A DNA stretch of 60,908 nucleotides from Clostridia bacterium. Its GTDB lineage: Bacteria > Bacillota > Clostridia > Christensenellales > CAG-138. Made by a program: the position numbers and the translations under genes. The notes beneath the pieces are model-generated. The model did no database searches, was not told the origin of the DNA, and saw nothing but the letters and a program-made list of their open reading frames with translations. The stretch is taken from NCBI GenBank assembly GCA_003246365.1, contig QKAN01000012.1:1-60908 (forward strand), given 5' to 3'. This document shows positions 1-60,908 of the stretch, in pieces (within the stretch, counting starts at the first letter, position 1; every line of letters starts with the position of its first letter).

Positions 1-2
1 CA

Positions 3-68
3 CTTGGCATCATCTATGGCGTGGACATTATCGCGCTGGTCGTTTTCGGCTTGATGGGATGGATGTAA
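3..68 (+). CDS. C-terminal end of a membrane protein (partial)
   Basis: An open frame enters from the left edge and stops at TAA 66-68. The visible 21 residues are strongly hydrophobic (IIALVVFGLMGWM at the end), so this is the last membrane segment of an integral membrane protein whose body lies outside the window. A strong intrinsic terminator follows within 20 bp, as expected at the end of a transcription unit. The family cannot be told from this fragment. Confidence 0.6.
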   Translation, partial: LGIIYGVDIIALVVFGLMGWM

Positions 69-83
69 AAAATGAAACCAATC

Positions 84-110
84 AAAAACGCTCCGAAAGG
101 AGCGTTTTTT
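84..110 (+). terminator. Intrinsic terminator
   Basis: An inverted repeat AACGCTCC-gaaa-GGAGCGTT is preceded by A's and followed by a run of six T's. It ends the transcript of the left-edge membrane protein. A near-copy with the same arms lies at 1501-1527. Confidence 0.9.
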
Positions 111-247
111 GTGTTGAAAATGACAGGTAACATTTGATCGCATGCGGCTTTTTGATATTGAAGCAACCGCTCCAATTCGACAGAGATACCAAAACATGAT
201 AAAATACAATATATTATAGAAGAATTTGACATATGGAAGGAGAATGA

Positions 248-1492
248 ATGGAATCAATTAAACTGGGAATCGGATTTGCCACGGGTAGAAAAAGTTTTCG
301 CAAAGTACTAAACGCATACATCAGAAACTGGACGGATGCAAAGAAAAAGCTTCCGGCTGATATAGAAGTAAAACTAAGTCTTTTTGTAGCATATGATACG
401 GAGTATCTAAAGACACAATCTACGGACTATACAAATCTAAGTCAGGATATCGTCGATCAATTCGAGCAGATCGTATTCTTCGGCACAAAAAACGCACAGA
501 AGAGTGTTGAACAGTTCGAACGACAGGCACAATTCACGAAATCTGAGCTAAAGAGCGTGTTCGGATCCGGCTATGCGGGTAAACGCAACGCAATCTTGTT
601 TGCCGCGCTAGAAGCAAATATGGATTATCTGCTGTTTTTAGATGATGACGAGTATCCTCTGGCGGTGACAAAAAATCGGGATGTGAGCCTATGGAGCGGA
701 CAGCACGTGATTCTTTCGCATCTGCACGAAATTCCTCATGCGGATATTACAAACGGGCTTCACTGTGGTTATGTTTCGCCAATACCGCAATTCGAATTCA
801 GTGCAGAATTTTCTGAAGAAGATTTTCGTGCACTGATTGGCGCAATCAGTAACGACATCATCAACTGGGACAGCATACGTGATCTAATGGAATCCGGTGG
901 TGTAACATATGCTTCGAAAGATGTTTTAATCGGGCATCAATCTAAAGAGGTGCAGGAAGAAAAAGGCTGTAAATTCATCACTGGCGCTAATCTGTGCATC
1001 AATTTGAAGAACCCGGAACGGACGTTTCCGTTTTTCAACCCGCCCGGAGCGCGTGGGGAAGACACTTTTCTTTCAACAATGCTTCATGATCGGAAAGTAA
1101 TTGAAATTCCCTGCTATGCATTTCATGACGGGTTTTCGAGCTATCGCAACATTCTTAGTGGCGTGCTTCCCACGGAGCTTGCACCGATTAAAACGGATTC
1201 CTCGGCGATTGTGACACGGTTTTTGAACGCATGCCGCGGATGGGTAAGATATAAACCGCTTTTGGTATACATTACAAATCCTTCGGGATATGACGATGAA
1301 ATCGTGCGTATGCGTCAGACTCTGGCGCGCGTGTTACCGAAGTTAGCGGCTTATTTTCAGAACGAAGGTTTTTTGGAAATCAGAAAAGATCTGGAAGAAT
1401 ATAATAGAAATGTGAAGAAACATTTTTCTCAGTTTGAATTGGCGCAAACAACTTGGCAAAAATTGATTCAAACCATTGAAACAATCGATTAA
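248..1492 (+). CDS. Putative GT-A fold glycosyltransferase, function unknown
   Basis: This is a 414-residue soluble protein without signal peptide or membrane segments. The N-terminal half looks like a GT-A nucleotide-sugar transferase: GYAGKRNAIL (about residues 108-117) resembles the helix before the metal site, and FLDDDEYP (about 129-136) resembles a DXD metal-binding motif. GARGEDTFLS (about 265-274) resembles the conserved acidic GED site of GT2-like enzymes. Start ATG 248 follows an AAGGAG site at 238-243. It stands alone, with near-identical terminators on both sides, and its base composition looks more AT-rich than the next genes. The acceptor and sugar are unknown; the family call is by motif resemblance only. 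Confidence 0.5.
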   Translation: MESIKLGIGFATGRKSFRKVLNAYIRNWTDAKKKLPADIEVKLSLFVAYDTEYLKTQSTDYTNLSQDIVDQFEQIVFFGTKNAQKSVEQFERQAQFTKSELKSVFGSGYAGKRNAILFAALEANMDYLLFLDDDEYPLAVTKNRDVSLWSGQHVILSHLHEIPHADITNGLHCGYVSPIPQFEFSAEFSEEDFRALIGAISNDIINWDSIRDLMESGGVTYASKDVLIGHQSKEVQEEKGCKFITGANLCINLKNPERTFPFFNPPGARGEDTFLSTMLHDRKVIEIPCYAFHDGFSSYRNILSGVLPTELAPIKTDSSAIVTRFLNACRGWVRYKPLLVYITNPSGYDDEIVRMRQTLARVLPKLAAYFQNEGFLEIRKDLEEYNRNVKKHFSQFELAQTTWQKLIQTIETID

Positions 1493-1500
1493 GATCAATC

Positions 1501-1527
1501 AAAAAACGCTCCGTATGGAGCGTTTTT
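1501..1527. terminator. Intrinsic terminator, probably bidirectional
   Basis: The hairpin AACGCTCC-gtat-GGAGCGTT is flanked by A's on the left and T's on the right, so it can end both the glycosyltransferase-like gene (plus strand) and the converging tatD unit (minus strand). Its arms match the terminator at 84-110. Confidence 0.9.
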
Positions 1528-1544
1528 GCTGAATTTGAATTATA

Positions 1545-2315
1545 TTACAGGGAAATGCCGAAAAGCTGCATTGCGTTTTGATAGACTGCATCCGCTGCTT
1601 CTTCTACGGAGATTCCGCGCACCTCGGCGAGTTTTTCCAGCGTGAGGTGGATCAATAGCGGACTGTTGCGCTCTCCGCGATGCGGTTCCGGCGTCATATA
1701 GGGGCAGTCGGTTTCGATGACAAGCCGCTCCAACGGCAACTTTTCCGCGATTGCGCGCTGTTTCGTCGCGTTTTTAAACGTCAGTGCGCCGCCGAATGCG
1801 ATATAGTACCCCATGTCGATATAGCGCACCGCGTCCTCATAACTGCCGGAGTAACAATGCAGCACGCCGCCTAATCTGCCGCGGCGGGCGGACAGCATTG
1901 CCATCACGTCGCCGTGCGCCTCACGGTCGTGGATGATGACGGGCTTTTTCGCGGCAATCGCAAGATCGAGCTGATTGGCAAACGCCTCCCGCTGCGTATC
2001 GCGCGGGGAGAAGTCATAGTGGTAGTCCAACCCGATTTCGCCGACGGCGACGATCTTCTTTTGCTCCAGCGCGCGCTCCACCCGAAGAAGATTTGAATTG
2101 TCCGCGCTGTTGGCAGAGTGCGGATGGATTCCCGCGCTGCCATAAACAAAATCATACAACAGTGTGAGCGCCTGTATCTTGGGGATGTCGTCTGCTTCAA
2201 CGCAGGCTTCGACAAATCCGCTGACATTCGCGGCGGAAAGAGAAGAGATCAGCGCGTTGCGATCTTGCTCAAACTGATCGTCCAGCAGATGCGCATGTGT
2301 ATCGAATATTTTCAT
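1545..2315 (-). CDS. tatD: TatD-family metal-dependent DNase
   Basis: 256 residues, the usual length of the YcfH/TatD family, a metal-dependent TIM-barrel hydrolase with 3'-5' exonuclease activity. The metal-binding DTHAHL motif is at residues 5-10, GEIGLDYH (about 93-100) carries the conserved glutamate, and IHDREA, LHCYSG and IETDCPY supply the later metal and active-site residues. It is the last gene of a minus-strand unit metG-GNAT-tatD, starting 21 bp after the acetyltransferase gene. metG next to tatD is a very common order in Bacillota. Expression probably follows the Met T-box upstream of metG. Confidence 0.95.
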   Translation of the reverse strand: MKIFDTHAHLLDDQFEQDRNALISSLSAANVSGFVEACVEADDIPKIQALTLLYDFVYGSAGIHPHSANSADNSNLLRVERALEQKKIVAVGEIGLDYHYDFSPRDTQREAFANQLDLAIAAKKPVIIHDREAHGDVMAMLSARRGRLGGVLHCYSGSYEDAVRYIDMGYYIAFGGALTFKNATKQRAIAEKLPLERLVIETDCPYMTPEPHRGERNSPLLIHLTLEKLAEVRGISVEEAADAVYQNAMQLFGISL

Positions 2316-2336
2316 AATACTGTTTGTCCTGTGCGC

Positions 2337-2885
2337 TTATTCCTGCGCGGTAAGATCGAGATCCATCAGAATCTCGTCGTAATAGGTTCCACTAACGTTG
2401 ATGCGCGCCTTGTGCCGCCCGACTTCGGCGAACCCGAAGCGCTTGTAAAGAGCGATGGCGCGATCGTTGCCTTCGCGAACTTCCAGCGAAAGCGTTCGCA
2501 ATACGCCGGTGCTTTTGGCAAAGTCGATCATCGCCTGCATAGCGATGCTACCCACGCCGAGACGCCAGTAGTCGCGTTTTACGGAGATAGCGATGCCGCC
2601 GACATGCGAAATACGCTTGCGCGCGGCGGCGCGAACATCGCAAAGCAACACGAGTTCGCTCCCGATAAATCCCAAAAACATCTTGGTATTTGGCGCAGCG
2701 AGCGTGCCGCGAATCCAGTCTTCCTCGCCTTCGAGCGTCAGCCCCTCGATGCCGTTTTCGTCCATCAGGAGAAAATCTGTTTCCGCGCCGACGACTTTGG
2801 CATAGGCGATCATATCCGCCGCGTCCTCAAGAGCAGGATCGCGGAGGATGAGCTTGCGCCCGTCCTTCAACAGATATTCGGTCAT
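2337..2885 (-). CDS. GNAT-family N-acetyltransferase
   Basis: 182 residues with a GNAT fold: the acetyl-CoA pyrophosphate-binding stretch YWRLGVGSIAMQ near residue 108 and the C-terminal ALYKRFGFAEVGR segment are typical. The start at 2885 is chosen over an ATG five codons further upstream because GGAGGA (complement of 2891-2896) lies five bases ahead of it. Lies between metG and tatD in one orientation with short gaps (31 and 21 bp), so it is probably co-transcribed. The substrate, a small molecule or a protein N-terminus, cannot be read from sequence. Confidence 0.9.
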   Translation of the reverse strand: MTEYLLKDGRKLILRDPALEDAADMIAYAKVVGAETDFLLMDENGIEGLTLEGEEDWIRGTLAAPNTKMFLGFIGSELVLLCDVRAAARKRISHVGGIAISVKRDYWRLGVGSIAMQAMIDFAKSTGVLRTLSLEVREGNDRAIALYKRFGFAEVGRHKARINVSGTYYDEILMDLDLTAQE

Positions 2886-2916
2886 AAAGTTCCTCCGCAA
2901 AGTTGATATAAAAGCG

Positions 2917-4890
2917 TTAGCGGACTTTCAATCCGCTCTCCATTTGGGACAGCGTGGTGACGACGGAGAGACGCTCGTCTTCCGCATCCGAGGCGGCGAG
3001 GATCATGCCGCGGCTTTCCACACCGCAGAGCGTTACCGGTTTGAGGTTTGCGACCAGAACAACTGTTTTACCTACGAGGTCTTCCGGCGCATACCATTTT
3101 TTAATGCCGGAGACGACGGTGCGTGTTTCGTCGCCGACTTCAACCGTCAATTTGAGCAGCTTTTTGCTCTTTTTAATCTCTTCGGCGGCGACCACTTTTG
3201 CTAAACGCAGGTCGACCTTCGCAAAGTCGTCATATTCGATTTCTGTGATCGTTTCTTCTTCCGGCTCTTCGGCTTTTGCCGCTTCTGCGGGCGCGGGTTC
3301 GGCGGCTGCTTTCGCTTTTTCCGCCTCGGCGGCGAAATAGGCCAGCTCCGCTTCGGCGTCGATGCGAGGGAAGAGCGCTTCGCCCTTATGCACGACGGCT
3401 CCGGCAACGCTACCGCCCCAACTGAGAGACTCATACGCCGTCTGCGCGCCGTTTAATCCCAGCTGTTCAAAGAGTTTCTGCGGTGTGCTGGTGAGAAACG
3501 GGGTAAGCAGAATGCCGATGATGCGAAGGCTCTCGGCGAGGTTATATAACACTGTTTTGAGTCGTTCCTGTCCTGCTTCATTTTTAGCAAGCGTCCACGG
3601 CGCGGTGACGTCGATGTATTTGTTGCAGGCGTTTACAAGTTTCCAGATTTCCGCCAGCGCATCGGGAATGTGCAGTTCGTCCATCTGCGCGTCCACCTTG
3701 GCGGGCAGTTCACTGGCAAGCTGGATGAGCGCCGCGTCTTCGTCTGCAACCGCAGCGGGGGCGGGAAGACTACCGCCGAAGTATTTATCGATCATCGCGA
3801 CCGTACGGCTCAAAAGGTTGCCGAGGTCGTTGGCGAGATCGGTGTTGATGCGCGCAATCAGCGCTTCGTTGGAGAAGGTGCCGTCCGAACCGAACGGAAC
3901 TTCGCGCAGCAGGAAATAGCGGATTGCGTCCACACCGTAGCGCTCGCAGAGCTTCACGGGATCGACCACGTTTCCCTTGGATTTGCTCATCTTGCCGCCA
4001 TCGAGAACGAGCCAACCGTGACCGAACACCTGTTTCGGCAGCGGTTCGCCGAGCGCCATGAGCATGATCGGCCAGATGATGGTATGGAAACGTACGATTT
4101 CCTTGCCGACGATGTGCACATCCGCCGGCCAGAATTTGCGATAGAGCGAATCGTCTTCGCTTCCCCACCCAAGCGCGGTAATATAGTTGGAAAGCGCATC
4201 CAACCAAACATATACTACGTGTTTATCGTCAAAATCGACCGGAATGCCCCACTTAAAACTCGTGCGGCTTACGCAGAGATCCTCGAGGCCCGGGAGAAGG
4301 AAGTTTTGCAGCATCTCGTTGGTGCGGCTGACGGGTTGGATGAACGTCGGATTATCCTGAATATACTGAATCAGACGGTCGGCATATTTGGAGAGACGGA
4401 AGAAATAGCTTTCCTCCTCGACAAGTTCCACCTTGCCGCCGCAGTCGGGGCAAACGCCGCCCGCCTCCTGCACCTGCCGGTCGAGCCAGAAGCTTTCGCA
4501 GGGTGTGCAGTAAAAGCCGGTATATTTCGATTTATAGATGTCGCCCTGGTCATAGAGCTTTTTAAACATCTTCTGCACGGCTTTGACATGATAGTCGTCG
4601 GTCGTGCGGATAAACTTATCATATGAAATATCGAGGAGCTTCCAGAGATCCTTAAATCCCGCGACGATTTCGTCTACATACTGCTGCGGGGTGATACCGG
4701 CGGCTTTGGCTTTGCGCTCAATCTTTTGTCCGTGCTCGTCCGAACCGGTCAGAAAGAACGTTTCGTCACCGCGCTGGCGATGATAGCGCGCGATGGCGTC
4801 GGTTGCAACCGTGCTGTATGCGTGGCCGATGTGCAGGCTCGCGCTCGGATAATAAATAGGCGTTGTGATGTAAAATGTCTTTTTTTCCAT
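2917..4890 (-). CDS. metG: Methionyl-tRNA synthetase with C-terminal tRNA-binding domain
   Basis: 657-residue class I synthetase that charges tRNA-Met in the cytosol. Visible signatures: the HIGH motif in SLHIGHAYS near residue 20, a zinc site (CTPC and CPDC) in the connective peptide near residues 130-150, KMSKSKGN near residue 300, and an EMAP/Trbp111-type tRNA-binding domain over the last ~100 residues (DFAKVDLRLAKVV to the end). An Ala/Glu-rich linker separates body and domain. The start at 4890 follows GGAGGAAA in the mRNA (complement of 4896-4903); an ATG 11 codons further upstream lacks such a site. First gene of metG-GNAT-tatD and preceded by a T-box leader with an AUG specifier. Confidence 0.98.
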   Translation of the reverse strand: MEKKTFYITTPIYYPSASLHIGHAYSTVATDAIARYHRQRGDETFFLTGSDEHGQKIERKAKAAGITPQQYVDEIVAGFKDLWKLLDISYDKFIRTTDDYHVKAVQKMFKKLYDQGDIYKSKYTGFYCTPCESFWLDRQVQEAGGVCPDCGGKVELVEEESYFFRLSKYADRLIQYIQDNPTFIQPVSRTNEMLQNFLLPGLEDLCVSRTSFKWGIPVDFDDKHVVYVWLDALSNYITALGWGSEDDSLYRKFWPADVHIVGKEIVRFHTIIWPIMLMALGEPLPKQVFGHGWLVLDGGKMSKSKGNVVDPVKLCERYGVDAIRYFLLREVPFGSDGTFSNEALIARINTDLANDLGNLLSRTVAMIDKYFGGSLPAPAAVADEDAALIQLASELPAKVDAQMDELHIPDALAEIWKLVNACNKYIDVTAPWTLAKNEAGQERLKTVLYNLAESLRIIGILLTPFLTSTPQKLFEQLGLNGAQTAYESLSWGGSVAGAVVHKGEALFPRIDAEAELAYFAAEAEKAKAAAEPAPAEAAKAEEPEEETITEIEYDDFAKVDLRLAKVVAAEEIKKSKKLLKLTVEVGDETRTVVSGIKKWYAPEDLVGKTVVLVANLKPVTLCGVESRGMILAASDAEDERLSVVTTLSQMESGLKVR

Positions 4891-4940
4891 TCCGGTTTCC
4901 TCCAACCAATTCAAACTCAACAAAGTATGTTATTGAAAAT

Positions 4941-5194
4941 AAAAACGCGCCGTCCATTCGTAAGGACGGCGCGAAAGAACACGGCCGTAAAACCACCTTA
5001 CTTCCCCATAGCGCGGGGGCATAAGTTTCCGCTGTATCGGGCGGAGACCCGCCGCGGCTGAGGCAAATGGAGCGTTCACCGCGTGGAGCTCGGGAGCCAT
5101 GTTCGGCAAACACGCGATTTCGGGCTTTCACCTGACCCCGAATCTCTCTTCAATCGCGCCGCGTGCCTACTCTTTCCGTCGCAGCTCATATAGT
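4941..5194 (-). promoter_or_regulatory. T-box riboswitch, methionine specifier (AUG)
   Basis: Read on the minus strand, the leader has the Stem I marks GGAAAGAGTAG and AGAGA...GGTGAAAGCCC, then GAAC-ATG-GCTCCCGAGC, where the specifier ATG (complement of 5098-5100) sits at the canonical place. The T-box sequence AAGGTGGTTTTACGGC (complement of about 4985-5000) contains TGGT, complementary to the ACCA end of a tRNA with discriminator A. The terminator GCGCCGTCC-ttacgaat-GGACGGCGC plus T-run occupies 4941-4973. Uncharged tRNA-Met should favour the antiterminator and raise metG expression. Confidence 0.92.
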
Positions 5195-5200
5195 TCTATT

Positions 5201-5266
5201 AGCGTATCACCAACCGGCCAAAGTTGTCAAGACGAGGTTGTCAATCGCGCGGGATCGTGCTAAGAT
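5201..5266. promoter_or_regulatory. Back-to-back promoters for metG and pth
   Basis: Minus strand: -35 TTGACA (complement of 5225-5230), an 18-bp spacer and -10 TACGCT (complement of 5201-5206), leading into the T-box. Plus strand: -35 TTGTCA at 5238-5243, a 17-bp spacer and -10 TAAGAT at 5261-5266, leading to pth about 40 bp on. The pth promoter is convincing; the metG -10 is a weaker match. Confidence 0.65.
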
Positions 5267-5307
5267 AGGTTGGATTTGTATCCGTAACTTTACTGGAGTG
5301 TAGAAGT

Positions 5308-5895
5308 ATGTTTGTCATCGCCGGACTCGGAAACCCGGGCATATTGTATCAGCGCACGCGCCACAACGCGGGCTTTCAGGCGCTGGACAAAATTGCGCAG
5401 GAACTGCATATCCGCATGACCAAACGCGGCTTTTCCGGCATTTATGGCGAAGGCGTTTATAATGGCGAGCGCGTGGTGCTTGTGAAACCGACCACCTATA
5501 TGAATCTCTCCGGCAACTGCATACAGGCTGTGATGCACTTTTATAAATGTTCGGTGGAAAACCTGATCGTGCTGTACGACGATATCGAACTGCCGGTCGG
5601 CTCCCTACGCATTCGTGAAAAGGGAAGTGCGGGAACGCACAACGGCATGCGCTCCATCATCGCCTGCGTAAACAGCGAAAACTTTCCGCGCATCCGCATC
5701 GGCGTTGGTGACCGCGCAGGCGGCAGGGATTTAAAAGACCATGTTTTGGGTAAACCCGGCAAGGCAGAGCAGGCGGCTCTGGAGGATGCGTTTAACGACG
5801 CAACCGAAGCGGCAAAGCTCATCATCGAGGGCAAGCTCATGGAAGCGCAGGCAAAGTATAACAAACGGCATATCGGCGGGGCAAAGGCGGACTAA
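5308..5895 (+). CDS. pth: Peptidyl-tRNA hydrolase
   Basis: 195 residues, normal length for bacterial Pth, which cleaves the ester bond of peptidyl-tRNA released from stalled ribosomes. The family residues are present: Asn9 in GLGNPG, catalytic His19 in RHNAGF, PTTYMNLSG at 61-69, Asp92 in LYDDIELP and GTHNGMRS near 110. An AGTGT stretch just before ATG 5308 gives only a weak ribosome site. mfd follows after 42 bp, and pth-mfd-prsA is a conserved order in Bacillota. Essential housekeeping gene with its own sigma-A promoter. Confidence 0.97.
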   Translation: MFVIAGLGNPGILYQRTRHNAGFQALDKIAQELHIRMTKRGFSGIYGEGVYNGERVVLVKPTTYMNLSGNCIQAVMHFYKCSVENLIVLYDDIELPVGSLRIREKGSAGTHNGMRSIIACVNSENFPRIRIGVGDRAGGRDLKDHVLGKPGKAEQAALEDAFNDATEAAKLIIEGKLMEAQAKYNKRHIGGAKAD

Positions 5896-5937
5896 GAATT
5901 CGCCCGCGTCCCGAAAAGAAAGAACAACGGGGGACGC

Positions 5938-8900
5938 TTGACGCCGAAACAGGATCAAAACAGAATATTGCAGCTACTCGATTCCGCGACAGACTACCGG
6001 CGCATGAAAGACGCGCTGGAGGGGGGTAAAGGCCCGGTCGCGGCGTTCGGCGTTGCCGCAAACGCAAAGGCGCACCTTTGCGCCACACTTGCGCGGAGCC
6101 GGCAGGTGCTGTTTGTTACCGCAACCGACATGACCGCAACGCAGCTGACGGAACATGCGCGTCTTTATGGCGCGCGCGCGGAGCTGTTTTTGCCGCGGGA
6201 AACGCCGCTGACATTTGTGCACGCGGCTTCCGGCGAGGGCAGGAGCGAGCGAATCAGCGCGCTTTGCACATTACTCGACGGCGAACCTTGCGTTGTTGCC
6301 GCGAGCGCGGCTGCACTTATGCAGGTACTTGCGCCGAAAGGCGCGTTTGTGCGCAGTCTCATCTCTGTTTCCGTCGGCGACACGCTGGAACCGCGGACAC
6401 TGATCGAGCGGCTGGTTTCGGCGGGGTACGAACGCGTCGAAATGGTGGAAGGGCGCGGACAGACCGCCGCCCGCGGAGATTTGGTAGATGTGTTTGCGCC
6501 GGGAGAAGAATATCCCGTCCGCATCGAGTTTTTCGGCGACGAAATCGACCAGATGCGCTCGTTTGATCCCGTGACCCAGCGCAGCATCGAACAGGTGCAG
6601 TCGGTTCAAATTCGGCCCGCGCTGGAAACGCCGCAGCCCAAGGAGCTCACGCAATCTGCGCTCAAGCGCATTGCGGGGAAACAGGGATTGAGCGATCAGG
6701 AAGAGGCATGGAGCGAAGGCGTTGCGAGCGTTGGCGGCGATGTGCTACTACCGTTGCTGTATCAAAAAACGGAAACGTTGTTTGATTATATTAGTAACAA
6801 TGCGATCCTCGTGCTTGACGAGGCACTGTTGGTTGACGAGGCGCTGCGCACCGAGCAAATGCGTTTTGCCGAAACCGTGCAGGCCATGTTGGAGCGCGGA
6901 GAAGGCGTGCCGGAACAAGGCGCGCTGGAACGCGGCGCAAACGAAACGCTGGAGCGGCTGAATACCAACCGCACCGCGCTTCTCTATGCGCTCTCGCGCA
7001 CGCATCCGCAGTTTGCCGCAAAGGAGATCGTTTCGCTGGAGTCGCGCGGCGCACCGCAGTTTATGGGTGCGTTCGACGAAATCGCGCGGGAGATCAAGCG
7101 GCTCAACGCCGCCGGTGAAAAGACCGTTATTTATGCGGGCGAGCAGACGCAGGAGCTCATCGACAACCTTTCGGAATACGACGCCGTGGCAAGCGCGGCA
7201 TCCGAACTGCCGGAGGAGCTGACGGCAGGCAGAACGATCGTGCTGCCCGGACAGCTTGCGCGCGGATTTTCCTATCCGCAGCTGAAGCTGAATATTTTCT
7301 CTGAATTTGAGGTGACAGGGCGAACGGAACGCTCGGTCAGACGGGCACGAACCAAAAAACAGCTTTCGTTCTCCGAACTCTCTGTCGGCGATTATATCGT
7401 ACACGAAGCGCACGGCGTAGGCCGGTTTGTTAAGGTTGAACCGCTGAGCGTGCAGGGTAATACGCGGGACTATCTTCTGATTGAATATCGAGGCGGCGAC
7501 CGGCTGTATATTCCAACCGATCAGCTCGACCGCGTGCAGAAATACATTGGCGGTGGGGACGAAGAAATTGCGCCGCCGTTGAGCAAACTTGGCGGCGCGG
7601 AGTGGACGAACCGCGTCAACAAGGCAAAGAGCGCGGCGAAAAAGCTCGCGGTCGACCTCGCGGCGCTGTATGCCGAGCGCGCGAGTGCGGTCGGTTTCGC
7701 TTTTTCCAAGGACACCGCCTGGCAAAGAACGTTTGAAGAACGCTTTCCATATGAACTAACGCCGGATCAAAAGCAGAGCATGCAGGAGATCAAGGCGGAT
7801 ATGGAGCAGGTGCGTCCCATGGATCGGCTGTTGTGCGGGGATGTTGGATACGGCAAAACGGAGCTGGCGCTGCGGGCGGCGTTTAAGGCGATGCAGGACG
7901 GAAAGCAGGCGGCGATTCTGGTGCCGACCACGATTCTTGCCCAGCAGCATTACAACACCATGTGTTCGCGCTATGCCGATTTTCCCGTTCGCGCGGCGTG
8001 CCTTTCGCGTTTTCAGAGTACGAAAGAACGCAACGACATTAAGAAGGCGCTTGCCGAGGGACAGATTGACGTGGTCGTCGGAACGCATGCGTTGCTAGCA
8101 AAAGATGTGCGGTTTAAAGCGCTCGGACTGTTGATCATCGACGAAGAGCACCGCTTTGGCGTGAACCATAAAGAGCAGATCAAGGCGATTAAGAAAACCG
8201 TAGACGTGTTGACGCTCACGGCGACGCCGATTCCACGCACGCTGAACATGTCCATGACCGGAATCCGCGATATCAGCGTCATAGAAACGCCGCCGGAAGC
8301 GCGGTATCCGGTGCAGACCTATGTGTTGGAGTATACCGAGGCGCTCATAAAGGACGCGCTTTCGCGTGAAATTGCGCGCAAAGGTCAGGCGTATGTCGTT
8401 TCCAACCGCGTCATCAGCATGGAGCAGACGGCGCGCAAACTCGAATCGCTCGTGCCGGAGGCGCGCATTGGCATCGCGCACGGACAGATGAACGAGACGC
8501 AGCTGGAAAACGCGATGATGGACTTTTTGGAACAGCGCACGGATATTCTATTGTGTTCCACCATTATCGAAAGCGGGCTTGATATTTCGAACGCAAACAC
8601 GTTAATCGTGATGGAAGCGGACAAGATGGGTCTTGCGCAGCTTTATCAGCTCCGCGGCAGAGTCGGGCGAGCGAGCCGCATTGGATATGCGTATTTCACC
8701 GTGCAAGCCGGCAGGGTGATGAACGAAAAAGCAGCCAAACGATTGATGGCGATCCGCGAATTTACACAGTTTGGCGCAGGATTCCAGCTTGCGATGCGCG
8801 ATCTGGAAATCCGCGGCGCGGGTTCGCTCCTCGGCGCGGAACAACACGGACACATTACGGACGTCGGCTACGAATATTATGTGAAACTCATCCGCCGCGC

Positions 8901-9402
8901 GGTGGACGAACAGCAGGGGAGAGACTTGGAGCCCGTTACCGAAACAAGTGTGGATATTCCCATCGATGCGCATATTCCGCACGACTATGTACCGAGCGAA
9001 ATCATGCGCCTCAAAGCTTACCGCAGAATTGCGGAAATCGACGGCGCGGAGAGCCTGATGGATGTGACGGAGGAGTTTATCGACCGCTACGGCGAACCGC
9101 CGGAGAGCGTGACGAACCTGATGCGCATTTCGGAAGTGAAGGCGTATGCCGCGCGCGCGTTCATCGAGAGCGTAACGGTTCGCGAAGGCGAAGCGAAACT
9201 GAAGTTCTCCGAACACGCGCAGCTCGACGGCGGCAAGTTGATTGTCGCTGTATCCGGTTTGGAAGGGGCGCGGCTGATTGCCAGCGACCCGCCGTCCATT
9301 GAAATACGGCAAAAAAATGCCAGCGCGGAGTCGATCACACGAAAACTGCCACAATTCCTTTACACAATTGTACGTTGCGTCGACACGGAAGCGGGCATAT
9401 AA
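5938..9402 (+). CDS. mfd: Transcription-repair coupling factor Mfd
   Basis: 1154 residues, full length for Mfd, the ATP-dependent translocase that removes RNA polymerase stalled at DNA lesions and recruits UvrA. Order of parts: UvrB-like N-terminal region; the RNA-polymerase-interacting module (LSVGDYIVHEAHGVGRF, about residues 480-500); helicase lobes with Walker A GDVGYGKT near 634 and DEEH near 735; the translocation (TRG) region; and a C-terminal D7 domain. The start is TTG 5938 after a GGGGGAC site, and no ATG lies in a better place. Transcribed behind pth. Confidence 0.97.
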   Translation: MTPKQDQNRILQLLDSATDYRRMKDALEGGKGPVAAFGVAANAKAHLCATLARSRQVLFVTATDMTATQLTEHARLYGARAELFLPRETPLTFVHAASGEGRSERISALCTLLDGEPCVVAASAAALMQVLAPKGAFVRSLISVSVGDTLEPRTLIERLVSAGYERVEMVEGRGQTAARGDLVDVFAPGEEYPVRIEFFGDEIDQMRSFDPVTQRSIEQVQSVQIRPALETPQPKELTQSALKRIAGKQGLSDQEEAWSEGVASVGGDVLLPLLYQKTETLFDYISNNAILVLDEALLVDEALRTEQMRFAETVQAMLERGEGVPEQGALERGANETLERLNTNRTALLYALSRTHPQFAAKEIVSLESRGAPQFMGAFDEIAREIKRLNAAGEKTVIYAGEQTQELIDNLSEYDAVASAASELPEELTAGRTIVLPGQLARGFSYPQLKLNIFSEFEVTGRTERSVRRARTKKQLSFSELSVGDYIVHEAHGVGRFVKVEPLSVQGNTRDYLLIEYRGGDRLYIPTDQLDRVQKYIGGGDEEIAPPLSKLGGAEWTNRVNKAKSAAKKLAVDLAALYAERASAVGFAFSKDTAWQRTFEERFPYELTPDQKQSMQEIKADMEQVRPMDRLLCGDVGYGKTELALRAAFKAMQDGKQAAILVPTTILAQQHYNTMCSRYADFPVRAACLSRFQSTKERNDIKKALAEGQIDVVVGTHALLAKDVRFKALGLLIIDEEHRFGVNHKEQIKAIKKTVDVLTLTATPIPRTLNMSMTGIRDISVIETPPEARYPVQTYVLEYTEALIKDALSREIARKGQAYVVSNRVISMEQTARKLESLVPEARIGIAHGQMNETQLENAMMDFLEQRTDILLCSTIIESGLDISNANTLIVMEADKMGLAQLYQLRGRVGRASRIGYAYFTVQAGRVMNEKAAKRLMAIREFTQFGAGFQLAMRDLEIRGAGSLLGAEQHGHITDVGYEYYVKLIRRAVDEQQGRDLEPVTETSVDIPIDAHIPHDYVPSEIMRLKAYRRIAEIDGAESLMDVTEEFIDRYGEPPESVTNLMRISEVKAYAARAFIESVTVREGEAKLKFSEHAQLDGGKLIVAVSGLEGARLIASDPPSIEIRQKNASAESITRKLPQFLYTIVRCVDTEAGI

Positions 9403-9514
9403 TGAACAAAGTGGCAATTGATATTGCTGAATATGGGGGAATTCCCTCAAAAGACCAATTACTATCGTATCCTATGCGCGGTTGCGCTGAATAAAAAAGG
9501 GAGAAATCACAGAA

Positions 9515-11014
9515 ATGAACAATTCTTGGAAAAAAGCGCTGTCCGTGCTGCTTGCCGTTGCAATGACGCTGTCATTTGCCGCTTGCGCCGGAAACAGCGC
9601 AAATAACGCCAGCGCGTCGAACGCGACAAGTTCGGACGCAACCAGCTCGGACGCAACAAGTTCGGATGCATCGGCCTATACCGATGCGGAACTTGCGGAA
9701 ATTGCCGTAAAAATCGGTGATAGCGACGAATTCACCGTTACAAAAGGCGATATCGTTGATCAGTACGACTACATTGTTTCGATGTATACGGCCTATGGCA
9801 TGAGCGCACCCTCGACCGACGAGGACATCGAAGCCATGCAGGACGACGTCATTTCCTCTCTTGTTTCCGACAAGATTCAGCTTTACGAAGCGAGCCTGCT
9901 CGGCATAACGTTGACCGATGAAGAATTGGCCGATGTCGAAGCGCAGGTTGAAGACGAAATGTCCTATTACATGGATCTTTTCCGTTCCCAGGCTGAGAGC
10001 GAAGGCGCGAGCGACGTCGAAGCGCGCACTCTCGAAATCTTCCAGGAACAGCTTGATGCGGCTGGCATGGATATGGATGTAGACGGATTCCGCTCCTACA
10101 TCGAAGAAACATACATGAACGAAGCGATCAAAGTCGCTCTGCAGGCAGAGGTCACCAAGGATGTATCCGCGACCGATGAAGAGATTCAAGCCTACTATGA
10201 TGATCTGCTTGCTTCGCAGACAGACAGCTACACCACGTCTCCTGCCGATTACGGCTATGCGGCTGAAGATTATCAGATGAACGGCGGCGACCCGATGCTC
10301 TATACACCGGAAGGCTATGTGCGCGTGCGTTCAATCTCCATCTCGCCGGAAGGTGATGTATCTGACGATTACACCACGCTCTTGAGCGACCTTACCGATT
10401 TGGAAGCGCAGTACGGTGCGGCAGCCCTCGCGGCCCTTGCCGACAAGTATGCGGCAGCCGGTGCGGATGCTTCGAACACCAGCATCAACGTGACCACCTC
10501 GGAAATCGAAGGCGGCGCATCACTGGTGAGCGACTATATCACGAAGAAAGCCGCTGCGGACGCGCTCTATGAAGAATACATTGCAGATGCACGCGCCAAA
10601 GCAGACGAAGCATACGCCGCTCTGGAAGCCGGCACGAGCTTTGAAGATGTGCTCACGCAGTATGGCGAAGATACGATGTATACCAGCTATCCGTCGTTTG
10701 TTGACACCGGCCTGCTGATGTATATCGGCGGCGAAGACACGAGCTGGGATGCGAAGCTTGTTGAAGCGGTTGGTCTGCTGCAGGCTGGCGAACACACCGC
10801 CGTTATCCAGATTGACGACGTGTTCTACATTCTCCAGCTTGTCGGAAGCGAACCCGCAGGCGAAAAATCGTTTACGGATGCGTATGACGATGTAAAAGCG
10901 GCTGTCGTAGCGCAGAATGCGGATACCGCATGGAGCGCACAGGTGCAGTCCTGGGAGAACGACACCAGCATCGCGACGTATTACGAGGATGTATTCCGCG
11001 ATATCGGCAAGTAA
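9515..11014 (+). CDS. PrsA/SurA-type foldase lipoprotein
   Basis: 499 residues. A lipoprotein signal peptide ends in SFAAC with acylated Cys24, followed by a Ser/Asp/Ala/Thr linker containing three near-repeats of SSDAT. Residues ~55-200 form a helical SurA-like N-terminal region, and ~340-470 resemble a parvulin (PpiC) rotamase domain (DEAYAALEAGTSFEDVLTQYGED, shortened here to its core ALEAGTSFEDVLTQYG). Likely a membrane-anchored extracytoplasmic chaperone or prolyl isomerase for secreted proteins. It is longer than Bacillus PrsA (~290 residues). Follows pth-mfd at 112 bp, the usual place in Clostridia; ATG follows GGGAGAAA. Catalytic activity is not certain because the rotamase core is divergent. 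Confidence 0.85.
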   Translation: MNNSWKKALSVLLAVAMTLSFAACAGNSANNASASNATSSDATSSDATSSDASAYTDAELAEIAVKIGDSDEFTVTKGDIVDQYDYIVSMYTAYGMSAPSTDEDIEAMQDDVISSLVSDKIQLYEASLLGITLTDEELADVEAQVEDEMSYYMDLFRSQAESEGASDVEARTLEIFQEQLDAAGMDMDVDGFRSYIEETYMNEAIKVALQAEVTKDVSATDEEIQAYYDDLLASQTDSYTTSPADYGYAAEDYQMNGGDPMLYTPEGYVRVRSISISPEGDVSDDYTTLLSDLTDLEAQYGAAALAALADKYAAAGADASNTSINVTTSEIEGGASLVSDYITKKAAADALYEEYIADARAKADEAYAALEAGTSFEDVLTQYGEDTMYTSYPSFVDTGLLMYIGGEDTSWDAKLVEAVGLLQAGEHTAVIQIDDVFYILQLVGSEPAGEKSFTDAYDDVKAAVVAQNADTAWSAQVQSWENDTSIATYYEDVFRDIGK

Positions 11015-11029
11015 TCATCAACAACACTT

Positions 11030-11060
11030 TGGCGGGCGATCTAAGGATCGCCCGCTTTTT
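11030..11060 (+). terminator. Intrinsic terminator after the foldase gene
   Basis: The hairpin GCGGGCGATC-taag-GATCGCCCGC is followed by TTTTTG, 16 bp after the stop codon of the PrsA-like gene. Confidence 0.93.
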
Positions 11061-11209
11061 GTTGAAACAATAAATTGCCGGTGATAAATCTACTTGTTTT
11101 TACAACTTGGATTTGCTATATTGAAACAAGGACGAGACTGGCGGAAGCGTATCCGAAAGAGAAGCAAAACAGCCGGCTTGTTCAATTCAAGCAGGAGGTG
11201 GTTTCTAAT

Positions 11210-11365
11210 ATGAAATATGAATGCGTTTGCGGTTATGTATATGATCCGGAAGTGGGCGATCCCGATAACGGAGTCGCGCCGGGAACCGCGTTTGAAGATC
11301 TGCCGGAAGATTGGGTATGCCCTGTTTGCGGCATGGATAAGGATGCGTTTACCGCGATCGAATAA
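11210..11365 (+). CDS. Rubredoxin
   Basis: 51 residues, exactly the size of a canonical rubredoxin, a small cytosolic electron carrier with one Fe(Cys)4 centre. The ligands are Cys5 and Cys7 in CVCGYVYDP and Cys37 and Cys40 in WVCPVCG. The first pair is CxC (YECVCG) rather than the usual CxxC, which is unusual. The start ATG 11210 follows AGGAGGTG at 11193-11200; an upstream in-frame extension to 11075 has no ribosome site and no rubredoxin homology, so it is left out. Monocistronic. It probably serves oxygen or peroxide detoxification in an anaerobe; no partner gene is adjacent. Confidence 0.93.
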
Positions 11366-11393
11366 CATAATCGGTAAGTTACCTTAACGACAG

Positions 11394-11429
11394 CGAGCGC
11401 CCCGAAGCAATTCGGAGCGCTCGTCTTTG
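11394..11429. terminator. Intrinsic terminator between converging genes
   Basis: CGAGCGC-cccgaagcaattcgga-GCGCTCG with an inner CCGAA/TTCGG pairing, followed by TCTTTGT. It lies between rubredoxin (plus) and the binding lipoprotein (minus). Confidence 0.75.
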
Positions 11430-11446
11430 TGTTGTAGCTAAGATTG

Positions 11447-12508
11447 TTAGAACGTCGGTGCGTGTTCCTCGTACAACGCAGTATAGAGCGCGTCAAGCCC
11501 TTCCAGAATACGCGGACCGGCGCGGGTGATTAAACTCGCGTCGATATAATAGACACGGCTGTTGACGATTGCGGTCATTTCAGCCCAGTCTGCGCGCGCA
11601 AGGATTTCTTCGGTTCCGGTCAGCGTCGTTGTGGTTACCGCGTTGGGGTCATCGGTCGCTGTGGCGTCTTCGGTTTGATCCGCGCTGCTGCTTTTAGTTG
11701 TCGTTATGATGAAATCAGGGTTTCGTCCGATCACCTGATCCTGCGTGACGGCGAGAACGCCGGTTTGATCTTCAAATTCGTTATGGAAACCGAGCAGCGT
11801 GACAAGCGCGTTGAAAATAGTACCTGCGCCGTCCGTGGTCAACCCGTCTTCAAGCGGAGAGAGTTCAATATAGACCGTTTCGCTGTTCTGGGAAACTTTT
11901 GCCTGCATCTCGGCTATACCGGTGATGAGCTGCGAAACGAGCGCATTGGCCTCGGCAGTATGATTCGTAACCGTACCAAGCAGGTTGATCGCTCCATAGA
12001 GATTGTTGACGTCTGTCGCATTGGTGACGAGCATAGGAATGCCGGAACTGTTGAGCGCGTTCACCAAATCCGCATCCGCTGCATCGTCGGCGCTCATGAC
12101 GACAAGCTGCGGTTCTCTTAACAAGATGAGATCCGAATCAGACTTGTTGTTCACCGTGACAAAGGGAATTACATTCGTCTCCGAAGGATAATCGCAGATG
12201 GCGGTTCTGCCAACAACGCTGTCGCCCGCGCCGAGTGCAAATAATATTTCGCAATCTGCCGGATCGAGCACGACGATGCGCTCCGGATATGCGCTCAGAC
12301 GGATTGTGTTGCCAACCATATCGGTCGTATCTACGAGATACCCGCTTGAAGACGAGCTGGTCGTACCGCTGCCGGGTGCAAAATCGGAAGCGACGCTGCC
12401 GGAACCGTCGTCTGCAGGTACGGGAGAGGGTAGAGCGCAGGCTGCCATGCCGAATGCAAGCGATAACGCAAGCACCGCGAACAACATGCAGAGGGATCGA
12501 TTCTTCAT
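11447..12508 (-). CDS. ABC transporter substrate-binding lipoprotein (BtuF/FhuD-type)
   Basis: 353 residues. A lipoprotein signal ends at Cys24 (MAAC), then a Ser/Gly-rich linker, then a periplasmic-binding-protein fold of the cobalamin/siderophore/haem class: YPERIVVLDPADCEILFALGAGDSVVG is the hallmark opening (core ERIVVLDPADCEILFALG). The start at 12508 is placed after AAAGGAC; 18 further codons upstream are unlikely. No permease or ATPase gene is adjacent, so it is an orphan component; the ligand (iron complex, corrinoid, haem) cannot be told. It reads away from the hydrolase gene at 12896. Confidence 0.87.
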   Translation of the reverse strand: MKNRSLCMLFAVLALSLAFGMAACALPSPVPADDGSGSVASDFAPGSGTTSSSSSGYLVDTTDMVGNTIRLSAYPERIVVLDPADCEILFALGAGDSVVGRTAICDYPSETNVIPFVTVNNKSDSDLILLREPQLVVMSADDAADADLVNALNSSGIPMLVTNATDVNNLYGAINLLGTVTNHTAEANALVSQLITGIAEMQAKVSQNSETVYIELSPLEDGLTTDGAGTIFNALVTLLGFHNEFEDQTGVLAVTQDQVIGRNPDFIITTTKSSSADQTEDATATDDPNAVTTTTLTGTEEILARADWAEMTAIVNSRVYYIDASLITRAGPRILEGLDALYTALYEEHAPTF

Positions 12509-12895
12509 CAAATTTTTGTCCTTTCCGTTTCGATATGCCGCAAGCTTTTCTATAACGCGCAAGATTGCAGCAGTGAAATGGGACGTTTCAAACTGCGTTC
12601 AGTATACCGCGCGTTCGAAAAAGGGTCAACCGAAGAGAACGTTTGAACCATCTGATAGGATTGGGTTATATTTGACAATAATGATTCCTGATTTTTCCAG
12701 TATTTCCGTTTATTAATGGTTGAACCGGAAATAGCCAGATCTAATTTGGATAAAACATCAAAAGAATAAGGCATCTGTTTGCCAAATTTTACCAGGAAAT
12801 TCACACGTGAATCACGCTGTACGCTGGTTGTGAAACGTAGTATGATAGATCAGATGGACTTAACCTGGCAATTGCATGAAGGAGAATATAGCGTC

Positions 12896-13858
12896 ATGAA
12901 GAAAAAGTTTCCTATCGACGAGCATCTGAGACTCGCGCTCAACGGAACAACGCTCGATATGCGTATCCGCGGCACAAACGAGAAAAATCCTGTGCTGTTG
13001 TGCCTGCATGGCGGTCCGGGCAGCTGCGACCGTTTTTCGGTGTTGGAAGATCGCGCGCCGCTGGCGGATGTTTGTACGATTGTCAGCTTTGATCAGCGCG
13101 GCGCGGGGAAGAGCTATTCCCGCGAACAGGCGGCAAAACACATGGATATGGAGACGGTGATTCAGGATGCAATCGCGGTGGTAGATTATCTCGGCAAGCG
13201 GTTTGAGCAAGAGAAAGTATATCTCGTTGGACACAGCTACGGAAGCTTTCTCGGCGTACATGTTTGCAAACGGATTCCGCAAAAAATTGCCGCATATATT
13301 GGGCTAGGTCAATTGGCAGACGGTCCGGAAAACGAAAAAATCTCCTACGAATTTGTTTGGAACGAGGCGCAGAAGCGCGGCGAAAAAAAGGCAATCAAGG
13401 CACTTGAACGCATTGGCGCGCCGGTGAACGGGCTTTACCGTTCGCTCGACGACTTAACGCTGCAGCGAAACCTGATGAACCGATACGGCGGCGCGATATA
13501 CGACAAAAAAGGGAGCATCCTAACTTCTATGGTACTGCCGGTGCTTCGCTCGCCCGAATACAGCCTTATCGACATGATTGGGTATGTAAAGGGAACTTTT
13601 TACAACCTCAATGAACTCTGGAAAGAGGTAATTGCGTGCGATTTCGTTAAATCTGTACCGAAATTGGACGTTCCGGTCTATATTACGCAGGGCAGACATG
13701 ACTATAACACGCCTTCGGAGATTGCGAAACGCTGGTTTGACGCGCTGGAAGCGCCAAAAAAAGAATGGATTTGGTTTGAGAAAAGCGCGCATTCCCCGAC
13801 ACATGAAGAAAAAGACAGATGGAATGAAGTGTTGCGCACACAGGTTTTAGGCAAATAG
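12896..13858 (+). CDS. Alpha/beta hydrolase, proline iminopeptidase-like
   Basis: 320 residues of the alpha/beta hydrolase fold. LHGGPG near residue 37 is the oxyanion-hole motif of proline iminopeptidases (peptidase family S33), SFDQRGAGKS follows, the nucleophile Ser is in GHSYGS near residue 116, the acid is probably Asp in GRHDYNTP and the base His in KSAHSPTHE. The start ATG 12896 follows GAAGGAGA at 12878-12885. Cytosolic. The motifs favour an aminopeptidase that releases N-terminal proline, but esterase relatives share them. Monocistronic with a clear terminator. Confidence 0.85.
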   Translation: MKKKFPIDEHLRLALNGTTLDMRIRGTNEKNPVLLCLHGGPGSCDRFSVLEDRAPLADVCTIVSFDQRGAGKSYSREQAAKHMDMETVIQDAIAVVDYLGKRFEQEKVYLVGHSYGSFLGVHVCKRIPQKIAAYIGLGQLADGPENEKISYEFVWNEAQKRGEKKAIKALERIGAPVNGLYRSLDDLTLQRNLMNRYGGAIYDKKGSILTSMVLPVLRSPEYSLIDMIGYVKGTFYNLNELWKEVIACDFVKSVPKLDVPVYITQGRHDYNTPSEIAKRWFDALEAPKKEWIWFEKSAHSPTHEEKDRWNEVLRTQVLGK

Positions 13859-13871
13859 CGGGTTGATTTTC

Positions 13872-13899
13872 GAAAAAGGGCGCAAAGCGCCCTTTTTTT
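13872..13899 (+). terminator. Intrinsic terminator after the hydrolase gene
   Basis: AAAAAGGGCG-caaa-GCGCCCTTTTTTT, a short GC stem with a T-run, 14 bp past the stop codon. Confidence 0.93.
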
Positions 13900-14108
13900 G
13901 TGGTGACGGGCGTTGTGGTTTTAAAAAAGAAAACGCGGTACGTGGGGCAAAACGCAGAATATTGGAAAGAAACTGAAAACAAATCGCGTGTGCTCTTTCT
14001 ATCCGGCGGCTGATTTGCTATGATACAGAATGCACTATTGTGGCGCATGCCGTGCCGGAGAAACACGAGCGCGGCGAATGAAAGTTTCGTCAATAAACGG
14101 AGAGATAC

Positions 14109-15302
14109 ATGGAAAGACGCGCAGCTAAGCCCAAACGGAAAGTAGGGCATATCGATTACCCGATCGTATTGATGGTCGGTCTTCTTTGCGCGTTCGGACT
14201 GGTCATGGTTTTTTCCGCGAGCTATTATTATGCGCAGAATACCGCTTCCGTCGGTTACGACGGGTATTATTATATCCGTAAGCAGGCGGTTTACCTCGCG
14301 ATCGGTTTCCCGATGATGCTGTTGATTTCATTCATCGACTTCCGCAAGTTGGAGCGGTTTAAGCTCATCGGTATTTTGATTTCTATCGCCATGTTGCTCG
14401 CGGTGCTTGCGTTTGGCCAGGAGACGAACGGCGCGAAACGTTGGATCGTCATCGGCGGACAGAGTATTCAGCCATCCGAAATCGCAAAATTCGGTATGAT
14501 GCTTTATATGTCGTCGTTTGCTGCAAAAAAACACAAGGTTATGCAGAGCTTTACCAAGGGAATGCTGCCGATGCTTTTAGTCATCGGTATTATCTGCGGT
14601 CTTGTTATGTTGCAGCCGAACATGTCCATGGCCGTTATCATGGGCCTGATGGGGTACGCGCTGCTCTTTATCGGTGGTTGCGACACCAAACAGATGCTTT
14701 TACTGGCTGTCGTATTTGCCGCACTGTTTGCTCTGCTGGCGGTTATCGAGCCGTACCGCATGGCGCGCTTAACTTCGTTTGTCGATCCTTGGAAAGATGC
14801 GCTCGGCGACGGATATCAGCTCATTCAGTCTTATTACGCGCTGGGCTCCGGCGGCCTCTTCGGCGTCGGACTCAACAACAGCCGCCAGAAGCTGCTGTAC
14901 ATGACGTATGGCGAATCGGACTTCATCTTCGCAATCGTTGCGGAAGAACTTGGTTTGGTTGGCGCCCTGCTCGTGCTCGCGGCATACGGGTTCATCATTT
15001 ATCGCGGTATTCGAATTGCGCTTCTCTGCCGTGACCGGTTCGGCAGCATGCTTGCCGGTGGTATTACGGTTGTTTTCGGTTTGCAGATATTCGTTAATAT
15101 CGGCGTTTGCACAGGACTGCTTCCGACGACCGGACAGGCGCTTCCGTTCATCAGCGCAGGCGGTTCGTCGATGATGATCTTCCTCGCGGCAATGGGCGTG
15201 CTTTTGAGCATATCGCGGTTTAACAGCCTGCACGCAGCCGAACCGCAGGTGGTTGAGAAAAGAGCGGAGCGAGGCGTGAAAAACGAGCGCGTACGCGCGT
15301 AA
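14109..15302 (+). CDS. FtsW/RodA/SpoVE-family peptidoglycan glycosyltransferase
   Basis: 397 residues with about ten membrane segments and short basic ends: a SEDS-family protein that polymerises lipid II with a class B penicillin-binding protein. Family marks: NGAKRWIVIGG-QSIQPSE (about residues 107-124), the acidic loop YRMARLTSFVDPW, GDGYQLIQSYYALGSGGLFGVG (split here as YQLIQSYYALGSGG), FIFAIVAEELG and PTTGQALPFISAGGSS. The last stretch is typical of FtsW/SpoVE. GGAGAGAT precedes ATG 14109. It lies 78 bp before an ftsQ-like gene, which favours a division role, but no mur genes or ftsZ follow; a sporulation paralogue (SpoVE) remains possible. Confidence 0.9.
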   Translation: MERRAAKPKRKVGHIDYPIVLMVGLLCAFGLVMVFSASYYYAQNTASVGYDGYYYIRKQAVYLAIGFPMMLLISFIDFRKLERFKLIGILISIAMLLAVLAFGQETNGAKRWIVIGGQSIQPSEIAKFGMMLYMSSFAAKKHKVMQSFTKGMLPMLLVIGIICGLVMLQPNMSMAVIMGLMGYALLFIGGCDTKQMLLLAVVFAALFALLAVIEPYRMARLTSFVDPWKDALGDGYQLIQSYYALGSGGLFGVGLNNSRQKLLYMTYGESDFIFAIVAEELGLVGALLVLAAYGFIIYRGIRIALLCRDRFGSMLAGGITVVFGLQIFVNIGVCTGLLPTTGQALPFISAGGSSMMIFLAAMGVLLSISRFNSLHAAEPQVVEKRAERGVKNERVRA

Positions 15303-15380
15303 TACAAAGCAAAACAAAAGGTAGAACCGACATTACCGCAGATTACTGCTTGCAGATCAAAGGTTGGAAAGTCTGAGTCG

Positions 15381-16925
15381 ATGGGGAAAGACAGAAATAA
15401 AAAATCGAATTATGAAACGGATGGGACGAAGAAAAAAAGCTTCTGGTCCAATTTTTTCGAACCTATTCCGTCGGATGACGATTTTGATCCCGCGTCGGCA
15501 AACCGCCAATACGGCGAACCGCCGGAACCGCCCCTGACGCACTTGTTCAGCGACGACGATGTGGAGTTTTCCGACGAGGAAGATGCGCAGGATCTGGCGA
15601 GCCTGACATGGGAAGACGGCGAAAAAGTCGTGTCCGACACAGAACGGATGCGCTATGTTAAAAAGCCGCAGGCAACCGAAAAATCCAAATCAAAAAAGAA
15701 ACGCGACGACTCGATCCGGCTCTTTGACAACGTAGAAGACGATTTTTACGAAGACGAAGAAGAACCGGCTAGGGGACACTCCCAAACCACGCGCACGCGC
15801 ATTTTCCGCACGGGTGCTTCAACTACCGCGCGAATTCATATCAACGAAACCGAAGAAACCATCCGCATGGCGGAAGCGCAGAAAAAAGCGCGCGCGAGAG
15901 AAGCGGCGCGCAAACATGAAGAATACGTAGAACGGCAGCTGCGAAAAAAACAACGCAATGCCATGATGACAAAGCTCTTTGGCAACCTTGCCTTTGTCAT
16001 AGCGATTCTTGTTGCGGTCGGCATCGCATTGTATTACGGCTTTTTGCTTTCGGATATCGTCGTGATGGGAAATGAAAATTACGCGTCTGACTATATCATA
16101 GAACGATCCGGCCTTAAACTTGGAACGCATATGTTGTTTGTTGATCTAGACCAAGCCGAGGAAAACATCGCGGAAGACCCGTATCTTCAGGTTGACTCGG
16201 TTACATATATTTTTCCGAGTCGTGTGCGCATCGTGGTTACCGAGCGAAAAGCGGTTGCGGGCATCGTTGGACTGGATAGCAACGTGATCATCGATAAAAA
16301 CGGCTACGTGCTGTCCATGGCAGGCGCAACGGACATTTCCGATCTGATTCAGGTAACGGGCGTTACAACGTCCGGCTATCAGTTAGGCCAGCGACTCGGT
16401 CAGGGTAACGACTTCTCGACCGCTACGTTGGTGCAGCTGATCTCCGTTTTGGAGCAATATGGTTTGACGGAGTCGATCAAATCCATCGACCTGACAACAC
16501 CGCTTGCGATTACCATGACTTCGCAGGACGGCTTGAAGATTCACGTTGGTCAGGCGACCGACCTTGACACCAAGATGGATGTACTTTCGCGATTGATGCC
16601 GGAGTTTACAGCCAAAGGGATATCGACCGGCACGCTTTACCTTTCCGCGAAAGGTGGAACGGTATACTCCACGACGAGCTATACAGACCGAACACCGGTC
16701 GAGGTGACGGAAGACACGACAAACACTGGGCTGTTGCCTGTGGACGCAGACGGAGACGGAATTGACGACAACACCGGACTGCCGTATACGGCGCTGCCGG
16801 TTGACGCGGATGGAGACGGAATCGACGACAACACCGGCGAAGCTTATACGCCGACCGTAACGGTTGCGCCGACTCCGACGCCTGTACCGACGCCATCCGG
16901 CGGTTCGGACGATTTCCAGGGATAA
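15381..16925 (+). CDS. ftsQ: FtsQ/DivIB-type cell division protein with Ca2+-binding-like tail repeats
   Basis: 514 residues, about twice the usual ~260-residue FtsQ. Residues 1-195 are a charged, low-complexity cytosolic region; one membrane segment lies at about 196-217; a POTRA domain at about 220-290 opens with LLSDIVVMGNENYASDYI; a beta domain follows. The tail (about 452-490) holds two copies of PVDADGDGIDDNTG, a thrombospondin-type-3/EF-like acidic repeat, then a Pro/Thr-rich end. FtsQ is a scaffold of the divisome with the FtsL/FtsB pair. The long N-terminus and the repeats are not part of the classical family and may be lineage-specific. Follows the ftsW-like gene at 78 bp and is probably co-transcribed. 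Confidence 0.85.
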   Translation: MGKDRNKKSNYETDGTKKKSFWSNFFEPIPSDDDFDPASANRQYGEPPEPPLTHLFSDDDVEFSDEEDAQDLASLTWEDGEKVVSDTERMRYVKKPQATEKSKSKKKRDDSIRLFDNVEDDFYEDEEEPARGHSQTTRTRIFRTGASTTARIHINETEETIRMAEAQKKARAREAARKHEEYVERQLRKKQRNAMMTKLFGNLAFVIAILVAVGIALYYGFLLSDIVVMGNENYASDYIIERSGLKLGTHMLFVDLDQAEENIAEDPYLQVDSVTYIFPSRVRIVVTERKAVAGIVGLDSNVIIDKNGYVLSMAGATDISDLIQVTGVTTSGYQLGQRLGQGNDFSTATLVQLISVLEQYGLTESIKSIDLTTPLAITMTSQDGLKIHVGQATDLDTKMDVLSRLMPEFTAKGISTGTLYLSAKGGTVYSTTSYTDRTPVEVTEDTTNTGLLPVDADGDGIDDNTGLPYTALPVDADGDGIDDNTGEAYTPTVTVAPTPTPVPTPSGGSDDFQG

Positions 16926-17016
16926 TTGTGGTTGTTTTAAAGAAACGGCTCGTTGTCTGAAAACTTTTAACGAAATAGAATGATATAATCAAAATCGAAA
17001 TGCGCAAACACACAAA

Positions 17017-17045
17017 AGAGGCGGAGGGATTTCCCTCCGCCTCTT
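17017..17045. terminator. Intrinsic terminator between ftsQ and the LysR gene
   Basis: AGAGGCGGAGGG-attt-CCCTCCGCCTCT with A-rich left and T-containing right flanks; it can serve both converging genes. Confidence 0.85.
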
Positions 17046-17056
17046 ATATCATTATG

Positions 17057-17983
17057 CTATTTCTTTTTTAAATTGTGAATGGCAAACGCGACGAAATCAC
17101 GCTCCGCTTTGCTGAACACGGTTTCCTTCTGATAGACAAGGTAGATATCCCGAAATGCGCCGCCCGCGTCCAAATCGAAAACGAGCAAGTCGCCGCTGCT
17201 CACATATTTCTTTGCGGCCATCTGTGAAACAATCGCAACACCGAGGCCGCTGACGACCGAGCTCTTGACCGCGTCCGCCTGATTCATCCGCGCGACAACG
17301 TGCAACTGCTTGCCGCTCATGCCGTTTTTCTCCAGATAGCGGTCAAACTCTTTTTTCGTGCCGGAGGTATGGCTGCGTTCCAGCATTGGTTCATCCAGCA
17401 GGTCGCAACCGTAAAGACCGCGTCTTTTGAGCTGCTGATAGCGGCTGTTATTCGGCGTGATCATGACGAGCTTATCTTTGCTGATGGCGCGATATTCCAA
17501 TTCTTTGCTGTTGAGCGCCGTTCCGCAGAAACCGATGCGCGCGTTTTGATTGAGCAATTGTTCGTGTACAAACGTGCTGTCTCCGTTGACGAGAACAAAC
17601 CGACAGGTCGGGTGTATCTTCACATAATCCGCCATGAGATTTGGAAGCAAATATTCAAACGAATCCGTCGATGCGGCGATTAACAGCTCCTGTTGCGCGG
17701 GTGCGTCGCTTGCCTCGTCCGCAAGGATGCGGCATTGTTCCACGATAGCGCGGGCATAAGAACAGAGCTCTTTTCCGCGGACGGTAGTTACCACCTGCTT
17801 TTTTGCGTTGCGAATGAAGAGCTGTACGCCCAGCGTATCCTCCAGCCCCTGTATATGCGCGCTGACGGTGCTTTGCGCGAGAGAAAGCTGACTTGCGGCG
17901 CGCGAGAAACTATTGGTCTCGGCGACCGCTAAAAATACCTCGAGTTGTCGAATGCTGAAGTTGATCAAATCAATCGCGTCCAA
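17057..17983 (-). CDS. LysR-family transcriptional regulator
   Basis: 308 residues, normal for LysR regulators. A winged helix-turn-helix fills residues ~8-67 (RQLEVFLAVAETNSFSRAAS and then TVSAHIQGLEDTLGVQLF), followed by a two-lobed effector domain (ELLIAASTDSFEYLLPNL). The start at 17983 is TTG with only a weak ribosome site; translation could begin a few codons later, before FSIRQLE. The domain resembles the CysB/selenium-associated group, but the effector is not readable. It lies downstream of the pyrophosphatase gene in the same orientation, with a 243-bp gap and a hairpin, so a regulatory link is not obvious. Confidence 0.9.
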   Translation of the reverse strand: MDAIDLINFSIRQLEVFLAVAETNSFSRAASQLSLAQSTVSAHIQGLEDTLGVQLFIRNAKKQVVTTVRGKELCSYARAIVEQCRILADEASDAPAQQELLIAASTDSFEYLLPNLMADYVKIHPTCRFVLVNGDSTFVHEQLLNQNARIGFCGTALNSKELEYRAISKDKLVMITPNNSRYQQLKRRGLYGCDLLDEPMLERSHTSGTKKEFDRYLEKNGMSGKQLHVVARMNQADAVKSSVVSGLGVAIVSQMAAKKYVSSGDLLVFDLDAGGAFRDIYLVYQKETVFSKAERDFVAFAIHNLKKK

Positions 17984-18136
17984 GTCTGAAAAGTGTTATC
18001 GAAAAAACCGATTGAAATCATTTTATAGGATTGTGCGCCGGGAATCAAACTTTTTTTCGGATAGAAACGTTGGCAAGAAATTCGTTATGTAAAATAAACC
18101 TATGTATTCGACAAGAAAATATTTCTCTGATTAACG

Positions 18137-18166
18137 CCAAAGACACCCGGTGAAGGGTGTCTTTGA
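18137..18166. terminator. Hairpin, probable terminator after hppA
   Basis: CAAAGACACCC-ggtgaa-GGGTGTCTTTG is an 11-bp perfect stem 60 bp past the hppA stop codon. The T-run on the minus strand is weak (TTTG at the stem end), so termination efficiency is uncertain. Confidence 0.55.
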
Positions 18167-18226
18167 CGGTTAGAATCCAGAACGTGCAGAGGTCTTGGCG
18201 CGTTCTGCAGGATCGGATCGGTTCGC

Positions 18227-20410
18227 TTATGCTCCTACGTGGAACAGCGAAAGAACCCAGTCGAGAACGTTATAGCGGTTAAACACGGCGACGGATATCA
18301 GCGATACCGTAGACATGATCTTAATGAAGATATCGAGGCAGGGGCCGACCGTATCCTTGAGCGGATCGCCGACGGTGTCGCCGACAACTGCGGCTGCGTG
18401 CGCGTCGGTGCCTTTGCCAACGCCTTCGATGGCATTGGACTCAATATACTTTTTGCCGTTGTCCCATGCGCCACCAGCGTTGCCCGTTAGGATGGCAAGC
18501 ATGATCGAGCAGATCGTAGACCCGATTAAAATTCCGCCGACGAATTCCGGCCCAAGCAGGAAACCGGAAACAACCGGTACGATGATGGCCATAAACGCAG
18601 GCACTTTCATTTCGCCAAGGGCGCCCTTGGAGGAAATTTCGATGCAGGTTTTATAATCCGGCAGGCAGGTGCCGCAGAGGATACCGGGGATTTCGCGGAA
18701 CTGACGGCGAACTTCGTCAACCATCTTGCGCGCCGCCTTGGTGACCGCCTCGATCAGCATGCCGGAGAAGAGGAACGGCAGCGCGCCGCCGATGATTGCG
18801 CCTGCGAGCGTAATCGGCTCTATCAGGTTGAGCGAAAGCGGCGTAGCCGGATCGTTATAAGAATAAAGATAAGACACCATGAGGGACAGCGCGGCGAGCG
18901 CACCGCTTCCGATCGCAAAGCCTTTGCCGATTGCGGCGGTGGTGTTGCCAACGGAGTCCAGCTTGTCTGTGATTTTGCGAACGTCTTCTTCCAGTCCGCT
19001 CATCTCCGCGATGCCGCCCGCGTTATCGGAAATCGGGCCGTAGGTGTCGACGGACACCGTCGCGGTAACGAAGGAGAGCATTCCGACGGCAGCCATAGCG
19101 ACGCCGTAGAGTCCGGATACATAGTAAGAGATGATGATGCCGCCACCGAGAATCAGGCAAGGAATCGCTGTGGAGCGCATGCCGAGCGCGAGACCTTCTG
19201 TAATGGTTAGCGCGGGACCTTCCAGCGCGATGTGCGCAAGCCGTCGGGTCGGTTTAAAATCTGTGCTGGTGTAGTATTCTGCGGTGGCGCCGATCAAAAT
19301 GCCGGCAGCGATACCGATGAACGCACCGATCATCGGCGAAATGACGCCGACCTTGAAGCCGATCATCGAGGTGTCGAGTCCGCGGAACATAAAATAGGTA
19401 AGCGCAAATCCCGAAATGGTGGTTAAACCCGCCGAGATATAGGTTGCAAAGTTGAGCTCTTTATGCGGATGCTTCAGCGTCTTTTTCGCGAGAAGCGAAT
19501 AGATGCCGATCATGCAGGAAATAAGACCCGCTGCCGCAAAGAGAACGGGGAAGAGCAACATACGGTTGAGCAAAAGATCGCTCATGCCGGTGCCGGTTGC
19601 CTGAGACGTCAGAAAAAGATGCACGGCAAGGATGGCCGCCGCCGCAATTGAACCGACGAAGCTTTCGAGAAGATCCGAACCAAGACCGGCAACGTCGCCA
19701 ACGTTATCGCCAACGTTATCGGCGATGGTGGCGGGGTTACGCGGGTCGTCTTCCGGAATGCGTGCCTCGGTTTTGCCGACGAGGTCCGCGCCCATATCCG
19801 CGGCTTTGGTGTAGATGCCACCGCCGACACGGTTGAACATGGCGATGATCGAGCAACCGAGCGCGTAGCCCGAGAGGCACATGGTGAACGGTACGATGTG
19901 TACGCCGATCCAGTTGGGAACGGATACCATGTTGGACATGTCCAAGAGATGGAAGCCGATGCCGAAGATGAGATAAACCAATACGAGACCAAACAAAGCG
20001 AATGCGCCGACGCAAAGACCCATAACGCTGCCGCCGCGGAACGCAACTTTCAGCGCTTCGCCGATGCTCTTTGTGGTGCGCGCGGCGTTGGAAACGCGTA
20101 CGTTTGCATAGGTTGCAATCCGCATGCCGATCCAGCCGGCAGAGCCGCTCATGACCGCGCCGAGAATGAAGCACAGTGCGGTTTCGATCGACACGATGGT
20201 CGCCAGAATTGCCGCGACTGCGATCACGACGATCAGGAGTACTTTGTACTCGTAGCTGATAAAGGCGTTTGCGCCGATGCGGATCGCGCTTGCGACTTCC
20301 TTCATCTGATCGGTGCCTTCATCCATCTGTTTGACTTTTACGTAGTGAAAAGCTGCATAAGCCAGCCCGAGGACTGCCGCGAACAGTCCTAAAATCAATA
20401 ACAATGACAT
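18227..20410 (-). CDS. hppA: Membrane-bound ion-pumping pyrophosphatase, K+-dependent type
   Basis: 727 residues with about 16 membrane helices. It couples hydrolysis of pyrophosphate to export of H+ and/or Na+. Substrate-site motifs: DNVGDNVGDVAG near residue 225 and GDTVGDPLKDTVGP near the C-terminus. GNTTAA (rather than GNTTKA) in the helix near residue 480 marks the K+-dependent branch, whose members include Na+ pumps and dual pumps; the transported ion is not resolved here. The start at 20410 follows GGAGGATACC; an open extension of 114 codons upstream is AT-rich, lacks a site and is not family sequence. It offers energy recovery from biosynthetic PPi, common in anaerobes. Confidence 0.97.
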   Translation of the reverse strand: MSLLLILGLFAAVLGLAYAAFHYVKVKQMDEGTDQMKEVASAIRIGANAFISYEYKVLLIVVIAVAAILATIVSIETALCFILGAVMSGSAGWIGMRIATYANVRVSNAARTTKSIGEALKVAFRGGSVMGLCVGAFALFGLVLVYLIFGIGFHLLDMSNMVSVPNWIGVHIVPFTMCLSGYALGCSIIAMFNRVGGGIYTKAADMGADLVGKTEARIPEDDPRNPATIADNVGDNVGDVAGLGSDLLESFVGSIAAAAILAVHLFLTSQATGTGMSDLLLNRMLLFPVLFAAAGLISCMIGIYSLLAKKTLKHPHKELNFATYISAGLTTISGFALTYFMFRGLDTSMIGFKVGVISPMIGAFIGIAAGILIGATAEYYTSTDFKPTRRLAHIALEGPALTITEGLALGMRSTAIPCLILGGGIIISYYVSGLYGVAMAAVGMLSFVTATVSVDTYGPISDNAGGIAEMSGLEEDVRKITDKLDSVGNTTAAIGKGFAIGSGALAALSLMVSYLYSYNDPATPLSLNLIEPITLAGAIIGGALPFLFSGMLIEAVTKAARKMVDEVRRQFREIPGILCGTCLPDYKTCIEISSKGALGEMKVPAFMAIIVPVVSGFLLGPEFVGGILIGSTICSIMLAILTGNAGGAWDNGKKYIESNAIEGVGKGTDAHAAAVVGDTVGDPLKDTVGPCLDIFIKIMSTVSLISVAVFNRYNVLDWVLSLFHVGA

Positions 20411-20619
20411 GGTATCCTCCGACGCCGCAGTAATAAAGATATGATAAATCTGCGGATATTTCATTCCATTTATCATATGTTTCAAATCGCAAGACGGCAA
20501 ACGGAAAAATAGAATGATAAAGCATATATGATCGGTAAAAACGATAATAACCCGATAAAAAGCATGAAAACGAGCGTTATATTCGTATTGATCGATGTAA
20601 AAAATAAATTTTGCGATCA

Positions 20620-20653
20620 AAAAATAAAAAAGCCATCCTTTTGGACGGCTTTC
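20620..20653 (-). terminator. Intrinsic terminator after the DtxR-type gene
   Basis: On the minus strand AAGCCGTCC-aaaa-GGATGGCTT is followed by TTTTATTTTTT, 27 bp past the repressor stop codon. Confidence 0.9.
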
Positions 20654-20679
20654 TGACTGCCGTTTATTGGCAGATCTAT

Positions 20680-21048
20680 TTACCAGTCTTTCTCGGCATG
20701 CTTTAAAATCGCAGAAAAAGTTTCGGCGGAGATATCGTGCTCCATGCGGCAAGCATCCGCAAACGCTGTTTCCTCACATACGCCGAGGCGCATGAGAAAC
20801 TGCGCGAGCACGCGATGACGCTGATACATGCTTTCTGCAATTTCGCGGCCGCTCGGCGTGAGCGTGATACATTTATCATCGGCCATAATGATATAGGAAT
20901 TTTCGCGCAGGAGTTTGGTTGCGTGACTAACGCTTGCCTTGGTTACACCCAAACTGGCTGCAATATCGACGGAGCGCGCACAACCGTTTTTTTCCTGCTG
21001 AATCAGAATCTGTTCGAGGTAATCTTCGATGGATTCGTTAACCTGCAT
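20680..21048 (-). CDS. DtxR/MntR-type metal-dependent repressor (short form)
   Basis: 122 residues. An N-terminal winged helix (SVDIAASLGVTKASVSHATK, residues ~26-45) is followed by the metal-binding dimerisation domain, with HRVLAQFLMRLGV and ADACRMEHDIS supplying His, Cys, Glu and His ligands typical of the DtxR/MntR/IdeR family. The C-terminal SH3-like domain is absent, as in MntR. GGAGGT precedes ATG 21048. It is divergent from feoABC-like genes across a 260-bp gap that holds a palindromic operator candidate, so it probably represses ferrous iron uptake when Fe2+ (or Mn2+) is plentiful. Confidence 0.92.
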   Translation of the reverse strand: MQVNESIEDYLEQILIQQEKNGCARSVDIAASLGVTKASVSHATKLLRENSYIIMADDKCITLTPSGREIAESMYQRHRVLAQFLMRLGVCEETAFADACRMEHDISAETFSAILKHAEKDW

Positions 21049-21169
21049 ATGCGTACCTCCGTTTCTTATTTCTTATGTTACACGCATACAAAGTGAAATT
21101 CAAGTTGAAATCTGCACGGGATTTGATATCGAATCATACCTTGAAAATGGATATATTTTCCTGTCGGGG

Positions 21170-21226
21170 TTGACAAGCACGTTAAGTTGCAGTACACTCG
21201 AAACACAAAGTTAGAACTATCTAACT
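21170..21226 (+). promoter_or_regulatory. feo promoter with palindromic operator
   Basis: -35 TTGACA at 21170-21175, a 17-bp spacer, -10 TACACT at 21193-21198. The palindrome AGTTAG-aactat-CTAACT at 21209-21226 covers the expected start site region. The position fits repression by the adjacent DtxR-type regulator; that assignment is inferred from context. Confidence 0.75.
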
Positions 21227-21308
21227 ATAACATTGCAGGTTCTTTGCCTAAACGGGAATTTTCTGGAAAAAGCGGACCGGTTTCGGGCAGAACACGGAGT
21301 TTAAGGAT

Positions 21309-21680
21309 ATGACACTGGATGAATTAAAGATCGGGCATATGGGAACGATCAGCGCAGTTGCAGGAGAAGGCGCATTGCGTTTGCGTCTGCTTGATATGGG
21401 GCTCATCCCCAAAACAAAAGTTACTATGATTAAGGTTGCCCCGATGGGCGACCCGATTGAAATTTGCGTGCGCGGTTATGAGCTCACGCTGCGAAAGGAC
21501 GACGCGCGCAATATTTCGCTCGCGGAGGAAGAGGGGGATGGATATGGTATTTGCTCTCGCGGGAAATCAAAACTCGGGCAAAACGACGCTGTTCAATGCG
21601 CTTACGGGGTCCAATCAGCATGTAGGAAACTTTCCGGGGGTGACGGTGGATCAGAAGTCGGGGGAGATTCGGGGCGTTAA
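21309..21680 (+). CDS. feoA: FeoA ferrous iron transport accessory protein with overlapping C-terminal extension
   Basis: The first ~75 residues are a complete FeoA SH3-like domain (RLRLLDMGLIPKTKVTMI and GDPIEICVRGYELTLRK). The normal family end would fall at about 21534, just before feoB, but the frame stays open to 21680, adding ~48 residues read out of frame inside the feoB 5' end (142-bp overlap). The extra stretch has no family resemblance. Either the stop codon has been lost, or the G5 run at 21533-21537 hides an indel; removal of one G would fuse FeoA in frame to FeoB. FeoA modulates FeoB at the membrane. Confidence 0.85.
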   Translation: MTLDELKIGHMGTISAVAGEGALRLRLLDMGLIPKTKVTMIKVAPMGDPIEICVRGYELTLRKDDARNISLAEEEGDGYGICSRGKSKLGQNDAVQCAYGVQSACRKLSGGDGGSEVGGDSGR

Positions 21681-23547
21681 AGACGCGACGGTAGTCGATC
21701 TTCCGGGCATATATTCGATTCGTCCCTATACGCAGGAAGAGATTGTTTCGCGGGATTTTATACTGGATGGCAAGCCGGACGGAATCATCAATATTGTCGA
21801 TGCGACAAACATCGAACGAAATCTATACTTAACGCTGCAACTGCTGGAATTGCGAATTCCAATGGTGGTTGCGCTGAACATGATGGACGAAGTACGCGTC
21901 AATGGCGGATCAATCGACGTGCAGATGATGAGCCGTCTTCTTGGCGTACCCGTTGTGCCCATTGCGGCGGCAAAGAATGAAGGCGTTTCTGAATTAATCA
22001 GTCAGGCGACGAATGTCGTGAAACGCAGAATCATTCCCGCTGTGCAGGATTTTTGCCCCGATGGACCGGTTCACCGCTGCATTCACTCTGTTGCGCATGT
22101 AATTGAAGATCATGCACGGGCAATCGGCGTTTCGCCGCGGTTCAGCGCGACAAAACTCATCGAGGGCGATGATCGTTTTGCGACCAGGCTCGAACTGGAC
22201 AAAAACGAAATGGAGCTGATCGAGCACAGCGTGCTCGAAATGGAGCATGAAACGGGACTGGAACGCAACGAAGCGCTCGCGGACATGCGGTATACATTTA
22301 TTGAGGACGTGGTTGCCGCGTCCGTGATCAAATGCTGCGAAAGCAGGGAGCATAAAAGAAGCGTTGGCATCGACAAGATACTCACGGGCAAATATACCGC
22401 GCTGCCGGTGTTTTTCGGCGTCATGTTTCTCGTGTTCTGGCTGACGTTTAGCGTAATCGGCAGCACGCTTTCAGATTTGCTGACCTCCGGCATCGGTGTT
22501 TTGACAGACCTGGTCGACCAGGGCCTGACTGCCTATGGAATAAACCCTGTTGTAAAGAGCCTTGTGGTAGACGGTGTGTTTGCCGGCGTCGGCAGCGTAT
22601 TGAGTTTTTTGCCGATTGTCGTAACGCTGTTTTTCTTTCTCTCGATTTTGGAGGACACGGGTTATATGGCGCGGGTGGCGTTTGTTATGGATCGCCTGCT
22701 GCGTAAAATTGGTCTCTCCGGTCGCAGCTTTGTGCCGATGCTGATCGGGTTCGGTTGCTCTGTGCCGGCAATTATGGCTACGAGAACCCTCGCCTCCGAC
22801 CGGGATCGGAAGATGACGATTCTCTTGACGCCGTTTATGAGCTGTTCGGCAAAGATACCGATTTATGCGGTGTTCTGCGCGGCGTTCTTTGCGCGGTATC
22901 AGGCGTTGGTTATGATTGGACTCTATGCGTCCGGCGTGATATTCGGGGTTCTTGTTGCGTTGCTGCTCAAGGGAACGGCATTCCGCGGAGAGCCGGTGCC
23001 GTTTGTCATGGAACTGCCGAACTATCGCATGCCGTCACCGAAAAACGTTTTATTGTTGCTTTGGGAAAAAGCGAAAGATTTTCTCGAACGTGCGTTTACC
23101 ATCATCCTTCTGGCAAGCGTGATTATCTGGTTCTTGCAGACGTTTGATACGCGCCTGAATGTGGTGACGGAAAGCGCCGGTAGTCTGCTGGCAATGATCG
23201 GGCGGCTCATTGCGCCGATTTTCAAACCGGTTGGCTTTGCGGATTGGCGGGTGGCTACCGCGTTGATATCGGGCTTTGTTGCGAAAGAAGCCGTTGTCAG
23301 CACCTTGTCTGTTCTTACGGGAACGGGCATCACGCAGTTGCACACGGTGCTCGCAAGCCTCTTTACGCCGCTTTCTGCAATCAGCTTTCTGCTGTTCACG
23401 TTGTTGTATACGCCTTGCGTGGCGGCTGTTGCAACCATTCGCAAGGAGCTCAAGAGCGGAATTGCCACGGTTGGCGTTGTAATCATGCAGTGCGCCGTGG
23501 CGTGGATTGTCGCATTCGCGGCTTATCAGATCGGAGGATTGTTTTAG
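21538..23547 (+). CDS. feoB: Ferrous iron transporter FeoB
   Basis: 669 residues. The N-terminal G domain has G1 GNQNSGKT (residues 8-15), switch GNFPGVTVDQKSG, G3 DLPGIYS and G4 NMMDE; a GDI helical region follows, then a polytopic C-terminal half with two Gate motifs (SGRSFVPMLIGFGCSVPAIM core, and FVAKEAVVSTL). It takes up Fe2+ across the cytoplasmic membrane. The start ATG 21538 is chosen because GGAGG at 21524-21528 lies nine bases ahead and the G1 motif follows at once; the open frame upstream to 21436 belongs to the feoA coding region. Operon feoA-feoB-small Cys-rich protein. Confidence 0.97.
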   Translation: MDMVFALAGNQNSGKTTLFNALTGSNQHVGNFPGVTVDQKSGEIRGVKDATVVDLPGIYSIRPYTQEEIVSRDFILDGKPDGIINIVDATNIERNLYLTLQLLELRIPMVVALNMMDEVRVNGGSIDVQMMSRLLGVPVVPIAAAKNEGVSELISQATNVVKRRIIPAVQDFCPDGPVHRCIHSVAHVIEDHARAIGVSPRFSATKLIEGDDRFATRLELDKNEMELIEHSVLEMEHETGLERNEALADMRYTFIEDVVAASVIKCCESREHKRSVGIDKILTGKYTALPVFFGVMFLVFWLTFSVIGSTLSDLLTSGIGVLTDLVDQGLTAYGINPVVKSLVVDGVFAGVGSVLSFLPIVVTLFFFLSILEDTGYMARVAFVMDRLLRKIGLSGRSFVPMLIGFGCSVPAIMATRTLASDRDRKMTILLTPFMSCSAKIPIYAVFCAAFFARYQALVMIGLYASGVIFGVLVALLLKGTAFRGEPVPFVMELPNYRMPSPKNVLLLLWEKAKDFLERAFTIILLASVIIWFLQTFDTRLNVVTESAGSLLAMIGRLIAPIFKPVGFADWRVATALISGFVAKEAVVSTLSVLTGTGITQLHTVLASLFTPLSAISFLLFTLLYTPCVAAVATIRKELKSGIATVGVVIMQCAVAWIVAFAAYQIGGLF

Positions 23548-23715
23548 TTGAAGTTTCTGGATTATGCGATATTGGCGCTTGTCGTAATTGTGATTGGGCT
23601 GGCCGTGTGGCGAATGATAAAACGAAGGAAATCAGGCTCTTGCTGCGGTTGCAGCGGCGGCTGCGAGCACTGCGCCGCGCGCGGGAACTGCGAAGAGAAC
23701 CGGAACTTAAAATAG
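23548..23715 (+). CDS. FeoB-associated Cys-rich membrane protein
   Basis: 55 residues starting at TTG 23548, directly after the feoB stop, with GGAGG at 23533-23537. A single N-terminal membrane helix (YAILALVVIVIGLAVW) is followed by a basic stretch KRRK and a Cys-rich tail SCCGCSGGCEHC plus one more Cys. This matches the small FeoB-associated family (PF12669-like) found after feoB in Bacillota, thought to act as an FeoC-like partner or iron-handling peptide at the inner face of the membrane. Family call is by pattern and position. Confidence 0.88.
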   Translation: MKFLDYAILALVVIVIGLAVWRMIKRRKSGSCCGCSGGCEHCAARGNCEENRNLK

Positions 23716-23739
23716 AGATCAAAACGCTTGAAACAAATC

Positions 23740-23771
23740 GATCCGCCGGAACTGTCCGGCGGATTTATTTT
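23740..23771 (+). terminator. Intrinsic terminator of the feo operon
   Basis: ATCCGCCGGA-actg-TCCGGCGGAT followed by TTATTTTT, 25 bp after the small Cys-rich gene. Confidence 0.93.
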
Positions 23772-23775
23772 TCGT

Positions 23776-23846
23776 TTCATATTGACAAACATCGATATGA
23801 AGCGTAACATTCGATATGGCTTCATATTGATAAATATCGATATGAA
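23776..23846 (+). promoter_or_regulatory. ars promoter with two ArsR-type operators
   Basis: -35 TTGACA at 23782-23787, a 17-bp spacer, -10 TAACAT at 23805-23810. Two 26-bp imperfect palindromes, both opening TTCATATTGA and ending ATCGATATGAA, lie at 23776-23801 (over the -35 and spacer) and 23821-23846 (just after the start site), 45 bp apart. In the second the arms pair at 11 of 12 positions. Such A/T palindromes are typical ArsR/SmtB operators; binding by the ArsR encoded next is inferred. Confidence 0.85.
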
Positions 23847-23890
23847 GTCGGGGCATGAAATACTGAAATCGACCGAAGCGAGGCGTGCAA

Positions 23891-24250
23891 ATGCAAGCAG
23901 ACTATTCCCAGCAGGCTAAAATCATGAAAGCGTTTTGCGACGAGAACAGGTTAAAAATTCTCGCCTGCTTGCGCGACGGTGAAAAATGCGCCTGCAATCT
24001 TCTGGAGAATTTGGAGATTGGACAACCTTCGCTCTCGTATCATATGAAAATACTGGTCGAAAGCGGCGTGGTGGAAAGCCGCGAATGCGGGAAATGGACG
24101 CATTATTGCCTGAGCGAAAACGGTTCAAAGCAGGCAATCGACATGTTCCGCGCACTCATTACGCCGGAGATGGAAAACAAATCTTGCAGCAAGCAAAACG
24201 CAATACGCGTTTGCAGAAATAATGACGGAATCAGAGGATGCAGTAAATGA
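23891..24250 (+). CDS. arsR: ArsR-family arsenical-responsive repressor
   Basis: 119 residues. Winged helix with recognition region IGQPSLSYHMKILVESGVV and wing GKWTHYCL. KCACNLL near residue 34 is the equivalent of the ELCVCDL motif whose two Cys bind As(III)/Sb(III). The C-terminal tail adds several more Cys (SCSKQ, RVCRN, RGCSK), which could supply a further thiol ligand. ATG 23891 is preferred over GTG 23885 because GAGG lies at 23880-23883. Its TGA overlaps the next gene's ATG by four bases (ATGA). First gene of the arsenic operon, under two palindromic operators. Confidence 0.93.
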   Translation: MQADYSQQAKIMKAFCDENRLKILACLRDGEKCACNLLENLEIGQPSLSYHMKILVESGVVESRECGKWTHYCLSENGSKQAIDMFRALITPEMENKSCSKQNAIRVCRNNDGIRGCSK

Positions 24251-25251
24251 AAGCAGTTTGGGACTTTTTTCAAAATCAAGTGTTATCTATGCGTTGGTTG
24301 AACGATTTAATCGGAAGTGCGCTGAGCGCGACCGGGCTAGATATTAGCAATCGCTGGGTTGGCAGTTTACAGTTTTTTGTGTACGATGTAATCAAGATTA
24401 CGATTCTGCTGTGCACGTTGATTTTTGTAATCAGTTATATCCAGAGCTTTTTTCCGCCGGAACGCAGCAAAAAAATTCTTGGGCGATTTCACGGACTGGG
24501 TGCCAACAGCATTGCCGCGCTGTTGGGCACGGTGACGCCGTTTTGTTCCTGCTCGTCGATTCCGCTGTTCATCGGGTTCACTTCCGCCGGACTTCCGGTT
24601 GGCGTCACGTTTTCGTTTCTGATTTCTTCGCCGATGGTCGATCTTGGGTCGCTTGTGCTGCTCATGAGCATCTTTGGCGCGAAAGTTGCGGTGGTATACG
24701 TTCTCTTCGGGCTGATCATTGCGGTGCTCGGTGGATCACTGATCGAAAAGCTGCATATGGAACGATATGTAGAGAGCTTTATCTTAACCGCGGGAAGCGT
24801 GGATATCGAATCGCCTGAATTGACGCTTCGGGATCGACTGATCTATGCAAAAGAACAGATGGTCGGTACGTTTAAGAAGGTGTTTCCTTATGTGCTGATC
24901 GGTGTAGGCATCGGCGCGGTCATCCACAACTGGATTCCCGAAGAGTGGGTGGTTGCGGTGCTCGGCAGCAAGAATCCGTTTGGCGTAGTATTGGCAACGC
25001 TGGTCGGCGTGCCGATGTATGCAGACATCTTCGGCACAATTCCGATTGCGGAGGCGCTCTTCTCAAAAGGCGCGCTGCTTGGTTCAATTCTGTCGTTCAT
25101 GATGGCGGTTACCACGCTGTCGCTGCCTTCCATGATTATGCTCCGCAAAGCGGTTAAGCCGAAACTGCTGGCGCTGTTTATTGCGATTTGCACAGTCGGC
25201 ATTATACTGGTCGGATATCTCTTTAACGCATTGCAAGGAATCCTCGCCTGA
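24247..25251 (+). CDS. ArsP-like permease (DUF318 family)
   Basis: 334 residues with about eight membrane segments of the PF03773 permease family. The signature TPFCSCSSIPLFIGF near residue 97-111 is the conserved Cys-bearing motif, and the second half contains a related ATLVGVPMYADIFGTIPIAEA segment (core GVPMYADIFGTIPIAEA), consistent with two inverted halves. Family members such as ArsP export trivalent organoarsenicals. Here no ArsB or Acr3 is present, so this is the best efflux candidate of the operon. Translationally coupled to arsR by an ATGA overlap. Confidence 0.85.
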   Translation: MKAVWDFFQNQVLSMRWLNDLIGSALSATGLDISNRWVGSLQFFVYDVIKITILLCTLIFVISYIQSFFPPERSKKILGRFHGLGANSIAALLGTVTPFCSCSSIPLFIGFTSAGLPVGVTFSFLISSPMVDLGSLVLLMSIFGAKVAVVYVLFGLIIAVLGGSLIEKLHMERYVESFILTAGSVDIESPELTLRDRLIYAKEQMVGTFKKVFPYVLIGVGIGAVIHNWIPEEWVVAVLGSKNPFGVVLATLVGVPMYADIFGTIPIAEALFSKGALLGSILSFMMAVTTLSLPSMIMLRKAVKPKLLALFIAICTVGIILVGYLFNALQGILA

Positions 25252-25302
25252 TACGGCGGGGCGTTGGAATTACAACAGACTCAACAAAAGAAGGAGATTA
25301 TT

Positions 25303-25644
25303 ATGTTTGGAAAACGTTTAAACAAAGACAAAGAAGAAAAGTGCGGTACCGGCGCGCAGACGAAGGAAAGCAAACCGGCAGCTCCCAAAGCGGAAACGCA
25401 CGCGGAACGCGTTCTGATTCTTGGCGCAGGCTGCCCGAAATGCCGCGCGCTGGAGCAGACGGTTGTAAAGGCGATGGAAGAGCTCGGTTCGAGCGAGGCG
25501 GTCGGCCATGTAACGGATTATGCCGAAATGGCAAAATTCGGCGTTATGAGCACGCCTGCGCTTGTCATCGACGGAAAAGTTCTCACCGCCGGACGTATGC
25601 TCAACCCCAATGAAGCGCTCAAATTACTGAAAGAAAACTTATAA
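25303..25644 (+). CDS. Thioredoxin-like CxxC protein (TM0996/MTH895 type)
   Basis: 113 residues: a variable charged N-terminus (~35) and a compact thioredoxin-fold domain. The redox motif is GAGCPKCRALE (Cys-Pro-Lys-Cys near residues 45-48), and the cis-Pro loop is GVMSTPALVIDGK. The group is often called redox-active disulfide protein 2 and is regularly found next to DUF318 permeases in Bacillota and Archaea. AAGGAGA precedes ATG 25303. It could reduce the permease Cys motif or deliver reductant to ArsC; both are inferences from position. Confidence 0.88.
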   Translation: MFGKRLNKDKEEKCGTGAQTKESKPAAPKAETHAERVLILGAGCPKCRALEQTVVKAMEELGSSEAVGHVTDYAEMAKFGVMSTPALVIDGKVLTAGRMLNPNEALKLLKENL

Positions 25645-25665
25645 TTCAATCACGGAGGACGCCGC

Positions 25666-26145
25666 TTGTTTACTTATATTCTCTATGCGCTTGCTATCGC
25701 CGGTCTTGCGATTTCGTTTTTCAAAGATCGTAAAAAGACCAAAGCTGCGCTCATGAAGGCATGGAAAGCGTTTGAAAACATCCTGCCGCAGTTATTGACG
25801 ATATTCCTGGTAATCGGCTTTTTGCTTGCGGTCTTTCCGCAGGAAACGATTCAAGCGTTGCTCGGTTCAAATAGCGGGTTCCTTGGCATCCTTGCGGCGG
25901 CTGTGATCGGCTCCGTAACGCTGATGCCCGGCTTTGTGGCGTTTCCGCTGGCGGCCGCCCTGCTCAAGAGCGGCGCGGGATATATGCAGCTTGCGGCGTT
26001 TGTCTCCACGTTGATGATGGTTGGCGTGATTACAATACCGATTGAACGCAAGACGTTCGGCTTGCGTGCAACGTTGACGCGAAACGGAGCGGCGTTCGTC
26101 TTTTCAATTCTGGTTGCGGTCGTGATGGGGGTGGTGATGGCATGA
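25666..26145 (+). CDS. Half-size permease subunit 1
   Basis: 159 residues, four to five membrane helices. LMPGFVAFPLAAALL in the middle aligns in style with the core of DUF318 permeases and with the next protein (GPLYAAFPFAGIML), so the two look like the separate halves of an inverted-repeat permease. The Cys motif of the ArsP-like protein is absent. Start TTG 25666 follows ACGGAGG. The end overlaps the next start as ATGA. The cargo is unknown; the operon suggests an arsenic-related role, possibly as a heterodimer with the next subunit. Confidence 0.75.
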   Translation: MFTYILYALAIAGLAISFFKDRKKTKAALMKAWKAFENILPQLLTIFLVIGFLLAVFPQETIQALLGSNSGFLGILAAAVIGSVTLMPGFVAFPLAAALLKSGAGYMQLAAFVSTLMMVGVITIPIERKTFGLRATLTRNGAAFVFSILVAVVMGVVMA

Positions 26146-26744
26146 GCGAACAAATGAAGCCGACAAATCCGGCGGGCGGCATGCCAAACCAGCCGATGCA
26201 ACAGAAGAAACCGTTTCTAAAGCGGTACGGTGCGTTTTTTATCCTGCTTGCGGCGGGAGTAATCGCCGGATTTGCACTGCCGGAAATCGGACAAAAAGCC
26301 TTAAACAATACAATCGGCAATTTCAAAGAGATGCTCTCTGTGTTGCCGCCGATCTTTATTCTGCTCGGCCTTCTGGATGTATGGGTCGATCGCGCGACGA
26401 TGATGAAATACACCGGAAAAGGCTCCGGGTTCAAAGGCGTGTTGATCGCGTTTTTACTGGGGTCTGCGGCGGCGGGTCCGCTCTACGCGGCGTTTCCGTT
26501 TGCGGGCATCATGCTGAAAAAAGGCAGCAGTCTGACAAACGTATTTATTTTCATCGGTGCATGGTCCACCACAAAGATACCGTTGCTTGCGTTTGAAGCG
26601 GCAAGTATGGGATTAAAGTTCATGCTTGCGCGGCTTGCGCTGAGTTTAATCGGAATCCCGCTGATCGCGATTCTCACGGAGAGATCGCTTGGAAAGTCGC
26701 AGCAGACGGAGATTTATGCGCTTAACGGAGCGGAAGAACCATAA
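26142..26744 (+). CDS. Half-size permease subunit 2
   Basis: 200 residues. A soluble Pro/Gln/Met-rich N-terminus of ~25 residues is followed by about five membrane helices with GSAAAGPLYAAFPFAGIML near residue 106-124 and WSTTKIPLLAFEAASMG. These match in spacing the GSVTLMPGFVAFPLAAALL and GVITIPIERKTFG segments of the preceding protein. The ATGA overlap suggests equal synthesis of both. Probably the second half of a split permease of the DUF318 superfamily; assignment is by comparison inside the window. Confidence 0.75.
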   Translation: MSEQMKPTNPAGGMPNQPMQQKKPFLKRYGAFFILLAAGVIAGFALPEIGQKALNNTIGNFKEMLSVLPPIFILLGLLDVWVDRATMMKYTGKGSGFKGVLIAFLLGSAAAGPLYAAFPFAGIMLKKGSSLTNVFIFIGAWSTTKIPLLAFEAASMGLKFMLARLALSLIGIPLIAILTERSLGKSQQTEIYALNGAEEP

Positions 26745-26788
26745 CGAATCTTTGTCATACTGCAAAGATCGCACGCGGAGGCGTTTTT

Positions 26789-27322
26789 ATGGAAGCATTT
26801 ATCGTACGCCCGATGCTCGAAGGTGACTGGCCGGATGTTGCGCGGATTTATCAGGAAGGCATGGATACCAACCTGGCTACGTTTCAGACCGAATGTCCAA
26901 GCTGGGAAGAATGGGATGCGTCGCATCGAACAGATTGCCGCCTTGTTATAGAACGGGATGGCGTTGCCGGTTGGTGTGCGCTCAGCCCTGTTTCCAGCCG
27001 CTGCGTATACGCCGGCGTCGCCGAGGTGAGCATTTATATCGGCGCGGAAGCGCGCGGCCTTGGTGCGGGGAAAACGCTGCTTACGGCGTTGATCGAATGT
27101 TCCGAACGGGAGGGATACTGGACGCTGCAGTCCGGCATTTTAGAGAACAACGAAGCAAGCGTGGCGCTTCACAAAAGCTGCGGATTCCGTGTGGTTGGGT
27201 ATCGCGAGAAGATCGGGCAGGATCGTTTCGGTGTTTGGCGGAATACGCTTCTGATGGAGCGGCGCAGCCAAAAGGACGATTTTACCGACGAAGGGAACGC
27301 GACCACCTGCTATTGCGGATAA
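26789..27322 (+). CDS. ArsN-like / phosphinothricin-type GNAT acetyltransferase
   Basis: 177 residues. The opening (RPMLEGDWPDVARIYQEGMD, then ATFQTECPSWEEWD) is typical of the PAT/ArsN1 branch of GNAT enzymes, and ARGLGAGKTLLTALI near residue 89 is the acetyl-CoA loop, with NEASVALHKSCGFRVVGYRE at the C-terminal side. ArsN1 N-acetylates the amino group of arsinothricin, an arsenic-containing antibiotic; PAT does the same for phosphinothricin. The place between permeases and arsC favours ArsN. The Cys-containing end (ATTCYCG) is unusual. GGAGG sits ten bases before ATG 26789. Confidence 0.8.
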   Translation: MEAFIVRPMLEGDWPDVARIYQEGMDTNLATFQTECPSWEEWDASHRTDCRLVIERDGVAGWCALSPVSSRCVYAGVAEVSIYIGAEARGLGAGKTLLTALIECSEREGYWTLQSGILENNEASVALHKSCGFRVVGYREKIGQDRFGVWRNTLLMERRSQKDDFTDEGNATTCYCG

Positions 27323-27342
27323 AGCGAAAGGATGATGGTAAC

Positions 27343-27744
27343 ATGAAAAAAGTTGCGTTTATCTGCACGCATAATTCCTGCCGCAGTCAGATTGCCGAAG
27401 CGCTCGGAAAATTGCTGGCAGCGGATGTGTTTGAAAGTTACTCCGCCGGAACGGAAACGAAGGATCGCATCAATCCGGACGCAGTGCGCCTCATGAAAGA
27501 GCGGTTCGGCGTAGATATGGAGCTGACGCAGCGGTCGAAGCTGATTTCCGAGTTGCCGCAGGTCGACGTTGTAATCACGATGGGTTGTGGGGTCGAATGC
27601 CCATATCTGCCTTCGCAGCGGCGCGAAGACTGGGGGCTGGAAGACCCGACCGGAAAGAGCGACGAGGTGTTCCTGGAGACGATTTCTACGATTGAAGCGA
27701 AGGTTCTTGCGCTGAAAGCGAGCTTGCAGGAATCGCTCAAATAA
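27343..27744 (+). CDS. arsC: Thioredoxin-coupled arsenate reductase
   Basis: 133 residues of the low-molecular-weight phosphatase fold. The P-loop CTHNSCR gives catalytic Cys8 and Arg14, with Cys13 in the loop; Cys82 and Cys86 in MGCGVECPYLP form the shuttle that ends as a disulfide read by thioredoxin, and EDWGLEDPTGK supplies the Asp general acid. It reduces As(V) to As(III). The preceding gene ends 20 bp upstream and GAAAGGATG provides the ribosome site. Last gene of the operon, followed by a terminator. Confidence 0.95.
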   Translation: MKKVAFICTHNSCRSQIAEALGKLLAADVFESYSAGTETKDRINPDAVRLMKERFGVDMELTQRSKLISELPQVDVVITMGCGVECPYLPSQRREDWGLEDPTGKSDEVFLETISTIEAKVLALKASLQESLK

Positions 27745-27755
27745 CTATTTTATTT

Positions 27756-27777
27756 AAGGACGTTAGCGTCCTTTTTT
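27756..27777 (+). terminator. Intrinsic terminator of the ars operon
   Basis: AAGGACG-tta-GCGTCCTT followed by TTTTT, just after the arsC stop codon. Confidence 0.9.
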
Positions 27778-27817
27778 GTTACGCTGCGATAGGAGGCGAA
27801 CTAATGCGAATCCGCTA

Positions 27818-27869
27818 TTGACGGCAGATAGAAATCGTCCTATAATGACTATAAATTCAAAAATAGTCA
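27818..27869 (+). promoter_or_regulatory. tetR promoter with perfect inverted repeat
   Basis: -35 TTGACG at 27818-27823, a 17-bp spacer, -10 TATAAT at 27841-27846. The inverted repeat TGACTAT-N10-ATAGTCA at 27846-27869 begins at the last -10 base and covers the start site. Autorepression by the TetR protein encoded 17 bp on is inferred. Confidence 0.85.
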
Positions 27870-27885
27870 AAAAGGTGAAATCCAT

Positions 27886-28485
27886 ATGCCGAAGATACTT
27901 TCGGAAAGCGAACGGTCATACATAAAAGAACGCCTGATGGTCGAAGCCAAGCGTTGCCTGATGCAATACGGCATACGCAAAACGACCGTGGACGAGCTGG
28001 TCAAGCGCGTCAACATTCCAAAAGGAACGTTTTATCTGTTCTACGAATCCAAGGACCGGTTGATCTTTGACGCAATTCTGGAGTTTAACGATGAGGTGCA
28101 AACAGAATTACTCAAAGAAGTTTCCGCGCTCAACAGCACACCGGATGTGGAAACGCTGACGGACATAATCTATCGGCTCTATCAAAAACTGGACGATTCT
28201 TTTCTACCGCGCCTATTGCAGGACGGCGAAATGGAATTTTTCATGCGTACTCTGCCGCCGGAACTATCTAAGCTGCATACGCTGCACGACGACAATAGCG
28301 TACGCCTGCTACTCGGCAAACTGCCCGGCATGCGGGAGGAACGCGCAGAGGTGTTCAGCGCGGCACTCAGAAGTGTGTTTTTAACGGTGCTGTATAAAAA
28401 CGAAATCGGCAAGGAAGTTTTTGACGAAACGCTGCGTATATTAATTCGAGGGATCGTTTTGCAGCTGCTGGAAGAAGACAAATAG
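27886..28485 (+). CDS. TetR-family transcriptional regulator
   Basis: 199 residues. The N-terminal helix-turn-helix is clear (AKRCLMQYGIRKTTVDELVK, then NIPKGTFYLFYESKDRLIFD), followed by a helical ligand-binding domain. AAAGGTG precedes ATG 27886. It is followed 104 bp later by an ATP-binding cassette and two ABC-2 permeases in the same orientation, so it probably senses the exported compound and represses both itself and the exporter. The ligand is not predictable from sequence. Confidence 0.93.
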   Translation: MPKILSESERSYIKERLMVEAKRCLMQYGIRKTTVDELVKRVNIPKGTFYLFYESKDRLIFDAILEFNDEVQTELLKEVSALNSTPDVETLTDIIYRLYQKLDDSFLPRLLQDGEMEFFMRTLPPELSKLHTLHDDNSVRLLLGKLPGMREERAEVFSAALRSVFLTVLYKNEIGKEVFDETLRILIRGIVLQLLEEDK

Positions 28486-28512
28486 AACTTCGATAACGGC
28501 AGGTGCTTCTAT

Positions 28513-28550
28513 ATAAAAACTTGATCACAGCATAAAAACCTGATCACAGC
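28513..28550 (+). repeat. Two tandem 19-bp repeats between tetR and the ABC exporter
   Basis: ATAAAAACTTGATCACAGC is followed directly by ATAAAAACCTGATCACAGC (one mismatch). Each copy holds the palindrome TGATCA. Being 40 bp upstream of the ABC gene start, they may bind a regulator, or may simply be a short duplication. Confidence 0.7.
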
Positions 28551-28589
28551 AAAGACTCGCAAAATTATAAAAAGCAGGGGGAGCGTATT

Positions 28590-29480
28590 ATGGGTTACGC
28601 CATCGAAACCAAAAAGCTGACAAAGTATTACGGAAAATCACGCGGGATCATCGATGTCGATCTCGCCGTGGAGGAAGGCGAAATTTTCGGTTTCATCGGT
28701 CCGAACGGCGCCGGAAAATCCACCACCATCCGCACGCTTCTGGGGCTCATCCGTAAGACGAGCGGCAGCGGATCAATCTTTGGTATGGATTGCGAAAAAG
28801 ACAAGGTGAAGATTCTTTCCGAGGTCGGTTATCTGCCCGGCGAAGTGTTTTATTATGATAAAATGCGCGCAATCGATCTGTTGAAGTATTCCGCAAGCTT
28901 CTATAAAAAAGACTGCACAAAGCGGATTCAGGAGCTTTCGGATGCGCTCGCGCTCGACCTGAACAAGAAGATTGAAGACATGAGTCTTGGCAACAAGAAA
29001 AAGGTCGGCATCGTACAGGGACTCCTTCACTCGCCGAGATTAATCATACTAGACGAACCGACGAGCGGGCTTGATCCGCTGATGCAACGGACGTTTTTCG
29101 ACTTGATCCAGCGCGAAAACGAGCGCGGCGCAACGGTGCTTTTCTCCTCGCATATCCTTGGCGAGGTACAGCGCATCTGCGATCGGGTCGCCATCATCAA
29201 GGAGGGCAAAATCGTAGACCTTCGGAGTATCGGCGAGATGCGAAAGAGCGCATACAAGAAAGTATCGTTCTCCACCGAACAGCCGATGAAAGAATTTGCG
29301 CTGGATGGCGCAATGCAGATTCAGCAGGATGATACGCAGACGAGCTTCCTATACAGCGGGGATATCAACGCTTTGATGGGCAAACTTGCGAGTTTACCGT
29401 TGATCAATGCGGACGTGAGCGAACCGGAGCTTGAGGAAATATTCCTGCACTACTACGAGGACGGGGAGGCGAAAGCATGA
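28590..29480 (+). CDS. ABC exporter ATP-binding protein
   Basis: 296 residues. Walker A GPNGAGKST (residues ~35-43), signature variant MSLGNKKKVGI (the LSGGQ equivalent is SLGNK), Walker B LIILDEPTSGLDP and switch His in LFSSHIL. The ~80-residue C-terminal extension is typical of the DrrA/BcrA group that energises ABC-2 exporters. AGGGGGAG precedes ATG 28590. The stop overlaps the first permease start by four bases. Likely exports a lipophilic compound or antimicrobial peptide under TetR control. Confidence 0.93.
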   Translation: MGYAIETKKLTKYYGKSRGIIDVDLAVEEGEIFGFIGPNGAGKSTTIRTLLGLIRKTSGSGSIFGMDCEKDKVKILSEVGYLPGEVFYYDKMRAIDLLKYSASFYKKDCTKRIQELSDALALDLNKKIEDMSLGNKKKVGIVQGLLHSPRLIILDEPTSGLDPLMQRTFFDLIQRENERGATVLFSSHILGEVQRICDRVAIIKEGKIVDLRSIGEMRKSAYKKVSFSTEQPMKEFALDGAMQIQQDDTQTSFLYSGDINALMGKLASLPLINADVSEPELEEIFLHYYEDGEAKA

Positions 29481-30277
29481 ACGTCTTTCGCTTTGAACTG
29501 CGCCGCGTCTGGTCAGGGGCTGTTGTATGGACCGGCATCATCGTCGCCTTGCTCGTGGCCTTGATCACCGGCGCACTGCCTGCGTTTATGGACAGCCGGG
29601 CGGGCGTGGAATCCATGCTGGCGAGCTTTCCGCCCGCGTTTGCGGCGGCATTCGGCTTGCAGCTGGATAACCTATTCAGCTTTGGCGGATTCTATTCATT
29701 CGGGTTTCTATATTTTTCGTTGTTTGGAACCATTATGGCCGCAGGGATCGGATTGGACATCTTCTCGCGGGAAAAACGCGAAAAATGCATGGACTTTCTG
29801 CTGACCAAACCGCGCGCAAGAAATCGGCTTTTCGTTGAAAAAATGCTTGCGGCGCTGTCGCTGATTCTGGCATCCAATGTGCTGTTCGTCGCCGAATCCC
29901 TTGCGCTATACCGCGCATATGCGCCAGCTCCGCTCGAATTTGGATACGCGCTGCTTGCCGCCTCGTCGCTTTGTTGCACGGAGATTGTGATGTTTTCCAT
30001 CGCGGTATTTGCGGCGGTGTTTGCCCGAAAGGTTCGCTCCGTTTCCGGCGCGGCAACGGCGATCGGCTTTGCGGGATTTTTGCTCAGCGCACTATACAGC
30101 CTGTTGGAAGAAGAAAAGCTCCGCTATATCACACCGTTTCAGTATTTTGATACGGCAAAAGCGTTCTTTGACGGTGCGTTTGAAGCGAAATATGCGCTTA
30201 CGGGCGTCGCACTGACGCTGGTGCTGTTGTGCGCTTCGTATTTGCGCTATACGCGCGCCGACATTCCGGCGCTGTAA
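29477..30277 (+). CDS. ABC-2 type permease, subunit 1
   Basis: 266 residues with six predicted membrane helices and a short cytosolic N-terminus (MNVFRFELRRVWSG), typical of ABC-2 permeases. The segment FSREKREKCMDFLLTKPRAR near residue 95-114 is the conserved cytosolic coupling stretch after helix two; a close relative (SRESIDKTYEFLFTKPRSR) occurs in the next protein, so the two are paralogues and probably form a heterodimer. The start overlaps the ATPase gene as ATGA. Confidence 0.88.
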   Translation: MNVFRFELRRVWSGAVVWTGIIVALLVALITGALPAFMDSRAGVESMLASFPPAFAAAFGLQLDNLFSFGGFYSFGFLYFSLFGTIMAAGIGLDIFSREKREKCMDFLLTKPRARNRLFVEKMLAALSLILASNVLFVAESLALYRAYAPAPLEFGYALLAASSLCCTEIVMFSIAVFAAVFARKVRSVSGAATAIGFAGFLLSALYSLLEEEKLRYITPFQYFDTAKAFFDGAFEAKYALTGVALTLVLLCASYLRYTRADIPAL

Positions 30278-30293
30278 AGGAGGAGGCACAGCT

Positions 30294-31091
30294 ATGAATT
30301 TGTTTCGTCGAGAATTAAAAACGGGATTCAAGCCGTTCCTCTTTTGGACGCTTGGTTTGTTTATGTTCATCTTCGCCGGCATCGTAAAATCCACCGCGGC
30401 GATGGCGGACGGCGCGTTTATGACTGAGCTCATCGGAAAGTTTCCCCGCATCGTCGTTGCCGTCATGGGATTCTCCAATCTGGATATCTCAAAGTTTGAA
30501 GGCTTTTATGCGGTGCTGATGCAGTATGTATTCGTGCTGACGGCGGTTTACGCCGCGCATCTGGGAACCAATGCGGTTTCGCGCGAGAGCATAGACAAAA
30601 CATATGAGTTTCTCTTCACCAAACCGCGCTCGCGTTCCTTCATTTTGACCAGAAAAATGCTTTCGGCGCTCGTGTTTCTAACGATCTACGCCGTGCTGAA
30701 TCTGCTGTTTTCGAAGATGGCGGTGCAGCAACTGAGCATAACAGGGGATTACACGAGCTTGTTTTTTCGGTTCTCTGTAGTTATGTGGTTTATCGGACTG
30801 GTGTTTTTCTCGCTGGCGGCAATGTTTGCCGCAACGATCGCCTCTGCGGAGCGCGGCGCGCGCGCGGGCAATCTGGCGGTGATGCTCGCATATGCGCTTG
30901 CCGTGGTATACGATTTGTTGGAAAATCCCGGACTGCTGCGCCTGACAACGCCGTTTCGGTACTTCCTGAATACGCAGGTGATCGAAGGAACCGTCTCCGT
31001 GCCGTATGCCGGACTTTGCGTTGCGCTGACTGCAGTGTTCCTTGCGGTTGCGTATTACCGGTTTGAGCGGCGCGATTTGGGCGCGTTATAA
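30294..31091 (+). CDS. ABC-2 type permease, subunit 2
   Basis: 265 residues, six membrane helices, N-terminus MNLFRRELKTGFKPFLFW and the coupling stretch SRESIDKTYEFLFTKPRSR. Paralogous to subunit 1. AAAGGAGGAGGC precedes ATG 30294, a strong site. Last gene of the tetR-ABC unit. A GC hairpin CGCCCG...CGGGCG lies at about 31160-31196 downstream, but without a clear T-run, so the end of the transcript is not settled. Confidence 0.88.
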   Translation: MNLFRRELKTGFKPFLFWTLGLFMFIFAGIVKSTAAMADGAFMTELIGKFPRIVVAVMGFSNLDISKFEGFYAVLMQYVFVLTAVYAAHLGTNAVSRESIDKTYEFLFTKPRSRSFILTRKMLSALVFLTIYAVLNLLFSKMAVQQLSITGDYTSLFFRFSVVMWFIGLVFFSLAAMFAATIASAERGARAGNLAVMLAYALAVVYDLLENPGLLRLTTPFRYFLNTQVIEGTVSVPYAGLCVALTAVFLAVAYYRFERRDLGAL

Positions 31092-31261
31092 GCCAATATT
31101 TGCGCATAGCGCATGATATTCCGTGTCAAAACGGAAAACTCTTTTCAAACGATCGGTAAATCCGCCCGTAAATCGCATACAAGCGCTTTGCGGGCGCGGT
31201 CGTTTATGGTAACATTTTGCCGGGCAAAACAAATTGACGCTCAGGAGGTTTTTTGCGGTCA

Positions 31262-32311
31262 ATGAATTTCTTGGATCTGGTATTTTGGAATAACACCATT
31301 TTGGATTACATCATTTTTATAGGCGCACTCATTTTAGGGTTCGTTCTCATTTTTGTCTTAGGACGTGTCGTTCTGCGGCAGATTGCCGCGCGGAACGAGA
31401 AAGAGCAAACGAAGTACGGCGACTTCATGCTGGCCGCAATCAAACGGTATCTGTTGCCGACGGCGTATTTTACAGTGTTCTATTATTGCACACGGCTGTT
31501 GACCATGGACGATAAAATCTCAAACATTGTTGGCGCTCTGACCACGCTGTTTGCAATCGTAATGGGCGCGATGTTTCTCTCCACGCTTACGGCTTACGCC
31601 TTCGGAAAGATGAACCTCGGCAAAGGGGAGAGCGGGGCGCTTGCTGTAAAGTGGCTGGTGCGTTTCGCAAAAGGCGGAATCTGGGTCATCGCGCTGATTC
31701 TGTTTCTCGATAACATCGGGGTCAAGATCACGTCTCTGGTTACCGGCCTCGGTATCGGCGGCGTCGCGATTGCGTTTGCGGCGCAAAGCGTGCTGACAGA
31801 TATCTTCTGCTTTTTCACGATATTCTTCGATAAGCCGTTTGAATTAGGAGATTTCATCATCGCGGGCGATCACATGGGTACGGTGGAGCACATAGGCCTG
31901 AAAACCACGCGACTGCGCGCGCTCGGCGGCGAGCAGTTGATCGTTTCGAATGCGGACCTGACCGGCTCGCGCATTCGCAACTATAAAACCATGGAGCAGC
32001 GGCGCGTACTCTTTTCGCTGGGCGTTACCTACGATACGCCTGCGGAAAAGCTGAAACTGATACCCGATTTGATCAAATCGATTGTCGACGACACGCAAGA
32101 CGCAACGTTTGCGCGAACGAACTTTGCGACATTCGGAGCATACAGCCTGAACTTTGAGGTCGTCTACTATGTGTTGACGGCGGATTACGACCGCTATATG
32201 CAGATCAACGAACAGATCAATCTGGCGATCAAGGAAGGCTTTGAACAGCTAGGCGTATCGTTCGCATTTCCGACGTCTACGGTACAGGTGCAGCCGCAGG
32301 AGCGGATCTAG
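31262..32311 (+). CDS. MscS-family mechanosensitive channel
   Basis: About 350 residues. N-terminal membrane helices (two to four), then the pore-lining TM3 and beta domain: GLGIGGVAIAFAAQSVLTDIFCF (core GLGIGGVAIAFAAQ) is the MscS hallmark, followed by PFELGDFIIAGDHMGTVEHIGL and RALGGEQLIVSNADL. It opens under hypo-osmotic stress to release solutes. AGGAGG lies at 31243-31248, 13 bases before ATG 31262; TTG 31253 is nearer (four bases) and would add three residues, so the start is not settled. The gene appears monocistronic. Confidence 0.92.
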   Translation: MNFLDLVFWNNTILDYIIFIGALILGFVLIFVLGRVVLRQIAARNEKEQTKYGDFMLAAIKRYLLPTAYFTVFYYCTRLLTMDDKISNIVGALTTLFAIVMGAMFLSTLTAYAFGKMNLGKGESGALAVKWLVRFAKGGIWVIALILFLDNIGVKITSLVTGLGIGGVAIAFAAQSVLTDIFCFFTIFFDKPFELGDFIIAGDHMGTVEHIGLKTTRLRALGGEQLIVSNADLTGSRIRNYKTMEQRRVLFSLGVTYDTPAEKLKLIPDLIKSIVDDTQDATFARTNFATFGAYSLNFEVVYYVLTADYDRYMQINEQINLAIKEGFEQLGVSFAFPTSTVQVQPQERI

Positions 32312-32337
32312 ACTTAGAAAGAGCAAGTTTTTCACTT

Positions 32338-32366
32338 GGGGACGGCCTATGTCGTCCTCTTTTTTA
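32338..32366 (+). terminator. Intrinsic terminator after mscS
   Basis: GGGGACG-gcctatgt-CGTCCTC followed by TTTTTT. It touches the 3' end of the converging rsgA gene. Confidence 0.85.
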
Positions 32367-33458
32367 ATAGTCCTGATCCGCTGTGCCGCGTTTACCGCCG
32401 GATTTTTGAAGCGCCTTGCTATACTTTGCAATTTCGGTAAACCGCTGTTGTTTTTGCTTGAGGTATTTTGCCTGATCTCCGGCATACTGGGACTCCCGCT
32501 GCAGCTTTTGATAGCTTTCGTATCTTGAGAGCGGGAGTTCACCGGAGGCGATTGCCGCCTGCACCGCACAGCCAGGTTCGGTTTCGTGGCGGCAGTTTGC
32601 AAATCGGCAGAGCGAAAAATACTGCTCGACATCCGAAAAAGATTCGCTCAATCCCGATGTGGCGTCCAGCATGCCGAGTTCACGCATGCCTGGCGTGTCG
32701 ATGATCATTAACCCGCTGTTTAGCCGTATCAGCTGTCGGTGCGTGGTGGTATGCCGCCCTTTGCTGTCGTCTTCGCGGATGCCGCTGACGGACATGAGTT
32801 CTTCGCCCGCAAGCGCGTTGACAAAGCTGGATTTTCCGACGCCGGAGGAACCGAGCAATACGACGGTTTTTCCGGATTGGAGATAGGGCGAGAGTGCGTC
32901 AAATCCATATCCGGTTTTTGCACTCACGGCAAACACATCTACCCCCGCGGCAACGCGCATTGCGCCATTCATTTGCTCGTCGAAACTCTCTACAAGATCC
33001 GCTTTGGTCAGCACGACGACCGGCACAGCGCCGGACTGCCAGGCAAGCGCAAGGTAACGCTCAAGGCGTCGCGGGTTAAAGTCGTGGTTGAGCGACTGCA
33101 TGATAAACACGCTGTCGAAGTTTGCGGCAACGGCCTGCTCGCCCTGACCCAACGTCGGGTTTTTGCGGGCAAAGTATGATCGCCGCGGCAGCGTCTGCGT
33201 GATGGTGCTGTCGCCAAGGTCGTTGTACTGGATTAAAACGAAATCTCCGGTCGTGGGAAACGGTTCCACACCGTCGTTAAAATAAACGGCGGATTTCAAT
33301 CTGCCGTAGCATTCTCCCCGATCGCTGACCAAAGCATAGCGTTCCTTGTGAACCGCGGTTACGCGCGCGGGGATTTCATTTTCCCGCGCGCGTTGTTCCG
33401 ATGCTGCCCGCAAAGCAGGTGAACATCCGTAAGAATCCAGCAAAGCTGTTTCGCTCAT
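32364..33458 (-). CDS. rsgA: RsgA (YjeQ/YloQ)-type ribosome-associated GTPase
   Basis: 364 residues: an N-terminal OB domain, a circularly permuted GTPase with the order G4 (LTKADL), G5 (VSAKTG), G1 (GSSGVGKSS), G3 (DTPGMRE), then a zinc knuckle CRFANCRHETEPGC. RsgA assists late maturation of the 30S subunit. It is longer than Bacillus YloQ (~300) because of a ~45-residue N-terminal extension, like E. coli RsgA and a class of paralogues in Clostridia. It is not beside prkC/rpe as the standard copy often is; instead its ATG overlaps the stop of an unknown small protein (ATGA), the end of a minus-strand operon with a structured leader. GAGGAAAAGGAC precedes the start. Confidence 0.93.
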   Translation of the reverse strand: MSETALLDSYGCSPALRAASEQRARENEIPARVTAVHKERYALVSDRGECYGRLKSAVYFNDGVEPFPTTGDFVLIQYNDLGDSTITQTLPRRSYFARKNPTLGQGEQAVAANFDSVFIMQSLNHDFNPRRLERYLALAWQSGAVPVVVLTKADLVESFDEQMNGAMRVAAGVDVFAVSAKTGYGFDALSPYLQSGKTVVLLGSSGVGKSSFVNALAGEELMSVSGIREDDSKGRHTTTHRQLIRLNSGLMIIDTPGMRELGMLDATSGLSESFSDVEQYFSLCRFANCRHETEPGCAVQAAIASGELPLSRYESYQKLQRESQYAGDQAKYLKQKQQRFTEIAKYSKALQKSGGKRGTADQDY

Positions 33459-33814
33459 GTCCTTTTCCTCACAAATAGTGCCGCAACCGCTTTTGCAATG
33501 TAATGCGGCGGTCTAGCGGGCGTTTCCGCGTCGTATGCCTGAAGCTTAGTGTCGCAGCCGCGGCACGGGTGCGGAGCAAAGATACTGCCGAATTGACCGG
33601 CGTTAATCGTTGACCCCTGCGCGGGATTCACGATGAAATTATGATGTTCGGGTTTCATAGTTCCCTCCGTAATTCTGGTTCGTCGCTTGCGGAAAGCGAT
33701 TTCACGCAAGCGCAAAAGCGCCCGAATGAATGTTTCCGCAATGGAATTGTCCGGCATTTGCCGGAGCGTTAACGCGCCATATGGCGCGAGATAAAGTCGG
33801 TTTTGATCGATCAT
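33455..33814 (-). CDS. Unknown small protein, 119 residues, with internal start
   Basis: No family recognised. The start at 33814 follows GGGAGGT with good spacing. A second strong site GGAGGG stands before an in-frame ATG at 33658 (residue 53), so a 67-residue product (MKPEHHNFIVNPAQG...) could also be made; the first ~52 residues (MIDQNRLYLAPYGALTLRQM...) look like a separate small protein joined by loss of a stop. The C-terminal part has a CRGC pair (HPCRGCDTK) that could bind metal and ends in basic residues. Its stop overlaps the rsgA start by four bases, so translation is probably coupled. Reading frame support is from ribosome sites and operon layout only. Confidence 0.6.
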   Translation of the reverse strand: MIDQNRLYLAPYGALTLRQMPDNSIAETFIRALLRLREIAFRKRRTRITEGTMKPEHHNFIVNPAQGSTINAGQFGSIFAPHPCRGCDTKLQAYDAETPARPPHYIAKAVAALFVRKRT

Positions 33815-33819
33815 TGCGC

Positions 33820-34011
33820 TTACCTCCCTGATAAAAACGCGAGAAGACCCTTTTGCCGGGCAGTATTCGCGTTTCGACTGCGGCGCATGGCCGCGCGGCG
33901 CGCGCGCCGCATTTCTTCTGTAGCGCAGATAACATCGCGCTGGTATCGCTCGTCGATCGCCGGCTGCGCCAAATAAGGCGAAGCAAGCCAGCAAACGTGT
34001 GTGTCAAACAT
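33820..34011 (-). CDS. Unknown small basic protein, 63 residues
   Basis: No family recognised. It starts at 34011 after TTTGGAGGAAAA, a strong ribosome site. The sequence opens MFDTHVCWLASPYLAQPAID and its second half is very basic (EEMRRARRAAMRRSRNANTA), suggesting binding to RNA, ribosome or membrane surface. It ends six bases before the start of the next small protein. First gene after a ~380-base leader that contains a short peptide and a terminator, in an operon ending with rsgA. Confidence 0.6.
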   Translation of the reverse strand: MFDTHVCWLASPYLAQPAIDERYQRDVICATEEMRRARRAAMRRSRNANTARQKGLLAFLSGR

Positions 34012-34047
34012 TGTTTTTTCCTCCAAATTCGGGTCGATGGTTGTTAT

Positions 34048-34116
34048 GGGCATAAAAATAGCCGTGATGTGCAGCCCTGTTAGGACTGCTCTCACGGCGG
34101 ATTCGGCGTTATGCCC
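34048..34116 (-). other. Long nested hairpin in the leader
   Basis: Three stacked pairings: GGGCATA with TATGCCC (outer), GCCGTGA with TCACGGC (middle) and GCAGTCCT with AGGGCTGC (inner, some mismatches), separated by asymmetric internal loops. The compact, ordered form over 69 bases is beyond what random sequence usually gives. Orientation cannot be fixed from the fold alone, but it lies in the leader of the minus-strand operon. Confidence 0.65.
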
Positions 34117-34131
34117 GCTGAATTATGTAAA

Positions 34132-34162
34132 TAAAAACGAGCACACCCGATCGATGTGCCCG
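34132..34162 (-). terminator. Leader terminator (attenuator) before the small-protein operon
   Basis: On the minus strand CGGGCACA-tcgatcggg-TGTGCTCG is followed by TTTTTATTT. It stands ~120 bases before the first gene and ~230 bases after the promoter, so transcripts must read through it. Confidence 0.85.
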
Positions 34163-34291
34163 TAAAATTACAGTTCTTCGAAAGGTTCTGCTGACAGACG
34201 CGAATCGCTTTTTTCGGGGGTAATCGAAAGAAACCTTCGAATACCGGTGTTTTTAAACCGAGAAAACCGTCTGCGCCTGAATATTCAGTTG

Positions 34292-34324
34292 TTAGGCTTG
34301 CGCCACCCTGATCTCATAAAGCAT
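34292..34324 (-). CDS. Candidate leader peptide MLYEIRVAQA
   Basis: A ten-residue frame (ATG complement of 34322-34324, stop TAA complement of 34292-34294) preceded by GGAAAGGAG, 12 bases upstream. It lies ~65 bases after the predicted transcription start and ~130 bases before the leader terminator. Ribosome movement on it could decide which hairpin forms. Short frames with good ribosome sites can occur by chance, so this stays tentative. Confidence 0.45.
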   Translation of the reverse strand: MLYEIRVAQA

Positions 34325-34504
34325 TTTTGGTATTTACTCCTTTCCGATTCCGCGTTGCGCATTTGCGCTCTGCCGACCGAATCATTACGGGCAGAGTATA
34401 GCATGCAATTTTTTCGGATTGCAAGAGAATTTTGCGAAAAAAATGATATATTTTTTCGCCATCCTACCGATATGCTTGTATATACCCTAATATATGTGCA
34501 AAAT

Positions 34505-34535
34505 AAAAAAATCCGGCACACAGGCCGGATTTTTA
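34505..34535. terminator. Intrinsic terminator after crcB
   Basis: AAAAAATCCGGC-acacag-GCCGGATTTTT, with A's and T's on both sides, so it can work in both directions. It lies 13 bp past the crcB stop codon. Confidence 0.92.
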
Positions 34536-34547
34536 ACCGCAAGAAAA

Positions 34548-34922
34548 TTACTGAACCAGAAGACCGGCGCCGTAGACTGCGAATACGCAGAGCGTGACGC
34601 TGAGCACCATATAGGTCAGCGCGACGACAGGACTTCCGCCTGTGAGCAGCTGATGGGATTCGACCGCAAATGTAGAAAAAGTAGTGAATCCGCCGCAGAC
34701 GCCAACCTTGAGAAACAGGACGGTGCGCGGGTCGAGATTCGTCGATCGTCCGGCGACGGCGATAATAAGACCGAGTGCAAATGCACCAAGGATGTTGATG
34801 GCGAGCGTGACGAGGGGGAAGCCGCTCTCGTGCCGGACAGGAACGAGACTGACGAGATAGCGCAATACGGAGCCGACCATGCCGCCAAGGCCGACGAATA
34901 CGCAATTGAGTAGGGTAGACAA
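34548..34922 (-). CDS. crcB: Fluoride channel CrcB/Fluc
   Basis: 124 residues with four membrane helices, the size of a Fluc subunit, which forms a dual-topology dimer that exports fluoride. Family marks: FVGLGGMVGSVLRY near the N-terminus, INILGAFALG in helix two and GGFTTFSTFAVE, which carries the Phe box and the Thr/Ser pore lining. Translation probably starts at TTG 34922, eight bases after GGAG; ATG or GTG options further upstream extend past the normal start. Only one gene is present, consistent with a homodimer. No fluoride riboswitch was recognised upstream. Confidence 0.93.
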   Translation of the reverse strand: MSTLLNCVFVGLGGMVGSVLRYLVSLVPVRHESGFPLVTLAINILGAFALGLIIAVAGRSTNLDPRTVLFLKVGVCGGFTTFSTFAVESHQLLTGGSPVVALTYMVLSVTLCVFAVYGAGLLVQ

Positions 34923-34973
34923 TTTGATATACTCCAAGCTGATGATGTTCGTGCGCACGCGCGCATTGCACAA

Positions 34974-35002
34974 ATCATAGCACAAATCGCAAATTCAGTA
35001 AA
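34974..35002 (-). promoter_or_regulatory. crcB promoter
   Basis: -35 TTTACT (complement of 34997-35002), a 17-bp spacer and -10 TATGAT (complement of 34974-34979). Confidence 0.65.
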
Positions 35003-35209
35003 ATGTTTTTCGCGTACACGTTCTTAACAACCAAAATTCCAAGAAAACTAGGATACATACAAATTGTCTCAGAAAAACAGTACCATGCAAGGTAATCGAA
35101 ATACTGTATCAGGTCGCCTTAAAAAACGCTTTAAAAAGCGGTATTAAAATACCATGAATGGTATATTTGTATTTCGTTAATCCGGAACATCCTGATTGAC
35201 GCACCATAC

Positions 35210-35239
35210 AAATATAAAAATGCCGCCCCGGAGGGCGGC
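35210..35239 (-). terminator. Intrinsic terminator after the GH3 gene
   Basis: On the minus strand GCCGCCC-tccg-GGGCGGC is followed by ATTTTTATA, 16 bp past the stop codon. Confidence 0.9.
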
Positions 35240-35254
35240 AATCTGAAATTGATT

Positions 35255-37366
35255 TTATAGTTGGAGTTCAAGCTTTACGGGGGACGATTTTGTGAGCGCG
35301 CGGCTCCGCGCATCCGGCTGACTGGTTCCGATATAGAGCGAGTATCGTCCGCCCGGGGAGAATCGATTGCCGTCGTCATCCACAACGGTCATAGATGCCG
35401 GGGCGACGGTTAAATTGACTTGCTTCTCTTCATTGGGAGCGAGCGAAATCCGCGCGAAACCGCAGAGCACCGGATTCGCCGGAGCAAAGGGAGAATCTTC
35501 CGCCTTTAGATAAAGCTGTACGACGTCTTCGGTTGCAACCGAACCGAAGTTCTTGACGGATGCTTGCACATGTAGGCTGCCGTCATCCTCGGATTTTGCG
35601 CTCGCGGTAAGAACGCGAACATCTCCATAGGTGAGACCGTATCCAAACGGATAAAGAGGTGTGCGCTCCAGATAACGATAGGTGCGACCGCGCATCGAAT
35701 AATCCGTGAATTCAGGCAGATGTTTCAAATCCTCGTCATGATAAAACGTAACCGGCAGTTTGCCGGAAGGGGAGCGTTTGCCGAAGAGTAGATCGGCGAC
35801 CGCCTTTCCGCCGCGTGCGCCGGGATACCATGAGCAGAAAACCGCGTCGGCTTTTTCTTGCGCCTCGGAAAGATCGATTGAACTGCCCGCAAGTAACACG
35901 ACAACGGTGGGTTTTCCGATTGCGAGAATGCGATTCATCAACTCCTGTTGCACTTCCGGCAGGAACAGATCGGGTTTATCGCCGGCTTCCATGCTGTTTC
36001 CGTCGTCCGGCGCTTCGCCTTCCAGCGTTTCGTCGAGACCGAGCACAAGCAGCACCGTATCGCTAAGTTCCGCAACGCTGACCGCCTCGCTGATTCGATC
36101 ATTTTCAAAGGCGAGCACTTCGGTCTTGCGGCGGTATAGATCGCAGCCCGGCGCATACAGCACGCGAACATCGTCTCCGCAAGCATCCTGAATGCCTTCG
36201 AGAACGGTGATATAGCGCGAAGAGGTACCGTGATAGTTGCCCGTGAGTGCTACGCGGCTGTCCGCATTGGGACCAATTACACCAATAGTTTTGAGCTTCT
36301 CTTTTTGCAACGGCAGAATACCGTTGTTTTTCAGGAGCACACAGGATTTAAGCGCCGTTTCCTGCGCAAGAGCCAGATGCTCGCGGCACTCTACGGTTTC
36401 GTAAGGAACCGAGTCATACTTGCTGCCCTCGCCCATAATGCCAAGCAGATAGCGCGTTGTGAACACGCGCTCGGCGGAAAGCGTAATCTGCTCCTCCGTA
36501 ATCAAGCCCTGATCGAACGCGGAGCGAAGCATTAGATAGACGGAACCGCAATTCATATCGCATCCGCTCTTAACAGCGAGAGCTGCGCTTTCTTCCGGAC
36601 TGGTGGTTACGCCGTGTCCGGTGTGAAAATCGATCAGCGCCCAACAGTCGGAAACGACAAAACCGGCAAAACCCCATTTGCTGCGTAAAATGTCGACAAG
36701 CAGCGTCTTGCTGCCGCAGCAGGGCTCGCCGTTTGTGCGATTATAAGCACCCATAACGCTTTCGACATTGGCGTCCTTCACAAGCGCTTCAAACGCAGGC
36801 AGGTATGTTTCCCATAGGTCTTTTTGCGTTGCGATTGCGTTGAAATGATGTCGTATGGCTTCCGGTCCGCTATGAACGGCATAATGCTTTGCGCAGGCGC
36901 TTGCGGTCATAACATCGTCCTCTCCTTGCATGCCGACAACGAACGATTTGCCGAGCTCTGCGGTCAGATACGGATCTTCGCCGAGCGTCTCATGACCGCG
37001 CCCCCAGCGCGGATCGCGGAAAATGTTGATATTCGGGGAGAAGAAGGTGAGGCCCTTATAGATATCGCGATCTTCTAATCTGGAAAACTCGTTGTACTTT
37101 GCGCGACCTTCCAGCGCGGTGGTAGCGCTGACTTTTCGTATCTCTTCCCGGTCAAACATTGCAGCAAGCGCGATCGCTTGCGGGAAGCTCGTTGCAACGC
37201 CTGCGCGCGCAACGCCGTGCAACCCTTCGTTCCACCAGTTGTATGCCGGAATGCCGAGGCGCTCTATCGCCGGAGCACCATATACGAGCTGGGACATTTT
37301 TTCTTCGAGTGTCATTTGTGCTACGAGTGCGCTTGCGCGCTTGCGTGCTTCTTCACGATTCCACAT
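35255..37366 (-). CDS. Glycoside hydrolase family 3, beta-xylosidase/beta-glucosidase
   Basis: 703 residues: an N-terminal TIM-barrel (WNEGLHGVAR; KHYAVHSGPE; GAYNRTNGEPCC), the catalytic Asp in FVVSDCWALIDFH near residue 240, the alpha/beta sandwich domain (VLLKNNGILPL; TGNYHG) and a C-terminal fibronectin-III-like domain. WNEGLHGVAR and YNRTNGEPCC are typical of the xylan 1,4-beta-xylosidase branch, and the neighbouring xylAB fit that, but beta-glucosidase or arabinosidase activity is possible. No signal peptide, so it acts on imported oligosaccharides. The start at 37366 follows GGAGG eight bases upstream; the open frame continues 75 codons further without a ribosome site or homology. Confidence 0.93.
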   Translation of the reverse strand: MWNREEARKRASALVAQMTLEEKMSQLVYGAPAIERLGIPAYNWWNEGLHGVARAGVATSFPQAIALAAMFDREEIRKVSATTALEGRAKYNEFSRLEDRDIYKGLTFFSPNINIFRDPRWGRGHETLGEDPYLTAELGKSFVVGMQGEDDVMTASACAKHYAVHSGPEAIRHHFNAIATQKDLWETYLPAFEALVKDANVESVMGAYNRTNGEPCCGSKTLLVDILRSKWGFAGFVVSDCWALIDFHTGHGVTTSPEESAALAVKSGCDMNCGSVYLMLRSAFDQGLITEEQITLSAERVFTTRYLLGIMGEGSKYDSVPYETVECREHLALAQETALKSCVLLKNNGILPLQKEKLKTIGVIGPNADSRVALTGNYHGTSSRYITVLEGIQDACGDDVRVLYAPGCDLYRRKTEVLAFENDRISEAVSVAELSDTVLLVLGLDETLEGEAPDDGNSMEAGDKPDLFLPEVQQELMNRILAIGKPTVVVLLAGSSIDLSEAQEKADAVFCSWYPGARGGKAVADLLFGKRSPSGKLPVTFYHDEDLKHLPEFTDYSMRGRTYRYLERTPLYPFGYGLTYGDVRVLTASAKSEDDGSLHVQASVKNFGSVATEDVVQLYLKAEDSPFAPANPVLCGFARISLAPNEEKQVNLTVAPASMTVVDDDGNRFSPGGRYSLYIGTSQPDARSRALTKSSPVKLELQL

Positions 37367-38293
37367 GGGAGAGACCTCCTGATAAAATGTAAGTAAAAAA
37401 TTAAGTAAACGGATTTCGAGTACAATTTTACTTTTACGTACGAAATCGATTGCGTTTCGTTTTTTCGAAAATTCACTTAATTCTGCTTGAAAACCACCAA
37501 TAATCAACAAAACCAGCTTTGGATGTGCATAAAATGGCTCAATCCGATGTTCGGAATATACGGTCGAACATTGCTCCCGTACAACATACATCAGCGGGGA
37601 AGCTCCACCATTCGTAAAACAAAACCTGCTGTCGCGTAGATCGTGTTCAACTCTTGAAATGGATTGCCGACAATTCCTGAATCAATATAGGCTATCCCCG
37701 TTCAAATGAGTTATAAAGCCTGTATTTGCAGATATTTGTCGCTATCATGCTTCACTCAACGGATTCTCTTGGGCAGACATTCCTACGTCGCGCTTAATTT
37801 TAGTTTAATTCAGTACAAGTGAATTGTACAAGCCCTTCATCAAGAAAGCTGTCGGCGGGTATGCAGCGGGATAATTGCTGTTTGCTTTGCTGAAATGTGC
37901 AGATCAGAGCATATCAGTTCAAAATTTTAAAAGTTAAACAAAAACCTATCTGGTAACTGTAATTTTGAAGCAAAACAACAATAATAAACGATATCTTGCA
38001 AAATTGTCGAAGAAAAAAGAAAACGATTTCGCTGAATAATCTGGCTTTGCAGTTTGCAATTCTTGTAACTGTTTGATTCAGAATTTGTCGCAAAAACCTG
38101 TTTGCCATTATATAATAAGAAACAAACTGTAATTTCTGGCTGTTTTCGATGCGCTTCGCACGGAAAAAACTCAAAATGAACAAGCCTTTTTTGATACCAT
38201 TTGAACGATTTAACACCTCTGTTTCGTAATTTCTTCGTCTGTCTTTATATTTTGCGCCAACATCGTTTCGAAGTCAATACAACTTCGACAAAA
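37367..38293. other. AT-rich gene-free stretch between GH3 and the sugar ABC operon
   Basis: About 930 bp with no supported gene. Next to GH3 it holds minus-strand TTTACTTAA/TTACTTAC repeats (37385-37410) and ATTCACTTAATTC (37470-37482) that resemble the CTTAA motifs seen at other sugar promoters. The segment 37420-37590 is open on the minus strand in frame with GH3 and encodes a protein-like but unplaced string (REQCSTVYSEHRIEPFYAHP), possibly the relic of another gene. The rest (37900-38290) is A/T-rich with only short frames lacking ribosome sites. Confidence 0.6.
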
Positions 38294-38355
38294 TTAAGCT
38301 TAAGCAAATTAATTTCAAAATCAATCTTGACTTAAACTTAAGCGGAATCTATAAT
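38294..38355 (+). promoter_or_regulatory. Sugar ABC operon promoter with CTTAA/TTAAG operators
   Basis: -35 TTGACT at 38327-38332, a 17-bp spacer, -10 TATAAT at 38350-38355. The palindrome TTAAGCTTAA lies at 38294-38303 and CTTAAACTTAAG at 38331-38342 inside the spacer. Similar elements occur at the lacI (47582-47600) and xylA (47685-47700) promoters. Repression by the LacI-type regulator of this locus is inferred. Confidence 0.75.
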
Positions 38356-38470
38356 AATTATGTCACATCCCTGTCCACATCGTGACACATTAAATGATCC
38401 CTATTTAACAATTCAATCAGTCCGTTGTGAACGACGTGACACAATTAAAAAGGAGGAGTATCAGGAAGCA

Positions 38471-39880
38471 ATGAAAAAAACTATCGCGATTATTCTGTCT
38501 CTCTTGTTAGCGTTGACCGCGCTGGCTGCCTGCGCACCCGCAGCGACGACGGAGACCGCCACCGAAGCGACCACCACCGAAGCGACAACCGAAACCGCCG
38601 CAGCCACAGAACCGGCAGCGGAAGGTGACAAAGTCATCAACATCTACACGTTTACGGATGAAGTTCCGAAGATGCTTGAGAAATACATCGAAATGCATCC
38701 GGATTTCGGCTACACCATTAATGCGACCATCATCGCCACCACCGATGGTCTCTATCAGCCCGCACTGGACCAGGCGCTGGCCGCAGGCGGAGATGACGCT
38801 CCGGATATGTACTGCTGCGAATCTGCTTTCGTTCTGAAGTACACGCAGGGCGACATGGCCAGCTATGCTGCAACATATGCTGATCTGGGCATCGACGTAG
38901 CCACCGAAACAGCGGCTGCCGACATCGCGCAGTACACCATCGACATCGGCACCCGTCCGAGCGACGGCGCGCTGGTAGGCCTTGGTTATCAGGCAACAGG
39001 AAGTGCGTTCATCTATCGTCGTTCGCTCGCGATCGACACATGGGGAACGGATGATCCTACCGTCATCGCCGACAAGATCGGACCGGGTTGGGATAAGTTC
39101 TTTGCAGCCGCCGCCGAACTCAAGGCGAAGGGCTACGGCATCGTCTCTGGCGATGGTGATATCTGGCACGCAGTTGAAAACAGCTCCCCGACGGGCTGGA
39201 TCGTAGACGGCAAACTGAATATTGACCCCGCTCGTGAAGCGTTCCTCGATCTGTCCATGCAGCTCAAGGAAAACGGCTATTCGAATGACACCAAAGACTG
39301 GACCGACGCGTGGTATGCCGACATGCAGGGCATTGGCGCACAGCCCATCTTCGGATTCTTCGGACCTGCTTGGTTGATCAACTACGTCATGGCTGGCAAC
39401 TCCGGCGGCACACAGGCCGGCGAAGGCACCTATGGCGATTGGGCAGTCTGCAACCCGCCGATCGGCTTCTTCTGGGGCGGCACGTGGGTTCTGGCGAACA
39501 AAGACACCGACAAGGCTGAAGCAGTTGGCCAGCTCATCGACTGGATCACCCTCCAGACCGGCGAAGACAGCCTCCAGTACATGTGGGCGAATGGCACGCT
39601 CAACGGCGAAGGCGGCACGAAAGACACCGTTGCTTCCGGTACCGTTATGGCGAAGTCCGACGGCACGCTGGCATTCCTTGGCGGCCAGAACATGTTTGAC
39701 GTGTTCGTACCGGCCAACCAGTATGCAAATGGCAAGAACCTGACCCAGTACGACGAAACCATCAACAACATCTGGCGTGACGAAGTCCGTCAGTACACGG
39801 CCGGCAACATCACCCGCGACGAAGCGATTGCCGCATTCAAACAGTCTGTTCTCGATACGCTCGGAATCGAATCGAACTAA
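38471..39880 (+). CDS. CUT1-type sugar ABC transporter, substrate-binding lipoprotein
   Basis: 469 residues. A lipoprotein signal ends at Cys21 (ALAAC), followed by a Thr/Glu/Ala linker and a type I sugar-binding domain (VINIYTFTDEVPKMLEKYIE; GDDAPDMYCCESAF; WGGTWVLANKDTDK). AGGAGGAG at 38451-38458 is 12 bases from ATG 38471, with a nearer CAGGAA. It captures an extracellular oligosaccharide for the two permeases encoded next. The ligand is probably a xylo- or cello-oligosaccharide, judging from the enzymes around; this is inferred. Confidence 0.92.
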   Translation: MKKTIAIILSLLLALTALAACAPAATTETATEATTTEATTETAAATEPAAEGDKVINIYTFTDEVPKMLEKYIEMHPDFGYTINATIIATTDGLYQPALDQALAAGGDDAPDMYCCESAFVLKYTQGDMASYAATYADLGIDVATETAAADIAQYTIDIGTRPSDGALVGLGYQATGSAFIYRRSLAIDTWGTDDPTVIADKIGPGWDKFFAAAAELKAKGYGIVSGDGDIWHAVENSSPTGWIVDGKLNIDPAREAFLDLSMQLKENGYSNDTKDWTDAWYADMQGIGAQPIFGFFGPAWLINYVMAGNSGGTQAGEGTYGDWAVCNPPIGFFWGGTWVLANKDTDKAEAVGQLIDWITLQTGEDSLQYMWANGTLNGEGGTKDTVASGTVMAKSDGTLAFLGGQNMFDVFVPANQYANGKNLTQYDETINNIWRDEVRQYTAGNITRDEAIAAFKQSVLDTLGIESN

Positions 39881-39917
39881 GGCAACTGTTTTCACCAAGT
39901 TAAAATAGGTATATGAT

Positions 39918-39957
39918 GGTTATGGACGGACGGAGTTCTTCCGCCCGTCCATAACCG
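39918..39957 (+). other. Long hairpin between binding-protein and permease genes
   Basis: GGTTATGGACGGACGGA-gttc-TTCCGCCCGTCCATAACC forms a ~17-bp stem with one mismatch and has no T-run. Such stems commonly protect the binding-protein mRNA from 3' decay and lower downstream expression, giving more binding protein than permease. Confidence 0.75.
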
Positions 39958-39998
39958 TATACATTGAACCATCATCACACCTGAGGGGGAAAACGGCC

Positions 39999-40976
39999 AT
40001 GCCTCACAAAACGAAGCAGCATAAGGGCGTGAGCTATGCCAAATACGGCTATTTGTTCAGCCTGCCATTTATCATCATTTTTCTGGTTTTCATGCTTTAT
40101 CCGACGCTGTTTACAGCGGTTATTGGATTTACGGACTTTAAAGGCGTTGCCACCACAACGTTCAACTTTCTGGAGCATCCCTTTGACAACTTTGTCAGCA
40201 TTTTTAACAACAAGACATTTCGCACTTCGCTGCTGAATACTGTGATCATCTGGGTCATGAACTTTATTCCGCAGATTGGTCTTGCCCTGTTACTGACTGC
40301 GTGGTTCACCAACCGCAGCCGAAAGATTCACGGGCAAGGCGCGTTCAAAGTGCTCTTTTATCTTCCGAACATTATCACCGCGGCAACCGTGGCGATCTTA
40401 TATTCAGCTATATTCGGTTATCCGGTCGGCCCGATTAACGATTTGCTGCAATCGCTCCATATAATTAGCAAACCATTTGACTTTTCAACGAGTCCATGGG
40501 CGGCAAAACTGGTTGTTGCGTTTATCCAGTTCTGGCAATGGTATGGATACACGACCATCATTTTGATTTCCGGCGTTCTGGGCATTAATCCGGAGTTGTT
40601 TGAAGCGGCGGAAATTGACGGAGCAACGCCCCGGCAAACATTCTTCCAGATTACACTGCCATGCATGCGAACAATTCTTGTGTTTACGCTGATCACCAGC
40701 TTGATCGGCGGCTTGAATATGTTCGATATTCCGAAGCTGTATATCTGGAACGGCGGACCGGCAAACGCGACCATGACAACCAGCGTATTCATCTATGCAC
40801 AGGCATTCTCCGGCAGCTACTTGTATAACAAAGCCGCCGCGGCAAGTATGATCATGTTTGTCATTATCGCGATTCTGTCTGCGTTCACCTTCTTCTTAAT
40901 GAGAGACCGTACGGAGGTGCGAGCAAAGCGCGCCATGAAACGGATGGAGAAACTTTCCAAGGAGGCGGCAGCATGA
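39999..40976 (+). CDS. CUT1 sugar ABC transporter permease (MalF/UgpA type)
   Basis: 325 residues with six core membrane helices after a basic N-terminus. The EAA loop is EAAEIDGATPRQTFFQITLP near residue 205-224, which docks to the ATPase. AGGGGGAAAA precedes ATG 39999. Its end overlaps the next permease start by four bases. No ATP-binding subunit is encoded at this locus, so a shared MsiK-type ATPase encoded elsewhere is expected. Confidence 0.95.
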   Translation: MPHKTKQHKGVSYAKYGYLFSLPFIIIFLVFMLYPTLFTAVIGFTDFKGVATTTFNFLEHPFDNFVSIFNNKTFRTSLLNTVIIWVMNFIPQIGLALLLTAWFTNRSRKIHGQGAFKVLFYLPNIITAATVAILYSAIFGYPVGPINDLLQSLHIISKPFDFSTSPWAAKLVVAFIQFWQWYGYTTIILISGVLGINPELFEAAEIDGATPRQTFFQITLPCMRTILVFTLITSLIGGLNMFDIPKLYIWNGGPANATMTTSVFIYAQAFSGSYLYNKAAAASMIMFVIIAILSAFTFFLMRDRTEVRAKRAMKRMEKLSKEAAA

Positions 40977-41809
40977 GACGGAGAAAGAAAAAGCTCAATA
41001 TCATCGTTTACATTATCTGCATCGTCCTTGGCGTACTCAGCATTCTGCCGTTCTGGATCATGATTGCGAATGCGACGCGAAGCACTTATCAGATTCAGCA
41101 GCATGCAATTTCGCTGATTCCGTCTACGCATCTGGCGGAGAACCTGAAGGTGCTGACCGGAAAGACGTTTAATCCGCTGACGGGCTTTATGAACTCGCTG
41201 ATCGTTTCGTCCGGCGCAACCGTCTGCTCCATCTATTTTTCAACACTGACGGCATATGCGCTTGTCGCATATATCTGGAAAATGCGTCAGCCATTCTTTA
41301 CGATGATTCTGGCGGTTATGATGATACCGACGCAGGTTATCAGCATCGGTTTTTATCAGTTTATGTATCGAATACATATGACGAACAACCTGCTGGCGCT
41401 GATCTTACCGGCGATCGCCGCGCCGATGACGGTGTTCTTTATGCGGCAGTATATGCTGCCGTCGTTGAACCTCGACATTGTCGCTTCGGCGCGAATTGAC
41501 GGCGCGGGAGAATTCCGCACGTTTAACAGCATCGTGCTGCCGATTATGAAACCGGCGATGGCGACGCAGGCAATCTTCACATATGTGACCAGCTGGAACA
41601 GCCTTTTTCTGCCGATGATCCTGTTGACGAAAAAGGAAAACTATACCATGCCGATCATGGTTAGTTTGCTCAAAGGCGATATCTACAAAACGGAATATGG
41701 CGCGGTTTATCTCGCGCTGACCATGTCCGTGTTGCCGTTGTTTGTGGTGTACTTCCTGCTTTCGAAGTATATCATTGCGGGCGTTGCGCTCGGTTCGGTC
41801 AAGGAGTAA
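40973..41809 (+). CDS. CUT1 sugar ABC transporter permease (MalG/UgpE type)
   Basis: 278 residues with six membrane helices. The EAA loop reads ASARIDGAGEFRTFNSIVLP near residue 170-190, with Ala replacing the first Glu, as is common in this subfamily. Starts inside the stop of the previous permease gene (ATGA). Forms the translocation pore as a heterodimer with the preceding protein. Confidence 0.95.
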   Translation: MRRRKKKLNIIVYIICIVLGVLSILPFWIMIANATRSTYQIQQHAISLIPSTHLAENLKVLTGKTFNPLTGFMNSLIVSSGATVCSIYFSTLTAYALVAYIWKMRQPFFTMILAVMMIPTQVISIGFYQFMYRIHMTNNLLALILPAIAAPMTVFFMRQYMLPSLNLDIVASARIDGAGEFRTFNSIVLPIMKPAMATQAIFTYVTSWNSLFLPMILLTKKENYTMPIMVSLLKGDIYKTEYGAVYLALTMSVLPLFVVYFLLSKYIIAGVALGSVKE

Positions 41810-41834
41810 AATCAATCAGAGGGTAAGTTTTATG

Positions 41835-41864
41835 CGCCTGTCCTCGCATGGGGACGGGCGTTTC
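41835..41864 (+). terminator. Hairpin, partial terminator before the yesL-like gene
   Basis: CGCCTGTCC-tcgcat-GGGGACGGGCG followed by TTTCTCTTTC. The interrupted T-run suggests partial read-through into the next gene. Confidence 0.6.
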
Positions 41865-41890
41865 TCTTTCAGAAAGGAACAAGCTGAATT

Positions 41891-42541
41891 ATGAAAGAAC
41901 GGTTTCGCCAACTGCGCGCTTTCTTTAAAAACACGTTGTCGTTTGCCGGAGATCTCGTTGTAATCAACTTACTGTTTGCGTTTTGCTCCATACCGCTGTT
42001 TACGATTGGCGCCGCGGCGTCGGCCGCTTATGCGGGGATGTTTCGCACACTGCAAAAAAAAGATACCGGCCTTGGCATCCGCGCGTTCTTTCAAGATTTT
42101 AAGGGAGTGTTCCGGCAGGCGACGGCGGGGTGGCTGCTGCAGTTGCTGTGCTTATTCATTCTTGCTGGAGATATCTGGTTCGCGGTTGTTTATTCGGAAC
42201 CGGACAACAAGTTCTTCCTGATCTTTGCGATTGTAATCGCTGCTATTCTGTTCTTTGCGGCTATTTGGTTTTATCCGCTGGTCGCGAGATTTAAAAACGG
42301 ATTTGGTACACAGGTCAAAAATGCGTTTTTAATTGCGTTTGCGCAGTTGCCAAGAACCTTGCTGGCGTTTCTTATTTGGGCGTTGATATTGGGCATCCCT
42401 GTGTTGGTCTTTGACTTATTTGTCTATTTGGGTTGGTTCTGGCTGCTTTGCGGATTTTCGCTGCCGATGTATCTGACAGCAAAATTGTTCCGAAAAACGC
42501 TAAAGCTGGAAGCGGTTGAGGAAGAATTGGAACAGGATTGA
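41891..42541 (+). CDS. YesL-like membrane protein (DUF624)
   Basis: 216 residues with five to six membrane helices. The opening (LSFAGDLVVINLLFAFCSIPLFTIGAA, core NLLFAFCSIPLFTIGAA) is typical of the DUF624/YesL family, which is almost always linked to CUT1 sugar importers and glycoside hydrolases in Bacillota. Its molecular role is unknown; assistance to the importer is assumed from context. AGAAAGGAAC precedes ATG 41891. Confidence 0.88.
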   Translation: MKERFRQLRAFFKNTLSFAGDLVVINLLFAFCSIPLFTIGAAASAAYAGMFRTLQKKDTGLGIRAFFQDFKGVFRQATAGWLLQLLCLFILAGDIWFAVVYSEPDNKFFLIFAIVIAAILFFAAIWFYPLVARFKNGFGTQVKNAFLIAFAQLPRTLLAFLIWALILGIPVLVFDLFVYLGWFWLLCGFSLPMYLTAKLFRKTLKLEAVEEELEQD

Positions 42542-42554
42542 GTTGGTATACAAA

Positions 42555-42585
42555 ACAGACGCCGTTATTACGGCGTCTGTTTTGT
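42555..42585. terminator. Intrinsic terminator between converging genes
   Basis: ACAGACGCCGT-tatt-ACGGCGTCTGT with A's on the left and TTTTGT on the right; it serves the yesL-like gene and probably also GH1. Confidence 0.9.
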
Positions 42586-42596
42586 ATGCGTAAAAC

Positions 42597-43937
42597 TTAA
42601 AGTACTTCTCCGTTGCTTTCAACGACGGAACGATACCAAATTGCGCTGTCCTTTGGCAGACGCTCTAACGTGTTGTAATCGACATAAAACAGGCCGAAGC
42701 GCTCTTCGTATCCGTTACTCCATTCGAAATTGTCGATCAAACTCCAGTGAAAATATCCGCGCAGATCCACACCGGATTCGCTAGCGCGTTTCAGCTCCAG
42801 CAGATAGCGATTAAGAAAATCGATCCGATCGGGGTCGTGCACGCGACCATCGAGGAATAGTTTGTCGTTGCAGCTCAGCCCGTTTTCCGTAATGTAAATC
42901 GGCAAACCATAGCGCTCGAAAATGAACTTTGTGCCGTAATACATCATGCTCGGTGTAATCGGCCAGCGCATGGCCGTGCGGGGGTATCCGCGGTGGAAGG
43001 GGACGATTTCGGGGCCAGATTCACCTGCGCGAATGATCTGCGCATTATAAAAGTTTAGACCGATGAAGTCCAAAGGTTGATGGATGACAGCAAGATCATC
43101 CTCCGAAACAGCGATGCTGCTGAAAAACGGATGATCGGGATAATGTCCCGTCAGCGCGGGATCGAGAAACGCGTTTTGCGAAAACAGCGGCATCGGCGCG
43201 AATTTGCCGATGGAGAACGTCGCTTCACGTGCGGCTTCTAAATCCGCGGTCGAGTCACTTTCCGGAACGCAGATTAGTCCGCAGGAGGCAAGACCGATTT
43301 TTGCCGCCGGATCGGCGGCGCGAACAGCCTGCGTCATTAACCCATGTGCAAGCATTGCGTTATGCCAGCACAAAAACAGTTTCTCGCCGTCCAGATGCTT
43401 TCCGGGCGCGTGCATGCCTATGTCGTAACCCAAACCGATGAAACACTGCGGTTCGTTGAGCGTGTAGTAATTGGTAACGCGTCCGCGAAAGTGTTCGGCG
43501 ACAACGCCGGAAAACTGCGCAAGCAGCTCTGCTGTTTCGCGGTTGAGCCAACCGCCTTCGTCTTCTAATGCTTGTGGCGTGTCCCAATGAAACAGGGTAA
43601 TCCACGGTGTGATTCCATGCTGCAAAAGAGAGTTAACGACGCGGTCGTAATAATCAAACCCGCGCTCGTTGAGCGTTCGGCCGTCCGGAAAAATACGCGT
43701 CCAACTGATACCGAAACGATAATGTTTTACGCCGAGCGTAACGAGCGCGTTCAAATCTTCGTCAAAACGGTGATAGGAGTCGCAAGCGACGTCGCCGGTG
43801 TGCCCTTCGTAGGTTTTTCCGGGGGTGTGAGAAAACACGTCCCAGACGCTTATTCCGCGCCCGTCTTCATCGACAGCGCCTTCTATTTGATAGGCCGCAC
43901 TTGCCGCGCCCCAAATGAATTCTTTCGGGAAAGACAT
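42597..43937 (-). CDS. Glycoside hydrolase family 1 beta-glucosidase
   Basis: 446 residues, the usual length for bacterial GH1. The acid/base Glu162 lies in YYTLNEP, the nucleophile Glu351 in YITENGL. N-terminal FIWGAASAAYQIEGA and C-terminal YFHWSLIDNFEWSNGYEERF (core DNFEWSNGY) are family hallmarks. No signal peptide: it hydrolyses imported cellobiose or other beta-glucosides in the cytosol. AAAGGAGAAC precedes the start. It follows the cellobiose phosphorylase gene by 13 bp, so hydrolytic and phosphorolytic routes are made together. Confidence 0.97.
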   Translation of the reverse strand: MSFPKEFIWGAASAAYQIEGAVDEDGRGISVWDVFSHTPGKTYEGHTGDVACDSYHRFDEDLNALVTLGVKHYRFGISWTRIFPDGRTLNERGFDYYDRVVNSLLQHGITPWITLFHWDTPQALEDEGGWLNRETAELLAQFSGVVAEHFRGRVTNYYTLNEPQCFIGLGYDIGMHAPGKHLDGEKLFLCWHNAMLAHGLMTQAVRAADPAAKIGLASCGLICVPESDSTADLEAAREATFSIGKFAPMPLFSQNAFLDPALTGHYPDHPFFSSIAVSEDDLAVIHQPLDFIGLNFYNAQIIRAGESGPEIVPFHRGYPRTAMRWPITPSMMYYGTKFIFERYGLPIYITENGLSCNDKLFLDGRVHDPDRIDFLNRYLLELKRASESGVDLRGYFHWSLIDNFEWSNGYEERFGLFYVDYNTLERLPKDSAIWYRSVVESNGEVL

Positions 43938-43950
43938 TTCAGTTCTCCTT

Positions 43951-46386
43951 TTACCCCATAATGACGGTTACGTGCCTATCCTGCGAGTTGCAGGATAGAG
44001 GAATAACATTCCCTTCAACCGGGGCACCGTCTACAATTAAACGGGTAACGCCTTTGCTGACGACGTCGGCTTTTTTCACCTGTATATGATACCGAACGCC
44101 TCGATATAGCCGTTCGCAGGTAAATCCCTTGATCGAAGCGGGCAGACACGGATCGATGGAAAGCCCGTCCATCGTAGGCCGGATGCCAAGAATGTACTGG
44201 CTGACGTTCATAAACGTCCATGCGGCGGTTCCGGTCAGCCAGCTGTTTTTGCCTTCGCCGAACGATGGCGCATCGCAACCGGCAACCGTCTGGCAATATA
44301 CATACGGTTCTGTTCTCCGGATATCGCTGATTTCTTCCACATAAGCCGGACATGTGCGCGTGTACACTTCAAACGCGCGGTCGCCATGCCCAAGTACGGT
44401 TTCCGCACAGCTCACCCAAGGGTTGTTGTGGCAAAAAATGGATGCGTTTTCCTTATAACCCGGGGGATACGAACTGATTTCACCCAACTCCACATGATAG
44501 CTTGTGTAAGCGGGTTGATGCAGTACGATGCCATACTTCGTATCGAGCCGCTCTTGAACGCTTTCCAGCGCGCGCGCCGCAAACCCTTCTTCCACGCCGA
44601 TGCCGGCCATGACACACATGCCCTGCGGTTCGATGTAGATTTGTCCTTCTTCGCAAACGCTGCTGCCGACAGGGTTGCTATACGCATCGTAAGCGCGGCG
44701 GAACCATGCGCCGTCCCATCCGGCATCCAGCGTTGCAATCCGCATGATTTCCACCTCGCGGCGCACCTGCGCGGCTTCGTCGTCGAGATGGAGCATATCA
44801 CATAGTTCAGCGTACTCTTCGCCATATTTCACGAACATGCCAGCGATAAATACGCTCTCTGCAACCGGCCCTTCGCTTGGGCCGAATGTTTGAAAGCTTT
44901 CACCTGGCGCGGTTGAAAAGCAATTTAGATTCAGGCAGTCGTTCCAATCCGCTCGCCCGATGAGCGGCAGACCATGCGGACCTTTATGTGTAACCGTATA
45001 TAGAAAACTGCGGCGCAGATGTTCCATCAGCGGACGCGCAAGCGCAGGATCGTTGTCGAAATCGACCATTTCGTCCAGAATGGAAACATCCCCCGTTTCG
45101 CGCAGATAGGCGCAGGTGCCGGCGATCAACCAAAGGGGATCGTCGTTAAACCCGGTGCCGACATCCGCGTTGCCGCGCTTGGTCAGCGGCTGATATTGAT
45201 GATAGGCGCTCCCGTCCGGAAATTGCGTTGCAGCGATGTCGAGAATGCGCTCTCTCGCGCGCTCGGGAATCAGGTGTACGAATCCCAACAGATCCTGACA
45301 GGAATCGCGGAATCCCATACCGCGACCGAGCCCGCTCTCAAAATAGCTTGCGCTTCGGCTCATGTTGAAGGTGACCATACACTGGTATTGGTTCCAGATG
45401 TTCACCATCCGATCCAGCTTCTCGTCTCCGGTTTGAACGGTAAAGCGGGAGAGCAGATGCTCCCAGTGCGCGGCGAGCGCGGCGAATGCCGCGTCGAACT
45501 GCGCGTCGGTCTGATATTTTTCGCAGAGTCGATCTGCGGGTGTTTTGTTGATGACGTTTGGCGCGGAGAATTTTTCTTCATCCGGGTTTTCGCAGTAACC
45601 GAGCAGAAAAATAACGCGCTGTGTTTCTCCCGGGGCGAGCGTTAGCCTTATATGATGGCTGCCAATCGGCTGCCAGCCGTGCGCAACGCTGTTTTTGCTT
45701 TCGCCGGAAAACACCGCTTCGGGGTCGGAAAAATTACGATATGCGCCGCAAAAAGCCGAACGATCCGTGTCAAACCCCGCAAGAGGGGCGTTGGCAGCGA
45801 ACACGGCATAGTGATTGCGCCGTTCGCGATATTCAGACTTGTGGTATATGCGGCTGCCTTCCACCTCAACTTCGCCAATGTTGTAGTTGCGTTGGAAATT
45901 GCTCATGTCGTCCAGCGCGTTCCAGAGGCAGAATTCGACAGCGGAAAACAAATCCACCGTCTTTGGTGCATCCGTTTCGTTTGTTAAGGAGACGCGCGTC
46001 AGTTCGCAATTATCATCGTTCGGAACAAAGGTTTCCTGCGTTGCGGCGAGGCCGTCTTTCGCGCTTTCGAATATGGTGTAGCCCATGCCATGTCGGCAAA
46101 GATAGCGGTCCAGCTCCGCGCGGACAGGCTGCCAGCCGATGTTCCAAACGGAAGAACCATCCTTCAAATAAAAATAATGTCCGTTGACGTCCAACGGATT
46201 TTCGTTGTAACGGTAGCGTGTGATGCGCAGTAGTTTTGCGTCTTTATAGAAACAATAACCGCCGTCCGTATTGGAGATAAGCCGAAAAAAATCCCGCGAA
46301 CCAAGGTAGTTGATCCACGGGAGCGGTGTTTTTGGTGTGGTAATCACGTATTCCCGGGCGGTGTCGTTGAAAAACCCGTATTTCAT
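43951..46386 (-). CDS. Glycoside hydrolase family 94, cellobiose phosphorylase
   Basis: 811 residues, matching the length of characterised cellobiose phosphorylases. An N-terminal beta-sandwich ([21 protein letters not shown], core [14 protein letters not shown]) is followed by an (alpha/alpha)6 barrel with [10 protein letters not shown] near residue 480, where the Asp of DWND is the general acid; [15 protein letters not shown] and [13 protein letters not shown]-like CHNNPWVS line the phosphate and sugar sites. The reaction is cellobiose + Pi to glucose 1-phosphate + glucose, saving ATP. GGAGGC precedes the start. Middle gene of lacI-GH94-GH1. Confidence 0.95.
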
Positions 46387-46485
46387 CGAAGAGCCTCCGT
46401 ATGTAGTTTTAACGAAATCAATCGGCGAATAACCGTTGTATCATTGCTGTGTTTGTGATGAGCGAATAGGAAGTAAGAAGATTGC

Positions 46486-47541
46486 TTATTGTTCGCGACA
46501 GCTGACGCTTTTGCGCTCTTTGAGCTGCAGCGAGAGCGCAACTTTCATCAAACCGGATTCTCTGCTGGTTTGAATCGTATCGCCTGCTTCAATGCGCGAA
46601 TGCAGCAGATCGACCGAAATTTTACCAAGGCGTTCTTTGAACGCGTGCATGGTCGTAATCGGCGGGTCGATCATTTCGCAAATCTGAACGTCGTCGAACC
46701 CGATGACGGAAACATCTTCCGGCACGCGGAATCCGCTTTCTTTCAGAACGCGGATAAACGCCGCGGCAAGCATATCGTTTTCGCAGAAATAGGCGCCCGC
46801 GGGTTCGCCGCCCGCGTGCAACCAGGCGAAGATATCTTCGCGGGCTTTGTCCGGCGAAATATCCACGTCGATAACCTGCAGGGGAGCAAGCCCTTCGTTT
46901 TTGTGTTCGGCCATAGAAAGCTGGATGCCGAGTTCGCGGTCGTCGAAATTGACGATGCGCTGACGCGAGCGAACGTAGCCGATTTTTTTGTGTCCGCATC
47001 CGATCAGATACGATACCGCGGATTTTACGCCGTATGTATTGTCGTTTCCGACGCAGTCGACATATGCCGAGAAAAGGAAATTATCGATGATGACGAGCGG
47101 CACATTTCCGAGTGCATAAAACTGAAGGAACGCATCCCGCTGCGGCAGCGTAATATCGGTGCCGAGCATGACGACGCCGCAAGCGTCGGAAAGGATGCGC
47201 TTGATCTGGTCGTCCCAGGGCTGGTCGTCATAAAAATAATGCACAAGAATGCGGTAGCCCATGGCTTTTGCCGCCGCTTCCGCACCGCGCATAACAAACG
47301 TGGAAAACGTTGTCTGTTCCGCGACGCCAACGCCAACATAAATAACAAAGCTGATGATATTTTTCGCCTGTCGTTCGCTCTGTCGCGTCTTTGGCGTTAC
47401 ATATCCAAGCTTTGTTGCTGCGGCAAGTACTTTTGTTCGTGTTTCCGAACTTACGCCGGGCTTTCCGTTTAGTGCCATCGACACGGCGGCGGTAGAGATG
47501 CCAAGCATGTTGGCAAGGTCGCGTGCGGTTACGTCTGCCAT
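46486..47541 (-). CDS. LacI-family transcriptional regulator
   Basis: 351 residues. An N-terminal helix-turn-helix with hinge (VTARDLANMLGISTAAVSMA, then LNGKPGVSSETRTKVL), followed by a periplasmic-binding-protein-like effector domain. First gene of a minus-strand operon with GH94 and GH1 and divergent from xylA. Candidate operators with CTTAA/TTAAG half sites lie in its own promoter, in front of xylA and at the sugar ABC operon, so it probably controls the whole locus in response to a xylo- or gluco-oligosaccharide. AAGGAACAC precedes the start. Confidence 0.95.
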   Translation of the reverse strand: MADVTARDLANMLGISTAAVSMALNGKPGVSSETRTKVLAAATKLGYVTPKTRQSERQAKNIISFVIYVGVGVAEQTTFSTFVMRGAEAAAKAMGYRILVHYFYDDQPWDDQIKRILSDACGVVMLGTDITLPQRDAFLQFYALGNVPLVIIDNFLFSAYVDCVGNDNTYGVKSAVSYLIGCGHKKIGYVRSRQRIVNFDDRELGIQLSMAEHKNEGLAPLQVIDVDISPDKAREDIFAWLHAGGEPAGAYFCENDMLAAAFIRVLKESGFRVPEDVSVIGFDDVQICEMIDPPITTMHAFKERLGKISVDLLHSRIEAGDTIQTSRESGLMKVALSLQLKERKSVSCREQ

Positions 47542-47575
47542 GTTGTGTTCCTTATTTTTGTACTAAATTTATTTC

Positions 47576-47700
47576 ATTATACAAGTTTTAAGTTAAGAAG
47601 TAAAGTTATTTATGAAGGTTTCCTATTTTCGAATTCAGCATATACATTGTATCTTGACAAAAATGCAGAATCTAGTATGATTGAATTAAGCTAAATTAAC
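47576..47700. promoter_or_regulatory. Divergent lacI and xylA promoters with shared motif
   Basis: Minus strand (lacI): -35 TTTACT (complement of 47599-47604), 17-bp spacer, -10 TATAAT (complement of 47576-47581); the spacer reads TCTTAACTTAAAACTTG. Plus strand (xylA): -35 TTGACA at 47654-47659, 16-bp spacer, -10 TATGAT at 47676-47681; AATTAAGCTAAATTAAC (47684-47700) covers the start site. The shared CTTAA/TTAAG elements suggest one repressor. Confidence 0.75.
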
Positions 47701-47778
47701 TACAGTTCTAAACTTAGAATACTTTAAAAATTTAGTTAAAATCAAATCCAATCTATGAGTGCGAAAGGACTAAAAACG

Positions 47779-49095
47779 ATGGCTGAGATCTTCACGGGTA
47801 TTTCATCGATCCGTTATGAAGGACCCGAAAGCAAAAATGCGCTTGCGTTCAAATTTTACGATGCGGACCGCGTCGTTATGGGTAAACCCATGAGCGAGCA
47901 TCTGCCGTTTGCAATGGCATGGTGGCATAACCTCTGCAACGGCGGCAAGGATATGTTTGGCGATCCGACAACGGACAAATCATTCGGCGCGGAAGCAAAC
48001 ACAATGGCGCATGCGAAAGCGAAAGTGGATGCCGGATTCGAGTTCATGCAGAAAGTCGGCATTCGTTATTTCTGCTTCCACGATATCGACCTTGTTCCGG
48101 AAGCGGACGACATCAACGAAACCAATCGCAGACTGGATGAAGTCACCGACTACATGCTCGAAAAAATGAAAACGACGGGCATCCAGTGTCTCTGGGGCAC
48201 GGCGAACATGTTCGGCAATCCGCGCTATATGAACGGCGCAGGCAGCACGAACTCTGCCGAGGTGTTTTGCTTTGCGGCGGCGCAAATTAAAAAAGCGCTG
48301 GAGCTGACGGTGAAACTCGGCGGACGCGGTTATGTATTCTGGGGCGGACGCGAAGGCTACGAAACGCTGTTGAATACAGATATGAAGTTCGAGCAGGAAA
48401 ACATCGCGCGGCTGATGCATATGGCGGTTAACTACGGCCGGAGCATCGGATTCAAGGGCGATTTCTATATCGAACCCAAACCGAAGGAACCCATGAAGCA
48501 CCAGTATGATTATGATGCGTCGACCGCAATCGGTTTTCTGCGTGCGCACGGACTGGACAAAGACTTCAAGCTCAACATCGAAGCCAACCACGCGACGCTT
48601 GCAGGACATACGTTCCAGCACGATCTGTGCGTCAGCCGCATCAACGGCATGCTCGGCAGCATCGACGCGAACCAGGGCGATCTGCTGCTTGGCTGGGATA
48701 CGGACGAATTCCCGTTTGACGTGTACGACGCGACCATGTGCATGTATGAAGTGCTCAAAGCGGGCGGCATCTCCGGCGGACTGAACTTCGACGCGAAAAC
48801 CCGCCGTCCGAGCTATACCTATGAAAACATGTTCGAAGCGTTTATCCTTGGCATGGACACCTATGCGCTGGGTTTACTCAAAGCGGCGGCGATCATCGAA
48901 GACGGCCGCGTGGACGAGTTTGTGAAGGACCGTTACGCAAGCTATCAGGACGGCATCGGCGCGCGTATCGCAAGCGGCGAAGCGACGCTGGAAGAATGCG
49001 CGGCAAACGCACTAAAACTCAAAGCGCCGAAACTGCCCGGCAGCGGAAAACAGGAATATCTGGAGAGCATTGTCAACAGCGTGCTTTTCGGTTAA
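47779..49095 (+). CDS. xylA: Xylose isomerase
   Basis: 438 residues, the size of class II xylose isomerases, TIM-barrel enzymes that convert D-xylose to D-xylulose. [11 protein letters not shown] near residue 100 holds the catalytic His, [10 protein letters not shown] and [18 protein letters not shown] (core [10 protein letters not shown]) supply metal ligands and substrate contacts. The start ATG 47779 follows AAAGGAC at eight bases; ATG 47755 is eight codons upstream but lacks a site. Followed by a terminator and then xylB. Divergent from lacI. Confidence 0.97.
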
Positions 49096-49116
49096 TCTGA
49101 TAGGGAATGAACAACA

Positions 49117-49144
49117 GGGCGGCGGTATCGCCGCCCCGATTTTT
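49117..49144 (+). terminator. Intrinsic terminator between xylA and xylB
   Basis: GGGCGGCG-gtat-CGCCGCCC followed by CGATTTTT. It lies 15 bp before xylB, so it either attenuates xylB or xylB has read-through expression; no separate promoter is visible in the short gap. Confidence 0.85.
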
Positions 49145-49158
49145 CGTGAGGTGAAAGT

Positions 49159-50634
49159 ATGTATTACATCGGCGTAGATCTTGGCACATCGGCTCTGAAA
49201 ACACTGCTTATGGACAGCGACGGTGCGGTGCTGAACATCGCAAGCCGTGAGTATCCGCTGGAGTTTCCGCACCCCGGCTGGTCGCAGCAAAAACCGGAGG
49301 ACTGGCAGAAGGCTGTATTCGCCTGCATTCCGGAGTTGACGCGGGATATCGACCGCTCGAAAGTTGCGGGCATCGGCGTTGGCGGTCAGATGCACGGCCT
49401 TGTGGTGCTGGATTCCGACGACGCGGTGATCCGTCCGGCAATTCTCTGGAACGACGGGCGTACGGCGAAAGAGACCGACTGGCTCAACAACGAAATCGGC
49501 AAAGACAAACTCTCCGAATGGACGGGGAACATCGCCTTTGCCGGATTTACCGCGCCGAAACTGCTCTGGATGCGCAGCAACGAACCGGAGAATTTTGCGA
49601 AGATCGCAAAAATCATGCTGCCGAAGGACTATATTGCATATCTGCTGACCGGCGTGCACAGCACGGATTATTCCGACGCGTCGGGCATGCTGCTTCTGGA
49701 TGTGAAAAACCGCCGCTGGTCGCAGCCGATGCTGGATATCTGCGGTATTACCGAATCTCAGATGCCGAAACTCTTTGAAAGCTATGAGGCGATCGGCACC
49801 CTGAAACCGGAAGTTGCTGCCGAACTGGGCTTGCCGGAATCGGTTATCGTCTGCGCGGGCGCGGGGGACAACGCTGCCGCCGCAATCGGCACGGGCACGG
49901 TCGGCGAGGGTCGCTGCAATATCTCTATCGGCACATCCGGAACGGTGTTTATCTCCAACTGTGCGTTCAGTGTGGACAGCCACAATGCGCTGCATTCCTT
50001 TGCGCATTCGGACGGAAACTATCATCTTATGGGATGCATGCTCTCCGCCGGTTCATGCAGCAAATGGTGGATGGAAGACATTCTTGACAGCAAGGACTAT
50101 AAAGGCTTAGAAGCGCCGATTACGGACGACAAGCTGGGCACCAACCACGTATACTTCCTGCCGTATCTGATGGGCGAGCGCTCGCCGCACAACGACCCCG
50201 CCGCGCGCGGCACATTTATCGGCATGACGATGGACACCAGCCGCGCAGACATGACGCAGGCCGTTCTGGAAGGCGTTGCGTTTGCCATTCGTGATTCGGT
50301 TGAGGTTGCAAAGGCGCAGGGAATCAAGATTGACCGCAGCAAAATCTGCGGCGGCGGAGCCAAGAGCAAACTCTGGAAAAAGATGTTTGCCAATATCCTG
50401 AATATGGAAATCGACACAATCGCCGCGGAAGAAGGCCCCGGCCTGGGCGGTGCGATGCTCGCGGCGGTTGCCTGCGGCGAGTACGATTCGGTCGAGGAAA
50501 TCGCGGAGAAGATGGTGCATGTCAACGCGACGGTGAAACCCGACCCGGAAATCGCCGCGCGGTATGAAACGCAGTATCAGAAGTTCGTGAAAATCTATCC
50601 TACGGTGAAGTCACTTTTCCCGCAGATCGGGTAA
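49159..50634 (+). CDS. xylB: Xylulokinase
   Basis: 491 residues of the FGGY carbohydrate kinase family. GVDLGTSALKTLLMD at the N-terminus is the phosphate-1 motif, GQMHGLVVLD and ILWNDGRT are typical of xylulokinase, and GAGDNAAAAIGTG plus CGGGAKSKLWKKMFAN belong to the second lobe. It phosphorylates D-xylulose to D-xylulose 5-phosphate for the pentose phosphate pathway. GAGGTGAAAG precedes ATG 49159. Confidence 0.97.
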   Translation: MYYIGVDLGTSALKTLLMDSDGAVLNIASREYPLEFPHPGWSQQKPEDWQKAVFACIPELTRDIDRSKVAGIGVGGQMHGLVVLDSDDAVIRPAILWNDGRTAKETDWLNNEIGKDKLSEWTGNIAFAGFTAPKLLWMRSNEPENFAKIAKIMLPKDYIAYLLTGVHSTDYSDASGMLLLDVKNRRWSQPMLDICGITESQMPKLFESYEAIGTLKPEVAAELGLPESVIVCAGAGDNAAAAIGTGTVGEGRCNISIGTSGTVFISNCAFSVDSHNALHSFAHSDGNYHLMGCMLSAGSCSKWWMEDILDSKDYKGLEAPITDDKLGTNHVYFLPYLMGERSPHNDPAARGTFIGMTMDTSRADMTQAVLEGVAFAIRDSVEVAKAQGIKIDRSKICGGGAKSKLWKKMFANILNMEIDTIAAEEGPGLGGAMLAAVACGEYDSVEEIAEKMVHVNATVKPDPEIAARYETQYQKFVKIYPTVKSLFPQIG

Positions 50635-50647
50635 ACGAAAAGAAACG

Positions 50648-50676
50648 CAAGCCGCCCGTTTGGGCGGCTTGTTTTA
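50648..50676 (+). terminator. Intrinsic terminator after xylB
   Basis: CAAGCCGCCC-gttt-GGGCGGCTTG followed by TTTTAT. Confidence 0.93.
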
Positions 50677-50751
50677 TCGTAAGAAAGTTTTAACGTATAA
50701 TAGCAATATCTTGCAAGAATTATCGCAAAAGGAAAAGGTATACTGCAACGC

Positions 50752-51621
50752 ATGGAACGAACGGGCGAAAACCGAGGCGAACTGCGCACGGCGCGGTATG
50801 ACCCGGAGCTGATGGTGGAAGCATATCAGTTTCAGGGCGTCATGCAGGCGTTTCCGGGGCATTTTCACGAGCATTACGTCGTTGGATTCATCGAACGCGG
50901 CAAGCGGAATCTGCGTTATATGGGGCAGGATTATCTGACCGCACCGGGCGATCTTCTGTTGTTTAACCCCGGCGATAATCATGCCTGCGAAGGCCTGGAC
51001 GGACAGCCGCTGGATTACCGCTGCATCAACATTGGACCGGATGTGATGAAAAAAGCTGCGCAGGAGATGAACAGCAGCGACACACTGCCGGTGTTCCGGC
51101 AGCCGGTCGTATTTCACTGCGAGCTTGTTTCCGATCTGCGGGAATTGCATATGATGATTTTGCGCGGCGAAAGCGGCGTGCAAAAGGAAGAACGTTTCTA
51201 TCTGTTGTTGGAGCAGTTATTACGAAACTATGCGGAATCGATTTCTCCGACAGCGGAGGACGCACGGCGCGCCGAGGTGCGCGAAGTTTGCGATTATCTG
51301 GCGGAGCACCTTGGCGAACCGGTTTCGCTCGATACGCTCGGGGCGGTTGCGGGACTGAGCAAATATCATCTGCTCCGCGCATTTACAAAAGGAACGGGCA
51401 TCACCCCGTATAGCTATCTGGAAACGCTGCGCATCGATCACGCGAAGGCGATGCTCAAAAGAGGCATATCGGTTGCGGTGGTCGCGCAGGAATCCGGATT
51501 TTCGGATCAGAGCCACCTGACCAACGCGTTCAAGCGTTTCATCGGCTTAACACCGGGGCAGTATCAGCAGATATTTGCCGGAGAAGACGAGAAGAACAAA
51601 GGAGAACCCGACGACAAATGA
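50752..51621 (+). CDS. AraC-family transcriptional regulator
   Basis: 289 residues: an N-terminal cupin-type sensor domain (FPGHFHEHYVVGFIERGKRN, core HFHEHYVVGFIERG) and two C-terminal helix-turn-helix units (SLDTLGAVAGLSKYHLLRAF and VAVVAQESGFSDQSHLTNAF). Its stop overlaps the start of a DUF2000 gene (ATGA). This AraC/DUF2000 pair recurs in many bacteria, often with a LysE-type exporter, which is absent here. Despite its place after xylB, it is therefore more likely to govern an amino-acid or small-molecule response than xylose use. Confidence 0.93.
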   Translation: MERTGENRGELRTARYDPELMVEAYQFQGVMQAFPGHFHEHYVVGFIERGKRNLRYMGQDYLTAPGDLLLFNPGDNHACEGLDGQPLDYRCINIGPDVMKKAAQEMNSSDTLPVFRQPVVFHCELVSDLRELHMMILRGESGVQKEERFYLLLEQLLRNYAESISPTAEDARRAEVREVCDYLAEHLGEPVSLDTLGAVAGLSKYHLLRAFTKGTGITPYSYLETLRIDHAKAMLKRGISVAVVAQESGFSDQSHLTNAFKRFIGLTPGQYQQIFAGEDEKNKGEPDDK

Positions 51622-52043
51622 GTACACAGGAACAAAAATGCGTAATGGTGATCGACTCCGCACTGCCATTGGGGCTGATTGCGAACACCGCCGCGATGCT
51701 CGGCATCACAATTGGTCAGCGGAATCCGCAAATGATTGGCGGAGACGTTACGGATGCATCAGGTAAGATGCACACCGGCATCAGCACCTATCCGATTTCG
51801 ATGTTAAAAGGAGACGAAACACTGCTCAAGGACCTCCGTTTAAGGTTGTTTGAGCCGGAGTTTGAAGGCTTAACGGTCGTAGATTTTTCCGATGTGGCGC
51901 AGAAGATCAACGTTTACGAGGACTACGCGAAAAAATCCGGCGAAACATTGGAGCAGGATCATGCATATTTCGGTATCGCGCTGTTCGGGGATAAAAAGAA
52001 GGTGAATCGGCTGACCGGCATGCTGCCGCTGCTGAGGGCGTAA
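51618..52043 (+). CDS. DUF2000 family protein
   Basis: 141 residues. The opening KCVMVIDSALPLGLIANTAA and the central YPISMLKGDE are typical of DUF2000, whose fold is related to archaeal-type peptidyl-tRNA hydrolase Pth2; activity is unknown. Translationally coupled to the preceding AraC-family gene by a four-base overlap. A hairpin terminator follows at 52110. Confidence 0.88.
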   Translation: MSTQEQKCVMVIDSALPLGLIANTAAMLGITIGQRNPQMIGGDVTDASGKMHTGISTYPISMLKGDETLLKDLRLRLFEPEFEGLTVVDFSDVAQKINVYEDYAKKSGETLEQDHAYFGIALFGDKKKVNRLTGMLPLLRA

Positions 52044-52109
52044 GGCTGGGTGCGAGAAACAATAAAATGTGATACAATACCTTTTGGCAAGATTCCGAAT
52101 AGTTAAGGT

Positions 52110-52142
52110 AAACGGGCAGGCCGCGCTTGTCCGTTTCTTGTT
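52110..52142 (+). terminator. Hairpin terminator before murI
   Basis: AAACGGGCA-ggccgcgct-TGTCCGTTT followed by CTTGTTTTG. The stem contains one mismatch; it probably ends the AraC-DUF2000 transcript. Confidence 0.65.
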
Positions 52143-52155
52143 TTGAGGTATGGCA

Positions 52156-52971
52156 ATGGATACAAGACCCATCGGCGTTTTCGATTCCGGTATGGGCGGG
52201 CTGACGGCGGTACGCCAGATGATCCGTCTGTTGCCGGGCGAGGATATCGTTTATTTCGGCGACACGGGACGCGTGCCTTACGGCGGGCGCTCGGCGGAGA
52301 CGATTGTGCGCTATGCGCGGCAGGACGTCGCGTTTTTGCGCAGTTTCGATTTAAAGGCGATCGTCATCGCGTGCGGAACGGTGTCCACCACCGCGCTTTC
52401 AGTGTTGCGCAGCGAAAATTCAATTCCAGTGCTGGGCGTTGTCGAACCCGCGGCAAAGGCTGCCGTTGCGGCGAGCCGCGGCGGAAACATCGGCGTCATC
52501 GGCACAAAGGCGACCATCCGGAGCGGCGCGTATGAGGCGGCAATCCGTGCGCTTTTGCCGGAGGCAAAGCTGGTTGCAAAAGCCTGCCCGCTGTTGGTTC
52601 CGCTGGTCGAGGACGGACGCGTACGCCGCGGAGACGCGGTCACCGAGCGCGTTGTAGAAGAATACCTTTCCTCTGTCAAGGCGGCAGGGGTGGACACGCT
52701 TGTGCTTGGCTGCACGCATTATCCGCTGCTCAGGGATGTGATTGGCGACTATATGGGTGCGGACGTTACCCTGATTGACACCGGCGAAGAGGCGGCGCGC
52801 GCCGTTGCCGCGCTGCTGGAGGCGCAGGGGCAGCTCAACGACGTATCCCGCAAGGGGGAACGACATTATTACGCCAGCGACAGCGCGGAAGATTTTGCCG
52901 CGACGGCTGCGCTGTTTCTCGGAAAGGATATTTCCGACCGGGTGGAGCGCGTGGCGATCGAAAATTACTAA
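52156..52971 (+). CDS. murI: Glutamate racemase
   Basis: 271 residues. GVFDSGMGGLTAVRQM at the N-terminus supplies the conserved Asp/Ser; the two catalytic cysteines are in VIACGTVSTT (about residue 75) and LGCTHYPLL (about residue 185). The first motif has Gly where most MurI proteins have Asn (ACNT), a variant that I cannot place with certainty. It makes D-glutamate for peptidoglycan. ATG 52156 is preferred over ATG 52150 because TTGAGG ends only one base before the latter. Confidence 0.93.
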   Translation: MDTRPIGVFDSGMGGLTAVRQMIRLLPGEDIVYFGDTGRVPYGGRSAETIVRYARQDVAFLRSFDLKAIVIACGTVSTTALSVLRSENSIPVLGVVEPAAKAAVAASRGGNIGVIGTKATIRSGAYEAAIRALLPEAKLVAKACPLLVPLVEDGRVRRGDAVTERVVEEYLSSVKAAGVDTLVLGCTHYPLLRDVIGDYMGADVTLIDTGEEAARAVAALLEAQGQLNDVSRKGERHYYASDSAEDFAATAALFLGKDISDRVERVAIENY

Positions 52972-53002
52972 AGGAATCAATTCAACTATATGCAAAAAAA
53001 GA

Positions 53003-53028
53003 GAAGCGAAAAATCGCTTCTTTTTTTT
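53003..53028 (+). terminator. Intrinsic terminator after murI
   Basis: GAAGCGA-aaaa-TCGCTTC followed by eight T's. Confidence 0.93.
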
Positions 53029-53084
53029 GTGCCGCGCTGATTAAAAAAGCAGGCTTGCAAGGCAAGACAAATATCCTTAAAATA

Positions 53085-53160
53085 GTTAGCAGTACTAACG
53101 AGTTGAAGGTTTGTTGAAGAACTGCGGGTATAATGCGCGGAAATGGTTAGCAGTACTAAC
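53085..53160 (+). promoter_or_regulatory. Oxidoreductase operon promoter flanked by two identical palindromes
   Basis: GTTAGCAGTACTAAC occurs exactly at 53085-53099 and 53146-53160, 61 bp apart. Between them lies -10 TATAAT at 53129-53134; the -35 is poor (TTGAAG at 53103-53108 with a 20-bp spacer). The predicted start site (~53141) falls just before the second copy, which also overlaps the first possible start codon at 53143. The repeats look like operators of a dimeric regulator that is not encoded next door. Confidence 0.85.
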
Positions 53161-53895
53161 AATAACGGAAAACAACAAAAGAATCAAGCGGTGAATCGAA
53201 CATTGCCGATTTCGTCGCGCGTAACGATTCTTGTCGGTCATTATGGCAGCGGAAAGACGAGCTTGGCCTGCCAGATCGCCATCCGGCTCAGCGCGGAGGG
53301 AAAAAAGGTTTCCATCTGCGATCTGGATATCGTCAACCCGTATTTTCGCACGAGCGACCGTAGAGAACAGCTGGAGGAAAAGGGCGTCCGCGTGGTTGCA
53401 TCCCGCTATGCGGGCGGCAACATCGATCTGCCCGCGCTTCCGCGTGAATTGAGCGTCGCGTTGTCTGAACGGGAGAATTATACCATATTGGATGTCGGCG
53501 GAGACGACAGGGGTGCGCTCGCCCTCGGCCGGTATGCGCAGGAGATTTTGGAAAACGGCAACTACGAACTCTGGTTCGCCGTTAATTTTTTTCGCCCGCG
53601 CACACGAACGCCGGAAGCCGCGCTGGAAGCCCTGCGGGAAATTGAAACCGCTTGCGGCGTTCGCGCAACCGCGCTCGTCAACAACAGCAACCTAGGAAAT
53701 GAAACGACCCCCGGAGATCTGCTCGGAACAATCGAACAGATCGACGCCTTATCCGCTTTGACCGGACTTCCGGTTGCCTGCACGGCAGCTTCAGGACGGT
53801 TGAAGGACGAACTGGAAGGGCGAATTATTCAGCCGCTCTGGATGGAATATGGAGAAGGGCTGGAACCAGGAAAGGCGAACCTATGGCAAAACTGA
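53143..53895 (+). CDS. ParA/MinD-like P-loop ATPase of the oxidoreductase operon
   Basis: Up to 250 residues. The deviant Walker A lies in ILVGHYGSGKTS (about residues 29-40), Walker B-like region ILDVGGDDRGA, and DLDIVNPYFRTSD after the first strand; these place it in the SIMIBI class near CobQ/MinD/ParA ATPases. Such a gene often precedes ferredoxin and vor/kor genes in Clostridia; a role in cofactor or cluster delivery is a guess. The start is uncertain: ATG 53143 lies two bases after the predicted transcription start, which would make a leaderless mRNA, while TTG 53203 has a GGTGA site. It overlaps the ferredoxin start by 13 bp. Confidence 0.82.
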   Translation: MVSSTNNNGKQQKNQAVNRTLPISSRVTILVGHYGSGKTSLACQIAIRLSAEGKKVSICDLDIVNPYFRTSDRREQLEEKGVRVVASRYAGGNIDLPALPRELSVALSERENYTILDVGGDDRGALALGRYAQEILENGNYELWFAVNFFRPRTRTPEAALEALREIETACGVRATALVNNSNLGNETTPGDLLGTIEQIDALSALTGLPVACTAASGRLKDELEGRIIQPLWMEYGEGLEPGKANLWQN

Positions 53896-54089
53896 CGTTT
53901 GAAACGGAACTATGCAAAGGCTGCGGCTTGTGCGTAGACGCCTGCCCGAAAAAGATACTTCGCATCGATATCGGGCAAATCAATCGAAAGGGGCATTCTC
54001 CAGCGGTGATGACGGACGAAACGCGCTGTATCGGCTGCGGCTTTTGCGCCGTTATGTGCCCGGACTGCGTCATCACGGTGGAGAGATAA
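53883..54089 (+). CDS. 4Fe-4S ferredoxin-type delta subunit of 2-oxoacid oxidoreductase
   Basis: 68 residues with two CxxCxxCxxxCP clusters: CKGCGLCVDACP (11-22) and CIGCGFCAVMCP (49-60), binding two [4Fe-4S] centres. Directly before the alpha subunit gene (six-base gap), as in vorDBAC/korDABC operons. It passes electrons from the catalytic subunits to free ferredoxin. Confidence 0.93.
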   Translation: MAKLTFETELCKGCGLCVDACPKKILRIDIGQINRKGHSPAVMTDETRCIGCGFCAVMCPDCVITVER

Positions 54090-54095
54090 CAGCTT

Positions 54096-55160
54096 ATGAC
54101 GGAAAGAGTATTGATGAAAGGCAACGAAGCCATCGCCGAGGCGGCGATTCAGGCGGGTTGCAGACATTATTTCGGATACCCGATCACGCCGCAAACAGAA
54201 ATTGCGGCCTATATGGCAAAGCGCATGCCGAAGGTTGGCGGTGTGTTTTTACAGGCAGAGAGCGAAATTGCGGCAATCAACATGGTATATGGCGCGTCCG
54301 CCGCGGGAAAGCGCGTAATGACCAGCTCGTCCAGCCCCGGTATTTCTCTCAAGAGTGAAGGGCTGTCCTATCTAGCGGGAAGCGATCTGCCGGCATTTTT
54401 AGTGAACGTTCAGCGCGGCGGTCCCGGCCTCGGCGGTATTCAGCCTTCGCAGGGGGATTATTTTCAGGCGACGCGCGGCGGCGGACACGGAGATTTTCAC
54501 AATATCGTTCTCGCTCCGGCGTCGGTGCAGGAGATGGCCAGTCTTACCGTAAGGGGCTTTGACCTTGCGGACGAATACCGCATGACGGCGATGATTCTTG
54601 CCGATGGTATGATCGGTCAGATGATGGAACCCGTGCTATTGGAAACCGGAAACCGCAAGGAAACGGAAAAACCCTGGGCATTGACCGGAACGCAGGGCGC
54701 GCGGACAAAAAACATCGTCACCTCGCTCTTTCTCGACCCGGAAGAACTCGAACAAAAAAGTTTATCGCGCTTTGAACGCTATAAAATCGTGCAGGAAAAA
54801 GAAGTTTTATACGAACGGTTTATGATGGACGACGCGGAGATTTGCTTGGTTGCCTATGGCATTTCCGCGCGTGTTTCGCGAAACGCGGTGAGCGCCGCGC
54901 GCGAGCGCGGCATCCGCGCGGGCCTGATCCGCCCGATTACGCTCTGGCCGTTTCCTGTTGAGGCGCTCAGAGAAGCGGCGGCAACCGCAAAGCGGTTTTT
55001 ATCGGTCGAAATGTCGATGGGGCAGATGATCGAGGATATCGAGCGCGCAGTTCGCTGCACGCGCCCCGTTACGCTGGTTTCCCGTGTCGGGGGGGTCATT
55101 CCTTCGCCGGAGCAGGTGCTCGCGGCAATTATTGATGCAGCGGGAGGGGAAAACGCATGA
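54096..55160 (+). CDS. 2-oxoacid:ferredoxin oxidoreductase, alpha subunit (VorB/KorA type)
   Basis: 354 residues. GNEAIAEAAIQAGCRHYFGY and PITPQTEIAAYM open the pyrimidine-binding domain, QAESEIAAINMVYGASAAGK carries the conserved Glu and TSSSSPGISLKSEGLSYLAG (core SSPGISLKSEG) the substrate loop; a C-terminal transketolase-like domain II follows. The enzyme oxidises a 2-oxoacid with CoA to acyl-CoA, CO2 and reduced ferredoxin, or runs in reverse. The nearby Ile-regulated aminotransferase favours branched-chain substrates (VOR), but 2-oxoglutarate (KOR) cannot be excluded. Confidence 0.92.
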   Translation: MTERVLMKGNEAIAEAAIQAGCRHYFGYPITPQTEIAAYMAKRMPKVGGVFLQAESEIAAINMVYGASAAGKRVMTSSSSPGISLKSEGLSYLAGSDLPAFLVNVQRGGPGLGGIQPSQGDYFQATRGGGHGDFHNIVLAPASVQEMASLTVRGFDLADEYRMTAMILADGMIGQMMEPVLLETGNRKETEKPWALTGTQGARTKNIVTSLFLDPEELEQKSLSRFERYKIVQEKEVLYERFMMDDAEICLVAYGISARVSRNAVSAARERGIRAGLIRPITLWPFPVEALREAAATAKRFLSVEMSMGQMIEDIERAVRCTRPVTLVSRVGGVIPSPEQVLAAIIDAAGGENA

Positions 55161-55903
55161 TTGTAGCAAAACGTCCCCGTTCGCTTTCGCAAGTGCCGAC
55201 GCATTACTGCCCCGGTTGTACGCACGGCATTATACACCGGCTCGTTGCGGAGGCAATCGACTCGCTCGGTCTGCAGGGGCAGACCATAGGCGTGGCGCCT
55301 GTTGGCTGCGCGGTGCTGGCGTATAACTATTTTGACTGCGACATGATCGTTGCCGCGCACGGACGCGCGCCTGCCGTCGCGACGGGACTAAAACGCGCGA
55401 ATCCGGAGAGCATCGTGTTCTCCTATCAAGGCGATGGCGACCTTGCAAGCATCGGCATGGCAGAAATTGTGCACGCCGCCGCGCGAAACGAGAACATCAC
55501 GGTAATATTCGTCAACAACGCGGTTTACGGCATGACCGGCGGTCAGATGGCGCCGACGTCCCTTCCCGGACAGGTGACACAGACTTCGCCATATGGACGC
55601 GATGTGGCAAACTGCGGTTATCCGGTTAAGGTGTCCGAAATGTTAGCCCAACTCGACGGACCGGAATACATCTCGCGTGTTGCCGTGAACTCCGTAAAAC
55701 ATGCGACACAGGCAAAACAGGCGATTGAGAAGGCGTTCCGTAACCAGCTGGAGGGGCGCGGATTCTCTTTGGTGGAAGTTCTTTCCGCCTGCCCGACAAA
55801 CTGGGGCATGGCGCCGCAGGCGGCGCTCCAGTGGATTGAAAACACGATGATTCCATACTATCCGCTCGGTGTTTACAAAAACCGCAGCGTGAAAGGGGAG
55901 TAA
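55157..55903 (+). CDS. 2-oxoacid:ferredoxin oxidoreductase, beta subunit (TPP-binding)
   Basis: 248 residues. YCPGCTHGIIHRLVAEAI near the N-terminus has the Cys pair of this family, GDGDLASIGMAEIVHAA is the thiamine-diphosphate/Mg site (GDGD...), and VNNAVYGMTGGQMAPTS is the hallmark NNxxYGMTGGQ stretch. Starts four bases before the alpha stop. It forms the active site together with the alpha subunit. Confidence 0.95.
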   Translation: MIVAKRPRSLSQVPTHYCPGCTHGIIHRLVAEAIDSLGLQGQTIGVAPVGCAVLAYNYFDCDMIVAAHGRAPAVATGLKRANPESIVFSYQGDGDLASIGMAEIVHAAARNENITVIFVNNAVYGMTGGQMAPTSLPGQVTQTSPYGRDVANCGYPVKVSEMLAQLDGPEYISRVAVNSVKHATQAKQAIEKAFRNQLEGRGFSLVEVLSACPTNWGMAPQAALQWIENTMIPYYPLGVYKNRSVKGE

Positions 55904-55908
55904 TACCA

Positions 55909-56517
55909 ATGCAGACAAAACACGATACCATGCGAATTTTGATTGCCGGATTTGGCGGACAGGGTCTGCTCTTTCTCGGTAAACTGCTCGCGTCCATCGG
56001 CTGCGCGCGAGACAAGCAGGTGACCTGGTTGCCCTCCTACGGGCCGGAAATGCGCGGCGGCACAGCGCACTGCGCCGTAATCATCAGCGGGGAACCCATC
56101 GGTTCGCCGATCGTCTCCCAGCCGGATGTGCTAATCGCGATGAACCTGCCGTCGTTTCAGGCTTATGAGTCAAAAGTTGCGCCCGGCGGCGTCATTCTTC
56201 TTGACGCGTCGCTCGTGGACGCACCGCCTGCGCGGACGGATGTGACTTATTACGCAATTCCCGCGACGCTGATGGCGGCGGACAACGGGCTGGATGGTCT
56301 TGCGAACATGATACTGCTCGGTAAATTTTTCGAAAGCTGCCTGCCGACGGACGACCAAACGCTGATTGAAACTTTGCGGCATGTATTGCCGGAGCAGAAG
56401 ATGCATTTGATCGAGGCAAACCTGCGCGCAGTATCGCTCGGCAGAAAATTTTCTACTGCGGAAAACACACAGGATCATACAGCGCAAGCCGGACACGCCA
56501 AACTGCGCGCGGTCTGA
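55909..56517 (+). CDS. 2-oxoacid:ferredoxin oxidoreductase, gamma subunit
   Basis: 202 residues. [19 protein letters not shown] near the N-terminus and [18 protein letters not shown] (core [12 protein letters not shown]) are hallmarks of the gamma domain, which binds part of the CoA site. GGGGAG lies nine bases before ATG 55909. Completes the four-subunit set delta-alpha-beta-gamma. No terminator is visible behind it; the next promoter starts 76 bp later. Confidence 0.94.
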
Positions 56518-56592
56518 ATCGAGCATGCCTGGATGATGGAGAAAGCGTTGTATTGATGCGATGCTGCATGAATCGAACGGCATAAAAATTCA

Positions 56593-56621
56593 TTGACAAA
56601 TGTTGCGAATCCTGATATTAT
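56593..56621 (+). promoter_or_regulatory. Promoter of the Ile T-box operon
   Basis: -35 TTGACA at 56593-56598, a 17-bp spacer, -10 TATTAT at 56616-56621. The transcript should start near 56628 and run into the T-box. Confidence 0.85.
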
Positions 56622-56627
56622 GCAGGA

Positions 56628-56920
56628 AATTTCATATATAATAGCTGTGACGAAGACGGACGAACAAGCCGCGAAAAGAGAGCTGGGGAGGGTGGAAACC
56701 CGGCGGTGCGCGTGTTCAGGCTCCCATCCCTTCCGAGCTGAAAATTCGAAAGGAATGCGTAAGCAGGCGAGTAGAATTTTCCGTAGATGCCGCGTCAAGG
56801 CAGAGGGCTTGTTAGAGCCTGACGAGAGGCGCCGATTACAGGCGCAAGTTGAGTGGTACCGCGGGACAGATTAAAAACCCAATCGCCCGTCTCAAGAGAA
56901 TTTCTTGCGACGGGTTTTTT
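56628..56920 (+). promoter_or_regulatory. T-box riboswitch, isoleucine specifier (AUC)
   Basis: Stem I marks: AAAAGAGAG, GGGTGGAAACCC and then CCC-ATC-CCTTCCGAGC, with ATC (56726-56728) in the same register relative to GAGC as ATG in the Met T-box of this window. The T-box GAGTGGTACCGCGGG (56851-56865) has TGGT for a tRNA with discriminator A. Terminator CCCGTC...GACGGG (56886-56914) with T-run to 56920. Uncharged tRNA-Ile should activate the two genes downstream. Confidence 0.93.
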
Positions 56921-56957
56921 CTTTATATGAAAGTGTTATGCGGGAGGGGAGCGCGAA

Positions 56958-57770
56958 ATGATTGTTACTTGCGTACAGATGAAAGTTCGCGCCGGAGACC
57001 CGGATTTTAACTATCGTCGCGCTGAACGACTCGTCCGCAAAGCCGCAAAACGCAAGACGGACGTAATCCTCCTTCCGGAAACGTGGAACACGGGGTTTGC
57101 GCCGGGAAAGATCGATCCCGCGCTGGCGGACGAAGACGGTGCGCGCACAAAAGCGCTGATATCCGCTTTGGCGAAAGAACTAAACGTGAACATCGTCGCC
57201 GGCAGCGTGACAAACCGCAAAGCGGACGGCGTGTATAACACCGCGTATGTATTTGACCGCGCGGGAAACCTCGCGGCGGAATACGACAAGACGCATCTGT
57301 TTTCCCCGATGGGGGAAGACGCGGCATATCGGGCGGGAGACAAGCTCGCGCGGTTTCAGCTGGACGGCGCGTCCTGCGCAATGATTACCTGTTATGATCT
57401 GAGATTTCCCGAGTTGGCGCGTTCGCTCGCGCTCCCAGGACTGGACATACTGTTTGTGGTTTCCGAGTGGCCGAAACAGCGCGTGCAGCAGCTGGATACG
57501 CTCGCCCGCGCGAGAGCGATTGAGAACCAATGTTTTCTCGCACTCTGCAACGGCTGCGGAGAAGCATACGGAACCCGCTATGGCGGACATTCCGCCGTTT
57601 ACAGTATGCTCGGAAATGCGGTTAGCGCGGCGGGTTCGCACGAGAAGATTTTTAGCGCGGAGCTGGATTTAGCCGGCGCGGCGCGCATCCGCGAACTGAT
57701 CCCCGTAATGAACGATCGAAGGCCGGAGCTGTACGGCGCAGTATGCCGCACAGAACCGGATGATAAATAG
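56958..57770 (+). CDS. Carbon-nitrogen hydrolase, omega-amidase-like
   Basis: 270 residues of the nitrilase superfamily with the Glu-Lys-Cys triad: Glu41 in LLPETWN, Lys111 in YDKTHLF and Cys145 in MITCYDLRFPE. Length and motifs match the Nit2/YafV/MtnU branch, which hydrolyses 2-oxoglutaramate and 2-oxosuccinamate, the by-products of glutamine and asparagine transamination. First gene after the Ile T-box, 25 bp before the branched-chain aminotransferase gene, so it may remove the by-product of that enzyme when glutamine is the amino donor. GGGAGGGGAG precedes ATG 56958. Confidence 0.9.
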   Translation: MIVTCVQMKVRAGDPDFNYRRAERLVRKAAKRKTDVILLPETWNTGFAPGKIDPALADEDGARTKALISALAKELNVNIVAGSVTNRKADGVYNTAYVFDRAGNLAAEYDKTHLFSPMGEDAAYRAGDKLARFQLDGASCAMITCYDLRFPELARSLALPGLDILFVVSEWPKQRVQQLDTLARARAIENQCFLALCNGCGEAYGTRYGGHSAVYSMLGNAVSAAGSHEKIFSAELDLAGAARIRELIPVMNDRRPELYGAVCRTEPDDK

Positions 57771-57795
57771 AGAAGAATGGCAGAGGTGAAATGAA

Positions 57796-58875
57796 ATGAG
57801 CTACACGTTTCCTGTGACGAGAAATCCGAATCCCAAACCGAAACCCGATCCGAACGGACTCGCGTTCGGCAAGCAGTTTACCGACCACATGTTTGTGATG
57901 GACTATGACGAAGGTCAGGGCTGGCACGACGGAAAAATCGTACCCTATGGCGATATTCTGATCAGCCCCGCTTCGAGCGTACTGCACTATGCGCAGATGA
58001 TGTTTGAAGGCATGAAGGCGTATAAAACCGAAGACGGACACATTCAGCTCTTCCGTCCGGAGATGAACGCCCGCCGCCTCAACCGCACCAACGAGCGCAT
58101 CTGCATGCCGCCCATGGACGAGGAACTGTTTGTTTCCGCGGTAAAAGCCACGGTAAAAGAGGACGCGGACTGGGTGCCGGATGCTCCGTTTACCTCGCTG
58201 TATATCCGCCCGTTCATCATTGCGGACGATCCCGCGCTGGGCGTTAAATCCGCGCAGCACTACCGCTTTATGATCATCCTCTGCCCGTCCGGCCCGTATT
58301 ATGCCGAAAACCGCGGCAAACTCTCCACCACGCGCATTTTCGTGGAAGACGAGTATATCCGCGCGGCGCACGGCGGAACCGGCTATGCAAAGGTCGGCGG
58401 CAACTATGCGGGCAGCCTCCGCGCCTCGCAGAAGGCGCATGAGTGCGGTTGTAACGACGTGCTCTGGCTCGACGCGATTGAACACAAGTATATTGAAGAA
58501 GTCGGCTCCTCCAACGCGTTCTTCATGATTGGAGACGAGGTTGTGACCGCGCCGCTGGCGGGAACCATACTGCCCGGCATCACGCGCGATTCCGTGCTCA
58601 CGCTGCTCAAAGAGTGGGGCGTGCCGCACAGCGAGCGCAAGGTTTCCATCGACGAAGTAATCGACGCGGCGAAGAAAGGCGAACTCAAGGAAGCATTTGC
58701 CAGCGGTACTGCGGCGGTCATCTCCCCGATGGGCTTGCTCCATTACCTGGGCGAGGAGTATACGATCAACAACCGCGAAGTCGGCGCTCTGTCGCAGAAA
58801 ATCTACGACACGATCACCGGCATCCAAACCGGAAAAATCCCCGATACGCGCGGCTGGGTTCAGCGGGTGGTATAA
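57796..58875 (+). CDS. ilvE: Branched-chain amino acid aminotransferase
   Basis: 359 residues of the fold-type IV PLP enzymes, in the long (BCAT group II) form. YAQMMFEGMKAYKTEDGHIQLFRPE (core MMFEGMKAY) begins the small domain, YAKVGGNYAGS near residue 198 carries the PLP lysine, and the last part has SGTAAVISPMG. It interconverts Ile, Leu and Val with their 2-oxoacids. It is controlled by the Ile T-box together with the omega-amidase-like gene. AGAGGTGAAA precedes ATG 57796. Confidence 0.96.
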   Translation: MSYTFPVTRNPNPKPKPDPNGLAFGKQFTDHMFVMDYDEGQGWHDGKIVPYGDILISPASSVLHYAQMMFEGMKAYKTEDGHIQLFRPEMNARRLNRTNERICMPPMDEELFVSAVKATVKEDADWVPDAPFTSLYIRPFIIADDPALGVKSAQHYRFMIILCPSGPYYAENRGKLSTTRIFVEDEYIRAAHGGTGYAKVGGNYAGSLRASQKAHECGCNDVLWLDAIEHKYIEEVGSSNAFFMIGDEVVTAPLAGTILPGITRDSVLTLLKEWGVPHSERKVSIDEVIDAAKKGELKEAFASGTAAVISPMGLLHYLGEEYTINNREVGALSQKIYDTITGIQTGKIPDTRGWVQRVV

Positions 58876-58921
58876 TCCGATAGGATATACTACAGCATAT
58901 AGCTGCCAGATAAAATTGAGC

Positions 58922-58949
58922 TTGCATTTTCGCACGTTTGATTTATAAT
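58922..58949 (+). promoter_or_regulatory. Promoter candidate for a small RNA
   Basis: -35 TTGCAT at 58922-58927, a 16-bp spacer and -10 TATAAT at 58944-58949, only seven bases before a strong hairpin with a T-run. Confidence 0.6.
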
Positions 58950-58955
58950 AACTTT

Positions 58956-59026
58956 CGGTTCCGGCACGTTGCCTCGTAGTTTGGTGTGAATTAACACGAA
59001 TACGCGGTGAGCGTGCCGGTTCTTTT
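58956..59026 (+). ncRNA. Candidate ~70-nt structured small RNA (or ilvE terminator)
   Basis: Stacked pairings: CCGGCACG (58961-58968) with CGTGCCGG (59012-59019), CGTA (58975-58978) with TACG (59001-59004), and GTGT (58984-58987) with ACAC (58994-58997), then TTCTTTTT. The fold begins right after a good -10 box, so the unit has the form promoter-structured RNA-terminator. It could also be just the terminator for ilvE 80 bp upstream. Confidence 0.45.
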
Positions 59027-59121
59027 TCGTTCAATTCAGGCTTTAGGGTTGCGACATGTCACGTGGTTGTTCCACGAATATTGTTACAAGAAAAAGAAGA
59101 AAAACAACAGAAATTGACTGC

Positions 59122-59158
59122 AAAAACGTGGTTGTACCAATATGGCAACCACGTTTTT
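59122..59158. terminator. Intrinsic terminator
   Basis: AAAAACGTGGTTG-taccaatatgg-CAACCACGTTTTT, a 13-bp stem with A and T runs on both sides. A related CACGTGGTTGTTCCACG hairpin lies at about 59059-59075. The two isolate the 3' end of the ilvE region from the next gene. Confidence 0.85.
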
Positions 59159-59246
59159 ATTATGTCTAATTATCAACAATAAACGTATAGATGTATAACA
59201 AAAACAGGTCAATCGAAACTCGCGTATCGATTTCTTCGCGAAACTC

Positions 59247-59402
59247 TTGACAGGGAAAATTTCGCGCGCGATACTAGCGATATCGGGCGGATTTGATAAA
59301 AAAATGATTCGCCCGCGATGCCGCGCAAGTGCGAGTTGCGCGGTTGGAAAACACAAAAACGGTCTCGCCGCACCGGCAAGCGGCGAATTGGGAAAGGGAG
59401 AT
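59247..59402 (+). promoter_or_regulatory. Promoter and structured leader of the DUF5692-like gene
   Basis: -35 TTGACA at 59247-59252, a 17-bp spacer, -10 GATACT at 59270-59275. The ~120-base leader folds into three hairpins: CGGGCG/CGCCCG (59284-59315), CCGCGCAA/TTGCGCGG (59321-59343) and TCGCCGC/GCGGCGA (59365-59386), ahead of the ribosome site GGGAAAGGGAG. No riboswitch class was recognised. Confidence 0.65.
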
Positions 59403-60386
59403 ATGTTTCAATTTCAAGAGGGCGTATCCGCTCTGACAGTTTGGGGTATTTGGCTGGCGGTGTTTGCTGCGCTGTTTCTCTTTAATGAAGTTGCGCGGCG
59501 CTGGAAGTGGGCCGGGTTCGTCAGCTTTATCGTGCTGCCGGCGGCGCTTTCCGTGCTCTGGTTCACCGTGCTGAAGGAAAAGACGTACACCGACTGGTTC
59601 CATCTGATGAAGGTGTATTCCTCCACCGCGGGTTGCATCGGTTTCTGGTGCATTCGTCATATTCAAAAGAGAGACAAGCTCACCGGCGAAGTGACATGGC
59701 GTTTGGCGGACGTAAAATGGGCGTTGATTTTTCCGCCGCTGATCCTTGCGATCAATATCCTCGAAGCTTGCGTACGCGACTTCCAGGTTGGCGCAACGTA
59801 TTGGCTCATGAACTCCGGCGCGATTGAAGGCGAAGTCACCGGCGTGCTCGGCGGACCTTGGAACTTCATGAACGGCATTGCGGGCCTTCTCAACATCATC
59901 ACGATCACCGGCTGGTTCGGCATCGTCATCCGCAAAAAGACCAAGCTCGACAGCAGCCGCGATATGCTCTGGCCGGATATGCTCTGGTTCTGGATTATCG
60001 CGTATGACCTCTGGAACTTTACCTATACCTACAACTGCATCCCGACGCACTCGTTCTATGCGGGGCTTGCGCTGCTCTTTGCGCCGACGCTCTGCGCCTT
60101 CACGCTCGGCAAGGGCGCATGGCTGCAGCACCGCGCGCAGACGCTGGCGATCTGGTGTATGTTCGCCCAGACGTTCCCGCTGTTTCAGGATCAGGGAATC
60201 CAGATGGTGCGCTCTACGTATAACCCCGTTATCTACACCGTGTTTGGCGCGGTTGCGCTGGGCGCGAACGTCGCCGTGCTGGTGTACATGATCTACAAGG
60301 TGGTCAAGACCAAGCGGAATCCGTACAAGGCAGAGCTTTATACCGACCTGAAGGAATACAAGGCGATCAAAGCGCTGGCGGAGTAA
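59403..60386 (+). CDS. DUF5692-like polytopic membrane protein
   Basis: 327 residues with about nine hydrophobic segments and many Trp residues. It opens MFQFQEGVSALTVWGIWLAV; middle segments include GPWNFMNGIAGLLNIITITG and LWPDMLWFWIIAYDLWNFTY. It resembles a conserved family of unknown function (DUF5692) of gut Clostridia; I give that name from memory of the pattern. AAGGGAG precedes ATG 59403; the frame stays open upstream to 59247 but overlaps the promoter. Monocistronic with its own promoter and leader. Function unknown, perhaps a transporter or sensor. Confidence 0.7.
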   Translation: MFQFQEGVSALTVWGIWLAVFAALFLFNEVARRWKWAGFVSFIVLPAALSVLWFTVLKEKTYTDWFHLMKVYSSTAGCIGFWCIRHIQKRDKLTGEVTWRLADVKWALIFPPLILAINILEACVRDFQVGATYWLMNSGAIEGEVTGVLGGPWNFMNGIAGLLNIITITGWFGIVIRKKTKLDSSRDMLWPDMLWFWIIAYDLWNFTYTYNCIPTHSFYAGLALLFAPTLCAFTLGKGAWLQHRAQTLAIWCMFAQTFPLFQDQGIQMVRSTYNPVIYTVFGAVALGANVAVLVYMIYKVVKTKRNPYKAELYTDLKEYKAIKALAE

Positions 60387-60422
60387 GGAAACAACTTAGA
60401 AAACCTGATAATTGGGTAAAAA

Positions 60423-60456
60423 AACAGCCTCTTCCGAGAGATCGGGGGAGGCTGTT
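60423..60456. terminator. Intrinsic terminator between converging genes
   Basis: AACAGCCTC-ttccgagagatcggg-GGAGGCTGTT, preceded by a run of A's and followed by GATTT. It lies between the DUF5692-like gene and the broken gene at the right edge. Confidence 0.8.
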
Positions 60457-60475
60457 GATTTAAAATGTAAAATAA

Positions 60476-60908
60476 CTAACTGGCATTTTCATGATAAATA
60501 TTGGCTGCAATTTGACAAAGTAAATCTAGGGAAGCTTGATCAGGAGGTTCTCTTTTTGAGAAGATATTTCTAATTGACTTAAAGTTCAGCTCGCAATCAA
60601 TAATTGCGCTGGAAAGTGAATTAAGTCTACTAAATGATAAACGATAAATTAAAGATAGAATTAAATCATCCACATACGAATGCAAATGCTCACCTAGGTC
60701 TTTTAAATTCGAAGGAGTTTTGCCTGTATGAGTTAATGCATTTCTTGCTCTATAAATTCTGTATATGTGCCATTTTACTCTTTCAGCATATATCTCCGAA
60801 ACTTCAAACAATTCCATTTTTGTTTTATAACGATCGTGCAAATTGATCAGTCTTTATCTTATAACTGGATAATTTTGTAGATTATCAGTTAAATCATTTA
60901 GTATAGGT
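60476..60908 (-). pseudogene. HEPN-like C-terminal fragment interrupted by an in-frame TAA (runs off the window)
   Basis: On the minus strand one frame is open from the window edge to 60476 except for a single TAA (complement of 60854-60856). Upstream it reads NDLTDNLQNYPVIR, then stop, then RLINLHDRYKTKMELFEVSE. After the stop, RVKWHIYRIYRARNALTH contains RNALTH, the R-x4-H motif of HEPN RNase domains (ApeA/Abi-type). A CAA-to-TAA change would explain the break. The remaining 121 codons from TTG 60841, or a shorter product from ATG 60817, could still be made. The DNA is more AT-rich than the neighbours. HEPN identity rests on one motif and helical pattern. Confidence 0.5.

Follow-up and report, generated by a model that had tools for sequence, protein, structure and literature searches.

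The window, i.e. the whole stretch of 60,908 nucleotides that was analysed, carries a minus-strand unit consisting of a promoter, a leader of about 380 nt, two small open reading frames of 63 and 119 codons (ORF1 and ORF2) and rsgA2, a gene for an RsgA-type GTPase whose start overlaps the end of ORF2 through an ATGA (33458-33455). Exactly this layout had been proposed in a first-pass annotation, and it is real. The attenuation suspected there is well supported by a leader peptide, by a covarying stem and terminator and by conservation across Bacillota. In the order of the transcript, one reads a peptide frame, the stem-loop P1, a block able to pair with the Shine-Dalgarno (SD) sequence, two terminators, the chained small frames and the RsgA paralog.

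All elements of the leader lie on the minus strand. The promoter (34395-34424), located by a scan and a genus alignment, comprises TTGCAA and TATACT separated by 18 nt, with a TG ahead of the -10 box. By itself, its match in 9 of 12 positions is what chance would give (3 in the scan versus 2.8 expected). In five aligned genus leaders (window, L021, L022, L023 and L026), TTGC is retained, as is the entire stretch around TATACT, and the -35 box differs in its last two bases in L023 and in its last base in L026. A frame with a ribosome site is predicted to encode the 10-codon leader peptide MLYEIRVAQA* (34292-34324), which is followed by CAACTGAATA. This frame had escaped the first-pass annotation, as had the status of rsgA as a second, accessory paralog. 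The SD sequence of the peptide, GGAAAGGAG (34337-34345), includes GAAAGG, the complement of CCTTTC at 34185-34180. Genus alignment and folding delimit P1 (34195-34273) with the arms CAGACG (34273-34268) and CGTCTG (34200-34195). The conserved block AACCTTTCGAAGAACTGTA (34169-34187), apparent from alignments, would act as anti-SD and as 5′ arm of a proposed antiterminator hairpin. Terminator 1 (34132-34163), ACGGGCACATCGATCGGGTGTGCTCGT plus a T run, emerged from the scan, alignment, covariation and folding, and its loop is kept in the genus; terminator 2 (34054-34098), GCCGTGA...TCACGGC plus TATTTTT, was found by genus alignment and by folding against shuffled sequence. The two leader hairpins are far more stable than shuffled controls (z -6.4 and -5.7), and between 32200 and 35300 there are 14 terminator-like sites compared with 5.4 expected.

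The leader belongs to a family of attenuators that has no match in Rfam and precedes the same rsgA paralog across Bacillota. Its members share a peptide of 9-10 codons, a stem that covaries, an almost invariant CCUUUCG block and a pair of terminators. No Rfam match at gathering score was obtained within the window, and 12 relative loci gave just one T-box and one tRNA, neither at the leader. For the comparison we used the window and the best 80 of 360 relatives, i.e. 81 sources. Automatic detection, which required a recognisable ribosome site and a post-stop motif, returned leaders in 36 of them; the other 45 include contig ends and diverged leaders. A covariance model (R2) built from 29 leaders, none of the window genus, was run over 102 kb, where its only matches are the window leader (E 1.7e-5) and the four genus members whose leaders are complete. 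On held-out loci it scored 26 of 45 at E<=0.01. Altogether, the leader is present in 61 of the 81 sources (the 29 used for R2, the window with the four genus members, and 27 of the 45, among them L053 weakly at E 0.082). A covariance scan of 398 Bacillota genomes with 11 candidates each, which is insensitive and no measure of prevalence, detected it in at least 5. The exact pattern AACCTTTCGTGAATNCT had its sole match in the 398 Bacillota genomes inside rsmH, by chance, and no plasmid matched any of the four leaders searched (L029, L038, L129 and L072 types). A one-mismatch match of the leader-core pattern outside the genus (L109) in an order-wide search and a viral match (L115) were both discarded as chance-like, as no leader context was seen by eye. 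Among the matches listed in the open-access literature searched, no title or abstract opening refers to an attenuated rsgA.

Covariation argues for two of the structures. In P1, 92.4% of the cells are paired and 11 cells changed on both sides, compared with 4.1 after shuffling (0/500), as counted in 24 of the 36 leaders, none from the window genus; the weaker measures, none clearly above chance, gave 3 pairs with two-sided change versus 1.7 (22/500) and 7 further pair types versus 6.7 (360/500). For terminator 1, the structure of which was derived from the same alignment that was used for the count, the values are 92.7% paired and 31 cells changed on both sides versus 14.3 (0/500), while pairs with two-sided change (4 versus 3.3; 205/500) are not clearly above chance. 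The peptide SD is complementary to the invariant block by at least 6 nt in 31 of the 36 leaders, and in 28 of those the GAAAGG helix is the longest SD/block helix; the window scored 4 nt in this count, as its extract cut into the ribosome site, and GAAAGG is present there. The arms of the proposed antiterminator hairpin, which overlaps the foot of terminator 1, score 4.69 versus 4.20 after shuffling (0/500). This value reflects mainly Lachnospiraceae-type leaders, ignores kinship and was obtained with 3′ windows that are short in clostridial and window-type leaders. In the window leader the hairpin is visible by eye only and is absent from the single-sequence fold and from the genus consensus. 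An alternative antiterminator, in which the P1 3′ arm pairs with the 5′ arm of terminator 1 (UGUGCC with GGCACA), was dropped; it occurs in only some clostridial leaders and is missing, by eye, from Lachnospiraceae and window-type leaders.

The product of rsgA2 (32364-33458, minus strand; 364 aa) is an RsgA-type, circularly permuted GTPase with domain matches well above the cut-offs (PF03193, 175.8 bits, cut-off 30; TIGR00157, 166.9 bits, cut-off 100). It carries GSSGVGKSS, DTPGMRE, TKADL and CRFANCRHETEPGC, which we take to be the G1, G3 and G4 motifs and the C-terminal zinc-binding Cys/His cluster. RsgA2 thus shares the RsgA GTPase domain with housekeeping RsgA/YjeQ/CpgA, but it is only about 31% identical to the genome's own copy and 72 residues longer (364 versus 292 aa). 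In a tree of the 75 of 81 RsgA2 and 24 of 37 conventional candidates that passed a length and motif filter, rsgA2 forms a clade separate from conventional rsgA. A housekeeping-type rsgA is also found in 38 of the 39 rsgA2 genomes examined. From a sequence perspective, rsgA2 is an extra, accessory gene, a second and attenuated copy beside the housekeeping one.

Among 49 frames located directly after rsgA2 there are 17 GNAT, 6 APH-type kinase and 5 methyltransferase genes. These frames were found mechanically, and a few of them (e.g. in L021, L025 and L026) are unlikely to be real genes. The 17 GNAT are not independent, many GNAT loci being closely related. In the remaining 31 of the 80 loci, either the sequence stopped or this kind of frame was missing. 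Three genomes have the leader before genes of these kinds but lack an intact rsgA2 immediately after it. It precedes a methyltransferase/RNHCP/GNAT-APH fusion group in G505 and a GNAT-APH fusion gene in G718, in G478 it is followed by a deleted rsgA remnant and then an APH gene, and G817 has a second leader copy ahead of an RNHCP gene. The bifunctional aminoglycoside enzyme AAC(6′)-APH(2″) has its domains in this GNAT-APH order. In the window genus, no drug-enzyme gene lies downstream of rsgA2; in the window itself, this place is taken by a convergent mscS-like gene. Because of the attenuator, shared by many Firmicutes, and the frequent neighbour genes of antibiotic-disarming type, rsgA2 probably serves in translation stress or drug response and not in housekeeping.

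Several known systems resemble this arrangement. HflXr of Listeria monocytogenes (lmo0762) is likewise a second copy of a ribosome GTPase, forms a clade separate from the other copy and is preceded by an attenuator with a short upstream frame (PMC6310831). HflX, however, binds the 50S subunit and splits ribosomes, whereas RsgA2 belongs to the circularly permuted, 30S-type RsgA family, and the HflXr leader peptide has an RLR motif that rsgA2 leader peptides lack. RsgA2 may work like HflXr, though it is not HflXr. The Bacillus subtilis vmlR leader has an upstream frame and an anti-antiterminator/antiterminator/terminator logic, and combines transcription and translation attenuation (PMC9226507); the likeness is one of logic, not of compared leader sequences, and vmlR encodes an ABC-F ATPase. 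With both types of attenuator the window leader shares a short frame with ribosome site at its start and intrinsic terminators before the gene. In Streptomyces coelicolor, one member of an RsgA/EngC paralog pair (SCO6149, SCO5211) depends on WblC and tetracycline, and the WblC regulon includes GNAT and methyltransferase genes; control there is by a transcription factor, with no leader described in the passages covered, and the likeness implies no orthology (PMC7157823). Similarly, the short upstream frame toiL of E. coli topAI senses several classes of ribosome inhibitors (PMC12121999), but it controls a toxin-antitoxin pair through Rho, and the resemblance is by description rather than by sequence.

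By analogy with HflXr and VmlR, we regard it as fairly probable that an accessory 30S GTPase is placed here under an attenuator that senses translation inhibitors; both induction and protection are inferred. In unstressed cells, ribosomes would clear the leader peptide fast, the default folds would form and transcription would stop at terminator 1 or 2. A ribosome slowed or stalled on the leader peptide, whether by an inhibitor or through some other stress on translation, would shift the upstream pairing. A hairpin ACUGUA...UACGG, with its 3′ arm over the foot of terminator 1, would then serve as antiterminator and rsgA2 would be made. RsgA2 might act close to the decoding centre of the 30S subunit and restore or protect it, in the way that HflXr and VmlR counter other drugs directed at the ribosome, and in relatives the same switch would often co-express enzymes of drug-modifying folds. 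In the window genus, small proteins would be translated ahead of rsgA2, either as accessory ribosome-binding peptides or from frames whose main role is to adjust the translation of rsgA2 through coupling. Since the 36 leader peptides contain no RLR arrest motif of the macrolide type and vary in their last codons, a drug-specific stall is no more than putative; a looser +x+ motif occurs in one of them (L023, KVR) and is absent from the window peptide. In E. coli, an rsgA deletion lowered the gentamicin MIC 2- or 4-fold and the cefotaxime MIC 32-fold (PMC10295648), the latter indicating that the effect of the deletion extends beyond ribosome drugs.

A more specific version can be offered tentatively, with somewhat less than even chances as a whole: RsgA2 could be an antibiotic-inducible 30S target-protection or rescue GTPase ('RsgAr') found across Bacillota under a previously undescribed attenuator family, with a small regulon of GNAT, APH-type, GNAT-APH, methyltransferase and RNHCP genes, perhaps directed against aminoglycoside-like drugs, and the nested small proteins of the genus could aid the GTPase on the ribosome. 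If true, many Firmicutes would possess an unrecognised drug- or stress-responsive switch before an additional gene for a GTPase of 30S maturation. The HflXr/VmlR/TetM theme, protecting the ribosome instead of destroying the drug, would be extended to an RsgA-type factor, and searches with the conserved leader could bring to light more genes of resistance type that have escaped annotation.

The readings considered are not all mutually exclusive, and their probabilities need not add up to one. The alternative that survives best, though we think it rather unlikely, is a sensor of ribosome assembly. Its leader would answer slow initiation or a scarcity of mature 30S subunits (cold, assembly defects), rsgA2 would be a back-up assembly factor under feedback, and the GNAT and methyltransferase enzymes would modify ribosomal proteins or rRNA, not drugs. 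RsgA is indeed a 30S maturation factor, some partners are of the RNHCP zinc-ribbon type, and defects in ribosome assembly induce VmlR, which has a comparable switch (PMC9226507). RimI is the most frequent weak NCBIfam match among 33 coupled genes (5/33), which were hand-picked from 49 first and 31 second downstream frames and are less reliable than the tally of 49. No companion enzyme shown, the GNAT-APH fusion included, reached a curated NCBIfam cut-off, and together with the RimI matches this makes a modification of ribosomal proteins possible. APH-type kinases (6/49), the GNAT-APH fusion and ABC exporters (L085), however, are ill-suited to ribosome maturation, and the patchy presence of the leader (two of six genomes of one family) better suits an accessory stress gene.

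A central role of the small frames, in which the genus would have its own family of peptides, directed at the ribosome or secreted, and rsgA2 would be helper or immunity factor, is improbable. ORF1 (33820-34011, minus strand, GGAGG ribosome site) had been called very basic, but with 12 Arg+Lys versus 6 Asp+Glu it is so only moderately. It is probably a diverged member of the repeated proteins of about 66 aa that are found in the genus with strong ribosome sites, some of them clearly homologous. As a query ORF1 is too diverged, because its search misses the true neighbours: alone against 61 genomes it found no convincing relative beyond its own locus (best other E 0.0115). That both small proteins are of no known family was borne out in Pfam and NCBIfam; the sole match at E<=1 was DMRT-like on ORF1 (E 0.079, below its cut-off), and PADLOC and PHROG searches gave no match. 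ORF2 (33455-33814, minus strand) does contain the CRGC pair noted earlier (HPCRGC), within a conserved motif PAQGSxxNAGQFG..HPCxxC. As a frame of 117-119 aa it is kept beside rsgA2 in seven of eight genus genomes and absent where rsgA2 is absent. Across the order, the three strong matches in 396 genomes all fall within the genus, so that conservation next to rsgA was found for ORF2 inside the genus only. The strong ribosome site ascribed to each frame is found at ORF1, but in ORF2 the better one (GGAGGG) belongs to an internal ATG at 33658. The resulting 67-aa product (33455-33658, minus strand) is, judged by this site and by selection, probably the main product: in the five copies compared, which are all of the seven except L024 and L026, this part is under stronger selection than the 52-codon N-terminal part (pN/pS 0.23-0.46 for the 67-aa form). 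ORF2 is an addition at the level of the genus and is under selection, which is purifying for the 67-aa form. On the other hand, it evolves faster than rsgA2 (pN/pS 0.32-0.74 versus 0.13-0.21), AlphaFold2 predicts no confident fold from seven sequences (pLDDT 52, pTM 0.21), and leader and rsgA2 are widespread without ORF1 or ORF2, 20 of 30 loci examined showing just a frame of 32-59 codons that overlaps the rsgA2 start. The earlier idea of a translation-stress module gains indirect support from the GNAT, APH, methyltransferase and RNHCP genes that accompany rsgA2 or the leader, but not with the small proteins as its core.

It is very unlikely that the leader peptide senses charged tRNA in the manner of trp or his leaders. 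A short peptide with terminators downstream would fit such an attenuator, and the 36 peptides are indeed 10 codons long in 26 cases, 9 in three and 11-13 in seven, several of the latter containing a Met that would give 10 codons. Yet they have no run of a single amino acid, Glu-Val alone recurs (26/36), with Arg-Val in its place in the set's four genus leaders, and the downstream genes are not biosynthetic. Least probable of all is an anti-phage role in which overproduced RsgA2 shuts ribosomes down during infection: E. coli RsgA is reported to inhibit T4 via ribosome inactivation (PMC10475562), but PADLOC finds only weak GTPase-domain matches in RsgA2 (E 5.7e-5, mad8) and none in the small proteins, three leader patterns had no true match in 2.9 million viral contigs, and the partner genes are not known defence genes. 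In the window genus, no drug-enzyme gene lies downstream of rsgA2; in the window itself, this place is taken by a convergent mscS-like gene.

The core of the unit is the leader of about 380 nt together with rsgA2, an RsgA-type GTPase gene (32364-33458, minus strand), and not the small proteins around which the first-pass annotation had built its translation-stress module. The attenuation of transcription and the translation stress proposed there are likely. All features that it named were found in place on the minus strand, but a frame of 10 codons in the leader, which has a ribosome site of its own, had been overlooked. This frame encodes MLYEIRVAQA* (34324-34292, minus strand) near the transcript start, and CAACTGAATA follows its stop. 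The case for the promoter rests on conservation, since five aligned leaders of the genus share both the TTGC in its -35 box and the sequence surrounding its -10 box, whereas a lone match is at chance level. Two leader hairpins fold far above shuffled sequence (z -6.4 and -5.7).

Leaders were compared in the best 80 of 360 relatives (rsgA2 protein identity 55-80%). Upstream of rsgA2 the same order recurs, i.e. a peptide frame with GAAAGGAG, a stop, CTGAATA, stem P1, the nearly invariant AACCUUUCGUGAAUACU, terminator 1, terminator 2, a second ribosome site and finally rsgA2. An automatic search detected the leader in 36 of 81 sources (window plus 80 loci). Typical peptides of relatives are MTVFYEVIEP, MTVIFEVAFV and MIVREVVTS; of the 36 leader peptides, 26 have Glu-Val and the four that come from the genus have Arg-Val. 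A first covariance model placed the leader in 35 of 40 genomes, many of which match by construction because the model was trained on the window and many of the same leaders; there were 36 places, a single one per genome save one exception. Against this circularity, another model was built from 29 leaders outside the genus. Over 102 kb its sole matches were the window and those four genus members that have complete leaders (E 1.7e-5 to 3.5e-4); of 45 held-out loci it recovered 26 at E<=0.01 and 27 at E<=0.1. No Rfam family matched the leader. Judged by sequence, the rsgA2 leader is a family that recurs in relatives.

P1 and terminator 1 both show covariation by the cell and score measures in the real register, which is lost when the register is slid; cruder counts (pairs, pair types) are near shuffled values. 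The CCUUUCG block is complementary to the peptide ribosome site by at least 6 nt in 31 of 36 leaders, and this pairing appears in single-sequence folds of several of them. A hairpin in which ACUGUA or ACUAUAAC pairs with a stretch running from immediately ahead of the terminator 1 foot into that foot beats shuffled arms. We propose it as a candidate antiterminator; it is absent from the fold of the window's own leader.

A conventional rsgA is encoded on a different contig of the window genome; rsgA2 is about 31% identical to it. The window-type gene is present in seven of the eight genus genomes. Among 40 further genomes, 39 of them picked for holding a relative of the window gene and the remaining one being G718, separation by identity and length gave a conventional type in 39 (37-47% identity to the conventional query), a window type in 39 (27-38%) and both together in 38. 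In a FastTree tree, 75 window-type proteins form one group on a long branch, separate from 24 conventional ones (support 0.72). Two of the 40 genomes (G843, G847) contain a third RsgA-type match (27-33% identity to the conventional query), so further RsgA-type paralogs exist. One genus genome (G006, 93% complete), the sole such case of eight, is without rsgA2 and ORF2 and retains the conventional rsgA.

Many of 49 frames directly 3' of rsgA2 abut or overlap its stop; Pfam assigned 17 of the 49 to GNAT (Acetyltransf_1), six to APH-type kinases and five to methyltransferases. In three genomes, no intact rsgA2 comes directly after the leader. In G718 a 561-codon frame with a GNAT and an APH domain follows, and in G505 a methyltransferase, an RNHCP gene and a GNAT-APH fusion. 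The two fusions (561-569 codons; L166 3856-2174, minus strand; L167 3707-5413, plus strand) are 86% identical. A known bifunctional aminoglycoside enzyme has the domain order GNAT then APH. In the third genome (G478, locus L168) the leader is followed by an 81-residue frame (~3940-3700, minus strand) and then by a gene of the APH family; by eye the 81-residue frame has both RsgA ends and no middle, and it gave no Pfam match. Here, rsgA2 was apparently lost and the switch retained for the following APH-family gene. G817 carries a second leader copy in front of an RNHCP gene. The predicted folds of the companion genes are those known from drug-modifying enzymes. None of the companion enzymes shown, the GNAT-APH fusion included, reached a curated NCBIfam cut-off; weak NCBIfam matches include ribosomal acetylation (RimI), and rsgA2 has no drug-enzyme-type partner gene in the window genus. 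At another locus (L085, 4571-8066, plus strand) two overlapping ABC exporter genes are coupled to rsgA2 behind a leader of the rsgA2 type.

Leader and rsgA2 most likely form a translation-stress switch, with a putative role in drug or stress response and protection. The behaviour of the ribosome on the leader peptide would decide between the terminators and readthrough, and the output would be an accessory 30S GTPase. The most similar systems described are HflXr, a second HflX under attenuation that confers lincomycin and erythromycin resistance (PMC6310831), rsgA2 likewise being a second copy behind an attenuator, and VmlR, whose control combines an upstream frame with an antiterminator and a terminator (PMC9226507). 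The main rival reading takes the leader as a sensor of assembly stress, which would have most of the same anatomy; VmlR is also induced by ribosome assembly defects (PMC9226507). As to the translation-stress switch, further papers report that Streptomyces paralog pairs with one tetracycline- and WblC-dependent member include RsgA/EngC (PMC7157823), and that E. coli without rsgA has a 2- or 4-fold lower gentamicin MIC and a cefotaxime MIC that is also down, 32-fold (PMC10295648). As an attenuator-controlled spare ribosome GTPase the unit is of a kind already known; no description of an attenuator-controlled rsgA was found in the literature searched.

ORF2 (33455-33814, minus strand; 119 aa), the small frame adjoining rsgA2, occurs in all seven genus copies with 117-119 codons, the ATGA coupling being kept. 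It was not found outside the genus, as a search of 396 genomes gave three strong matches, all within it; two weak ones (E 0.001-0.006) were dismissed as looking like chance. An internal ATG with a GGAGGG site leads to a 67-residue product. Given this start and the lower pN/pS of that part (0.23-0.46 versus 0.39-0.91 in the N-part; 10 pairs, five copies), the short form is probably the main ORF2 product. rsgA2 evolves slower than the whole of ORF2. Where the contig shows them, one or two units precede ORF2 in relatives, some clearly ORF2 homologues (L025, E 3e-7 for that comparison), and ORF1 (33820-34011, minus strand; 63 aa) looks like a diverged ORF2-type unit (E 4e-5, single comparisons). 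Three loci (L021, L022, L023; ~2600-3150) have two extra small frames from leader to ORF2, of 65-68 aa and then 109-141 aa, the second with an internal start giving 66-68 aa and an ATGA overlap with ORF2 at its end. Outside the genus, a short frame whose ribosome site is strong overlaps the rsgA2 start in 20 of 30 loci examined, which argues that a coupled upstream frame is probably old and was elaborated in the genus. Inside the ORF2 N-part lies an inverted repeat, CCGGC-NNNN-GCCGG, with a variable loop (33764-33751, minus strand). By eye, six of the seven copies in the genus have it at identical codon positions, the exception being L026, and its region folds in the window (z -3.3), which suggests an RNA hairpin within the frame.

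A CrcB fluoride exporter gene (34548-34985, minus strand) lies directly upstream of the unit on the same strand; an Rfam search found no fluoride riboswitch in the window. In L026, crcB-like sequence is likewise seen by eye upstream of the unit. The gene after rsgA2 in the window is convergent and, named by eye, mscS-like.
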